This document shows positions 1-64,000 of a stretch of DNA of 64,000 nt, one piece after another (positions within the stretch are counted from its first letter, which is position 1; each line of letters opens with the position of its first letter). The notes below the pieces were generated by a model. That model was not told the DNA's origin. It did no database searches and saw nothing but the letters and a program-made list of their open reading frames with translations. This DNA is from Dioscorea cayenensis subsp. rotundata (lineage: Eukaryota > Streptophyta > Magnoliopsida > Dioscoreales > Dioscoreaceae): the NCBI RefSeq assembly GCF_009730915.1, contig NC_052486.1, positions 21,047,589-21,111,588 on the forward strand, in the 5' to 3' direction. Both the position numbers and the translations under genes were made by a program.

Positions 1-1472
1 TTATATATATATATATATATATAAGTATATTGTTAATAATCATCACCCAGAATAACACCAAAAGATCATGAAAGTCTATGTTTGCTCATTTATGAGAATA
101 AGAAGTAAAAAAATCTAAATTGTGCTTAGTGATGTCTTTATCTCTTTTTATGATATTTAGTAATAACCAAGGGGGTTTGACAGGTTTAATATCTATATAT
201 ATGTATATATTAAATATATTAAATAATTATTATTTAGATTACATTGTTCGTTATTGTTTTATAGTATGATAATTTAAATTTTAAGTATTTAATTTTGATG
301 ATATTATTAAAGCAATACTGAGGGTTAAAAAGAAAAAAAAGAAGAAGGAATTTTATGAAAAGAAAAGAAACAAATATTAACTATGGATGAAAATTAGCTC
401 TAAATATTTATTATTATAATAAAAATAAATAAATATGGATTTGGTTAATATTAGCAAGGCAAAAAATATGAGCATGTGGAGTATATTAACAAATGTTAAA
501 ATACAATTAAATAAAATAATGATGCACAAGATATTTATTTATGGTTGAAAACGTGATACATTGTTCTTAACATAAACACTATTTTCTTAAAGAAATTATC
601 TTTAGATAATTAAACACCAATATATATATAAATTATTAATTGAATTTATTTAAGTAATAAAAATTTGGATGACTTAAATAAGTGGTTTTAAGTTAAAATT
701 TAAAAAATAAAAATAAAAAACCAACTTTTAGGTTTCCACTTTTGTAAAATAAAGATATAGGAGTTAATTTTTTTGGTATCGATAAAATAGTCAATTCATA
801 TAAAAAATCACATGGCATTATAAAACATGATTTTATTTGATTTATGGGATTTAAATTTTATTTGTTTTGTAAAATTTTGAGTGAGATTAATAAATTTAAA
901 AAATATATATTTGTATATCATATAAATCAGGGTTTTAAATGAAATAACAATTACATCCACTTGAATTAGACTAACACCGTTAACAGTTTTGTAACAGATT
1001 TTCTTTTTTTAACAAATGTGAGAACTTACCCATCTTAAAATTACTCAAAATCTTAGAAAAGGAGAGGTCTATCTCTTCACATATCTTTTATATCTTGTCC
1101 TAAACTAGTTTAGAACACGGCTCCAAGATGCCGGTGAATCAAAGACATATATATATATATATATATATATAAAATTTATTTATTTATTTATTTTTCTGTT
1201 ACAATTTGATGAGTGATGGATTAGTTAATCATCCTTCCAACTCCAATCACAAAAACACACACATACTAAAAAACACTCTCTCTTGCCAAATAATGTACTT
1301 TATCATCTCCCAGATGTTCATTTCTCTCTTGTTTTTCCCAAAGCAACCACCTTTTTTTTCTCACTTTGGTGGAGTAAGTGCTCTTCCAACCTTTTCCTCT
1401 TCATCATCATCATCATCATATATTCATCACCACCATCTTCATCATCTTATTCCTCTCTTTTTAAGCTCATCC
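1..1472. other. AT-rich upstream region of the WRKY gene
   Basis: No gene is recognisable here. The DNA is strongly AT-rich, with (AT)n microsatellites at about 3-22 and 1148-1170 and a TTTA run at about 1174-1192. An open frame reaches upstream from the WRKY start to about 1209, but it is serine/histidine-rich low-complexity sequence from CT/CAT-rich DNA and is better read as 5' leader. The promoter of the WRKY gene must lie here, but no single element could be assigned with confidence. Confidence 0.6.
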
Positions 1473-2877
1473 ATGAATCCTTCATGCATTAATCTTCTAA
1501 CCATGATTCCAAATTCTGAGCTAATGAAGTTCCAAGAAGCAGCAACAAACAGTCTAACTTCAGCTCACCACCTTTTCAACTTGATTTCCATGCAAACTAC
1601 CAACTCAAACAACCATGAACTCAGCTTGATTGCCCACACTGCAATCTCTCAATTCAAGTCTCTGGTTTCCATGCTTGATCACACCTCATCTTGTTCCATG
1701 TCCAAGTTCAAGAGAATCAGAAAAGGTCCTTTGCCAAACTTCCAGGATGTGGATATCCACCAGTTCATGGATTCTAGAATTCAGATATTGCAAAGACCTC
1801 TAGTTGTTAGGAATCCAGTGATTCAACCTTTCAATGTTTGTTTGAATAATAAGCAGCAGTTGTTGAACAATTACTTTTACTGTTATTCTTCAATGTCTGC
1901 ACAGCAGAGTTCTGGTGGTGAGTCCTCTTTTTTGTCTTCTAAGAAGAGGAATGGTGGGTTGAAATGCACTGTTTCTGCTGGTGGTTGTCATTGTTCAAAA
2001 AGAAGGCAAGTTTTTGGATTTTTTGTTTGTTTGTTTGTTTGGTTTTATTGGAATTGAATGGTTATTTAAGTTTGTTTTTGTTGTGAGTTTTTAGGAAGGA
2101 GAGGATTAGAAGAACAATTAAGGTTTCTGCAGTGGGTGGGAAGTTTGCTGATTTACCAACTGATGATTTTTCTTGGAGGAAGTATGGACAGAAACCAATT
2201 AAAGGGTCTCCTCATCCAAGGTAATCTTTTACTATAATTTGTTTATTTTGATTCTGATGCTAAGATGATTGGAATTGAATTCCTGTTTGTGTTTATTTGA
2301 TTTTGATCATTTTGTAAGAACATTCTGTTTCTCAAATGTATCATATGAACATTTTGAAATTGAAATTGGTACAACTGAAAAACTATTTGAGTATATATAT
2401 ATTCATTATGATCTTCAAAAACAAATAAGCAAAAAAAGAAAAAAATAGTATGAATATGAAAACATTTAGAAATCATTTGAAGGTTAATTTCTGTTACATT
2501 ATTAATATAAATTTTTTCTGCTAAAGAGAAATGTAAACAATTCGCGAAAGAGTATGTTTGAATTCAAATAAATATCTTGTAGAACATCTTGAAATCAAAT
2601 TATCAATTGTAACAGAAGAACATGAATACGAAAAACATTCAGAAATCATTTGAACATTAAAATTTCAGCTTCAGTAATAATATTTTTTTTCTGCTAAATA
2701 ATTGTGGATGATTTTTGAAGGAGTTACTACAAATGTAGCAGCATGAGAGGGTGTCCGGCAAGAAAACATGTCGAACGATGTTCGAACGATGCTAACATGC
2801 TAAATGTGACTTATGAAGGAGATCACAACCATCCCAAGCTCAATGCAGATGGACCAAACATTGTTGTCCAGCAATAA
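1473..2877 (+). CDS. WRKY transcription factor, group IId
   Basis: Three exons: 1473-2009, 2099-2220, 2721-2877, giving 271 residues. The protein is a nuclear DNA-binding regulator of the W-box-binding WRKY family. The N-terminus has the conserved IId helix ([11 protein letters not shown]). A plant zinc-cluster segment with a CHC motif and a basic stretch leads into the WRKY domain. Exon 2 encodes WRKYGQK, and exon 3 supplies a C-x5-C-x23-H-x-H zinc finger. The second intron falls right after the PHPR codons, the usual position in the family. The acceptor at 2097-2098, rather than 2093-2094, keeps the frame and gives the family spacing [17 protein letters not shown]. The HARF calmodulin-binding motif usual in IId proteins is degenerate ([11 protein letters not shown]). 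The start at 1473 was chosen because upstream sequence is low complexity; 1503 is an alternative. Family members act in defence and senescence signalling, but the role of this one is unknown. Confidence 0.9.
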
Positions 2878-3925
2878 AAACAACACAAGCCAAAGAAAAA
2901 ATCGATGAAACTTTCGAATTTTTGAGTCATACATGTAATCAGAGTTGTTCGGGAGCTGAGAAAAATTCACATGACGATAGTTTTGTGTTTGGTTGACGAG
3001 ATTTGCAAATTTGTATTTGGATATATAATGAAATCAAAATTTCGACTTAAAATTGTTTGTTCTAGCTTTAAATTTTCATCGATAGATTTGGCAGGGACTT
3101 TGTTGACATGACTTGTAAGCTCAAATTTGATGGAGATTAGTTCAATAGCTTGAAATATATGTATATTATTTTTCTTTAAAATATGAAATCAAGTTATAAA
3201 TAAAATTTTAGTTTCGAATTAATCCAATCAGGTTGAATTTTTTTTTTAAATGATTAAAATTTCAAATTAAATTGCATCTGAATCAAACTTTTGAAATTAA
3301 AATAAAGTTGAGCTTGAGAATTTTTTTTTTTTACTCAATTTTGAGATGAGTTCAAAGCTGGGCCTAGCCTGATCAAGCATGGCCCATTTTCAAATCTAAT
3401 TCTAAGTGTAAGCAAACAAATACTGAATCACTATATATATACACATATATTCCCATATTTTTTGTGCCCTTGATAATAGTAAGTTTATATTAATACCACG
3501 TGCTTTATATATATATATATATATTTTTAATAATGTAGATAAACCAAGTTTGGAATTTTTGAACTCTGATTAAACGGAGAATGAAATACCAACTCTCTAA
3601 ATTATAAGGACAAATAACTTTTTTTTTTATGCTTTTGAATTTTTTTATTTGAGAAAACATTCGTAATCAAATGGTAACTTGCTGCAAAGTATTGTTCAGA
3701 TAATATTCATTATAGATCTAATAATATAAAAATACTATTTATTTACTGTATACTGGTTATAATATAGGTCTTTTATAGGATGTGCCATTTTTTTTTATTT
3801 TTTTATAATTACATGGTAAAAACTTATTATTATAATGTTATGGACGTTGATATATTATTTTGGGGTCTCATTATCCTGTAACGCATTGTTATACCAACTT
3901 GTTTAGCTTATCATCTTTATCAAAA

Positions 3926-3960
<35 letters not shown>

Positions 3961-5526
3961 AAGAAGTTGTGAAAAAAAAACAAACAAAACATAGAAAAGG
4001 ATTTGATTCTTCCGAACTGGCTTGTTTGGCCTCTGGTGGGAAATTTAAGGAAACGCTTTGTGTAATAAATGCATATTTTAAACATTAAAATAATATTTTT
4101 ATTATGACAAATCTTTAAATATTTAAATATTTTTTTTTCTCAACATTATTGAAAACTCATATTAAATGATTAATTATTATGCTTATTATTTTATTTGCAT
4201 AATCACGTAGTGTCAAAGCGAGTAATTTGTAATATCTTACAAACTGCCTCTACTTAAAGCATACTTTTATCCTTTTGGGCCTTATACTCGTAAACGCCTC
4301 ACATCAGTCTTTTCTACTCTGAAACGAGTCACTTAGTCTTTTTACACTTGAAAATGACCAAATTAGCCCCTCTAATATAAGTACTAGTTGGGTCAATTTT
4401 CAACTTATATTAAATGGACTATTTTGCTATAGTATGTGATTATTATGAGAAGATTTCGAGTGAGTATTTTAAAAAGGCTATGTGTCGACTGCGTAGTATG
4501 ATTAATTTAGATATTATACACTAGGTCCTTGATTGCAATATATGATTTCAAAAATTTTTAAGTGTAAATAAATATTTTTTTTTTTTGAAAAGGAATATTA
4601 TTATTATTTTTAATATAACTAGTTAATATTTAATTTAATAATTCAATTAGACTGCTCAACCGCATGCGCGCATGAATCCAATTTTATATTAAATATTTTT
4701 ATATATGTACCCCTAAAAAGAAAAAAAATCTGAAATTACATATATTCTAGTGAAATTTAGCTTTCAAACATGCTTTAAAAAATTGTATATTCAACTTTTT
4801 AATAATTGAGCGTGGATTATTTTATCAAACCACTAAATTATAAAAACAACATTTTCAAATATGATTTTGCATATTAAAATATAAATTAAATTTATAAATA
4901 TTTATAAATAAACAATTTTAAATATCAACAGTCTCTTAATTTATTGGTTTTAATAGAGTGTTTGTTTTAGAAAAAAAACCGAAAATAAATTCTAAAAATC
5001 ACACAATGTGAGATTAAAACTTTTAATTGTGTTTATTTTATTTCTGTGCATAAATCGCATAAATACTTAGTGCATTTTGTCAATTATTTTATTATTTTAA
5101 TTATTTAAAAAATAATTTTATAAGTTAGACAGTAACCTACTACTTTAAGGTGATACAGTCCTTAATTTTTTATTTTTTTTTTACAAAAATTACATATAAA
5201 AACTCCAAAAAGAAATATTACATTTATTTTTCAAACATTAATTATGCTAATGAATGGCTTAAGGACAAGACAGAATCTTAGATTTTTATTTTTATTTTTT
5301 ATGGTCTATATAAAGTTCAGATTTTTATAGGGCTATATCCGTAAACAACATTAGAAAGAAAAAGGCAAAAATATCATCCGTGCAAGCACCGAATCCAAAA
5401 ATTTCAGAATTTGGTAGGGGTATAAGTGTAAAACAAAAAACTAATAGAGAGGCAAAAAAAATCGTCCGTACGAGCACCGAATCCAAAGGACTGAAGCAAG
5501 TGACCAGATACACTGGTGTTGTTCCT

Positions 5527-5745
5527 TGATGACACGTGTCACCGTACGATACGGAGTATCTCTTTCGTAATCCTGTACCAACGGACCACCTGCTCCGATT
5601 ATATAATATATTCCATATTATTTAATAATAATAATAATATTTATATCAATACTAAAACATTTATTTAGTTGTCAATGACACGTGGCAAAAGAACATCCGG
5701 AGGATCTCCATCGTAATCTTGTACTAATGGATTATCTGCTCCACT
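5527..5745. repeat. Degenerate tandem repeat pair with G-box core
   Basis: Two diverged copies, about 5527-5605 and 5666-5745. Each begins with a GACACGTG-type sequence and is followed by related text (TCGTAATC then TGTAC, then CTGCTCC). The first copy contains the palindrome GACACGTGTC, which matches the core bound by plant bZIP/bHLH factors (G-box/ABRE). It lies far from any start codon, so a regulatory role is only possible. A preceding stretch (5345-5500) also has two related copies ending in GAGCACCGAATCCAAA or a close variant. Confidence 0.4.
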
Positions 5746-6113
5746 GTGGCAGCCTTTTTTAATTAATTATTATTATTTTTATATAAACAACCCTTCCAAA
5801 ATTAAAGGGAGGTTTTTTTTACTGATATGCATGGTGAAAAATTAAAAATTTAATTTGAATCACTTTTTAATAATGTTTTTAGAAAAATTATTTCAGATAT
5901 CTTAATATCACTATGAGTGTTGTTCTAGTATCTCGCTAAAGTAATGCAAAGGATTGGCATGAACCTGGCTTTATACATGAGCAGTGTCATTTCGCGCGAA
6001 ATTGAGCTTTTGACATGTAAAAAGCTATAGCTGCGATTTTCTAGCAAGTATTTCAATCTTTACATAGAAATCTTTGACTGTGAAAGTTTAAAACGCAAAG
6101 AAAAATATTCTGC

Positions 6114-7594
6114 TAAAATCACCATTCTTCTTCAAATTACGCATTAAAAGATAATAAACTTACTAGGTAAATCAATTGTTAATATAATTAAACTTATACT
6201 TATTTATGTTTTATTAAATTTATTTTTTATTTAAAATATACCAATTTGTATTTGATTTTAATTAAAAAATATTTTTTATATAAAATTAAAGATTTTTATA
6301 TATTTTTAATTTAATAAAATTATCATTAAATTAATTAATTAAAATTTTTTTTTACGTTAATGTCAAAAGTAGATAGGGTGAGTTAAATTAATTATTTAGA
6401 GTTAGTGCTTAATTATTTAAGTTTCTTCTTATTATTATTTGGCTTAATTATTTAAGTTTCTCATTATTATTTTTAAATGTAATAAATACTTTATTAAATC
6501 ATTTAATTAATTTAAAGATTAAATTAAATTAAATAAATTATTTTATTGTAAATTATTTTTAAAATATATTAAATAATTAATAATATCTAGTATATTTAGG
6601 ATCTCACCCTCCACTTATACTGCTTAGTGATATCTTCTAACTCACATCAAACCAAATAAATTAAAAGAATCGAAGATTTCGCAACTACAAAGAAAGCTAA
6701 AACAAAGAATGATGTAAATCTAAATGCATCTATTTTCATCTTATAATCGTAATTTTTACTTATACGTATTTTCACTTACAGATAAACTCAAGAAAATTTT
6801 TCTAAGGCTATTTGATTACAGACTCAAATCAGAATTAACTCTGTAATATAACTGGTTTTATACTGTAAAATGTTGTTTGGTTTATTGTGAAATCGATTCG
6901 CTTTATACAGTATTTGCCATAGCTATATGATCTACTGTGATTTCAACTTACAGTAAAACATTTGGCTTAAATCACCATTCTTCACTCTCCAAATTATGCA
7001 TTAAAAGAAAATGAAAACTTACATGTAATCAATTGTTAATATAATTAAATTTATACTTATTTATATTTTATTAAATTTATTTTTATTTAAAATATACCAA
7101 TATGTATTTTAATTTTAATTAAAAAATATTTTTATATAAAATTAAAGAATTTTATATATTTTTTAATTTAATAAAATTATTATTAAGTTAATTAATTAAT
7201 TAATTTACATTAGTGTTAAGAGTAGATGGGGAGAGTAAAAATTAATTATTTAGAGTTAGTATTTAATTATTTAAGTTTCTATTATTATTCTGGCTTTGAG
7301 CTTATTTGAGCTTTCCGATTATTATTTTTTAAAATGTAATAAATACTTTATTAAATCATTTAATTTAATTTAAAAATTAAATTAAATTAAATTAAATTAA
7401 TTATTTTAGTTTAAATTATTTTTTTAAATGCATTAAATAATTAATAATAATATAGATATATTGGGGGTAATCTCACCCCCCTACTTTACATGCTACGACC
7501 ATATCTTCTAACTTACATCAAACCAAACAAATTAAAAAGTAATGTAGAAGATTTTTCGAGCCATAAAGAAACCAAACAGAAAGATGATGTAAAT
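6114..7594. repeat. Long direct repeat, two copies of about 0.6 kb
   Basis: Copy 1 is about 6114-6720 and copy 2 about 6968-7594, same orientation. Shared landmarks in order are TCACCATTCTTC, ATTAAAAGA, CAATTGTTAATATAATTAAA, an AT-rich block, a TTATTTAGAGTTAGT motif, and CATCAAACCAAA at the far end. Copies differ by substitutions and small indels. The 250 bp spacer (about 6800-6960) carries CAAA/TTTG-rich text. No terminal motif or target duplication was found, so it could be a local duplication or two insertions of one element. Confidence 0.65.
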
Positions 7595-7811
7595 AAACGC
7601 AAAGATTTTTCACTTATACTTGAGTAGTGCTTTCATTTTCGATACATTTTGAATGTTAGCATTTCAAATTCTATACTACTATACAAGGTTAGTGCTCAAC
7701 CAATAAAATTATCCGGTGAATCACCGAAGAGCACCAAGAAAGTGTGCTAATTAGAAAAAAAGTTGAGATTTTCTTTGATTATCTGTACAAAGTCCCCCGT
7801 CGCTTTTGCAG

Positions 7812-8200
7812 GTGTACCCCTAAAAAATTTTGAAATTGCATATTTACCCCTGAATAAAAATTAATTACATACATACCCTTGAATAATATATATAATTACG
7901 TATATACCCTTGGGGTTCAAATTAGTTGAAAAACCATTATTAACGAACAACAAATATATAAATTACCATTTATGCACTACTTGCATATATACCTCGAAAA
8001 GTTTTTTGTTGTCATGAGGGTTATTTTGGATTTTTGTATATCTTAATTCAAAGTTTATAACCATAGTTAATCAAATTTGATTCATCGGAATCTACAGGCA
8101 TATCCGCAATTACCTATATTTTTTCAAGGTATATACTACGATATGGCTTTTTTTCGGAGAGTAAATATGCAATTATAAAATTTTTGAGGGGTTTATAACC
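7812..8200. mobile_element. Probable MITE-like inverted-repeat element
   Basis: The left arm at about 7812-7854 (TACCCCTAAAAAATTTTG, then AAATTGCATATTTAC) matches the reverse complement of about 8157-8200 (GTAAATATGCAATT, then AAATTTTTGAGGGG). The interior is AT-rich with no coding potential. No clear target-site duplication was found, so the family is not assigned. Confidence 0.4.
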
Positions 8201-8453
8201 AATTCTCCTTTAAATAAATAAAAAATCATAAAAAAGAATAACAAAAACATCCTGAACGGATAATATATAAAAAAAACACACACAAACTTTACTTAAAAAT
8301 AAAAAAAAATAAAAAAAAAAAAAGTTGAAAATTCATGCAAAGCCCAAGAAAGGTCAAGAAGTAGAGACAGTAGAAAGACGTGCAATAGCATGTGATGGAT
8401 TCTTGTAAAGCGAGGAAACAAGATCTCCCTCGTGATACCCTTCCTACCTTCCT

Positions 8454-8486
<33 letters not shown>

Positions 8487-8536
8487 ATCTATGAATGAGA
8501 GGTTTGGAGTACAAGAAGAAGCAAACGAAGAGCAGA

Positions 8537-8577
<41 letters not shown>
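8454..8577. repeat. Opposed (CT)n and (GA)n microsatellites in the APT leader
   Basis: A pure CT run at about 8454-8480 is followed about 60 bp later by an almost pure GA run at 8542-8577. The two are complementary and could pair in single-stranded DNA or RNA. CT/GA tracts are common in plant core promoters and 5' leaders, and this pair lies 280-400 bp upstream of the APT start codon. A (GT)n run follows at about 8676-8700. Confidence 0.75.
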
Positions 8578-8582
<5 letters not shown>

Positions 8583-8662
8583 CAGCAGAGACTGCCCACT
8601 ACTCGAGGTGATTCCATTCCCATTTCCCTTCTATCTTTATCTACTTCCTCTATGTTTTTCTC

Positions 8663-8701
<39 letters not shown>

Positions 8702-8715
8702 CCATCCATGTCTAG
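8578..8715 (+). other. Possible upstream ORF in the APT 5' leader
   Basis: The first ATG after the GA run opens a 45-codon frame (MDSRDCPLLE at the start) that ends in TAG at 8713-8715. It is in frame with the APT start at 8854 but separated from it by that stop. If the transcript starts upstream of 8578 and is unspliced here, this is a uORF. A GT at 8609 could instead be a 5'-UTR splice donor. Confidence 0.3.
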
Positions 8716-8853
8716 CTTCTTTTGTTCCTCTTGCCATTCAACTCCTACTGTTTACTGTTGTTGCTTGCTTTTTAGCTTTCTTTCTCTTTTGTTTGTGTGT
8801 TTTGGTTGTCTTCTTTGAAGAAGGAGACTTTGTGGTGGTGTTGGTTGGGAGTA

Positions 8854-11245
8854 ATGGCGGGTGGAAAGGAGGAGAAGGATGCTAGGATTGAAGCCATTGC
8901 TTCTTCCATTAGAGTTGTTCCTAATTTCCCCAAGCCAGGTCTTCTTCTTCTTCTTCTTTTCCTGTTTGAGATTGTTGATTTGTTTGGTTGTGAGACTGGA
9001 AAGGCTTGATTTTGGTTTAAAGTTTGGATTTTTTTTAGTCACTATGTGTTGGTTTGTGGAGAGATTGAGGTTTTGTTGTATAATGCCTCTCGTTTTTTCT
9101 TTCGATTTAGAGTGTTTTTGGTTAATGTGTTGTGTTTTTCAAGATGTCATGTTTGATCCTCATAGAATGAGAGGAGCATTGAAGTCATTTCTTTTTTCCA
9201 TTAGGGTTGTTCCTAGCTAACTTCTCCAAGTCTTGTCTTCCTCTCCTTCTCCTCTTGGACATGGAAAGGTTATGAGATTTTCTTTTTTTTCAAGAAAGAT
9301 TTATTTTTTCACATGCAACAAAGATTTTGTTTTGTTTTGTTTTTTTTGTTTTCCTTCATGTGGTCTTTTGGTTAATGTATTTTGTATTCCTGATGGAATA
9401 CTTGTTCTTCTTAGAATGAGAAACATTTTGTTTCTTCTCCTTATAATAGTCTGATGAAAAAGGTTGTGTTTTTTGTCCAAGAACAATTGGTTTTTGGTTT
9501 TTTGCTCCTTTGATGGTTGCTTTTTTCTTGATTTTTTTTTTCTCTGTAAGAAAATTTGTCCTTTTTCTTAATTTGGAGTACTTTTACTCAATATATTTTG
9601 TTTCAAGATGCCATATTTGCTCTTTATAGAATGAGAAGCATGTTGTATTTTTTTCTCATTATTATGGCCTAATGTTGTCCTTTTGTAAGAGGACCTGGAC
9701 AAAAAAGGTATTGTTTTTAGCTTATTTTTGCATCTTTTGATTATCTAGTGATGATTGTACAGAGGTTATTATGTTTTATGATGCCTTTCTGTTTCCATTT
9801 TTCTGGAAATTTTCTCCTCCTAAGGAAGATTTTTGACTTAAACTTTACTTGTTTTTATCATTAAGTTATGGTTTGTGGAGAGATTATTGTGTTTCAAGAT
9901 ACTTTTTGGAAAAAAAAAAAAAAAATTTCTCTATTCACTTGTGGAAATGCAAAAAAAGCATGTTAATGTTTTCTCTTTCAGTTCCCTGTTTTGGTTAACA
10001 TTTGTAAACATTTAATCATCTTATTTTTTATACCATGAGAATAATTTTGCTTCTTTCTGTTTCTCATATTCAAATTTGTGTTCCAAGCTGCTATCTTTTT
10101 GTTTATCTAATTTGTTCCACATCTGCAACATTGGACAATTGTTTTTGCAGGTATTATGTTCCAAGACATCACCACATTACTTCTTAATCCCAAAGCTTTC
10201 AGGAATGTGGTTGAATTGTTTGTCAACCGGTACATCGACAAGGGCATCACAGTGGTTGCTGGTAAAAAAAAATAAAAACATGACTTAGAACTAATGTTTT
10301 GAAATGCTAATTCTTAGTTGATTGCAACCCTTGTTTTTAAATCAAGAGAGTTTTGGTTGCTACAAACTTTGTGAAGTCAAACGTCTTGAAATACATTTGA
10401 ATTTGCATGTTAAGTTTTAACAAAATTTCATCGTCAATAAAGAACCATATAAGGATGCCAAGTAGATGAAAGGATCTCCTTTGTTGCATTATTATATGCA
10501 CTGTTACAGTTTGATGTTAAAATTAAGAGACTTAGAAGATGACATAGCACCGAATATATGATTCGACTTTCAACTTTTATAGGAGTTGAGGCTAGAGGCT
10601 TTATATTTGCTGCTCCTATCGCGCTTGCTATTGGTGCAAAGTTCATCCCTTTGAGGAAACCTCGGAAGCTGCCAGGTTCACTCAATCTCTTCTCTTAAAA
10701 AATTGAATTTAATTCTGTGACATGTATTCATTGGTCTGATCCTGAATAAGCAAAACATGCAGGTGAAGTTATTTCAGAGAAGTATGATCTTGAATATGGA
10801 ACCGATTGCCTTGAAATGCATGTCGGGGCAGTTCAACCTGAGGATCGAGCTTTGGTAGTCGATGATTTGATTGCAACAGGAGGAACTCTTTGTGCAGCCA
10901 TGAATTTGCTCGGTGTGTACAAGTTTTAATTGATATTGCTATGATACTAAGTCTAACTAAAACCTGTCCAGCTTAATATTTTTCATGCTTTTATTCATCT
11001 CAAATCGCATTTTCTTGTATTTTCCTTTAGAGCGTGCGGGCGCTGAAGTGGTTGAATGTGCATGTGTGATCGAACTTCCTGAACTCAAGGTGGGTTCAAT
11101 ATTACTCTGCTTTTCATCATTCAGAATGCTCAACAATTAATTTAAATGTCGTCACACTCTCTTAAGTATCATTGGTTTGATATTGGTGCAGGGCCGGGAG
11201 AGGTTGAATGGTAAGCCATTGCACATACTAGTGGAGTCCCGTTGA
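8854..11245 (+). CDS. APT1: Adenine phosphoribosyltransferase
   Basis: Six exons: 8854-8938, 10151-10261, 10583-10675, 10763-10912, 11031-11089, 11192-11245. These add up to 183 residues, the usual length for plant cytosolic APT. The enzyme converts adenine and PRPP to AMP and pyrophosphate in purine salvage; plant enzymes also act on cytokinin bases. Family landmarks are the N-terminus [32 protein letters not shown], the VEARGF block, RKPRKLPG, and the PRPP-binding loop [12 protein letters not shown] around residues 128-139. All splice sites are GT-AG and keep the frame. The first intron is long (1.2 kb). The next gene (purine permease, opposite strand) also handles purine or cytokinin bases, but the two are convergent and this may be chance. 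No transit peptide is evident. Confidence 0.93.
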
Positions 11246-11769
11246 TTCCGATCAGCAGGCAATGATGGATTACTTGTAAATTAGAGGCGTTCTCTTGTTC
11301 GACCACGGACGAATCTAGAGCTGTTTGATTAGCTTTTAAGATACTTAATGTCGATGTGTTGTTGTTCAATGTTCTTAGTGTAGCAGGACTTGAAGATGTT
11401 GCAAATTTAACAGATGGTTTATGTTTGGTAGTAGTATTCATTAGACATGTTTCTGAGAAGCCAAAATTGGAATTTCATCCTTGTGTTATGTTATCCCATT
11501 CTCTTGTTGCAGTTGATCTCATTGTCTTTCTAATATGAGTTCTTATTCCCAATTATAGGAATTAATTCCAAATTATAAAGTTAATTATGCTAAACTTAAT
11601 CAATGTTATCATAATACGTTACTTTGAAACAGGCTTAAATTTCTTAGCATATCATTCGCTGAAATACATTCTGAAGCTTAATTTAAATGGTCAGAATTAT
11701 TGAAATCTGTTAACCGTGTTGCAGAAAAAGCTACAGAAAACTGAAAAAGGTATTGTTTTGCTGAGGTTT

Positions 11770-12822
11770 TCAAGTTTCTAATGCAATCACTGGCTTCTTA
11801 GCTTTGATATCATCAAGATAATTCTGATAGATATAAGAAACAAAGCCCCAGATCGCAAGCAAGACGGCCATGATCTTCACTCCCTCCATGCTATCGTGAA
11901 AGAATATGACGGCGAAAATTGGTACAATAGGCAAGGCCAATGTGCTGATTACATTGGAAAAGAGTGATGATACGACAAAGATCAGTCCCACAACTCCGAC
12001 CGAAGCCAATTGCCAAGACAAAGCAGTCCAAACTAGAACCATCAAATACGAAACTCTTCCTTTAGCGAAACCATGCATCTCTCCTCTCAAGGTCTTCCAT
12101 TCTCCGCTCGCAAATAGACCGACCAAAGAAACACAAGTAGCGAAAAATGCAGTCCAAATCTGCATCTCCAGTACAACGGAAAATGTCTCCTTCTTCTGGA
12201 CCTTTTGGAATGTGCATTGCATTAGCGAAAGAATCAGCGAATATGTGGCCGATGCACCGAGTGTGAGTACAAAACCAAGAGCATACTTTCCCTTAGGAAT
12301 GCTTTGAGATTCTTCGGAGCCAGAACCAATGCCAAGAAGAGCCGCGGAGAAGGTGAGAAGAACTACAGAGTTCAGTATCAAAGATGTGAATTTCTGCGAA
12401 TTGAGGTAGTAGGAGAATACTGCATTGAAGGCTAGTTGTGTGGCACATATGAGTGAGTACGTCGATACGGGAAGATATAAAAGGCCGTATGAATACATTA
12501 AGTTATCTCCGCCGATGATCAAGCCTAAGACAATGTAGATTAGAACAAGTTTGGCAATAGGGGGAGGGCGAACGGCATTGGTATCAGGAGATGAAGGAAT
12601 GACAAAAAGGGGAATGAAAAGGATCGGGAAGGCGGCCGTTTGGACTAGTGTCGCCATCCACTTGCTATTTCCGCCTTGATCGTAGTAGAACCGACCGAGA
12701 AGAGTGGCTGCTGTTTGACCTGCTAGAAGAAAGAAGATGTTTAGTGCCACTATGAACCACCATGTCCATCGTTTAGGCCTCACGTTCGGCGAGGGAGATT
12801 GTTTTGTCGAAATTGCATCCAT
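11770..12822 (-). CDS. Purine permease (PUP family)
   Basis: A 350-residue frame encoding a multi-span membrane protein of the plant purine permease family, which belongs to the drug/metabolite transporter superfamily and moves adenine, cytokinin bases and related alkaloids. Family signatures are RPKRWTWWFIVALNIFFLL at the first membrane segment, TAATLLGRFYYDQGGNSKW, and the GDNLMYSYGLLYLPVSTYSL block. About ten hydrophobic segments are present. The start used (12822) is the first ATG in the open stretch. In-frame sequence continues about 15 codons further and a CAG lies at about 12852-12854, so a short upstream first exon, common in PUP genes, is possible and could not be located. A Mutator-type element (12982-14463) lies immediately upstream, in the promoter or first intron. 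It is convergent with APT. Confidence 0.88.
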   Translation of the reverse strand: MDAISTKQSPSPNVRPKRWTWWFIVALNIFFLLAGQTAATLLGRFYYDQGGNSKWMATLVQTAAFPILFIPLFVIPSSPDTNAVRPPPIAKLVLIYIVLGLIIGGDNLMYSYGLLYLPVSTYSLICATQLAFNAVFSYYLNSQKFTSLILNSVVLLTFSAALLGIGSGSEESQSIPKGKYALGFVLTLGASATYSLILSLMQCTFQKVQKKETFSVVLEMQIWTAFFATCVSLVGLFASGEWKTLRGEMHGFAKGRVSYLMVLVWTALSWQLASVGVVGLIFVVSSLFSNVISTLALPIVPIFAVIFFHDSMEGVKIMAVLLAIWGFVSYIYQNYLDDIKAKKPVIALET

Positions 12823-12981
12823 TGATGTACTTGCATGTCCTTCTGCATCTGCATTTGAAATGTTTCATACATCAACTCAAAGACATTCAATCTTAACTAT
12901 AATTATCTGCATAAATTGCTTATTTCTAACTCTAAACAAGTGTTTCTCTGCATTCAAAAGAAAACTAGAAGGAATTTAGAA

Positions 12982-14463
12982 GGAAGAATTCTCTAAACAG
13001 TCTCTTTGGTTTCTAAAATATAACCTTTTAGTTCCTATACTATTTTTTCGTGCCTTTCAAGTCCTTTTATTCTTTAAAATATGCCCATCAGTCTAGGAGG
13101 AAACAATTTGCCGTTTGTTATCTTAATATTAATCTGCATATGATCTTTTGACTTGGTATTTTTAAAAAAAAAATCAGTAAAAAATTCTTCAGATCCAAAG
13201 AAGAACATCAATCCAGAAAATAGTATAGCTTCTAAGTCATAGTTTTCATCGTCACCCCAGTAATCATCCCAATCTCCCTCCAAATCACTGCCGAGCTTCA
13301 TCTCCGACCACTCTCCCTCCACCTCTTCACATCTCAATTGAGCGATCTCACCAATTGTCGAAATCTGTCAGTCCCCCATCAGTCCTTCATTAGTCCCCCG
13401 TCATGTCCATCTCCAACGAAACACATTTGAGAACCCACTACCGGAATTAGTTTGGGTGATTACTAAAAATATATTTTTTAGGGTTTACAATGTTTTTTTA
13501 TTTGTCTGTCTCACCAATCAAGAAAGTGATGATGATGTTTAAGAGTGTGCTTGTTTGGCCGGATATAAAACTAAATGTAATTGTAATTATAAAAAATATC
13601 AAAGTGTTTGTCTAGTTGGATTTGAGAATTTAAAAGTAGTTAGAAATGCAGTGCATATGGATTTGGTTGGTTTTGGAACTACGTTCAAATCGGCCGTAGT
13701 TCAATCTCCTGCACTTTGGATTTCCATAGAAAGTCTCACATGTAGTGTCACGTGAGACTTTCTAATAAAAATATATATAAATAAAAATAAAAATAAAATC
13801 ATGATATTATTTTATCTTAATAATAAATGGTTACCATTATATATTTATCAATATAAAAAATTATAAATAATGTAATATATTTTTTTATAATTATTAAAAA
13901 TAACAATATTTTGTAATAAAAACATAGTTTTACATTAAATTAAGTAAATATATGTATAATTATTTTGGTTACTATTAATAACAATTAATTGTGTATTTAT
14001 AATTAATTAAATTTAATAATGACCCAAGGTGGATATCCTTAGCAAGAGTGTTTATATCCTACAAATACATCCAACCAAACACATATTTTCAAATCCAGAT
14101 TTACAAATCCTTCAAACAAACACAAAATTTTAAAATACAGCATGCATTTTCAATTATAGTCAATCAAATACCAAATTTGACTCTCCTGCATTTTCGACTT
14201 TAGAATTTACAACTACATCGTAATTAGAAATATAATGTATTTTCAACTACATCTAACCAAACACTATCTAAATTTCAATACTCATAGCATTCGAAATCAT
14301 CTCGATGTATTCAAAATCAATTTCGGTTATGCAAATCCAAAACATGATCATCGTTTTGATGGGCATATTTTAAAAAGTAAAAGGATTTTAAGGGCATGAA
14401 AGACTTATAGGGACTAAAAAGTTATGTTTTAGAAAATAAAGGAATTGTATCGAGAATTCTTCC
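12982..14463. mobile_element. Non-autonomous Mutator-like element (MULE)
   Basis: The 1482 bp element has long terminal inverted repeats of about 110 bp. The left end GGAAGAATTCTC and the following ACCTTTTAGT are matched by the reverse complement of the right end GAGAATTCTTCC. It is flanked by a 9 bp target duplication with one mismatch (12973-12981 AATTTAGAA, 14464-14472 AATTCAGAA), the Mutator size. No transposase is visible. A second, Tourist-like element is nested inside. The minus-strand 87-codon frame at 13074-13337 is acidic low-complexity sequence within the terminal repeat and was not called. Confidence 0.85.
13543..14268. mobile_element. Tourist-like (PIF/Harbinger) element nested in the MULE
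   Basis: The ends are related inverted repeats. The left end (GAGTGTGCTTGTTTGG) matches the reverse complement of the right end (CCAAACACTATC) imperfectly, and TAA trinucleotides flank both sides (13540-13542, 14269-14271). Further inward the arms share TGTAGTTG/TAATTACG-type text. The length is 726 bp with an AT-rich interior and no ORF. The TAA duplication and CAAAC-type ends point to PIF/Harbinger. Confidence 0.55.
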
Positions 14464-14472
14464 AATTCAGAA

Positions 14473-15035
14473 TCTACATTTGGAATTGTTTTTCCCATGT
14501 CCATAATAAGAACATGAATTTCAGAAATCAATACATTCACATTAAACAGATCAATTAGAATAAATTATCTGAAATGTTACACAGATCCATAAGAAGAGAA
14601 ATCACTGAAACAGATTAATCACAACAACATCAACAACAACTTATCTGGAAAACTCTAAAACTTCAAACACTAACCAGAGAGTCTCATTGAACAAACCAAA
14701 TTTTCATAAACTTGACTCCTTAAATCAAGACTCAAAATCTCCACTTGATATAATGATAAAGAAATCAAATTCTCATTAACGGAAAATGAGAAATCCTCAA
14801 AAATTTAACCTCTTGGTGATTTAAAAAAAAAAAAATTAAAAAACTTCCAAGAAAAACAAACAAATAAAGAGAGGAGTTAGGGTTTGTGAACATGATGATA
14901 AGATTAAAAATTGAAACTTTAATAAGAAATAACAAAGAAGAGAGATGTGAAACCTCTAATTTGGAGTTGAATCTGTCGGCCGCCGTCCATCCGTCAACAG
15001 CTGCGTCTTTCTTTTGTTTTTTTTGTTCTTTTTGG

Positions 15036-15067
<32 letters not shown>

Positions 15068-15295
15068 GCATTTTTCTCCCGCGTTGAGTTGCTAAAGTCT
15101 AATTTATCTTGGGATTCGTTTTCTTTTCATTTCATTTCAGCCGCTGCCTTTTCATTTACTTATCTTATTTATTTATTTTTTATTATATGTGATAAATACG
15201 TTGTAAAAAAAAAATAAAATTATAATATATAAATATAAATATATATTTATATATATATTTTTTTTCCAGAACTCAAGCTTCTTGTTTTGGACGCC
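14473..15295. other. Intergenic, upstream of the phosphatase gene
   Basis: This holds the promoter side of the lipid phosphatase (+) and possibly a distal first exon or leader of the purine permease (-). A (TTA)n microsatellite lies at about 15038-15066 and an AT-rich stretch with TATATATTTATATATATATT at about 15238-15260, which could hold a TATA box for the phosphatase. No gene was identified. Confidence 0.5.
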
Positions 15296-15928
15296 ATGGA
15301 AGCAGCTCCGAGAAGCTCTCTTCTCCGGCGAATGGTGGACTTCGACACGGCGCTCTCTCTTCGCATCCACTCCTTCTTCCTCTTCGTTCCCCGTCCTCTC
15401 CTCAAGGCCTTAGAGATCTCCGGCGATGGCCGTCTCTGGTTCCCTCTCCTCCTCTCCCTCCTCCCCCTCACCCCGTCCTCCCCTTTTCCCACCGCCCTCC
15501 TCCTCGGTTCCCTCCTCGACCTTCTCCTCATCGGCTTGCTCAAGCATCTCATACGCCGCCCCCGCCCCGTCTACAACAAAGGCATGTCATTGGCCTTCGC
15601 CGTCGACCAATGGTCTTTCCCTTCCGGCCACTCCTCCCGCGTCCTCTTCTTCGCCTCCTTCCTCGCTCTCTCCTCCGCCTCCATCGATCTCGGAACCAGC
15701 TTCATCTGGGATTTCATCCGAGGTGAGCCTGTGGAACTCGTTGTGTTTCTTGTGTTTTTGTGGTCGGCCACTACGTCGATTTCTAGGGTTTTGCTTGGCC
15801 GCCACTTCGTGTTCGATGTGGTCGCCGGCGCCGCGTTGGGGGTCCTTGAGGCCCTGTTTGTGTTCTCTTTCTTGAATTTTGAGGCTCTTCATGAATATTT
15901 GAGAGGGAATTGGCTTCCCTCTTTGTGA
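15296..15928 (+). CDS. Lipid phosphate phosphatase (PAP2 family, LPP-beta type)
   Basis: A single exon of 210 residues. PAP2-type integral membrane phosphatases remove phosphate from phosphatidate, lysophosphatidate or isoprenyl diphosphates. The three catalytic motifs are present: KHLIRRPRP, PSGH within QWSFPSGHSSR, and SRVLLGRHFVFDV with the catalytic histidine. Five to six hydrophobic segments fit the six-span topology. Size and intronless structure resemble the Arabidopsis probable lipid phosphate phosphatase beta. The start is the ATG at 15296; the frame is open nine bases further upstream but without an ATG. The coding DNA is GC-rich against very AT-rich flanks. Confidence 0.88.
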   Translation: MEAAPRSSLLRRMVDFDTALSLRIHSFFLFVPRPLLKALEISGDGRLWFPLLLSLLPLTPSSPFPTALLLGSLLDLLLIGLLKHLIRRPRPVYNKGMSLAFAVDQWSFPSGHSSRVLFFASFLALSSASIDLGTSFIWDFIRGEPVELVVFLVFLWSATTSISRVLLGRHFVFDVVAGAALGVLEALFVFSFLNFEALHEYLRGNWLPSL

Positions 15929-18900
15929 TTTGATATATTTGAGACATTCTTGTTTGCTTATATTGATAGAGAATTATTATGATTGAGAATTTTAGTTTCA
16001 TCATTCCCTTGATTCCTTGGACTTACTGCAATGCAATGATGTCATATGAGAATTGTTTACAACATTTGATGCTACTGATTATGATGCTTTCTTATTATGG
16101 ATTTTGATGATGGTTTAATGTTTCATACCCTATGATTGTTTGTTTATCGTCTTAGTTAAGCAATGGAGCTTATGGTGTTTTCCATTTTTTTTTAATTTTG
16201 GAAAAAAAAGAAGACAAGCCATGTTTATTTGCAAAATTGGAAATACAAGGATAAGGGCTGTAAGATAGAGACACTCACTTGGTAGAAAACTAGATTGCAC
16301 TGTGTGTCCTACGGTCACCCGTCACACTATGATGAAGCTTCTTGCACTTCCTAGCAAAGGAAAGGTTTATTCTTGATGAAATTCTTCGCATTAGAAAGTT
16401 TCTGCCTTATGGAATTGTGCACTGTGTTGATCGAGGAGGGAAGAAGATGAGTATTAGACAGAATGAGCTTTGATCAATAGCAAAATAACCCATTCTGAGA
16501 GGTTTGTCAATGCTAATGAAGTGCCAGGAGCTCTACAGCTCGCCAACAAATCTGGGGAAAACCAACCAGTGATTGCTTAGGGCTGCAGAAGTGAGCCCAA
16601 ATCAGAGTCACAAAGAAGCGATGCGGATCCATTGCTCGAGTTGCAAATATAGCAAGTCATTCTTGTACCGATTTGTCTTGCCAAATTGTTAAAGGTGTGG
16701 ATGTGAGTGTAGAAGGCCTACAACATAAATAGCTTGGTGTTTAGAGTATAAGGAGCTACTGAAAATCCATGGAAGAGGGGAAGCAGATACAAGGATCCGG
16801 TTAAGAGCCATTTGCCGTCAGGTTCTAATGCTGAGCGTGCCAGGAGGTGTAGATGAAATGCGGGAAATCTGTTCCTGGAGCTGGAGTAGGTCATCTTCAT
16901 GGATCAGGCCTTGGAAGAGCATAAGTGATCTGCGGAATGCGGATTAATTGGAATATTCAGTGGCATTTAAGTGCTTAGGTGTGGGTTAAGTAGCCACACC
17001 CATCAATGGGCGAAATACCTTTCAATCCTTGGCTAATAAAAAAATTTGTCACAGTACTGCTACCAGTGACAGAGGTTATGTTGAGGCAAACCACTAGGCA
17101 CACTTGTATCAGGCCTTTGGAGAAGGAGGAACTTTGCATAAGAGGGCAACAATGGGTGCCTATATACACGGCATGGCAGTAGTTGTGTGTTGGCTGATGT
17201 ACGGAAACAATGCAAAAAATGCCATGATTGTGGTTAGGATTTTCCACCACGACCTCCCTAGTATAGTAAGGGTGAATTCATTTAAGTTCATAGTCCCCAA
17301 CCATCATTCTCCTTAAGAGGGCAAAGGTGCCCCCCAATGACACAAGACGCCATGAGTTACAACTTGGGCTAGCACCCCTCCACAACAAATACTGGTGATG
17401 TGCATTGCTGGGGCTGATCACCCACTATGGCAACTTAGGATTCTGATGGATAGATTGTGTTGATGGCTCTTGAAATGATCTTTCTTTCTTTTGGTGGTTG
17501 TTGTTGTTGTTGTGGTCTTTTTTTTTTTTTTCATGTATGTGAATTCTGGTAATTGTTTTTAGTTGGAAATGCTTAGAAAATGTTGAGTGGCAAAGATGAA
17601 GTCTAAAACTTGATGTATCTAAACTAGGATCGAGCAAGATGGGTAAGTTAAGAGCATCCAAAAATACATGAAAAATGATCAGCTGTACTGTCAAATTGAA
17701 TATCGAGATGGTTTGTCAACCATTAAGTTGTCATCGTTTTTGGTATGGACCATATAAGTGCAGGGTGAATCTCTTGCTTTCAAATATGTGATCCTTGTTC
17801 TGTTTAATTTTCAGAACAATGGTTCTGTTGGTTGTAAACGTTATGGTACTGCATTGTGAAGCAAATATTGCAGTATTAAAAGTTTAAGCAAAGTAGAAAT
17901 AATAGTTTATTTGTAATTTTACATTTATGGTTCCCAAGTTCCCAACTATTCCTATCTACTGCTGAGTTTTTTTTTTAATATAAAAATGCAAACTAATTTA
18001 ATCCCCATGCTTCCATGTTTGATACAATCAAGCAAATGCCAATCCAGTTATGTAGTAAATTATGGATGAACCACTTGAATTTTAGGGCACAGATCTCTTT
18101 TGTTTGATACAGAAAGAAATATTCTGGCCATAGAACTCATCACTGCTATAGTGAGAAAGTTGGCAATGTTTGGTCATGTAGTTGTGGTAAACACTGGCAG
18201 GTATAATAACTTCATGAAACAGATTACTTGTGATATTTCACAGATATATCTATTATCTTGGATTTCTAGGATATATTCCTATGGCTTGTTCTTGTCATGA
18301 GCATCATCAGCATTTGGTTAAGTTTTCTTATGTTATGTGATATATTCGTTGAAGATGAGGCAGGTTTGCCTTCCTGATGGTAGAAATTACTTGGTTTATA
18401 GACAATGTGCTATTAAAAGTTGTATGAATTGTGTACTTCAGTTGAGAGTTAGTAATTAGATCTCCTTACATGCTAATTGGGAGCGAGTGTTTTCTGCATG
18501 TCCCTGGTCAGGAGAAAGTCATGCTGGTCAGAACTTGGATCTGTTGTTTGTAATAGTTAATTTTGGGCTGATAGCTTATTGCACAATTAAGTGTCTGACC
18601 TTGGTGCCTTTGACACCAAGAGTTTTGCTCCAAAGCTGCCCTCATATTGTTCAGGGCTTGAAGATGAAGATTGTGATTAGGTTTACAATAAGTTTTCCAG
18701 TATTCAAGAAGTGACTCTACTTGAATTTTCTTCTCTTAGTCTTCAATGAGAAAATGGACATTTTGTTTTTGAGTTTCAAAACTTTTCCCTTGTCCTTAGT
18801 ATCATTGTTGCTCATTGCACATGCTACCAATGAGTGAACTGGCAAAAATGCTATGAGCCTTGAATTAAAAGCATCCACCTTTTCATCATGCATTTGCTTT

Positions 18901-19488
18901 AAGTGTTTTAATCCTGGTAAAAACTCAAGTTGTACCATTGTACTACTTCCATTTCTTTCAATTCTTCACTTAATTTCAGCTGATAAATCTGATGAAAAGC
19001 AGCTAACTATGCATCAAGCCATAATGTGATTGTTCTGGTGATGCTGAATTGCTACTATTCTCTAATGCAAATATCAAGGTCATCTTCAGTAACATTTGAG
19101 CATTCATTATTTTTCTCAGGCTATCATGTGGAAAGTGAAGTGTTTTTCAGAAATTATGTTCTTATAAGCTGTTATGAAATGACTTGCTGGTTGGCAAGAA
19201 AGTGATGTGTTCTTTTTATGTGGCTTAAATCTAGTAAATACCAAAGTTACACATGTTCTTACTCTTCATCAAATTTCACTTTATAAGCCTGAATTCATCA
19301 GACAGAAGCAGCAAGCTGTTTCTATCATCAGGGCACAAAAAGGCTGTGTTTTTGGTGGTCCAAGCTGGATGCTTTCAGGAGGGACACTTGATTAATGGCA
19401 CTGACTACTTCTCAGTAATGCTAATTAGGTTCTTTCTTCATGAACAGAAATTTTGACTAATTTTCATTGTTCATCATGTAGAAAATAC

Positions 19489-19581
19489 GCGTTTCGGAAG
19501 CTAAGATCTTGGAAGTGGTGTACTAGCTGGCGAGAAAAGGATCTTCTATCCATGGTTGGATCTTGCCTCCAATGCCGATGA
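19489..19581 (+). other. Exon-like open stretch, unidentified
   Basis: After an AG at about 19480, one frame reads about 31 codons (AFRKLRSWKWCTSWREKDLL in its middle) to a TGA at about 19579. The composition is more protein-like than the surroundings. No start codon or partner exon was found and the sequence is not recognised. It could be a terminal exon of a decayed gene or chance. Confidence 0.15.
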
Positions 19582-20982
19582 CTGAAGGTACAGATATGAT
19601 CTTAAACACAAGTACGGCTCGCCGTGTCCAATTTCTATTAGCAGCCCCACCAACCATTATCTGCAACACCTTCAACACGGGAGGATGCCTCGACGACCAT
19701 GAAGAAGATGACTATTCTTTGTGGCCACCTTATCGGTCACTTTCGCCATTCTGACAACAGCCATACATACAAGTAACTTCTCTTCGATATCTTGCCAGCC
19801 CTTTTTGACTAAATATTCATCTGTTAGCGAGATATTTTAAAGGATATTGTTATTAGATTACCTAGTGTACATCACTTAACTCATAAAACTCATAATGGCC
19901 ATGTTCTTGATATTGTTATGAGAGCTTTGATGAGGTTGCAGCTGTATTGTCTTCTTGTTGGCCCTACTGATCAGTTTTTGCTTTGAATATCTATTTAGGT
20001 CGAAATATCGTCTTCGAGTGTTAATTGATCACCACATGTGTAAACAGTATTTTTGCCATCTGTTTTCAATGTCTCTGCAACTTCAAAAGAACCATGCAAG
20101 ATGTTGCTTTCAGGAAAGTGCTTCTTGTTGGATGAGATCTCAATTAATGTAAGCAAACAGAGGTTTGTGTTGGTATGTTGTTACTCTGATTATTTTCATG
20201 TCAACTTGGTGCATGCATTAGGAACTAATAAGTCACTTTGGGTTGTTTTCAGGTTCTGGCAGTCCTTACAATCATGTTAGATTAAGAATATTTCTGTTGA
20301 GGAGGTACGTGCACATTGTTCTCTCATTCATTTCTGATCAATTTGGTTCAAAGGAGTAATCATATATTATTATTATTATTATTCAGGGGAAGAAGCCATT
20401 TTTTTTTTCCTGCCAAGCAAAGAGAGCTAATTCAATTTTAGATTCTCTTATACTGTGGCATCTTAAAAATAATTAAGGGATTAAAATTTTTTATAGACTA
20501 TACTAGGTGCAGACAAAACATATTATTTGAATCGGTTTCGGAAAAAAAAAATAGTAGAAAAAAATAATAACTTCATTTGATAGGATGTGAAAGCGAGCTT
20601 ATATATTCAAAATTTTAAATTCATATTTTTTTTAAATTAATTAATATGGAATTACTGACTGTTTTAAAATAAAGTCATGTCTAAATTATTTTCTGGTCCT
20701 CTCCTATCACAATCTGTCATGTCTTTTTCAATTATAACATAAAAAAATGATAGTATATATGTCAGGATGTAATAGGGGAGAATAAATGAATGAATATTTT
20801 GAACCAGGCAAGATGAACACCTCTAAAATATATGTTATATAGCCCTAAAAATGCATCTAATTATCTACATCTAGGGAATTAATTGAACCTAGCAAATGAA
20901 TTGAATTTTGGTTTAACAAAAATATTCAAGATTTAAATTTTAACAAAGACCAACATGAATTTAATGCTGTTCAGTTTTTGTG

Positions 20983-21020
<38 letters not shown>

Positions 21021-21911
21021 ATTGAAAATTTTCTAATGTATTGGAAGAGACTCATTTTGTTTTGCAGAGAAACATAAAGGTTGTCTGAATTCCCCCAAAA
21101 CAAATAATTTGTGTATGAAAAGTTGCCACATTTTCATATTAAATAAAATAATATATAAATAAATTAATCAATGATTAATCACAATTAAATTTTTGTTTTT
21201 TTGCCTTAGCTTCCAAGCATCTCCGTACTTTCATGTTCAACTAAAACCCAAAGGCTTGTTCACAGATTAGCATGCATCCCACGTGATACCACCTTTCTTT
21301 TTCTTTCTTTATATTTTCTTTAAAGTATATATATATTAATCTAATCCATACTTTTGATAACCCACTAAGTAACCACCATCTCTAATTGAAAATTCAAGAC
21401 ATTACTGTAGTCTCTAGATACTGTTTCTGATTATTTATGTATTTTATTTCATTGACCATTTTGTTTAAGTTTGCCATTTTTATTTTTAAGAAATTTATAT
21501 TAAAAATTTGGGTGTATTTTATATAATGCCTCTTTTATTAATTCCTAAAATAATAAAAAAAAACTTCCATCCATGTGAGAGGTGACGTCATCATTCCTTT
21601 GAACTAAATACTTAAATAAATAAATATTATAAAATTTACAACTGTGAGTTGGTACACATATTTTTTTTATTAAAGACTCTGTTTGTATATAAAAAAAAAA
21701 GTGTTTTGGGCTAATATTATTGTGTATTAAGTATTTTTACAGTAGGAGAGGAGGTTGAGGGTTGAATTCAATTGAAGGTTATACTTTTCCACTTTTATTT
21801 AAAAAAAAAACTATATTTTGATTTATATTTTTATTATATCAAATATGACAAAGTTTATTTGATTATTTATTTATTTTATAAATAAGTTTATTAAAAATAA
21901 TGATAATAGTT

Positions 21912-22120
21912 ACGGTCAACTATTGGATAGCCCAATGGTATTATATCAAAGTATAAGGGGGAGGTCATGTGTTCAAATCTCTCCCCCGACACTACTGTTT
22001 ACCGTACTGTTCATATACTGTTCATCCGGGATTTTTATACTATTCTCATATTATATATCCAGGTTTCCAGTACTGTATAATACTGTTTATATTCATATAA
22101 AAAGGGCGCTTGTCGTCTAT
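21912..22120 (+). mobile_element. tRNA-derived SINE
   Basis: A pol III-type promoter is visible: an A box (GGATAGCCCAATGGT at 21925-21939) and a B box (GTGTTCAAATCTC at 21969-21981), spaced as in tRNA-derived SINEs. The body contains repeated ACTGTT motifs. The 3' part AAAAAGGGCGCTTGTCG resembles the 3' part of the SINE at 51962-52080, which suggests a related family. The limits are approximate. Confidence 0.6.
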
Positions 22121-24384
22121 TATTCAAAATAATTCACGAACAATGAGTTATTAATATTGATAAAAGATAGTAAATGAAAAAAAACCAAAATAGATAAAAC
22201 CAAGTATGAGAGGAGGTTATTTAATTCACTATGAGTGAAGAAAATATCGATTAAAAAAAAAACATTAGTTTAAAAATAATTCTGAGAGTGAATCATTTAT
22301 CTTAAGGTATAACATTGAAAAAGGCAAGAGATACTTCTTAGTCGGGTTGGAGATTATGCATCATTTTATTTTACTAAAATTGATGAATGAGCTTAGAAAG
22401 TTGAAACTAGGCTTGATAGTGTTGCAAGGGAGGTTACTAAATTTCAATTTTAATTTATTTTTGATTCTTAAAGATCATTTAAGTTGCATATAAACTAATA
22501 ATAATAATAATAAAACAAAACTTAAAACTTGGCTCATTGTTTGTTGGGATATGGACCAACTTGAGATGCTCTAAATTCCACGTCTGGCTTTAAATAGAAA
22601 AACATGGCTTGGTGTGGATTGCGGTGCTATTGTTTCTTCAGAGTGAGACACACCTCTTTCATCATTTGTTCACCAACTTGGTACAATCTTTAATTTTTAT
22701 ATGATTGAACTATGCACCACTCGCATCATCTACTCTTTGTTTTTATGAAAACTATACATTCCTCTCTAGTCTCTATGTAAGTTAAGGTACAACTACTCCC
22801 AAGTTTTTCTATGGCTTCACCCCCCTTATTTTTATTCTTGAATTAAAATTTATAATGATCTTTAAATTATTGTCATTATTCAGTTTTTTTAATATATATA
22901 TTCATTAGCTGGGCATTTTTTTATTCGGAAGTTAACTACATATATATATTTTTTTGATAAAATATAAACAAACTATGTCAAAGACGTGTGTGGGGTGTGG
23001 TGTTGATTTTTAACACACTTGTGTTTTCACGCAAGTGTTTTCACTTTACGTGAGCTGAGGTTCAAATCCATCTCTTCGGTAAGATATGTCAAGATTCAAA
23101 TCCATATTTTCACAGAGATATGTCAATAGGTCAAGAAGTCATTGGTTTAATTTTATATTATTTAGTTATAAGATTAAAACTAATTTTTTTAATTAATCAA
23201 TGAAAATAAATAATAAATGTGGATTTAAGAGGTACAAGTTACTTTAAACCTTTATTTTTGTTTTCCCCTTAATAGTTAATATTGATATTTAAGATATTGC
23301 CTACGGTAACAATCTAATTTGATATGGTTACAAATACTAATTATTTATTTTTCCAACACTAATCAACATGATTAATTAAATTGAACAAAACCTTTTATAA
23401 CGAAAACTACAATTTTCCCTTAAAACAGGTGCAAATAAATAAAAACCATTATTTTATTAGCCATTTTAGTGGTTCTAATTAAAAGTTTATTCTATTATAT
23501 ATATATTTATATTTATATTTGTCACCAATAGGATGGTCTATGTGACAGAATTTGAACGAGACTTTGAGCAGCAACGAAAAAAAAAATTCACATTTATCAA
23601 TTATCATTAATATAAATGATAAATTATAAATTATTATCATTATTATTATTATGGCAAACATTGGAGGTTAGGTTTAAAATATTAATATGTCCTTTTTATA
23701 GTCAGACAACTTCTTGAACTTTTTAGGTTGTTGCATGTTACTTGGAGACTCCCTAAAAGTCCTCACAAATTGTCCTTTTCCCAAAATTATTACAGAGAAA
23801 ATGTCTTATTTGGACGATGTAAAGCACTCTCTTAAATATATGAATTTATATCTTTTCATTTTCATTTTTTTATTTTCCATATAACTTATTATGATTTTAA
23901 ATTTCAAACTCAATTTATTATTTTTATCAGTTTTAGTTGCAAGCTAATATTAATAATTATATATATATATATATTTAAAAAATTAGAATAAATATTACTT
24001 ATTCATTTGTTTTAGGATGGAAACCAAAAAAGGTCCCAATTTTTTTATATTTTCAAGATTTATTTTAAAAATAAATAATTAGATATATAAAAATATTCAT
24101 TTATTTATTTTTAGAATAATAAAGAAACTATTAATATATAAATATATATTAATTTAATCCACGTGGCATTGATTTATGAAGACGAACCAAAAAAAAGGTG
24201 GCCAAGAACTTTTCTTTTGCTATTCTTTTTACACAAAACCCCCTAAAAATTCTTATATTTTTAACATACCCCTCGTTCGTCTTCTTTAAAAAACCAACCT
24301 TTCGAGCGCGCGCAATAGACGAGAAGCTTCGACCCTTCCCTTCAATGGCGGCATCGAGATCGAAGCTCTGAGCGGAGAGCCACG

Positions 24385-27300
24385 ATGAGGGCGAGAGTGA
24401 TGCCTCCGCTGTGCTGCATCTCCGCCAACTGCGGTAACATCGGCGCCGGCGACAGATCTCCACTGCCGGAAGACGATCGGGCGGAGGAGATCGCGGATGC
24501 TGCCCCTTGCGAACCCGCGGTCGCTGGGGTTCTCTATAAATGGACCAACTACGGTCGTGGATGGCGATCGCGGTGGTTCTCGCTGCGGAATGGCATTCTT
24601 TCGTATTCTAAGATCCGTCGCCGCGCTGGCGACGGCGGAGATCTCATTGGCGGTGGTGGTGCCCGGCTTATTGGGAACGCTTCCGAGCTGTTCTCCCTTT
24701 CCGGCGCGAAGCTTGCTGCCGTTGTTTATCTCAAGGTATGATCGGATTGATAAAAAGAAAAAAAATTTGATTCGATTACTTGAATTTTTTTTTCGTTGAA
24801 TTTTAGCTTGAGATGATTGGTATTAGATGTCTTATTTTTAGATTATTTTAGAATAAATCAAAATTAAAATTTGGTCATCTCCTTCTCTTCTTGGATCTTA
24901 GAGGGATCGGCATTTTGCCCTTTTTTCTCTTTATTTGTTGAATTTTTGTTTAGAATTTTGGGGGATTCAACCCTGTGAGAAGGACGTCCTGTGAGAAGGA
25001 CCGGAGGGAGAAGCTTGTGGGGGTCCTCTAATTGGTTCTGTTCCGCGTGGCACAGTACCTGAGGACCTGCCCTTTTTTTTCCAGGAGCTTTCATTTAACT
25101 TTGACAACTGTACATGTGATTTGTGGTGCATGTTTATCAATTCCTAATTAGGGATTTATTTTTGTTTGTCATTAGATTCTTTATTTTTTTTATTTTTTAT
25201 TTTTGAAAAGTATTACGAGGGCCGGTTTATGTGACATGTGAGTGTTCGCATGTTACACGAGAGAGATTTAGTTTTAGTTATTTTTTTTTTTTTGAAAAGT
25301 ATTACAAGGGCCGGTTTATGTGATGTGTGAGTGTTCGCATGTTACACGAGAGAGATTTACTTTTAGTGCCGCTAACCATTTAAATCGGAGTGGCTTTGAC
25401 TATTTTTTATTTTTTCTTTAAAATTTGTAAAAGATCACTCATTTGTGGGAAAACAAAATAATAATAGGAATAATAAATTTTTACTAAAAACTGTATTATC
25501 TAATATTTTTGAATAATTGATAAACGGGATGAGAATTAATCGTGAAATTTTGGTTTAAAGCCAATTGTTGCCCTTAGAATTGGTCTCATTGTTGGTTTTG
25601 ACCATTCTAATAAATTATGTTCATTTCAGGATTGAATGATTTACCTTCTTAAACTGATGTGGCAGCTTGTCTGTGTGATACAGTCATATAATTATGAATC
25701 CACATCAGCTAAAGAGTGACAAGAATGGTAAATCTATTGAGTTTAGGGTTTGAAATTAACATGTTATTACTTGAGGAACCAAAATAGATACCCGGTGACT
25801 ATAAATATATAACATATGTTGAGGTTGCTGACACCAGAACTTGAAATTATTAAATATATAATATATGTTGAGGTTGCTGACACCAGAACTTGAAATTATT
25901 AGCTTCACACGTTGGCATTTGCTATTAAAATTTTGAAGGGGTATTTTACTTTTTCTTTATTTTTCTTATTTTTTTTAAAGGCAGAATCTGCAGATAACTG
26001 GTAATGATTGGAGAAATGGAATAAGCAATTTCAATTTGTTTTCGATTATATTTTTCTTGGTTTTTTATAATCTGTAATGTGTTGGAAATATTGGGTTGAG
26101 TTAGAATAAGCTACCTATTGGCATTGCCATTACCATCATCTACTCTGCCACTAAATCATCGTAAATTCAGATAATAATCAGACAGTTACTATGCATCTCA
26201 TCGCCATCATTGCTTTTGGACTCTTTTGTTTCCACGTTTAAGTTGATTTTGCAGTTTAGAGTAATGGAGGTGCAAGAAATTTCATAAAAAGGAATATATG
26301 CAGGGCTTAATAGACTGACATAAGGAGTAGGTTTGTTGTTTGATTTGTTTGTAGCAGTGCCTGCTTTTGGAAATGGCTTGAAACTATGTTCTTTTGCAGG
26401 AAAATTTTGCTAAGTTTCTGTTTTGATCTTTACAATTCATCCTTTGATTAGATTTTAATGGAGTGGTTGTTTGTTACAGGGCATTCATTTGCTTGTATGT
26501 GTCTTAAGATACTCAACGTCCAGGCAAAATTTAGAAAGACTAAGTTCTAACTTTTGGTGTTTCTATTGCTTTGTGTTGGATACTTCATATTTGAACCTGA
26601 TGATTACTCAACATCGATGCAAGTACTCTTTGTCTTATTTGTCATGCATTTCTTGCATCTTGAAAGCCAAATGACCTTCTTTTGTTTATTTCCAGATTTC
26701 ATCATTTCGTGAAAGTAAATCGGATGATAGACGGTTCTACATATTCTCTCCCACAAAGACACTTCATTTGAGAACTTATTCAAAGAAAGACCGTGTGGCT
26801 TGGATTGAGGCTTTGGTTTCTTCTAGCTGTGTAATTTCCTTGAATGAACAGTTATCTTTCAGGCACAACAATATTTCCTTTTCAACTGAAAGGCTGCGAA
26901 ATCATATGCGTTCAGAGGGTCTTGGTGAGGAACTCATCCAAGATTGTGAGAAGATCATGCGTTCAGAATTCTCTGAGTACCACAGACAATTGAAGGCTCA
27001 ATATGACGAGCATTTAACCATACTTAACACATATGATTCACAGTTGGAGGTATTGTTTATTCTTTTCATGCATTGTGATTCCTGCATAACCCTAAGGTTT
27101 TTTATTTTGCTTCTCTCATACATGATTCTGCTCTAATTGGTTTTGTTGTAATCAGCATGTAATATGAGTATCATGGAAGTATAATAATTTCTTCTAATCC
27201 TATCTACCATTGATGAGAAGCGGAAAAAAAAAAAAAATCATAGTATGTTCTTCAATAAGAATGTAATATTTGAATGAAACTCTGTGTGTATGTGTGTGTG

Positions 27301-30300
27301 TGTGTGTCTGTGTGTGGCTTAGGGAGCTTCTATTGCTCATCACAGGAGAGATGCTGGCTTGTACTAATAATATGCCATGTATCAATTTTCTTGTGGGCAT
27401 GAGTTTTGAGCCCACTGAATAATTATAGAAGGTTTACTTTTAGTGTTAAACCATGACACCAGAAGTTTTTAAATTTGAGCTTTACTGGGACAAAAAGGAC
27501 TGGAAAATCCAGCACAACATTATATTGTTCTCAAGACCCTGTTTGTTTAATGCAATTAATTTTTTAAGTAGAGATAGTAACTAAGTTGATTGAAGATTGT
27601 TTTAATCAGATTATATTGTTAAATTATACAGCCTGGCAATGTGGATGATGATACTATTACAACCCATGAGGGCCATCTGCAGTTGCTAAACGACGATTTT
27701 TCTAGCTCTGGACATGGAAAATTCAGTGGTACTTCATTTCTCCATTGTTTTAAATGTTATTTTACTTTCTGATATGCTTGTTTATTAATTTTCTTGTCAT
27801 TTATCCTTTGAAGAAAAAGCCGAGTATGATTCTCATCTGTACAATTTTTTATAAATCTAGAATCATTAAATTTTTATTTCTACTACTTTAATTAATTGTT
27901 ACCGCCTATAATTTGGCTTATAATTTGGTGATCACATGGATCATTTGGAGTTCAAGCTACCTATGATGATAGATTCCGCTACTACGCGAATATCTTTGTC
28001 ATTTGCTCTTTAGCTTCTATACTAATATTCTCATTTTGAACAGAATACAGCACGACAGAATCTTCTGATGATGTTGGGAAGCAAGATATTGTTGAATTGT
28101 CTGATGAAGATGAGCCTTGCTTTTTTGATACACGAGAGTCTTTTACTGAGCGTTCAACAGAGAATGCCAATAAGAGATGCACATTTGGTGATCACATGGC
28201 TGATGATGAAATGGTAGATTTTGAACCAGAACTTAGCAATGATCATTCATTTCCTCATGTTCAAAGGCGTAAGAAATTGCCTGATCCTACTGAGAAAGAG
28301 AAATGTGTTAGCCTTTGGTCAGTAATCAAAGATAATGTAGGAAAGGATCTTACACGTGTATGTCTTCCTGTTTACTTCAATGAACCACTATCATCACTTC
28401 AGAAGTGCTGTGAGGACTTGGAATATTCATATCTTTTGGACCGGGCATATGATTACGGGAAAATGGTAGGCCTTTATTCTTCAGCACATATTTCTCTGTT
28501 GAATCTGATGTGAAATAGACGTTTTATTTAGAAGATGATAATTATAGGAAATTGACTGAGTGCCTGACTTATCCTCAATATCATCCTGATCCTGTTCAAC
28601 AAACTTTTGTTCCTTTTAACTAAAGAAAACCTTTTACTGACTGAATATGAGTGAACAACTCTATGCTTTGTGCAAAGCAATTTTAGTGTCATTGATAGAA
28701 GTTTTATCATTACTTACAATGCCATCTGATATCAAATGCTTTGAAGAATATTTGATGCATGTTATCTTAATCCTTATTTATGATAGTATTGTTTTACAAT
28801 GTTTGTGGGATTTTCAACACTCAGTTATAGAGTGATTTTTAGCGTATAACTCTTTCCTTTTGACAAATGTACTTGGCATATGTGATTAAGTGTTCTGGAA
28901 AAGCTCGACAGGTGAAAATTGTATATACATTTAATGGCTGTTACCATCTTGCTTACACTGAAATTATATGCACTTGTATATAGGGGAACAGTCTCATGAG
29001 AATTCTGAATGTAGCTGCCTTCGCAGTCTCTGGGTATGCTTCCTCTGATGGGCGACCCTGCAAACCATTCAATCCTTTGCTGGGAGAAACTTATGAAGGT
29101 GACTACCCTGAAAAAGGGATCCGATTCTTCTCTGAGAAGGTACTAGGGATTAATGTCTTTTCTTCTCCACCAATCACAATGAAAGATGCGTATTAGATGT
29201 TATTGGGCAACATGAATTTTCTTATGTTTCCATAGTTCTTCTAGTGATGGTATAAATATAAGTGAAAATTCACTACATATTTTTCTTTAGATCTAAGAGC
29301 TGTGAGTGTATTTTGTATTTTCAAACATAATTCTCACATTTTAGTGCATATATTGTCTTTATTAGAATAAATCGGATTTAACTGTCACAAGAAGAAAAAT
29401 GATGCTGTCTTCTTACTTGGATATAGGCATTTTGTTATTCTTAATTGGATTACTAATCCAGTGTACCAACTTTGACATAAGTGGCATGGTTACGCTTGTG
29501 ATTTGTGAGATTTGTCCAGATGAACAAATGAACGAGTGATTTTAAGAGCAGTTATCTGAGTATGATCTAACAATGCTTTTCTCATGCCCTTTGTTCCCTT
29601 TCTAGTATTTTTTACTCTATTGTGCTGTCATCTCTCTTCTTATCATGGTAATGTTAGGCATAATTATTAACGCCTTTTCTGTAAATCTGGGTATAAAAAA
29701 TTGTAAATTACATGCCCAAATTGATTTTGATTGGCTATGAGTTAGTTCATCTTTTCCATGAACAGGTTAGTCACCATCCTATGCTCATTGCTTGCCACTG
29801 TGAAGGTAAAGGTTGGAAGTTCTGGGGTGACAGCAATCTCAGGAGTAAATTTTGGGCCCGATCTATTCAACTAGACCCTGTTGGCATTCTAACACTGGAA
29901 TTTGATGATGGTGAAATCTTCCAGTGGAGTAAGGTGTGTTACATTTACATTTTCAAGAAAGATTTCATATTCTCATATTTTTTTTTGTGTTCTCTGATTG
30001 TGGATATTTTCTATTATAATCCTGGACAAATCATTTTCTGTCATATTTCAGGTAACAACAACTATTTATAATCTGATCCTTGGGAAAATATATTGTGATC
30101 ACCATGGCACAATGAAAATTGAAGGTAACCGTGAATATTCATGTAACTTAAAGTTCAAAGAACAGTCCTTCCTTGACCGTAGCCCACGCCATGTAAGGAA
30201 ACGAAAGACTTACGGTCACATTATTCTGTAACTTTTTTCTGCTGTCCTCTTACTGGAAATATTGTTGTCAAGCAGGTGCAGGGCTTTGTTGAGGATGGCA

Positions 30301-31088
30301 CAGGAGCTAAAGTCGCAACCTTGAAAGGGAAATGGGATGACAACATGTACTACACTCTAGAAGATGATGTATCTAAAACCAAGGGCGTGACGTCACCACA
30401 AAAAGCCTCCTTATTATGGCAAAGGAGTAAGCCTCCTTCTGATCCTACTCGATACAACTTATCATCATTTGCAATCACTCTAAATGAGCTAACACCAGAA
30501 CTTCAGGTATACATGACACAAAATTCTGCTTTAAATTCTTCTTTTGGTACTCTTATTCATTTGTATCTTCTGTTCTAGTTCTGATCTCAAGTGTTTGATC
30601 CGGATTAAGGAGAAGCTTCCCCCAACGGACTCAAGACTTCGACCAGACCAACGGCATCTGGAAAATGGGGAGTATGAGAAGGCAAACGCGGAAAAGCTGA
30701 GATTAGAGACACGACAACGAATGGTATGCTCATTTTGACTCTTCAATATTTTAAAACAGTTTAAATTTTCCATGTACAGATAAACTCATTCAAATGGCAA
30801 ACAACACTCTGCTTCAACTCTCAAATTGCTCATTGATGGCAGTATAGCAGCAAAATTTTAAACATTATATAGGTTCATATTGATAGAAAATGTGAAAGTT
30901 CATCATTCATTTCACATTCATTTTCGTCTGTGCAGTCCCGTAAATTGCAGGACGATGGCTGGAAACCTCGATGGTTTCAAAGAGACAATGAGAGCGGAAC
31001 ATATAGGTACATCGGTGGTTACTGGGAAGCAAGAGAGCAAGGGAAATGGGATAGTTGTCCTCATATCTTCAGCAAGGCTACATCATAA
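24385..31088 (+). CDS. Oxysterol-binding protein-related protein with PH domain (plant ORP1/2 type)
   Basis: Ten exons: 24385-24735, 26696-27049, 27632-27728, 28044-28465, 28984-29139, 29766-29933, 30052-30192, 30276-30506, 30610-30723, 30936-31088. They give 728 residues with all phases closing. The protein transfers or senses sterols and phosphoinositides at membrane contact sites. The N-terminus has a PH domain (from about residue 46, [18 protein letters not shown], split by a 2 kb intron). A helical linker follows, then the lipid-binding ORD from about residue 345: [39 protein letters not shown], the fingerprint [22 protein letters not shown], and the GGYWEAREQ tail. An FFAT-like motif CFFDTRE (residues 293-299) after the acidic run ELSDEDE would recruit it to the ER through VAP proteins, one of which is encoded next door. 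An alternative start is the ATG at 24400. The tandem repeats in intron 1 are listed separately. Confidence 0.92.
25201..25366. repeat. Tandem duplication in ORP intron 1
   Basis: Two copies about 89 bp apart (about 25201-25277 and 25290-25366), nearly identical, each running from TTTTGAAAAGTATTAC through GGGCCGGTTTATGTGA to CACGAGAGAGATTTA. A poly-T run separates them. Confidence 0.8.
25802..25899. repeat. Second tandem duplication in ORP intron 1
   Basis: A 49 bp unit occurs twice in direct succession (25802-25850, 25851-25899). It includes TGTTGAGGTTGCTGACACC and CAGAACTTGAAATTAT and differs at about one base. Confidence 0.85.
28118..28138 (+). other. FFAT-like motif in the ORP
   Basis: The encoded heptapeptide is CFFDTRE, preceded by ELSDEDEP. 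The FFAT consensus is E-F-F-D-A-x-E after an acidic tract. Here position 1 is C and position 5 is T, and the other defining positions match. FFAT motifs bind the MSP domain of VAP proteins; binding by this copy is inferred. Confidence 0.6.
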
Positions 31089-31751
31089 GATGTTACTGTT
31101 TTACCCTGTATCCAAGCAATCAATTTGGTGAGAAAATTCTGTCATTTTACTATGTTCAAAGTAATTTTCATCTTTTCCTACAATAAACAGATTCACCAAC
31201 ATAACATGACATACCTTTTGTTGCTATATACATGCAGATAAATCATCAAGGTTTGATCTTCAATGTATGACTTCAATTTATCATTTTTCATCATTTCGGC
31301 CAAATTAAATGCTGAAATCAGTGTTTATTACTTGCAAGCACATATGCATCGACGTCACAGTTTTCATCGTTCTTTCACAAATATCGGTAATTGAAAGGCA
31401 GTGCATCTATATTTTTATGTGGTTCTTCTTCTGTGGCATTTGCTTATAGTTTCGTATTATTTACGGATTGTGCATGTTTATGGAACTTCTTAATAAAAAG
31501 TCAATACACCATGTCTTTTGTATTTTATCAAAAGGTCGACAAAGTTATTCCTTCTAAAGTTTCAGTTCTGATTGTAGAATCTATTGTTGCAATTGACAAT
31601 GTGTGATCAATAGAAGTTCATTTTGATTATGGCTCTAGAACTTTAATTGTTAAATGCATCATGAAAAAGAATAATACAACATATTCGTTGGACAATGTTG
31701 TTTCTTTGCAAGAACTAAAAGTGTTGCTAATATAGGTATGTGATTACGCTA

Positions 31752-32253
31752 GGGTAAATATCTTGAGTGGATATTATACTATTATCAGTTTTTATTTTGA
31801 GCATTTAACTTCAATTTATATCATTTTTGTCATTTAATTTTAATTTTGTATTCATCGTGAGGATACCAAGAGGATTCCGGGGAGAATATAATAATATGCG
31901 CACCGGATTTTTCACATTAACATCAGTTCGTCCTGCCATTTGTATACACGGACATGATACGTCTTTAAAAAGGATCATGTGACCACTTTTATTGATATGG
32001 CACATGGCACACTGATAAGACGATCACGTTGCTTTTTTTTTTGATAATGTGATATATCCACATATGCAAACAAAGCGTGAATTGATATTGAAATGACAAA
32101 TCCGGCATGCATGTCATCAAATTTTCACCAGAATCTCCTCGGTATCCTCCCAGTGGACACAAATTAAAATTGAATAATCAAAATGATATAAATTGAATTT
32201 TGATGCTCAAAATGAAAATGACTATTATATAGTACTCACCCACAAATTTGCCC
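31752..32253. mobile_element. Probable MULE-type inverted-repeat element
   Basis: Arms of over 100 bp are inverted copies. Left arm landmarks are GGGTAAAT, TATTTTGAGCATTTAA, TTCAATTTATATCATTTTTG and GAGGATACC; the right arm has their reverse complements in the reverse order. The flanks are GATTACGCT (31742-31750) and GATTATGAG (32254-32262), only a partial match as a 9 bp target duplication. There is no coding content. Confidence 0.55.
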
Positions 32254-34439
32254 GATTATGAGAGCTACAATAGAGAAAATAATATACGATTTGAAGTTTT
32301 TTTTTTTTTGGACAAAATTTGGACAAGTCATGTGTTAGAGTATGCACAAATATGGAGTTAATACTTAAACATGTCTTTTTTCATTTTTTTCGGTTGAACA
32401 CGAACACCCTATGTATGAAACCCGGTGTCAATAGACTGCATTCAAAACATTTTTTTTTAAAATTTATTTTTAATATATATATCTTTTAACAATCTATAAA
32501 TAGTTGTTGATATATATTAAAAATAGTCATTTCCTTTAAAGCAGGGTTCATCATTCATTTTTATACTTATAACCCAAAATGAATGATTACATTGATTGAG
32601 TTGGATTCCCACGTGATGCACACATCAAAAGATGAATGTATATAAGTTGTCTGCATTGGACCTCAAGACTTAAAATACATGGTTTATGGTGGCCCACAAA
32701 AAAGGATTAAAACAAATAATTTTATTCAATTAAGAAATTTTTTCAAGTAAAAAAAATGAAAATAAAAAATACATATATTTGTTTAGTAATTTAAATGTAT
32801 TTTATGAGGAAGCATCATTATTTATAAATAATTATATATATATATATATTGATAGAAACGACAAATATAGTCCAACAGATATGTAAATATGCACTAGTTA
32901 CAGGATCACATAAGACAATTAGAGTGCATTACCTGCATATAAAATGATATATTAAAGTCTATAATTCTATAATAGTAAATTTTTTTTTGTCATGTCTAAG
33001 TGAGTGAATATTATTCTATTGAGGTGATAACACATTAAGTTATTGAGTGTTTCTCAAATAATTATATATATATTTTTTATTAATAAATAATTATATATTA
33101 GATTGAATGTCTGAGTATAAATTATAAAAGTTAAAATTTATTTTGATATATTACTTTTGTTTTTCATTCTCCTTGTTTATTCTTTACACATGATTTTTAT
33201 AAACAATTTTTTTTTTTTTAAAAAAAATCTCATGTTTACATAAACAAACTCTACCACCTATTTAATACATAACTAGATCAGTCATATTCCATGAGTGATC
33301 TACTCAATATTAACACAAAAGCTTGTAAATGAATTCCATTTATGCCCATATAAAGGCAATCAAACTTGTCGTTAATATGAAAATTCTTGCCTTCAAATCC
33401 ACCCTTCCTTGAAATACATATATATATATATATATATTTATATTTACATATATATAAATACGCATTATTAAAGTTCATTCATAAGGTACAAAAATGACAT
33501 GATTGACATCTCATAAATGTTGACAATGATGGGACATGTTGTACAATGGTCACATTATTATCCCATGTAACAAAAATTTCATTGTGTTTTCATTAATGGA
33601 ACTCAAAACCAATTAAAGAGATATAATCAAAGCATATTAATTATAAGCAATTAATTAATCAATCAATCAAATTACTACTAAACTAATGATTAGGAATATA
33701 TACCAACATTTAATTAATCCTCACATGTAATGCTATCTTTTAATGGATAACAGACAGATCCATATTACCTTTTTTACCCTCCTGCATAAATTTGATAAAA
33801 ATTTACTTTTTTAACAAATTCCAATTTAACAAATAATTTTAACTGCAAGATAAATTAATACTATTTCCGTCCCAAATTACATGTTATTTTAAGAAAAATT
33901 TTAAAATAAAATTTATTAATTTTTTTTCAACATTACTTTTTTTAATTTAATAAATTATATAAATTTATAGAAAAAATATATGTTTCCAAAAGAAGAATAA
34001 TTTAATATTTTGATTGATTTTTATATAAAAATAAAAAAAATTAATGTTATTCATAATTTTTGTGTAACAATTTTTAACAAATACTATATGTATTACATTA
34101 TATAAGTGTTAAAAAAAAAAATTAAAACCTCACGTCAAGCAACAAATTAAGGGTAGCACACAAGGGTTAAAATGTATTTTATTTAAAAAATAAATAAATT
34201 TCAATTAAATTCCAAAATTCATCCACATTTAACATTTTGGAACATTTACCCAAAATTAAAAAAAATGATTTTTTTTTATATTTAAAAAAAAAAGAAAAAA
34301 AAAAGATAGAAAGAGAAAACGTCTCCCTCGCGCTCGGTGTTGTTGGCAATCATAACCTTCGCCGATCCCTCCATTTCTCGCTCTCTCTCTCTCTCTCTCT
34401 CGATCGATCTCTCGATCTCTGGATCTCGATCTTGTGACC
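32254..34439. other. Intergenic region upstream of VAP27
   Basis: AT-rich, with (AT)n at about 32833-32850 and 33419-33437, and no supportable ORF. Just before the VAP27 start is a CT-rich leader (CTCTCTCTCT at about 34379-34402, followed by repeated CGATCTCT), typical of plant core promoters and 5' UTRs. Confidence 0.55.
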
Positions 34440-37400
34440 ATGAGCGGAGGGGATCTCCTCGGCGTGCAGCCCAGCGAATTAAAATTCCCATGTGAGTACC
34501 CAATCGATTGATATCTTCTTCATAATTGTCCCCAATTGCTTCGATTGAGATCAAACACTGGTTTTTCTCGTTCTAAATCGGATTTATTGAGTGAAATCTT
34601 TTTGATCTGCATTTTTTGGGTGGTAATTAATTGTTAGATTTGTTTTTCCTTTTGTTTTGATGAGATTTGAATGTGTTTCTTTTTGGTGTTTTTGGGGTTC
34701 CACTAGTTGAATTGAGGAAGCAAAGCTCATGTTCAATGCAACTTACCAACAAGACTGATCAGTATGTGGCCTTCAAGGTGATACCTTTCTTCCCTGATTT
34801 GTTTTTTTTTTTTTCGTTGATGTTTGTCTTTGGATTTTGAATGGATTTGTAATTCATGAGAATTTGTAGGTTAAGACAACGAATCCAAAGAAGTATTGTG
34901 TACGCCCTAACACTGGGGTCGTGTTGCCTGGCACTACTTGTGATGTCACAGGTTACCTGTCCTTGTTTATCTGATTGATAAAAATTGGATTTTTGATGAT
35001 TTATATCATTGTCCAACACTTGAATTAGAGACTGGATTTTCTTATTTTTGTTGTCAATTTGATTGGATTGTTAGTAACTATGCAAGCTCAGAGGGAAGCT
35101 CCACCCGACATGCAATGCAAAGACAAGTTCCTTCTTCAGGCTGTTATTGTAGAGCAGGGTGTGACAACAAAGGATATAACTGCTGAAATGGTTGGCTTTT
35201 TTCCCCCTGGTTGTTTATTCTCTATGTTTATGCCATGTTATCCGCATTCTGAAATTCTGTGACACATATTTGGTGTTTTGAATTGTCAGTTCAACAAAGA
35301 ATCCGGTAAAGTTGTCGAGGAGATTAAGTTGCGGGTTGTTTATATCCCAGCTAATCCTCCCTCTCCTGTTCCTGAAGAATCGGAGGAGGGATCCCCTCCA
35401 AGGTCAATTAACTTGGAAAACGGATCCCAAAGTTCATCTGTGTTTGATGCTGTGAGTGGGTTCAATTGTCCTTGAAATTCTTTCTTGTTAGTTTCTGTCT
35501 TTCACGATTTTGTTATCTCGTATTTTGCTTCCTCTGTTGATCATTCTTACTTGTTTAATGGCATGTAATTTCAGGCAGCACAATCTTTTGAAGAACAGCA
35601 AAAAGAGAAGCCTTCAGAGGTAACTAGTTTTGTTCTTAGTTTTGAAGCTTTAGAACAAACATTTTATAAAAGCATTTTTGTCATATTATTTCTACGGACC
35701 GTCTTGTGACTACCAATAAAATGACAACTTTAGGTTTGTTTCTATTTTGAGATGACAGCCAACATGGAGTGCTTGGAACATGAAATTCTTTCATTTTATG
35801 ATTTGTTTCATGAATACGTTGATATGGATTTGTCCAAATGCTGATATTGTCATGTATACAAACTATATTTGATAATAAAACACTATGTTGGTTATAGGAG
35901 CAGCAGTGAGATAGTACAAATTTAGATCTAATTATGATGCCTATATTGAATTCGATGACCGTCAACTATAGAATAAGGTGTTATTTATAAGCCCAAATAT
36001 TAATACATCATAATATTTTTCAGTGATAAACTGTGTCTTACGTTAATTAGAAATATTAACTAAGAAAGGTCACACACATAAGGGTCAATTCTAAAAATAT
36101 ATCTGCCTTTCAGTCAATTTTCGGTAACATCAGCCTTTTTATTCAAATTTTTTATATTTTGTGTTGGTAGATCTATGGACATTCATATCTTCTACAACTA
36201 GGTCTCCTAGCAGACTCTTGAGATGATGAGCTTGTTAAAGTTTAAAATATTAAACAGTTATATTTGGCACTGTGGAACTACTAATATTTAGTTGGGCTCA
36301 TGTGTTTGTCTGCTAGTTCTTGATGAGATGAAAATAATTTGAATTTGAAGTTACATATGATAAGAGTGACATGATTTTGAACCATCATATTAGGATAATC
36401 TTTTGTTTGATTGGGGGATTTTGCAAAGCTGGATTTGGAGATTTTCTTTTTGTTTGGAAATGAGTTGGACAATATGGAACATAATTTTACAAGGAAAAAT
36501 ATGATGAGTATGTATTTATGAACCAAGAAGGAGAATCAAATGCAATCCTAATGATAATCAAAGATGGAAAACCAAATCCAGATTTTGACCTACCCCATTT
36601 TAGACATAAGTCTATACAAGGATTTCAAACATTACTCAGAAAGTATTTGATATTTCTAAATATCATGGACAATAAAATACTTTAAACAAACATTGGATTT
36701 CTTTTCAATGACTGGATTTGAAGATCCAAATGACAAGTTATAACTAACCAACTACCTTCTTAATTTGTTGGTTCAAGATGACCACTACCACCTTAAAATA
36801 GTACCTGAAAATCTGGTGGTTGTTGGGAACTGTTGAGTCATTGACACAAATCCTGCAAAACACTTGTCAAAGATGATTTTAGTTATGATTAATATTGTTC
36901 AACAATTTCAAAAATCTGTGACTTTTCAATGCTAAGCATGATATTTGGAGATACCTTTCATATATTAATGTAAGTGCAGACAATTGATCAAGCTAGGAGC
37001 AATATTTTTTGGATGTTGTTAACAAGCATCAGCTTTTAATATGCGACTGATGGATCATTTTTCTAAATAAATTATGATTAAAACTAAAGAAAGATAGGTG
37101 CAACCATGAACACTGCTGCTGCAAATTCCCAGATAAAATAGATGGTTTGGCAGTAAATTTTCTGTTTTTTTACCAGCATTCATTTTAAAACATTCTCTGC
37201 ATGGAAAGTCTATATTTGGTGCCAAGTTCTATTTTAATTAGTTTGAATGAAAATTAGACAACCAAAAATTAAATCAGGTCATATTGTACATATTATAAAT
37301 GTTGTATAAAGAGGAGTTTTGCTTTTGTTTAGGCATTGGCTGTGATTTCCAAGTTGACTCAAGAAAAAAATCGCGCGATACAGCAAAATCAAAAACTCAT

Positions 37401-39311
37401 GCAAGAGCTGGTATGGTTTTTCAAATTTTCAATTCTACATTTTAGTTCTGTTCTTTTAGAAAAAGAGGTAAGTCATATTTAGTTGTTTTGGTTCCATTTT
37501 GTTTATAGAAAGACATGAACCTTGATAATAAGTAAATTAAAAGGCTCAATATATGTAGTACCACCTTTTGTTCAAAACTTTCTTCATGGTTGGCAGGGAT
37601 TCTCATCTTGTTTCGTCTGCTCAACCGGATCACATATTATTGTTATGGTTATTGAATAACATATAATTCCATTAGTCTACTTGATTAAGAGTTGGCAATA
37701 TGATGAGATTACCTGAGTGAAAATTTTAATAGCAAGAATGGTTTTAGAGTGTCAGACGACTTGATAGTCTCTCTCATTTTTTGTTTTTCCGCTTTTATGT
37801 TCTTCTTTAGTTGGTAGCATACATGGATTTTTGACATGTTGCTGAGAAAAATTTGGTGAGTTAATCAGAAAACTTGTTGAGTCTGAACAAGATGTCTTTA
37901 TAGTATCATTTGGGTTCACCACTCCTAGGATGGACAAGGACAACTTTGAGTTACCTTACCTAGCAATAAGTGCCCAAAAAAGGTGAAATTATGAGCAGAA
38001 TGCGCTAACTTTAACCCATAACAATGATACAAGTACATGGCCTACTTTACCCCAAGATTAAGTGTCATGCCACTAACCAAAAGGGAAGTGGCTGAAAAGG
38101 GGAGAGGATTTGGTTCATTTAGTTTCTCCACATATGCAACACCCATTATGAATGTTCTATAAGAGCACCTTAAAACGATCAGGAGAGTACACTTGATTAA
38201 AACAAGTTAGCTTTTAGTTGAGAGCATCACATTTTTGCCAAGTTTGGTAGTTCTTCCCCAGATTGGATCCCATGGATCAAGCCATTGGATCTGCACCATG
38301 TGATAATAAGCTATACATGAAGTCATCAATCTCAAATGTCATTGTCTTGTAGCACATATCTAGTGGCTTGGTTCCCTGAAATCTTGACTCTCACAAAATG
38401 TTCAATTAGTAGAAAGATAACCATATGTCTTCTCTATCTCTGGAGTCAAGACTACTGCCCAACTCCTAAAAGTAAAGACCTAGTAGTACCATTTGAAGAA
38501 CCTAGTTACAAGGGGGCCAGGCAACTCTTATTGTTTTTTGAACATTTGCTGAGGATGATGCAGAATATATACATGTGGATTACATAAACGATTAAAACCT
38601 ATAGTGGCCTATAAAGTTTGGATCATTGTTTGTTTTGGCCTCTAAAGTAAAAATATGCTCATTCTAACCTTGAACTCTGCAAATCTGAGTACTCTATTCA
38701 TCCAAAGTAAGAACTCTGCAAATCTGAGTACTCTACTCTATTCATCCAAAGTGGATTTACGCAAATGTGCTGCAATTTTTGGCCACATTAGTCTATGTTG
38801 GACAGAGAGGGTCCAAATGACAGATGTGAAGTATTCGGGGGGTCAAATGAACAAATTTTTTTTATTATTTTGTTATTATTATTTTTTTAATTTTAAAACC
38901 GGAAAGAACAGTGATCCAAACTTTAGGGGCCCTTCGTGGTTTTAAACCATCTCATAAACTGAAAAAAATAAGTCGAAAACCTGTAGGATATATGAGAATA
39001 CCTCATTTAAAGAACTACAGCAATATGTATTCATCTTTTCTGGTTTATGTTCAACCAAATACATCCACATATAACTTAGCTATCAAATTCATAATTTTCA
39101 TTTGCGTTATACTATTCAATCACACACTTTGTTGTATCGATGCTCTTGAATCAATTGTTTTACACATTGCTGCCTCACTAACTGGTCATATTATTTGCAG
39201 GAAGTGTTGAAAAGAGAAAGTGGAAGACATGGAGGAGGTTTCTCAGTTATGTTTGTGGTTCTGGTGGCAATTTTGGGGATTATTATTGGTTATATTATCA
39301 AGAAAACATAA
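34440..39311 (+). CDS. VAP27: Vesicle-associated membrane protein-associated protein (VAP27 type)
   Basis: Eight exons: 34440-34491, 34707-34777, 34870-34951, 35075-35190, 35290-35451, 35575-35619, 37333-37410, 39201-39311, giving 238 residues. VAP proteins are tail-anchored in the ER and tether it to plasma membrane, endosomes or autophagosomes by binding FFAT motifs. The MSP domain (residues about 8-130) includes LQLTNKTD-type text (MQLTNKTDQYVAFKVKTTNP), KKYCVRPNTGVVLPG and EAPPDMQCKDKFLLQ, the expected ligand-binding face. A serine/proline/glutamate-rich linker, a coiled coil (KLTQEKNRAIQQNQKLMQEL) and a C-terminal membrane segment (VMFVVLVAILGIIIGYII) with a KKT tail follow. Introns 6 and 7 are each about 1.7-1.8 kb. 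It lies 3.4 kb downstream of the FFAT-bearing ORP on the same strand. Confidence 0.93.
38671..38752. repeat. Short tandem repeat in VAP27 intron 7
   Basis: Two copies of a unit of about 40 bp (38671-38709, 38710-38752) contain GAACTCTGCAAATCTGAGTA and TATTCATCCAAAGT. The second has an extra CTACT. Confidence 0.8.
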
Positions 39312-39793
39312 AGAGTTCCAAATTGTGGTCCTCACTGAGAAAAGTCTTTTTTTATTAAAAGGACTAGTTATTTTCTTCATCAAAGAACAAAAGTACTGAT
39401 TTGCATCCTTAGGCTTGCATTTTGTATGATCAATTCATTATTGTGTCTTAATGTTAATTATTTGTGCTAATGAAAAATGTAAAACATTTGGAACATTTTG
39501 TTCAGATTTCTCAGAACTCTGTTGCATATTATATTTAAATTTGCATGTAAATTTTAGCATTTAAATTTTCATTCATTGAAGATATATATATATACACTTA
39601 GTTGAGCATAATGTATTCCTTATGTGCAGATATACCCTTATAAAATTTAAAATTCCATGAATTCCACTGAAAAAAAAAAGATTTATTTGCCAATAACCAT
39701 TACAAAGCCAATAACAATATATGAAAATCAACATGGAACACAAACAATAATTAATCATAAACTAGTGCATGTAACAAGCTTGCATGCACCATC

Positions 39794-40429
39794 TCAAGTT
39801 GGCACAAAGAAGTCCTCTTCTTCCACCATCCATATCTTCATTACCACCGCAATAACCACCACCACAACCACCAACACCACTGCACCAAAACGACCAAACT
39901 TAACACTTCGGTTTTTCTCAAAAACCTCCTTCTTTTCACCATCATCATCATCTTCTTCTTCTTTTTCATTTCTTTTGAATTTCTTCTCATCACTCTCATC
40001 TTTGTCATTCTCTTCTTCTTGTACTTCTTCTCCTTTTTCATCAACATCATCATCAATGAGACAAGAATGAGTGCAAGAACAATCAGGGATGATGGCCTTC
40101 AACAAAAGATCATTATCATTATCATCATCATGAACATCATCAAGATAATGATCATTATTTTTAATATCATTATTGGACTCATGGTTGTTGTTCCAGTTAT
40201 GGAAGGCTGCTTCAAGCAAAGCAAGCCGGCAGGCAACATGATCCAAATGCTCTGGTTTGTTCTGAGAATTGATTTCCATCTCTCTGGCCAAAAGATTGTT
40301 TAAGAATCCAAATTTCGCCTGAATATCGATGCCGGTGCTCTCTAGTTCATGACTTGCCGGAGAAACAAGCAGTGGTGTCAATTGAGTTTCCAGTTCTTGT
40401 ATCTTCTTCTCAAGAACAAGTCCCATCAT
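39794..40429 (-). CDS. Acidic, tail-anchored plant protein (DUF7610-like)
   Basis: A single-exon frame of 211 residues from the ATG at 40429; a second ATG follows at once. The frame is open further upstream but without an ATG. The N-terminal third is helical (LEKKIQELETQLTPLL, then LNNLLAREMEINS and LACRLALLEA-like text) and is followed by CSCTHSC, a long Asp/Glu/Lys-rich tract and a strongly hydrophobic segment (AVVLVVVVVVIAVVMKIWM) close to the C-terminus, ending FFVPT. This architecture resembles a plant-specific family of uncharacterised small proteins that I recall as DUF7610. The assignment is from memory of its shape and the function is unknown. It is convergent with VAP27, about 480 bp apart. 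Confidence 0.6.
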   Translation of the reverse strand: MMGLVLEKKIQELETQLTPLLVSPASHELESTGIDIQAKFGFLNNLLAREMEINSQNKPEHLDHVACRLALLEAAFHNWNNNHESNNDIKNNDHYLDDVHDDDNDNDLLLKAIIPDCSCTHSCLIDDDVDEKGEEVQEEENDKDESDEKKFKRNEKEEEDDDDGEKKEVFEKNRSVKFGRFGAVVLVVVVVVIAVVMKIWMVEEEDFFVPT

Positions 40430-40632
40430 TCCCTCTTCTTCTTCTTCTTCTTCCTCTTTATTTCTATATATATATTGGTTTAATATTAATGTGTTTGAGA
40501 GGTTTGGGTTCAAGGGACGCAACGGTTCTTTTCTTAATTTCAGTGTGGCGTTTCATTGTGTTGGTTGATGGGAATTTTTCTTATATACCCCTGCATAATA
40601 TGGTTATTAGTGTATGTAGATAATCTCATTAA

Positions 40633-40858
40633 AGTAGAATACCTTTTAATATAGTCAATTTGTCCCATTAGTCCCTCTAATATGATTTGTCCTTAGGAGA
40701 TCTCTGTATTTTAATTTTTAAAAAATATAAGTCCTTATAGAGATCTTTTAGGGACAAATTAAAATACTTGGACCTCCTAAGGGCAAATCATACTAGAAGG
40801 ACTAAAAAGATAAATTAACTATATTATAGAGACTAAATAGGTTATTCGGTATTCTACC
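40633..40858. mobile_element. MULE-type MITE, 226 bp
   Basis: The terminal inverted repeats begin AGTAGAATACC on the left and end GGTATTCTACC on the right, with homology continuing inward (AATTTGTCCC-type text, AGTCCCTCTA/TAGAAGGACT). A perfect 9 bp target duplication TCTCATTAA flanks it (40624-40632, 40859-40867). It lies in the promoter region of the DUF7610-like gene. Confidence 0.85.
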
Positions 40859-40867
40859 TCTCATTAA

Positions 40868-41459
40868 TAGAAAACTCAGTGTTCTTGATAATTGTGCTGC
40901 AATTTATGAGGATAATATTTAGAAGTCAGGGTTTTTTTTTTCATGCTGAAAATATAAAAGGAAATTAGGACTCTAAATTATAGTTTATATTTCCTTTTTA
41001 TTTCTTTGTAATTAAGTCAAATATTGTGATAAGATATATTTTGAGTAAATATTAAAAATAGAAGATTTGAAATGTAAAATAAGTGAACAAGGCGCCTGTT
41101 GAATGCAGTTTGGTTGAAATTCATATCTCAATTTAAAAGTCAATGTTAATTTAAAGGAAATTAACAAATGATTTTTTTTTTCAGATGCATATAAAACTTA
41201 CAAAAGAGAGTTCAAGACTACAAATAATGACTTACATGGGATGTGAATACAGTATTTCCCACAATGAACAATCACCTTGTAAAAAGAAAATCACATAAAT
41301 TTGTGAAATACAACAGAGAGTTTTCTCTGCCGTCGTTATTCCTGGTTTGTCGATATTCATTATTACTTGTATGGGCTGTCAATGGGTTCTGGCTCCCTGT
41401 AACAAGATTCACAAATCTTTCAGTTTATGTTCATCGAAAGAAAATTTCAACATCTAATG
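40868..41459. other. Intergenic, downstream of FMO-A
   Basis: No gene. From about 41243 the sequence matches the DNA downstream of FMO-B (about 54150 on; shared CACATAAATTTGT, TTGTATGGGCTGTCA, TTCTGGCTCCCTG), marking the 3' edge of the tandem duplication. Confidence 0.6.
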
Positions 41460-44400
41460 CTAATCATAAAATGCATTATTTCTTGCACATTGTAAAATAG
41501 AAACCTTAGAGAAGGCAGAGATGGATTTCCCGGTCCAATATTCAGTATCCCAGTCATCTCGAAACCCGTCAATGCCAGACTTGAAGCTCTCGATAACTGC
41601 ATGATACATCTGTATTTTCCATTCCTCTATCGATGGCAAACTGACCTCAGAAGCTAACCAATTCAGATACTCAATCTGTAGTTTAAGATCATATGGGTTA
41701 ACTGAGTGATGTCAGTTCAATGAAAATGCGCAGACTAAAATGCTAGTGTTACCAACCTCATTGGGATGAAGACTGTGAGTATGATGTTTAGGTTGCCCTA
41801 CATGCTCTAATTCCTGATAATATGCTTCAATTGATGCCATCAGGGTCTCTTGTGATGATAATGTCACTTTGCCCGATAAAACTTGGGCTATCCACTTGGA
41901 CTGTAGCTCTAATGTCATGAAAAAACTCGCCTGGGCAAAATAGCACAAAATGTTTTAGTCTTTGATTCCCAAAGATTGGATAGCTTCATCAAGAATTGAT
42001 TCATTATTGTTGTCCTTGTCCATGAAATATGAGCTACAGATGGATTTTCAGTTGTTGCATGGAAAATCTTAAATCCTTTTCAATAGGTATTCAAACAAAA
42101 ATCCAAACTGAAGGTGTAGGATTTCAGATGTATCAGCAAACCTTATTAGGTATTCCCACAAAAGAAAGCCAAGGGGCCACGGCGGGAGGGAAAACATGCT
42201 TATATAGAGGTCCGACACGGTTGTCTTCAATGCTTATAAACTCATTTGTTTCTAGGAAAGGGAAATGGTACTCGTAACTGTAAGTAATATCAAATCATGA
42301 GAAAACATAGATTGATTAGAGAATCATTAAGTAATCAAGTAACTAGTTCCATTGTCTAGAGGATTAGGATAGCATACCCTGTGCAATAGAATATACAATC
42401 AGCATGAAGTGATGCACCATCATCAAATTCCACTTCACAATCTTCATGGACACATTTTACCTGTGTGAAAAACACAGATTTTCTTGCATCAGTAGTATGT
42501 TGAGTATGATGTGGTAAATATAATTTACCTCAATTATCTCACAAGCAAGAAAGATAGATTATCTGCACACATCTGTAAGGAACAATAAAGAAGACGCATC
42601 TCAGTAATTGAAAATGTATTTACCATTTTGTGTTGCCAAATATTATCATGTTTATCTAACTTTCCAACTACAGTATCTTTTGCTCTTGAGGTTATATGCA
42701 CTTCCTTCGCTACTTTTGAAATTTCTCTAGAGATATCAAAGGAACTGGCTGACATTCCAATCAATACCACAACCTGTATCATGAATAGAGGGGGAAAAGG
42801 GATAATTTATTGTAAACATCAATTGAGTGTTTCCTCAAGAAGAACATAATAAATACCGACTTTTTGATAGATTTAAGAGTGAATACTAGTATGGCAAATA
42901 GTTAAACATATTAAGTGCTATAATTTTATCAACATTCATCTTGGTGGTCATCATCACGATTACTTAACTTTGCACAAGAATATATGTGTGTGTGTGCATG
43001 TGCGTGCATATTAGCACTGTATTAGACCATTTGAAAAAGATGAGGATACAAGATAATAGCACTGTACTTGAAGAGAAGCTGATTACATTTTACACCAAGC
43101 ACAATTTCCTGCAGGAAATATTTTGCTTCTCATCATGCAGCTACTCAATTGTTTTTATTGTTCACTGTATTAACAATATTCAGAATCAAACTTGGAAAAC
43201 ACTGTGTTGACAGCATGAAATTCAAAATTTTTATATTATAAACTCATGCACTTACCTTTTCTTTTAGCATAAATTTCTTTTTGTGCTTTGTTGGGTACTT
43301 TGTGTTTATTGAGTAGGCAGTTAGGTACTAGGAACAAAAGGAATAAAAATTAGAGTGAATCAGAGTGAAACGAGCAACAAAGCACATTCCCAAAGAAGAG
43401 AACGGTCTAAGCACAGACGTGCAGATCATTGTCAGGGAGAGATTGAAAAGCATAGCCTAAACAGTCTTTCTTCTCAGAGCACAATTGTGCTTAAAGAGAA
43501 TAGATGTGCTCCTTGGCCGTGCTCATTGCTAAAGTTCCAAAAATCATGAAAAATTCAGTCCCTAGCATGACTGATGCTCCCCTAGAGCATAGCTGTCACA
43601 AGATTTCTTCGCACGCTCGGTAAGGTTGGTGCCTTACCGAAGGGAGATGGCCAAGGAGGCCAAGCTAGGCCAAAATCCAAGTCCAAAAAAAGTTGATGTC
43701 AGTTCGATCGTCTGAGCGGTGCGCGGGACGCACACATGATGTGGTAAATTATATTTACCACATCATACTCAACATACTACTGATGCAAGAAAATCTGTGT
43801 TTTTCACACAGGTAAAATGTGTCCATGAAGATTGTGAAGTGGAATTTGATGATGGTGCATCACTTCATGCTGATTGTATATTCTATTGCACAGGGTATGC
43901 TATCCTAATCCTCTAGACAATGGAACTAGTTACTTGATTACTTAATGATTCTCTAATCAATCTATGTTTTCTCATGATTTGATATTACTTACAGTTACGA
44001 GTACCATTTCCCTTTCCTAGAAACAAATGAGTTTATAAGCATTGAAGACAACCGTGTCGGACCTCTATATAAGCATGTTTTCCCTCCCGCCGTGGCCCCT
44101 TGGCTTTCTTTTGTGGGAATACCTAATAAGGTTTGCTGATACATCTGAAATCCTACACCTTCAGTTTGGGTCCCCTAGAGCATAGCTGTCACAATATTTC
44201 TTCGCACGCTCGGTAAGGTTGGTGCCTTACCGAAGGGAGATGGCCAAGGAGGCCAAGCTAGGCCAAAATCCAAGTCCAAAAAAAGTTGATGTCCGTTCGA
44301 TCGTCCGAGCGGTGCGTGGGACGCACACATGATCGAGGATCCTAGCCAGGAATGCCGAGCAAGTATCACATGGGCCGGTGTTACGTTTGACCGAGAGCTT

Positions 44401-47400
44401 GCCAAGCAGCGCACAGGGAGTGATGAGCGTGACCGAGGAACCTTGACCGAGAATGATCGTGATCGAGGGGAAAGGCCGAGGGGGCCGAAGATTGGCTAAG
44501 TATTGGCCGATCACCCGAGTCAAGCGTAAGCACCGATATTGTATTGTCGGTCAGCTTGATCGGGCGGGGCGTGAGAGGGCTCTTGCCCAGCTATGAGCCG
44601 AGACAACATATATAGGCGTGACCTAGCCCGAGACATGGGTAAAGACATGGAGTGGCATGGCCCAAGGAGTGGGCAAGGCATGGCACGACATGACCCAAGG
44701 CATGGGCATGACTTGACATGGCATGGCCCAAGGTGTGGGCGTGGCATGGCCCAAGGTGCGGGTCACATCGGTATGACGCGAACGGCAGGGCTGAAACAGG
44801 AGGCATGATGCGGGCTGACGCTAGTAGTACGGCCGGTATGGGCAAGAGAGGTTATCTCTTTGGCTCTTTGCCTTTGCCTATAAAAGGGGATGAAGAGCAA
44901 TGGGAGAAGATCATCTTGAGCTTCCTTGGAGAGACGGATTTCTCCCTTAGAGTTCTTGATCCTTTGATCCTTGGTGGGTTATTGGGCATCCCTTGGTCCA
45001 GAGTCTTAGGGAGGTTAAGACTTTGGGCTACCTTCATCCTTTGGGGGTTGGGTAAAGGGCATGGCCGGTGTTGTTAAGGCTCATGGTGTAACCTTGACTT
45101 CATTCTAGAGAGTTTAAGTTTTTCTCTCTTATCTCTGGTTCTTTCCTTTCTTGTTTCCTTGTCTCGTGGGTGTGGTTGCTTGTATCATTGCTTGTAGGGG
45201 CACAGAAGTGCAATCCTTGGACTTGGGATGGGTTGGTGCACGCGGTGCGTAGCCAATCGCCACACGGGTCGAGTGACGCTCGGTCAGTCCCATGACAATA
45301 GCCATGCTTCTTCAGAAAACGGGTATGCTTTTTCCTTTTTTTTGTACTTTGTTTTCATTTTTAATAAAAATAGCAGGTCATTATAACAAGGAAGATCCTT
45401 ACCCACCACGAATTGATGTAGAAGCGATAGAGAGGCGAAGACAGTTCCCAGTCTATGAAGCACGGACACGCCAATCTCCTCGACTTACCGGTGTCTGACG
45501 TGAACACGCCGTTGACACAATCAGACACGGTGTTTGACACTCTTGCTACCAAGGCAGCCGCCATCGCTATCAAAGCCCTCATTGCCGCCACGGTTACTTC
45601 TTTTGTTGAAAGGTCAAAGAAGTTGGGCTCTTAGCTGGGTCTTAGGCTTGCAGTGGTTGGGGTCATAGGCTTTGCCGACATGGGGCTTGTGGGAGGATCG
45701 GAAAAAAGAGGGAGGTGATGAAAGGTGGAGAAAAGGATGATGGTTGTGGGAGAGGGGGAGACGGCTATAAGATGAGCTCTCACCTTATAGGCGGAGGCTT
45801 TTTTTTTAAGATCTACAATTTTTCTCTCAAATCCAGGTGATCCTAGCCATTGATTGTTTGTAACACACATGTATGGTCTATGCTAATGGGTCCATTTTCC
45901 TTCTCATCAAATAAGAAGATATGATTTCTAACATACATAAAAATAAATAAATACAAACAAAAACCAAAATAAATTACAAATCCAATAATCTAACATACTT
46001 AAATGGAAAATATAATCATTTGCATTTACAATAAATATTTTACTTAATATATACATTATATATATATATATATATATTTTAAAAAAAATTATTGTCGTGT
46101 CCCACAATACCTGTGTCCTTAATTTTTAGAAATTACCGTGTCGCAGTGTCCGTGTTATGTCGTGTCGCCTTATCTGTATACATGCTTCATAGCTCCCAGT
46201 CGATCCCCCAGGAGCCGCAGTTCTCCATTCCTACTCACCATGAGCAATACGAGAGAGGTTGACTCAACAATGGTTTGGTGAGACCAAAATTATTGATTGA
46301 GAAGTTCTCAAGGAGGTGAGTCTCTGAGGTCCCTCAGCTGTTTAGAGTGGGGGCGTGGTGCTGCATGATTATGATAGATGAGGCCATCTATTGGAAGCTA
46401 ACTCTGGAGGTCCTGACGATGTTTACAATCACCACCGAAGCTCTCAGCTGGAACTGCGTCGACCAGGTTCTAGCTGCATGGTGCATTACACAGATTAAGC
46501 AACACGGACTTTGCAGTGCTCTTGGGGCTCTGACGCCGACTTCACACAAACCCCAAAGTACAAGGTGTTGGATATCTCCCACACCCTCAGTACACCGCAA
46601 GAATGCTGGCAATGGTGGGGCACCGGCAGGACCTACGACCCACGGTGATCGAAGGCCCCTTCCTTACGCTTCCTAATGTTAAGGTATGTTTATACACTCC
46701 TTAATCATTCCATTACAGAGGGGAGATATCACCAAGGTGGTTAGTACACGAGACTTCCTCAACCGGTTAAGTATGGAAGATGGCTTTCCACTCTAGTTGA
46801 GGCATGCAATCACACAGTTCCTTTATTACCAGGTGATGGACCCCTAGGTTGGAGTCATCTTCACCAGTCCTTACATCACAAGGCTTTTCCATGGGATGGG
46901 TCTTCTAGAAGAGACTGATGAGATGAGGGTGGTCGACAAATCTTCCTTGATCACCCTGGAGACATTGAGGTCCACGAGGATGTTGCGCCCAATTTGGACC
47001 TTAAGTGGCATCATCTATAAGATCGTTGATGCAACAACACCCCAAGAGCATGTTCCAACTCCAACCAAGGCCATTTCCTTTTCCCCGACAACAACAGCTC
47101 CTGCCTCACCTTCATCTTCACCATAGCTCCTATTCCATCACCCATAGCAAGAAATCCCCTAGCTCTTGATTTCATCGATCACCTCGCGACAATAGAGGCA
47201 CATCAGAGCTGGGAAGCTTCAGTTCTTCTCCAAATCGCCAAGCACCTCGACATCCAGGTGCCATCTCCACCCCGACCATTTCGCACTCCATGTGAGACAT
47301 CAAGATGAACATTACGGACCTATTAGATGGCGACAACACTGAGAGTGCGGATTTTTTATCACTTCGCCAGTTTTTGTATTATTTTATTATAATATAATTC

Positions 47401-50400
47401 TCTAAATAGTCCCTTTACTTTTTCAAATTTACCTTTTGTCCCTCACTTTAAATTGTAACCTTTTAGTCCCTCTACTATGTTTAAATGAGTCATGTCAGTC
47501 TCCCTTTTTGAGGGTTTAGGGTTTAGGGTTTAAGGGGGCTGACATGGCTAAATTAAAAGTGTAGAGGGATGAAAAGGTAACAATTCAAAGTAAAAAGATT
47601 AAAAGAGTAAGTTCGAAAAAGTAGAGGGACTATTTAGGGAGTTATACCTTTTGTTATATTATACTTGTGTTTTATTTTCATTTTACATCGCACTTATACA
47701 GTTAGCAAGGAGATTCCCCATCCAAACTATTTTTTCATCTCTTTTGTAGTTTTTACTTTCATATTTCATATTTCATATTTCGTATTTTTTTATTTTATTC
47801 TCTTTCCTTTCTTGAGCTTCACTTGTGTACTTTCAGTACTTTTTTATTTTATTCTTTCCTTTCTTGAGCTTCACTTGTGTACTTTCAGTACTTCTCAGGA
47901 TTGAATTGTGGAATTGTCTAACATTGGATACTTGGAATTAGATCCCATGTCGAGAATATCACCAACAACTCCTCGTGTTCAAGGCGGGTCTTTCCTTGTT
48001 GTTATGTTCCTAGCAAGAGTGTCAGCCAGTTCCTTGAGTTTCATTCTTGCGAACGTACTCCCGGGAACTCATGAGTGGCGACAGCTGCAGTATCGGACTC
48101 CACTACTCGTAAGCAGGGCACGCCATCCGACTTACAGCCATCAATGCCCGCCTGTCTGTTAAAAAAAAAGAGCCCTTAGCGCCCCGGGATAGGAGTGGGG
48201 GACGGCCCGCCGCAATCTGACGGTACCACCCATCCTACCCTACTACCTATAGGGGGCCGTCCGATATAATCTACCCCTCTTCGATTTCCTTGCTTTGCCC
48301 TGTTTTCATTAAAGACCTCAAGAAAGTCCCACCCTTTTTTCCCCTTCATGTTTTTTTTTTCAATTATTTTGCATGCATCGTGTACATTGGGGACAACATA
48401 CCATTCAAGTGTGAAGGAGGGATTTATTTTTGAATGGATATATTATTATGATGAGTGTAGACCCATGGGCCATGGCAGCCTATGATATTCAGCTTGAGAA
48501 TTTTTAGTGTAGGAAGACAATAGTGCAAGTGCATATTTTTGAACTTGGAGTTTCATCTTCATTCGGCAACCTACATTATTTTGAGCATGAAATCCTAACT
48601 GTTTTGCAACTTGTTCACTTAGGGATGATCCTCGCTGGGTTGACCATTAGTGAGTTATAAAAAAAAAAGTTAAATCGAAATAAAAAATGGGCAATCAGAT
48701 TCTTTATGAATGTCCTACATGAAAAATTGTAATAAAAAGATGGTAGAAAGAGCTATTGCCTTTAAAGAATAAAAGCTGCTCTTAAATAGTTGGATTGTGT
48801 GCATTACAAGTGTGCACTTGATATCCTACGGAGGGAAAAAGCTGCCTCAAAGATGTATGAAGCTACTACCTAATAAATTGAGCTTAGAGTCTGTTTACGT
48901 TAAGCAAATAAGGTCTATAATAGGTTGGACTTGAGTCAACACGGGGAACATTGGCCAGGGTTTGCACACACACGTGGTGAGCCTTGATATTAGGTAAAGC
49001 ATAATTTTCTTAAAACCTCATTGTCACTTAACACTCTGTTTCTTCTACGCACAAGAGAATCCCATTTATTTCTAGGTCAAATGTTATACAAGCATCAATT
49101 ATTTCGTATTTTGTATTTCTTTACTTGAGAACAAGCACAAGCTTAAGTATGGGTTTTTTGATGAGGGCATGAAATACATATTTTTCATATTGTAAGCTTA
49201 TGGACTTAGCTTGTCTTTTAACATAAATTTCTTTATGTTTGTGCTATGTTGGGTATTTTGTGCTTAGTGAGCAGGGAATTAGATACCAGGAACCAAAAAA
49301 AAAAAAAAATGAAAATTAGAGTGAATTAGAGTGAATCGAGCAACAAAGCACATTTACAGATAAGAGCATGGTCCAAGCATGGTTGTGCTTAAGGTGTGTA
49401 GATTACTGTCGCAGACAAATTGAACAGCACAACCCAAGCACAGACTTCCTGCTCAGAGCATTACAGTGCTTAAAGAACATGGGCGTGCTTCTTGGCTGCG
49501 TTTATTATTGGAGTTCCAAAAATCACAAAGATTTGAGTCCTAAGTGCTGCCAACAACCAGTACGGGTCAAACACATTTTAAGAATGGTCATGCACTATTT
49601 TTTTTTACCTACAGTATAAAGCTCGACAACTAAGGTTTTGTTAAATCCAGTCACCAATTTAAAGGTTTTGGCAAGAATAGCTTTCAAAGAATTTCCATTC
49701 AAGTAGAAGATAACTAATGAAGCCTATAAGCTTTTCTTCAGTAACTCAAAGTGCGGAGCTTTAAGATTGATCAATTTTGTCTACATGATGATTTTTAAAG
49801 CATTTTGAGCAGTTCCACCTTTTTAACAGCTTAAGTATTGAATAATAGTATCCTGCTCATCTAAGAAGCCTCAGAAATTAGTTACTACAACTTTCACAAG
49901 TTCTTCTCACCAATGATGCATTGACATGCACATATTTGGGACTGCCATATCAATTGGAGCTTAAAACTGCTTTATGTCATAACATCACTATCATTTTACA
50001 GGAATGAAAAAGGAATTATTCAAGTGGTATTTTTCTAGTGTTTCATAAAATTTTCCCTACTATTATCTTATGCAAAAAGATCAAGAGACAGCTCAAAATA
50101 CCTGGTCCCTAAAAGGCTCAGGAATGCGATAATTGTGGCTGTGTATTTGCTCGCCACGCCATTTATCAATGCCTGTTGCATATTGTAATGCTTAAGTTCT
50201 AACATCCAAAACCATTTATGACAACTACCATGTTAAATATCATAACAAGATTTCACTTAGACCATAACAGATGCAAGGGGGAAACAAACTATGACATGTG
50301 AATTTGAAACCATGTAAAGCTTAAGTTTTTTTTTTCTCTTTCTTTTCACCTCTTAATCTTTGCCTTTTTCTTAACATCATGAACATTATATAACAACTTA

Positions 50401-51027
50401 AAAAAAATAATCACAGTATATTTTAGTTTTTTTTAAGATAATTTTCATACCTTTTACCATAAATAAGATTAAAAAAAGCAACTAAAGAATCAAGAACATC
50501 CTTCCAAGTTCCAACTCACCTGGAATGTCAGCGATCCTCGGCACGGAGTAATGCCCGTTGGCGACGACCACCGCCTCAAACCTTTCCTCCGCCACCGATC
50601 CATCATCATTCCGCCACTCCACGCTCCACTCGCCGCCGTCCCTCGCCAACCAAACCCTAACCACCTCCGCACCAAACCGAACCATCTCCAAAACCCCAAA
50701 ATCCCTCCCGAAACCCTCAAGGAAAGCAAGCACTTCCTCATGCGCCGGGAACGCCCGGGGATCGACGAAACTCTCCGATGGCCCAGGAAACGGGTAATCG
50801 AGGAAACCCATCAGCTGGCGAGGGAGATTGGTGCGCAGCGAGCGGTATAGGCTCCCGTGGACGGCCACCCGATCGGAGTCGGTGGAGGGATCGTAGACCC
50901 ATGTGCCGCCAACGCGGGTAGACTTCTCGAAGACGGTGACCTCGTGGCCCTCGCGGCGGAGCTCCCGGGCGGCGACCAAACCACCAGGTCCGGCTCCGAT
51001 CACTGCCGTTTTCACCGATCGAGCCAT
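41460..51027 (-). CDS. Flavin-containing monooxygenase FMO-A (GS-OX-like)
   Basis: Seven exons in transcription order: 51027-50520, 50172-50102, 42773-42624, 42460-42378, 42277-42142, 41930-41757, 41675-41460, giving 445 residues with all phases closing. Plant class FMOs use FAD and NADPH to oxygenate S or N atoms; GS-OX members act on glucosinolates, and this substrate is unknown. Motifs are the FAD site GAGPGG (residues 11-16), the FMO signature in the form WRGKQIHSHNY, the NADPH loop GMSASS and CTGYEYHFPF. Introns match those of FMO-B, except that intron 2 is 7.3 kb because of nested insertions. The C-terminus runs 16 codons beyond the FMO-B stop owing to changes at the stop codon. Intron 2 also holds an inverted copy of exons 4-5. 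Confidence 0.85.
42103..42529. repeat. Arm 1 of a 427 bp perfect inverted repeat (FMO-A exons 4-5)
   Basis: This native segment of FMO-A runs from intron 3 through exon 4, intron 4 and exon 5 into intron 5. Its reverse complement occurs at 43743-44169 with no difference found in a base-by-base comparison. The spacer is 1213 bp and contains exon 3. Confidence 0.95.
43578..43740 (+). repeat. Direct repeat, left copy (partial LTR plus flank)
   Basis: 163 bp matching 44171-44333 with four substitutions. It consists of a 16 bp flank ending in ATAGC followed by the first 147 bp of the solo LTR. It stops abruptly at the inverted FMO segment. Confidence 0.9.
43743..44169 (+). pseudogene. Inverted, promoterless copy of FMO-A exons 4-5
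   Basis: 427 bp identical to the reverse complement of 42103-42529. Exon 4 maps to 43812-43894 and exon 5 to 43995-44130, in sense orientation on the + strand, with intron 4 and its splice sites kept. Because the intron is present, this is a DNA-level copy, not a retrocopy. It lies antisense within intron 2 of the donor gene. Two extra bases on the left and one on the right separate it from the flanking direct repeats. It also closely resembles FMO-B (about 1 difference in exon 4 and about 5 in exon 5). Confidence 0.95.
44632..44763. repeat. Minisatellite inside the solo LTR
   Basis: About five to six imperfect copies of a 20-30 bp unit built on GGCATGGCCCAAGG plus a GGGC-containing variable part. 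The array explains the repetitive Met/Pro/His-rich reading frames on both strands. Confidence 0.8.
44878..44886 (+). promoter_or_regulatory. TATA box of the solo LTR
   Basis: CTATAAAAG within GCCTATAAAAGGGG sits about 690 bp into the LTR and 410 bp before its end, a usual U3/R position. Transcription from it would run on the + strand, antisense to FMO-A. Confidence 0.6.
45454..46191. mobile_element. Non-autonomous MULE nested in the LTR element
   Basis: The inverted ends TATGAAGCA and TGCTTCATA are flanked by a 10 bp duplication with one mismatch (45444-45453 GTTCCCAGTC, 46192-46201 GCTCCCAGTC). GACACG-type motifs recur in both subterminal regions. The 738 bp interior has no transposase. Removing it rejoins the retrotransposon sequence around CAGTTCCCAGTCGATCCCCC. 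Confidence 0.75.
46202..47388 (+). pseudogene. Degenerate retrotransposon internal region, gag-like
   Basis: Several broken + strand frames are found, for example one encoding [20 protein letters not shown] (about 46224-46290) and another with [16 protein letters not shown]. The style resembles the N-terminal gag or upstream ORF of plant Ty3/gypsy elements, but no conserved enzymatic motif is seen. Frameshifts and stops make it non-functional. The identification is tentative. Confidence 0.4.
47389..47646. mobile_element. Inverted-repeat element with a telomere-like centre
   Basis: The arms are inverted copies (left CTCTAAATAGTCCCTTTAC, right matching GTAGAGGGACTATTTAGGGA) of about 110 bp. 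At the centre (about 47510-47536) lies GGGTTTAGGGTTTAGGGTTT, the plant telomere repeat sequence. The ends resemble those of the MULE at 12982 (AATTCTCTAAA). No clean target duplication was found. It is nested in the retrotransposon. Confidence 0.6.
47647..49158. other. Retrotransposon 3' internal non-coding region
   Basis: No coding potential was recognised. It contains a duplicated stretch around TTTCTTGAGCTTCACTTGTG (about 47810-47832 and 47862-47884), a GC-rich block at about 48170-48260, and the CATTGGGGACAA motif at about 48386. It ends at the purine run before the 3' LTR. Confidence 0.5.
49159..49628 (+). mobile_element. 3' LTR of the degenerate retrotransposon
   Basis: It begins TGATGAGGGCATGAAATAC and aligns with 43205-43560. 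The end near CTCGACA is approximate. FMO-A intron sequence shared with FMO-B (CAGTCACCAATTTAAAGG) resumes at about 49650. Confidence 0.6.
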
Positions 51028-51642
51028 CGTCGTCGACGTGGCCTTTTAATGGACGCTCTTGGCATGGGCCGAATATAACAAGGTCTTGGGGGCCCACTGA
51101 GCCAACTAATCAGTTCACAGAGTTGGCCCAAGTAAAGAGGTTTAAGTGTTTAAGGTTTAATAATATAAATTTTTTATAAAAATTAAGCTCCATGTGGGGG
51201 AGTGTGGGGACTCATCAACTAGAGAATATTTTTTAGGAGTTATAATTATTAAAATGTTATGAATATTATAAATGAAATGAAAGCCTATTATAGCAAGTAT
51301 TTTGGATAATTAGATCGAATCATTGGAACGAATAAATTATAACGGTTTATTCAAATCCTGAATGCCTATAACTAGCCCCCACTCGTATATTGTATGATGT
51401 AGAAGAAAAGAAGAGATAGATAAGAGGAAAGAAGATAAAGAAATAAATTATAAAGGTGTTTAGTAAATATTCTGCCTTTTATTATTCTCTTTATACTTAT
51501 AATATATTCATGAAAATTTATATATATGTTTACATTTGTGAATAAATTATTAGTTGCTTATACAATATATAAATGTTTATAATATTTTTATTTTTTAAAA
51601 AAAATCATACCAAACAAATTTTTTATTATTAACCATGACAAG

Positions 51643-51681
<39 letters not shown>

Positions 51682-51730
51682 GACATAAATATTCTGGAAA
51701 ATGACCTGGTTAACCTTCCATTAATAATAG
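51028..51730. other. FMO-A upstream region
   Basis: The first about 120 bp match the region upstream of FMO-B (shared CGTCGTCGACGTGGCCTTTT, then GAGTTGGCCCAAGT versus GAATTGGCCCAAGT), so the core promoter is duplicated. Beyond this the two diverge, with an (AT)n run at 51645-51677 found only here. Confidence 0.5.
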
Positions 51731-52317
51731 TGACGGAACCAGGACTCGATGGTAGGGAGGCTGAAGCCTAAATGCAAAACTTTAAAAAAAATAATTATTT
51801 TAAATGAAGACTAATGTATTAATATAACAAAATTTCGCATACACATTAAAAAACACATAGAGTATAATTTAAATTTTTGTTATTATATATAGCAAATATA
51901 TAAGATTTTCAATAATTTAGCTAATAAAAAAAATCTCAAGTTTGTATTTTTAAAAAATATAAGGAACCAAGGCATAGCCTAGTGGTTTCCTACCTTGCTT
52001 GTGTTTAGGAGGTCTCGAGTTCGAAACCTCTCAGACACAATGCAAAAAAAAATAAAAAGGTGCTTGTCGCCAATTTGTCAAAAAAAAAAAAAAATATATA
52101 TGTATATATAAAAAATATATGTATATATATATATGTTATAATATATTTGCTATGACTAAACCCACTAACCACTCAAGCACAACTACATTATACATTTTTA
52201 TATATCAAAATAGTCTATTTTACATTAGTTTAAATATAGAAAAATTAACACCATCAAATCTTATAGTGCCTAAAAAAGTAGTGTCTCCGCCACCGAAGGG
52301 AGCTTAAGCCCTGGCTC
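51731..52317. mobile_element. 587 bp insertion upstream of FMO-A
   Basis: It is flanked by AATAG on both sides (51726-51730, 52318-52322). The FMO-B upstream region carries a single AATAG at the same place (about 58131), giving an empty site. The ends (TGACGGAACCAGGACTC and, reversed, GAGCCAGGGCTTAAGCTCCC) are loosely inverted. A SINE is inside. The family is not assigned. Confidence 0.65.
51962..52080 (+). mobile_element. tRNA-derived SINE
   Basis: The A box is TAGCCTAGTGG (51975-51985) and the B box GAGTTCGAAACC (52017-52028), at pol III spacing. The 3' part AAAAAGGTGCTTGTCG is like that of the SINE at 21912-22120. An A-rich tail follows. Confidence 0.7.
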
Positions 52318-52506
52318 AATAGTTATTACAAGTTAATAATTAATCTAATATAATTTTAAAATATTTATAACTATATTAAATAGCACTTGCAGACATCCAC
52401 GTAGAATTGGGATATGAAAGAAGAGCATCAGGAGAAAAAGGAGACATCCTACTATAATTATGTTTTAACACGAAATAATTAGAAAAAAAATTGTATAAAT
52501 ATTTAT

Positions 52507-53891
52507 GGGGAAAGTTTAAAAAAAAATCTATGTGGTTTTCAGTTTTTGTAAATAAAAGCATGTGTTTTTTTTTTACAATTAAGTACTTTGTGGTTTTTTT
52601 ATTTTTACAAATCAAGGAAAAGCCGTCAACGCCGTCTGTGTTTGCTTACATGGCAGGATAAAACTGACTTTTCAAATAAATTTTTTTCCGGTGCTTATTA
52701 GATTAAGTTAGTTTAAGCCTCTAATTACTATATTGATAAAAATTATGCACAAGAATCAAGTTAGGGCAAATCTACCTGAATCCATGGCTATAATTTGATT
52801 TTTTGGTACTAAGTTCATCAAAACCGAATCGGGAGTACCAAAAGAGAGCGGCAACGCTGATGAGTACCATCGGGTCAGTATCTTCTTCATGGATGTTGAT
52901 CTGATCCTCCAAAAACTCAATCTCCAATTCGCAAGCTCTTGTGTCTCGAAATTCCAACTCATCGTGAGGTAGAGCTTCGATTTCTGATATGGCTTGTCTT
53001 GTCTTAACTGGGAAATTCTGAGATTTAGATGGGAAGAGGAAGGAGAGTAGAAGAAAAAGAATAAGAACGATAGAGGAAGAAGACAAGAGGATTGGAGAAA
53101 ATTATGGCTAAAGATGTCCTTCATTGTATTCCTCATTCGATTATATAGCCATATTAAGAGAATCCTTACAATCATTCCATTTTGGCATTTCCTCAAACAT
53201 GTGTTATGCCAAGATATTCTAGCTAACTGTAACAATCTCACTAACAATCTATGAATGGAAATTACAAATCATTCATTTATTTATTATGTACTAATTAATA
53301 ATAACTAATTACTAATCAGCACTAACTACTCCCATGATGAAGTTTGCGAATTTGGTTTGATTCTCTCCTTTGTTTCTCCTTGTGCTCTGCCTATTGAATA
53401 CATTGTTGTGCTGGGCCCCATCAGGATTGCTTCCCATAACAATTTTCCACATCGTCTCTGGAGAAACCGCATCTAATCCTGAACATCGGCGTTCAAGCCG
53501 AGCTCCTCAATGGGGATGACATCAAGAAGAGTCAAGATTTAAAGGTTCAAATAGTAAAAACTGCCGGAGACCAGCGGATTAAGCAACAACAACCAAATCC
53601 GGCCACAAAGGGTGCAATAATCCATGAGCATCTTGCATCGATGAATCAAAACCGGAGACATCAGGCGAGAGGATGATCTTCATTTTAGTTTAAACCAACT
53701 TATAGTTGGCACAAAAAAAATTATGTGAAAGGTCGCTTTTGCCCCACGTAAGCAAACACAGATGGCGCTGACAACACTTTTCTTTGATTTGCAAAAACCG
53801 AAAAACCACAAAGTACTTAATTGTAGAAAAAAAACCCACGTCTTTATTTGCAAAACCCAAAAACCACATAGATTTTTTTTAAACTTCCCCC
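52507..53891. mobile_element. MULE upstream of FMO-A, possibly carrying captured sequence
   Basis: Inverted ends of about 190 bp (left GGGGAAAGTTT and ATCTATGTGG, right their reverse complements) are flanked by a perfect 9 bp duplication AATATTTAT (52498-52506, 53892-53900). The FMO-B upstream region has one related copy (GATATTTAT, about 58213), the empty site. The interior of about 1 kb is less AT-rich than its surroundings and contains open frames on the minus strand (52756-53247 and, in another frame, 52772-53086 reading a hydrophobic stretch then an acidic helix-like region). Neither frame opens with an ATG at its start and no family was recognised. Confidence 0.8.
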
Positions 53892-54070
53892 AATATTTAT
53901 TTATGCCAATCAGAACATTTTGCATAGGTTAAATGAGTTAAATAAATGGAATAAGAGTTAAGCCCGTGAGAATCAGTTTGATGAGAAAGGCTTTAACATC
54001 CTTAATTATACTATACTAAGTACATCTTAAGCACAAATGGGCCGTTGACTCTCACAATGTTTTGAGATTT

Positions 54071-54459
54071 TTCTTCCAGGTTAACTCAATGTTTTGAAGG
54101 TGTTAATATAAGCTTCAATGCAGCTATTGACAAACGCCCCCCATTTATGAACATCACATAAATTTGTAAAATACAAAATAACACCCATCTTCCTCTTTCC
54201 AAATAGATCATCGTTGCTCCTGGTTTGTGGTAAATTCATTAGGTATGATTGCTTGTATGGGCTGTCATTGGATTCTGGCTCCCTGCAACAAGATTCAAAA
54301 ATCTTCGGTTTATGTTCATTGCTAATATTAAAATATGCCACAATTTCTATAATAATCACTTGCACTTCCTTCATAATAAAATTATGACTATTTTTTTATT
54401 TTGTAACCAAACATGCCCTAAAATGCATTAGTTCTTGCACATGATAAAATATAAACCTT
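54071..54459. other. Junction between the two FMO duplication units
   Basis: No gene. The 3' flank of FMO-B (from about 54150) matches the 3' flank of FMO-A (from about 41283), while 53892-54070 matches the DNA at about 58205-58365 upstream of FMO-B. The tandem junction therefore lies near 54070-54150. Confidence 0.6.
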
Positions 54460-57400
54460 TCAGAGGACAGAGATGGATTTCTTTGTCCAATATTCAGCAT
54501 CCCAGTTGTCCCGATACCCGTCATTGTGAGACTTGAGGCTCTCGATAGCTGCACGATACATTTGTATCCTCCATTCCTCTATTGGTGGCAAACTGACCAC
54601 AGAAGTTAGCCAATTCAGATATTCAATCTGCAGTTAAGATCATATAGGATTAATTTGAGTGATGGCAGTTCAATGAAATTGAGAAGACTAAAATGCAAGT
54701 GTTACCAACCTCATTGGGATGAAGAAAGTGTGTATGATGCTTAGGCCGCCCTACTCGCTCTAATTCCTGATAATACGCTTCAACTGATGCCATCATGGTC
54801 TTTTCTGATGGTAACACCACTTTGCTTGATAAAACATGAGCTATCCACTTGGACTGTAACTGTAACGTTATGTTAAAAATCACCTGGGCATAATAGCACA
54901 AAATGATCAAGTCTTTGACTGCCAAAGATTGGGTAGCTTCACCAAGAATTGATTCATTATGGTTAATCAGCTGTTTGCATGGAAAATCTTTAATCCTGTT
55001 CATAATGTATTTAGACAAAAATCCAAATTTGAAGGTTTAGAATTTCAGATGTATCAGCAAACCTTATTAGGTATTCCCACAAAAGAAAGCCAAGGGGCCA
55101 CAGCGGGAGAGAAAACATGCTTATATAGAGGTCCGACTCGGTTGTCTTCAATGCTTATGAACTCATTTGTTTCTAGGAAAGGGAAATGGTACTTGTAACT
55201 GTAAGCAATATCAAATCATGAGAAAACATAGATTGAGTAGAGAATCATTTGAGTAATCAAGTAACTAGTTCCATCGCCTAGTAGGATTAGCACAGCATAC
55301 CCTGTGCAATAGAATATACAATCAGCATGAAGTGATGCACCATCATCAAATTCCACTTCACAATCTTCATGGACATATTTTACCTGTGTAAAAAACACAG
55401 ATTTTATCGCATCAGTTGCATGTTGTGGTGAATATAATTTACCTCAATTATCTCACAAGTGAGAAAGATTGAATATCTGCACACCTTGATAGGGAACAAT
55501 AAAGGAGACACATATGATTAAACTGAAAGTGTATTTACCATTTTGTGTTGCCAAATATTATTATGGTTATCTAACTTTCCAACTACAGTATCTTTGGCTC
55601 TTGAGGATATATGCACTTCCTTCACTACTTTTGAAATTTCTCTAGAGATATCAAGGGCACTAGCTCCCATTCCAATCAGTACCACAACCTGCATACATCA
55701 TCAAGGGTATAAATAGAGAAAAATAGAAAAAAGGGATCATTTATTGTAAACATTAATTGCATGTTGGCGGCCATCATCATGGTTACTCAACTTTTGCACA
55801 AGAATGTGTGTGTGCACTCGTGTGTGCATATTAACACCAAATTAGAACATTTGAAAAAGCTGAGGATACAAGATAAATAGTGCTGTACTTGACGAGAAGC
55901 TGATTCCATTATACACCAAGTACAATTTCCTGCAGGAAACATCTTGTTTCTCCATGTGCAGCTACTCAATTGTTTTCATTGTTTACTGTATTAACAACAT
56001 TGAGAATCAAACTTGGAAAGCACTATTCTCAAAATGAGATTCTCTTACAGTCACCAATTTAAAGGTTCTGGCAAGGATAGCTTTCAAAGAATTTCCATTC
56101 AAGTAGAAGATAACAAATGCAGCTTACAAGCTTTTCTTGAGTAACTCAAAGTGTGGACCTCTAAGATTGATGAAATTCGTCAATGTGATAGTTCCATCTA
56201 TGTGATAGTTTACAACATTTTGAGCAGTTCCATTCTTTTAGCAGCTTAAGTTTTGAATATCAGTATCCTGCTCATCTAAGATGCTTCAGAAATTAGCTAC
56301 TGCAACTTTCATAAGTTTTTTTTACCATGATGCATTGAACATGCACATATTTGGGACTGGCATATCAATCGGTGCTTAGTAGCTGCCAACATCATAACAC
56401 CACTATCATTGTATAGGAATGAAAACGAATCATTTGAATGGTATTTTCTAGTGTTGCATAAAGTTTTCCCTTCTATTTTCTTATGAACAAAAGATAGAGA
56501 GATGGCTCAAAATACCTGGTCCCTAAAAGGCTCAGGAGTGCGATAATTGTGGCTGTGTATTTGCTTGCCACGCCATTTATCAATGCCTGTTGCATATTGT
56601 AATGCTTAAGTTCTAGTATCCAAAACCATTTATGACAACCACCATGCTAATATATCATAACAAGATTTCACTTAGAACACACACTTAATTAAATTATGAC
56701 AAGTTATTTAAAAAAATAAAAAATCACTCTTCTAACCTTTCCCTCCTGCCAACTCCACCATTACAGTCACCATCTATTGTGCATCATCTATTCTTAATCC
56801 CATCACCAGCAACCAACTCCACCATTGCCAAACTCCTATTTTTATTCATTTCAAGATTTTTTTTTTTTTCTCTCAATCTTTCTCATCCACCTTCTCCTCT
56901 ACAACTATCTTCATACAACCATCTCACTTCCCTTTATCATCCTCCTATTCTTTTTATAATTTCAAATATCTTTGTCATTTTATACCATCAAACAGGAACA
57001 AGCATTTTTCCTCAAAGACAAGATAATCACTCTTCTTTGTTTCCTAAAAAGAGAGGGATATTTTATTCAATACTCAAACCATAAATTTTTTTTTTCCAAA
57101 CAAAATGATACTGAATGTATATTTTGATGAATATATTTCATAGTATATTTTAAGTTTTTAAATAATTTTCATAACTTTTACCATAAATAAATAAGATTAA
57201 AAAAAGCAACTAAAGAATCAAGAACATCTTTGCAACTCACCCGGAATCTCAGGGATTCTCGGCACGGAGAAATGCCCGTTGGCGACCACAACCGCCTCAA
57301 ACCTCTCCTCCGCCACCGATCCATCCTCATTCCTCCACTCCACGCTCCACTCGCCGCCATCCCCCTCCAACCAAACCCTAACCACCTCCGCACCAAACCG

Positions 57401-58380
57401 AACCATCTCCAAAACCCCAAAATCCCTCGCGAAACCCTCAAGGAAAGCAAGCACTTCCTCGTGCACCGGGAACGCCCGGGGATCGACGAAGCTCTCCGAT
57501 GGCCCAGGAAACGGGTAATCGAGGAAACCCATCAGCTGGCGAGGGAGATTGGTGCGCAGCGAGCAGTATAGGCTCCCATGGACGGCCACCCGATCGGAGT
57601 CGGTGGTGGGATCGTAGACCCAGGTGCCGCCGACGCGGGTGGACTTCTCGAAGATGGTGACCTCGTGGCCCTCGCGGCGGAGCTCCCTGGCGGCGACCAA
57701 ACCACCAGGTCCGGCTCCGATCACTGCCGTCTTCACCGATCGAGCCATCGTCGTCGACGTGGCCTTTTAATGGAGTGTTTTCAAGTGGGCTTTATATAGT
57801 ATAGGCCCTGTGGCCCAATAGTCCATTCATGGGGCCCACAGAATTGGCCCAAGTGAAGAGGCTTTACTGTTTGACCCATTTGCACAAGGTTTAATAATAT
57901 AAATAAATTATTTAGAAAACAAAATAATGATCCATGTGGCGATTCATCATCATTCATCAATGGGAGAATATTTTAGGAATTATAATTATTGTAAATATTT
58001 ATGATATTTTTTATTTGAATAAATTTTATAAAACGAATTTTTTTATTATGATTAATTATTACAAGCTAAAAACATAATTAACTAAAATATTTTTAAAAAT
58101 GCCCTGGTTAGCCTTCTATTAATAGTTATTACAAGTTAATAATTAATCAAATATAATTTTAAATTTTTTATATTAATGTTCTAACATGTAACAATTTTTT
58201 AAAAAATGTATAGATATTTATTTATGCCAATTAAAGCATACTGCATAGATTGAATAAATGGAACAAGAGTTGAACCTGTGAGAATTAGTCTGATGAGAAA
58301 GGGTTTGACATCCTTAATTATACAAGCCACATCTTAAGCACAAATGGCACCATGATTCTCACCATGTATGGAACAAGACA
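54090..58380. repeat. Tandem duplication unit B (FMO-B and flanks)
   Basis: Homologous over its length to unit A (about 41230-54070), which is longer only because of insertions. Shared upstream text near 58220-58365 and 53895-54050 includes TTTATGCCAAT, GATGAGAAAGG and ACATCCTTAATTATAC. Confidence 0.75.
54460..57748 (-). CDS. Flavin-containing monooxygenase FMO-B (GS-OX-like)
   Basis: Seven exons in transcription order: 57748-57241, 56586-56516, 55688-55539, 55383-55301, 55198-55063, 54883-54710, 54627-54460, giving 429 residues. All splice sites are GT-AG and phases close. It is the compact tandem paralogue of FMO-A, with the same intron positions and very similar sequence; exons 1 to 6 have the same lengths. 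Motifs are GAGPGG (FAD, residues 11-16), WRGKQIHSHNY (FMO signature), GMGASA (NADPH loop) and CTGYKYHFPF. The final Gly usual in the plant NADPH loop is replaced by Ala. The stop codon lies two codons after SIS, so the C-terminus is shorter than in FMO-A. No signal peptide is seen; GS-OX-type FMOs are thought to be cytosolic or ER-associated. The substrate is unknown. Confidence 0.9.
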
Positions 58381-58806
58381 AGCAAGACAATTTATGCAGA
58401 GTTTAATAGAATACTTTTTTTTTTTTTTTGGTTTTTCTCCGTTGTTTTGTGATTCCAAAGATGGTTCAGATTATTATTATTTTTTTTAGGTCAACTCAAA
58501 GATTTGGAGGCATTTCTTTTGATAAGTTATTTACTGTTGAAGATTTTTTAAAAAAATAATGATTATGTGCAAGAGATCATGAGAGGGAAAAAAAATCTTT
58601 ATTAATCACAAATTTCTTTTGTTAAATTTTGTATTATATATATATATATATATATATATAGTATTGTCATAATGTTAGAATTTAGGTGAGTTAAAGACCT
58701 AAAAAAAATTATGTATCAAATATAGTGATATTTTATTTAATTTTTTTCAATCATCAAATTAATCGAGCATAGCACCATTTATGTTCGAGAATTAATATAT
58801 TGTATC
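57749..58806. other. FMO-B upstream region
   Basis: It contains the FMO-B promoter and the empty sites matching the two insertions upstream of FMO-A. A (TA)n microsatellite lies at about 58636-58660. No gene was identified. Confidence 0.55.
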
Positions 58807-59047
58807 TAGAGGTGGCCACGGGCCGGTTAACCGGGCCCGACCCGCCGGGTCCGGTTCACCGGAAACAGGACCCGGAACCGGCCCGTGCTATAGGGGAGAC
58901 CCGCCGGGCCAGGTTGACCCGGCAGGCCCGCCGGGTCCGGTTCATTCTAGGACCTCCTGTGAATGAACCGGACCCGGCCCGGCTTATCACAGAACCCGTT
59001 GGGTCCGGGCCAGGCCCGTTTGGCCCGGCGGGTTTTTGTAAATAATC

Positions 59048-59117
59048 AAAAAATGTCATGAATGGGGTTTGAACCTAGGACCTCTCACATGGGAAAATAA
59101 CATTACCCAATTGGCCT
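59048..59117 (-). repeat. tRNA-like A/B box segment in the left arm of the hAT element
   Basis: On the minus strand a GGCCAATTGGGTAATG-type A box is followed by a GGTTCAAACCCC B box. It faces outward toward the left end and resembles the pol III promoter of a tRNA or SINE. It is not a folded functional tRNA as far as can be judged. Confidence 0.45.
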
Positions 59118-59947
59118 ATAAATTTTTCTTATTATAATTTAAAACATAAATAAATATAAAGAAGTTACAAAATATTTTTTAAATTTAATCCCAAACAACA
59201 AAAAATTTAAAATAATTTATAATAACTTAAAAAATTTTAAGACATATCAAAATAATTTTAAAAAGGATAAAAAAAGCTACATTTTTTTAATTTATTTATC
59301 TATCAAATTAAATTATTAAGACATCTTTTTTAAGTCGCAACAAAAATGTATATATCAAGTAGTATTTTTTTATTTTTAAATTGAAGTTATCATCAACTTA
59401 TTTATTTATTATAATTAGGGTTGGCTCTAGATTTTTACTTTGGTCTTTTAACAATAGGGTTATTATTAGTGCTTTATCATGTAGTCATTGAAAAAAAGTT
59501 ACTAAATCAAAAATAATATAGTGTGAACCATTATTCAAAAGATATTCTTTTTTTACTAATATATTTTTTTATAAATTGATTTACATAATTTAAAAAAACA
59601 ATTTTTTTGTAATTTTATTTTTTTATTTTTATAAATTGAAACAAAAATAATCTAATATATATGTGACAAATAAGAGTCGCTTATTTAAAAAGAATTTAAA
59701 AAGTGATGCATATGTAGAGATTTATCACTTATGAGCTAAAAAGACAATTAACAAAAATAATTATTTTTTTAAAAAAAATATTTATGAAAAATTTATTGTT
59801 TGATAAATTGATATTTTTACTAATTGATTTGTATAATTTTTTAATTTATTATATGGTTTCTTAATTTTTTATAAATTAAATATATAAAATATTTTGATCA
59901 ATATCCTACATCTATCTATATATAATTCTTTCTAATAAATATTAGAA

Positions 59948-60025
59948 ACAAATTGTAGCTCAAGTGGTTGGGTTTTTGCTATCCAAGTTCAAGATCATGG
60001 GTTCAAATCCCATAACCAACAAGTA
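59948..60025 (+). repeat. tRNA-like A/B box segment in the right arm of the hAT element
   Basis: The A box is TAGCTCAAGTGG and the B box GGGTTCAAATCCC on the + strand, again facing outward toward the element end. It mirrors the segment in the left arm. Confidence 0.5.
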
Positions 60026-60528
60026 CTTAGTATTAAAAAAAAAACAATAACATTAACCGGGTTTGACTCGGCCCGCCGGGCCCAACCGGGTTTTGACCCG
60101 CCGGGTCACGGGTTGGGGTTTTCGGGTTGGGAAAACCCTCAACCCATGCAACCGCCCGCTCTACGATGACGGGCGGTTACTGGTCAATGAACCGCCCGCC
60201 GGGTCATTGAACCGGCGGGCCGGGCCGGTTTTCCGGACGGCCCGTGCCCACCTCTAATTGTATCAATTTAAGTGTAAAAAATTTATACTTTTGCATCAAA
60301 ATCATAATGGCAAAATTATATTTTTTTTAAACATTAAATTAAAAGAAAAGAAAATTAGCCCTGAAATAAACACTTAAGAATTTTGATGAAAACTGATCAG
60401 TGACCAGGGGAAGGAAATTAATTAAAAGATGTTAAATATTGGCTTGATATTCTTGGGATGAAGGCTAATCTTGATTTTTTTTTAAAACAGCGGTCTAGAT
60501 TGTTTTATTGTTTATATAGGGTTATGTT

Positions 60529-60964
60529 TGTTGGGTGTTGTGTAATGAGAGAAAAGAGAGAAAGATAGAGAGGGTGAGTTCTCTTGTATTTGTAAAGTGG
60601 AAAGAGTGAAGGTGTAGAGGAGAGCTCTTGTTCTTTTTTGATCTCATTAAAGCAAGATAAAACCCTTGTTTTTGAGGTAAGGCTAGTTCTTAGAACTTGA
60701 TAATCCTATTGTGGATTTATACCTATTTTTTGTACTCTTGTTATTTCCCCATGATATAGTGAAACATTATTTTCCCGTGGATGTAGGCTTGTTTTTAGCC
60801 GAACCACGTTAAATTGATCACTCTTACTTTATTCTTGTGAGATTGGTTGTATGTTATCCTTGTATTGCCCATTCATTGTGTGGTTGCTAGGTATTGTATG
60901 TGATATTGCACACTAAGTGTTCGATGAATTGCCACACTAGTTCCGCGCTTTCTCACACGCAACA
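60529..60964 (+). mobile_element. Copia-type LTR fragment or solo LTR
   Basis: It starts TGTTGGGTGTTG and ends CACACGCAACA. It carries text typical of plant Ty1/copia LTRs: a GTGGATGTAGGC segment followed by GCCGAACCACGTTAAA, and TTCCGCGCTTTC near the end. No 5 bp duplication and no primer-binding site or internal region follow, so it is a fragment or an eroded solo LTR. Confidence 0.55.
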
Positions 60965-61257
60965 AAAGATGAGTTGAATAAAAGAAAAGATGATATAACT
61001 TTTATTGATAATAATATATATAGTAAATTGGGTGTTGGATGATGGATTGATAGGGGACACAAGTATTAATAGTGTGGACTAAGGCAGGGTATTTTGATTC
61101 ATAGGGAAGATCAAGAATACTAGTACTAATCATATTTCGAAAATTAGCCTAAATAAAAGTAGTGAGTGTGTGAACAAAACTAAATAGCAAGAGCAAAGAA
61201 ATAAAAGAAGTCGAGAAATCAGGGGAGAAGGAATGCTGAGGTATAGTATCCTTCTAA

Positions 61258-61653
61258 GGGGTCATTTGGTTCGTGGTAATGACATATTACCACGTAACGA
61301 GATTACCATGGTATTATGAGTGGGAATGGTATATGGTTGAGAATATTGTGGTAATTTAATATAACCATGTTTGGTTGGGAACTCTTATTACCGAGAATAG
61401 TTCATTGCCTTGTTCGGTTGTCATGGTGATCAATTTGTTAAAATATAAAAAGTTATAAGATTACTAATGTAATCCAAGATAGACACCAAATTTGGTGATA
61501 ATAGGATTACCACTTTCTTGATAATATTTATAAGTTGGTAATATGATATTACCATCCAGATTACTACCGGTGCAATGCCAAACATGGTAATATTTTCAGA
61601 TTACCACGTAACACGTAGTAATCTTTCTACATTACCGTGAACCAAATGGCCTC
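61258..61653. mobile_element. Tourist-like (PIF/Harbinger) MITE
   Basis: 396 bp with inverted ends GGGGTCATTTGGTTCGTGG and, reversed, GAGGCCATTTGGTTCACGG, with GTAATG following in both. It is flanked by TAA (61255-61257, 61654-61656), the PIF/Harbinger target. Internal TTACCA/TGGTAA motifs are repeated. It has no ORF. Confidence 0.85.
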
Positions 61654-61656
61654 TAA

Positions 61657-62722
61657 AGTTTATTAAGTTCAGAACAAATGTTGTATAAGTATGCAATCCT
61701 ATTTGATCGAGAAAAATCCTAAAATATACTAAACCCCTCCTTCGAGGGCGATTAATAACTGACTTAGTACAATGTTGATATAGACATCCCACAATAGCCT
61801 TGCACTCTATGAAATCTTAATGTGAATTTAACAAGGATTTCTGAAATAAACAATTTTTATTGCAATGCAACTGTCCCTAATCCTATATAGAATAAAAATG
61901 TGATTTTTTCTAAAATATATTCCATACGATTGCAAAAAACATGGAATTACTTATTAAATCACTTGGGAGGATTGAGGGAGGAGAACTCGCGATTTAAAAG
62001 TACCCCATTGTTAGGTTTACTCACAAACCCTTCCAATTGTGGTTTGTCTATGCTATATGGAAACTTTTACTTGTTACAAAGCACATCATACAAGAAAACT
62101 AGGGCTTTTTCCTCGATAGTATTGAAGACATTAAAAACACACAATTGAATTTAAATAGAAATGGATATCAATTAAGAAACAATTAAAGCATAAACATCTA
62201 CAACCAATGTCAAAATAAAATAAACCATAGAGTTTATCTACGCCCAAACATCTACAAAATTAGCTCTCCATTAGAGGAAAACAAACATCCAAACAATAAG
62301 ACTCATCAAGAATTAAAGAAAACATTAAAACCCTCTTCTCAATTGCATCAAGAGATGATTGCCATAGAACACCCAAGGACTTTCCACAAACACCGCCAAG
62401 ACAATCCTTGACGGCTCCAATGAAGCTTTAAACCTTCATCTAGTCTCTAATTTTGCTTTCTTCCCCCGGAGAAGATATGCAATAGAAGCTCTCAAAATTG
62501 CCACTCAAAAGCTCTAGTTTTCGGGCTTTTATAACTCAGAAATTGGGGGTTCTTACAACCATAAGAGGTCTTTACGACCCGATGCTTACAGCCATAACAG
62601 TACTTATAAACTTCTCGAGTTGGGGCTTAAGCCCATAATAGTGATTTGTTACAATGCCATGAATATTACAATGCTACAGTATCACCCATTATAGCACCTG
62701 TAAACCCGGCCATAAGTCATTG
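61657..62722. other. Intergenic region with nothing recognised
   Basis: Short frames only, for example an 82-codon + frame at 61900-62148 that matches no family I know. The region may be part of a retrotransposon, since it ends at a putative LTR start. Confidence 0.4.
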
Positions 62723-64000
62723 ATGAGTATAATTTGCACTCAATATATAGACCTTCTTCTTTAACTCATTATGAATTAAATTGTATTATTTTGAACCAAT
62801 TTTACTCACAATCTTATTGTTATTGTATTGTAGGAAAGAAACAGAATGATGCGAAGGAAGAACATGTAAAAAGCACAAAATTTGAGGAAAAAAGAGTAAA
62901 GTTTTAACAAAGAGAAAGCAAGTAAAACAGAAAATCTAGCGTCTATGCTCTAGCATGCAGCGCTTAGGCGCTATAATGTAAAAAGGTGCAAAATGAAAAC
63001 TATAGCACCTAGGCACTATAGTCTTTGGTGCCTAGGTGCTACCTTGATTTTAAGTTATAAAAGGGGCTAGGGTTAAGACGAAAAACTAGGAGGAGAATTT
63101 TAGAGATCAAAAGGCCGAGAGCAAAGATTTGGCCCGAATTCATCATCAAGCTTTTGTTTTTAGTTTTTCTTTGTTTATTTGATTATGAACCTTGTTAATA
63201 TGTTAAACTTTGCAATCATTATGTTCTAAATACCTTTTTCTAGGGCTACAAAATTGCCAAACTATGAAAAACTTGATTTATGTTTGTTTAATTTAATTGA
63301 TGCTTGTTTCAAGACTATATTGGATATTTTAATCTATGCTTAAAGCTTGTGATTGCTTGATCACCAATTGCATGATTAGTAATTTGATTTAAGACCGAGA
63401 TGTGATAATTGAATTAGGTCTTGGTTGGCATATCGTACAATCATCATAAGATAGAGATATTTATGAGATTGTATGCATCATTATAAATTTCTAGAGCTTA
63501 ATGAGTTCCATAGGTTCATAGTTATTTCAGAGATGATGTTAACTTATCTAATGGAATATGCTATTGATACTTGAGAAAGATCAATATGTAATTTAGGAAA
63601 ATTTGATGAAAACATAAGAAATGATCTAGGTGGAATTAGTCTAGGTGAACTCGGAAACCCTAGAATCTCCTGACATTGATTTCTTCTCATCTAACTATCT
63701 TTTCTCTAGTCCCTGAATTAGATTTTCTAAATTAAATCTCTTCAATATCATTAGTCAAGTAGAATTAGAATTAGTAATTTTGATAATTAATAAACTCAAT
63801 CTCGTGGGATGATATTCTCTTATCATTATATTACTTGTTTGCGATAGCGTATGCTTGCATTAAGAACTTTTCTTGGTGTCTTTTTCATGAATTAATGAAT
63901 GTATGTATGCATGTATGTATGTGTATTTGGTGGATTTGATGAAGAAAATTGATGGATTTGAATTGAAAAGGCATGTTTAATTATTGTAGATGATGAGTGT
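62723..64000 (+). mobile_element. Possible LTR retrotransposon sequence, runs off the window
   Basis: It starts near TGATGAGTATAATTTGCACT, an opening seen in some plant Ty3/gypsy LTRs. A repeated CACCTAGGCACTATAG-type motif lies at about 62940-63045 and a TATA-like TTATAAAAGGGG at about 63054-63066. No coding domain is visible and the right end is not in the window, so the call is tentative. Confidence 0.35.

Follow-up and report, generated by a model that had tools for sequence, protein, structure and literature searches.

The window, which is the whole 64,000-nucleotide stretch of Dioscorea cayenensis subsp. rotundata DNA analysed here, contains two FMO genes, FMO-A and FMO-B, both modelled with GT/AG introns and open frames and both read from the minus strand:

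41460..51027, minus strand: FMO-A gene, seven exons, 445 codons with no internal stops
50520-51027, 50102-50172, 42624-42773, 42378-42460, 42142-42277, 41757-41930 and 41460-41675, minus strand: the FMO-A exons in order
54460..57748, minus strand: FMO-B gene, seven exons, 429 codons, a possible target in trans

The 3' end of the last FMO-A exon is a best guess, as homology between the two genes extends downstream of it. FMO-A matches the Pfam FMO-like family PF00743 (E 4.2e-58; 197.5 bits, with a curated cutoff of 22), and its best PDB chain is 6wpu_A, a flavin-containing monooxygenase (E 1.3e-155) that we take to be from garlic. The surrounding FMO cluster has at least six full or partial copies on contig C16, at about 21.089 to 21.203 Mb. 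They include a third copy, FMO-C (locus L002), whose frame is open over the 1,287 bases compared; a degenerate copy, FMO-D (L001), with no exon 2 match and with irregular exon 3 and exon 5 borders; and two loci (L003 and L004) with matches to exons 5 to 7 only, within the 9.9 kb fetched for each. Pairwise dN/dS ratios are about 0.43 for A-B, 0.41 for A-C, and 0.36 for B-C, and since the FMO-A and FMO-B frames are also open, nothing in these sequences appears to mark FMO-A as a silenced or decaying gene, though the event described below may be too recent to show.

The second intron of FMO-A (42774-50101) carries an antisense copy of exons 4 and 5 of the same gene, and the copy and its donor form a long perfect inverted repeat:

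42103..42529, minus strand: donor arm, comprising the 3' part of FMO-A intron 3 (69 nt), exon 4, intron 4, exon 5, and 39 nt of intron 5
43743..44169, plus strand: inverted copy of FMO-A exons 4-5 within FMO-A intron 2, antisense in the FMO-A transcript

The two arms are exact reverse complements over all 427 bases, with the match ending abruptly at either side; a chance origin is ruled out, and the structure is real in this assembly. Exons 4 (42378-42460) and 5 (42142-42277) lie entirely within the arm, as does intron 4, and the loop between the arms is 1,213 nt. A repeat search extends the arms to 430 nt (42103-42532 and 43740-44169, with a 1,207-nt spacer), within which blastn finds one mismatch. 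Using the 430-base arm to search the whole assembly (584.2 Mb, 2,249 contigs) returns eight matches, with all eight candidates scored: the two arms themselves, five others on the same contig (FMO-B at 92%, 21163186 at 92%, 21129719 at 90%, and two 93-base matches at 91% and 89%), and one of 67% on contig C4. The original prediction had described a 427-bp perfect inverted repeat, an antisense copy of exons 4 and 5 (with intron 4) inside intron 2 of a minus-strand gene, a transcript in which the antisense arm comes first and the sense exons some 1.2 kb later, and close similarity of the arm to FMO-B, and all of these hold with the gene models, exon borders, and matches given above. A scan of the whole window (seed 16, minimum 80 nt) finds four inverted pairs, namely the FMO-A pair, two cross-matches of the copy to FMO-B, and a 128-nt pair at 83%, with no second perfect inverted repeat among them.

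Alignment of FMO-A with FMO-B places the inverted copy inside a block of repeat DNA gained by FMO-A, in which the following elements can be distinguished:

43204..49647, no strand assigned: nested repeat DNA of about 6.4 kb in FMO-A intron 2, absent from FMO-B intron 2
44187..45297, plus strand: solo LTR of 1,111 bp, with ATAGC on either side
43578..43740, plus strand: d1, one copy of the direct repeat, with 16 nt of flank followed by the initial 147 nt of the LTR
44171..44333, plus strand: direct repeat copy d2, flank plus LTR start, continuous with the remaining LTR and differing from d1 at 4 of 163 positions
43736..43749, plus strand: junction 1, ATGATGTGGTAAAT, a 14-bp direct match to 42506-42519
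44170..44170, plus strand: junction 2, one base (G) unexplained by either side

FMO-C lacks the gain and aligns to FMO-B across that place. The block also contains an LTR-like pair (43205-43561 and 49159-49540, 74% identical) whose sequence recurs in the genome, with at least 41 matches including itself (40 of 45 candidates scored); the best full-length match in that set, apart from its own partner, is 73% identical. The solo LTR belongs to a dispersed family with at least 57 matches (40 of 99 candidates scored), and among the matches listed, copies outside the window are at most 86% identical. Among these, the eight longest at other sites have their first aligned base at query positions 12 to 27 and their last at 1127 to 1136, where the LTR itself runs from 17 to 1127. 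A shorter match, on contig C9, starts at query position 3 and has a loosely similar CCCTAGA stretch upstream, which is taken as chance. A short telomere-like GGGTTTA run is present elsewhere in the intron 2 insertion (47510-47533), within a self-complementary stretch at 47393-47646.

The inverted copy is bracketed by the 163-bp direct repeat, which holds not only the first part of the LTR but also 16 bp that lie outside it, with the LTR ends and the ATAGC duplication marking the border. The same flank would not accompany a second insertion of the LTR, and the upstream sequence differs in all 12 of the other LTR copies fetched (12 of the 57 matches, picked for reaching the LTR start), so the repeat is a duplication made locally around an insert of some 430 bp rather than a second insertion of the element. 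At junction 1, the ATGAT is also LTR sequence at 44329-44333 and recurs at 42506-42510, and the junction leads into the quasi-palindrome GGTAAATTATATTTACC, which opens with GGTAAAT in the gene. The whole of junction 1 is found at one place, with five other matches covering one half only. Junction 2 has neither microhomology nor overlap; microhomology with a fold-back signature is present at one of the two junctions.

The direct repeat shows how the inverted copy arose, and judging from the sequence, a recent templated insertion, through break repair or template switching, is very probably its origin. An identifiable template lies nearby, matching at 427 of 427 bases, and the copy must have been templated by DNA because it keeps intron 4. 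A processed retrocopy is rejected, since the copy retains intron 4 together with portions of introns 3 and 5. Intron 2 of FMO-B and of FMO-C is without the insertion; no structure-free allele or relative is found among the eight arm matches in the assembly, and the putative ancestral site is reconstructed from the direct repeat. A break, or a fork that had stalled, where the solo LTR begins in FMO-A intron 2 would have been repaired by copying, with the LTR end ...ATGAT priming on the ATGAT at 42506 in the same gene, about 1.2 kb off, and a few bases being copied in direct orientation. On the simplest reading, synthesis would then have reversed in the quasi-palindrome GGTAAATATAATTTACC (42513-42529), with about 420 bp copied back to 42103, before the new strand was joined up again with the flank of the LTR, gaining one base in the process; the 163 bp of flank and LTR would have been doubled on either side, the outcome expected of a staggered break or of a fork restart. 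Filler synthesis at a staggered break and a replication fork switch both appear compatible with the sequence, and a plainer reading of junction 1 as end joining with a 2-base filler (GT) is possible.

The minus-strand pre-mRNA would contain, in order, the antisense arm, the end of intron 2, exon 3, and the sense exons, and the suggestion that it could fold into a 427-bp duplex looping out exon 3 is upheld by structure prediction. In a 2,267-nt pre-mRNA, all 427 arm bases are predicted to pair with their mirror bases, at a minimum free energy of -1134.9 kcal/mol compared with -447.3 kcal/mol when the arm is left out (1,840 nt), a calculation that leaves out time and proteins, as intron 2 may be gone before exons 4 and 5 are available. 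The predicted duplex covers both splice sites of exons 4 and 5, and exon 3 (42624..42773, minus strand) retains both of its own in the predicted loop, where they are partly paired locally. Like a hairpin siRNA locus, FMO-A thus has a long near-perfect inverted repeat that is predicted to fold as one RNA. The GT/AG borders of intron 2 lie outside the arms, and because the antisense arm is intronic, splicing of intron 2 would remove it, such that the hairpin can form only in the unspliced pre-mRNA. A templated insertion that has left FMO-A with a hairpin-capable pre-mRNA is, as a whole, a likely account of the locus.

How this structure might act can be set out as a series of steps, and we infer all of those after transcription. 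FMO-A pre-mRNA with intron 2 still present would form the 427-bp perfect hairpin with the exon 4 and 5 splice sites buried; most transcripts would probably shed the antisense arm through splicing and stay normal, and a minority would be expected to become double-stranded RNA diced by Dicer-like enzymes to siRNAs or, alternatively, yield mis-spliced or circular exon 3 products. The placement of exon 3 in the loop may favour back-splicing, giving three possible outcomes for the pre-mRNA: normal splicing, dicing, and exon 3 circularisation. Among the 407 21-mer windows of the arm, exact matches number 182 in mature FMO-A, 97 in FMO-B, and 100 in FMO-C, and siRNAs, if made, could therefore act on all three genes. 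A silencing role for the hairpin is physically plausible under this model; siRNAs at detectable levels are a real possibility, if one that falls somewhat short of an even chance.

The strongest competing view is that the repeat is a functionally silent scar with the same repair origin, in which intron 2 is always spliced in time, nothing is diced, and FMO-A is expressed normally. With the arm inside intron 2 and the GT/AG borders beyond the arms, with open frames and dN/dS below 1, and with 6.4 kb of repeat sequence already carried by this intron, such an outcome is nearly an even prospect; against it, the perfect duplex, 427 bp long and closed by a loop of 1.2 kb, is predicted to be very stable, and small RNAs are produced from another plant inverted repeat that is comparable in length and spacing (PMC3534067). 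A regulatory variant of the hairpin reading, in which the speed of intron 2 removal sets the balance between normal mRNA and hairpin siRNAs dampening FMO-A, FMO-B, and FMO-C, is decidedly less probable and would be unlikely as a description of the locus. If true, it would represent a newborn hairpin locus caught right after a single DNA repair event.

The age of the copy can be judged from sites that distinguish the FMO genes. There are 15 FMO-A-specific substitutions in the 418 columns comparable among FMO-A, FMO-B, and FMO-C, and as all 15 are in both arms and none separates the arms, the inverted copy is, on this comparison, apparently young. The arms differ at 0 of 427 positions (upper 95% bound near 0.7%), which at a plant substitution rate of about 7e-9 per site and year corresponds to an upper bound on age of roughly half a million years. 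The original prediction attributed the identity to a very recent event or to ongoing gene conversion, and the shared substitutions favour the former. For the latter, an older copy would have been held identical through conversion between the arms, a reading that draws on the direct repeat, where 4 of 163 positions differ (Fisher p 0.0057 relative to the arms). Comparison of the four sites with the 12 LTR copies assigns two changes to each repeat copy (at the first site all 12 have G, and at each of the other three 10 of 12 have the C taken as ancestral). The ages of the arms and the direct repeat disagree unless conversion has acted on the arms, the LTR mutates faster, or chance is responsible. 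However, p rises to 0.075 once both CpG transitions are left out, LTRs are as a rule methylated and quicker to mutate, and a single recent event is simpler, leaving gene conversion as a rather doubtful explanation.

Three further explanations fare considerably worse. That the structure is a selected self-silencing device, kept because intron 2 splicing gates a hairpin that tunes the FMO cluster, would fit the exact 21-mer overlap with all three genes, but nothing shows selection, and a single gene in a single assembly has the structure, with FMO-B and FMO-C lacking it, so this is very unlikely. An assembly or sequencing artefact, with a chimeric or fold-back read built into the contig, would account for the 100% identity of the arms, and yet a palindromic read would give adjoining arms rather than a fragment between duplicated LTR starts, junction 1 has 5-bp microhomology and a fold-back signature, d1 and d2 differ by two derived changes apiece (a pattern that consensus errors could mimic), and no structure-free duplicate contig is among the eight arm matches (assemblies often drop such contigs); together these make an artefact highly improbable. 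Capture of the fragment by a transposon (Pack-MULE, Helitron, or similar) and its delivery to intron 2, in spite of the repeat-rich surroundings, is hardly tenable given that the fragment has neither terminal inverted repeats nor a short target duplication at its ends, is flanked instead by a 163-bp direct repeat that includes non-LTR flank, was donated by the same gene 1.2 kb away, and has arm matches confined to the two arms, five sites in the FMO cluster of the same contig, and the 67% match on C4.

The templated insertion has relatives among repair products described elsewhere, as far as the available portions of the cited articles go. The second intron of the maize p2/p1 genes contains filler DNA from two nearby sites (PMC2686159), and resembles FMO-A in the copying of nearby DNA from more than one template, the stray unexplained base, and the setting, intron 2 of a gene that belongs to a duplicated cluster. 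The FMO-A insert differs in being inverted and 427 bp long rather than 50 bp, in being bracketed by a 163-bp tandem duplication, and in having no evident deletion, whereas one is present at p2/p1; the filler sizes quoted for maize, 1 to 131 bp, fall short of the FMO-A copy, which speaks against the insertion reading (PMC2686159). Opposed nicks give rise to tandem duplications, with hints of this in humans and plants (PMC8355091), and similarly leave a duplicated stretch either side of a joint in a model offered for human and plant insertions; in the accessible text these duplications are short (under 100 bp) and have no long copied insert, compared with 163 bp plus an insert at FMO-A (PMC8355091).

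The hairpin itself invites comparison with natural inverted-repeat siRNA loci, of which the chalcone synthase and PAI repeats are examples. In soybean, a 621-bp inverted repeat whose arms are about 1,000 nt apart is associated with about 400 unique small RNAs, mapping within it or close by, and 40 of them match exons 2 to 4 of an aquaporin gene perfectly (PMC3534067); in Arabidopsis, siRNA02 comes from an inverted duplication whose loci are separated by about 2.1 kb, and it is reduced in dcl3-1 (PMC350667). Such loci share with FMO-A gene-derived arms of hundreds of base pairs, a spacer of about 1 kb, and related genes as targets, the siRNAs of FMO-A being putative. FMO-A is further set apart by having working exons as one arm and its own intron as the site of the other, with a hairpin that splicing can destroy. 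Intron-derived siRNAs, termed sirtrons, were reportedly described by Chen et al. in 2011. The sirtron hairpin lies within one intron, and FMO-A, while also having an intronic self-complementary stretch in a host gene, is not a sirtron, as one arm covers exons 4 and 5. Complementary sequences flanking an exon that keeps its splice sites are likewise a feature of exon circularisation (PMC8516420, PMC6769675); in FMO-A the downstream complementary stretch includes exons and the exon 3 circle is putative, unlike the cases in the available parts of those articles. The combination of these parts, with an antisense arm in an intron of its own gene, was not met among the literature matches listed in a non-exhaustive survey, and a search on FMO, inverted repeat, and Dioscorea returned nothing related, judged by title.

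The component parts of the FMO-A structure are of known kinds, and this is not a new kind of system; what is added to the original prediction is the 163-bp direct repeat around the copy, combining 16 bp of flank with the opening 147 bp of an old solo LTR. New plant hairpin RNA genes are thought to begin as inverted duplications of gene pieces, and to our knowledge the founding event is rarely seen intact. At FMO-A the sequence still records both junctions, the donor, and the probable template switch, and copy and donor remain identical, making the locus an attractive natural experiment: if siRNAs are made, one repair event would have turned a gene into a regulator of its own family, and if none are made, the locus shows how well splicing shields a plant gene from its own antisense sequence.

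Other inverted repeats are scattered through the cluster. Scanning the four paralogue loci (L001 to L004, 9,901 bases each) for the same inverted layout finds one inverted pair in L001, three in L003, and none in L002 or L004. The L001 pair (3770-4013 and 4599-4842; 244 nt, 90%) is in FMO-D intron 1 in a stretch absent from FMO-B, falls outside the FMO-B-aligned parts of the locus except for 7 bases, has a transposon-like look, and is probably an inserted transposon. Those of L003 (2191-4192) are nested repeats of 325, 199, and 116 nt (75 to 84%) adjoining the partial FMO copy. An Rfam search of 41000-51100 gives no matches at gathering scores. Between FMO-A and FMO-B, the 128-nt pair (52495-52622 and 53777-53904, 83%, about 1.15 kb apart) looks like transposon ends. 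The solo LTR at 44187-45297 has a TATA-like stretch, CCTATAAAAGG, near 44880 (read by eye) in plus orientation, and if the element were active, transcription would head for exons 2 and 1 of FMO-A, in antisense to the gene.
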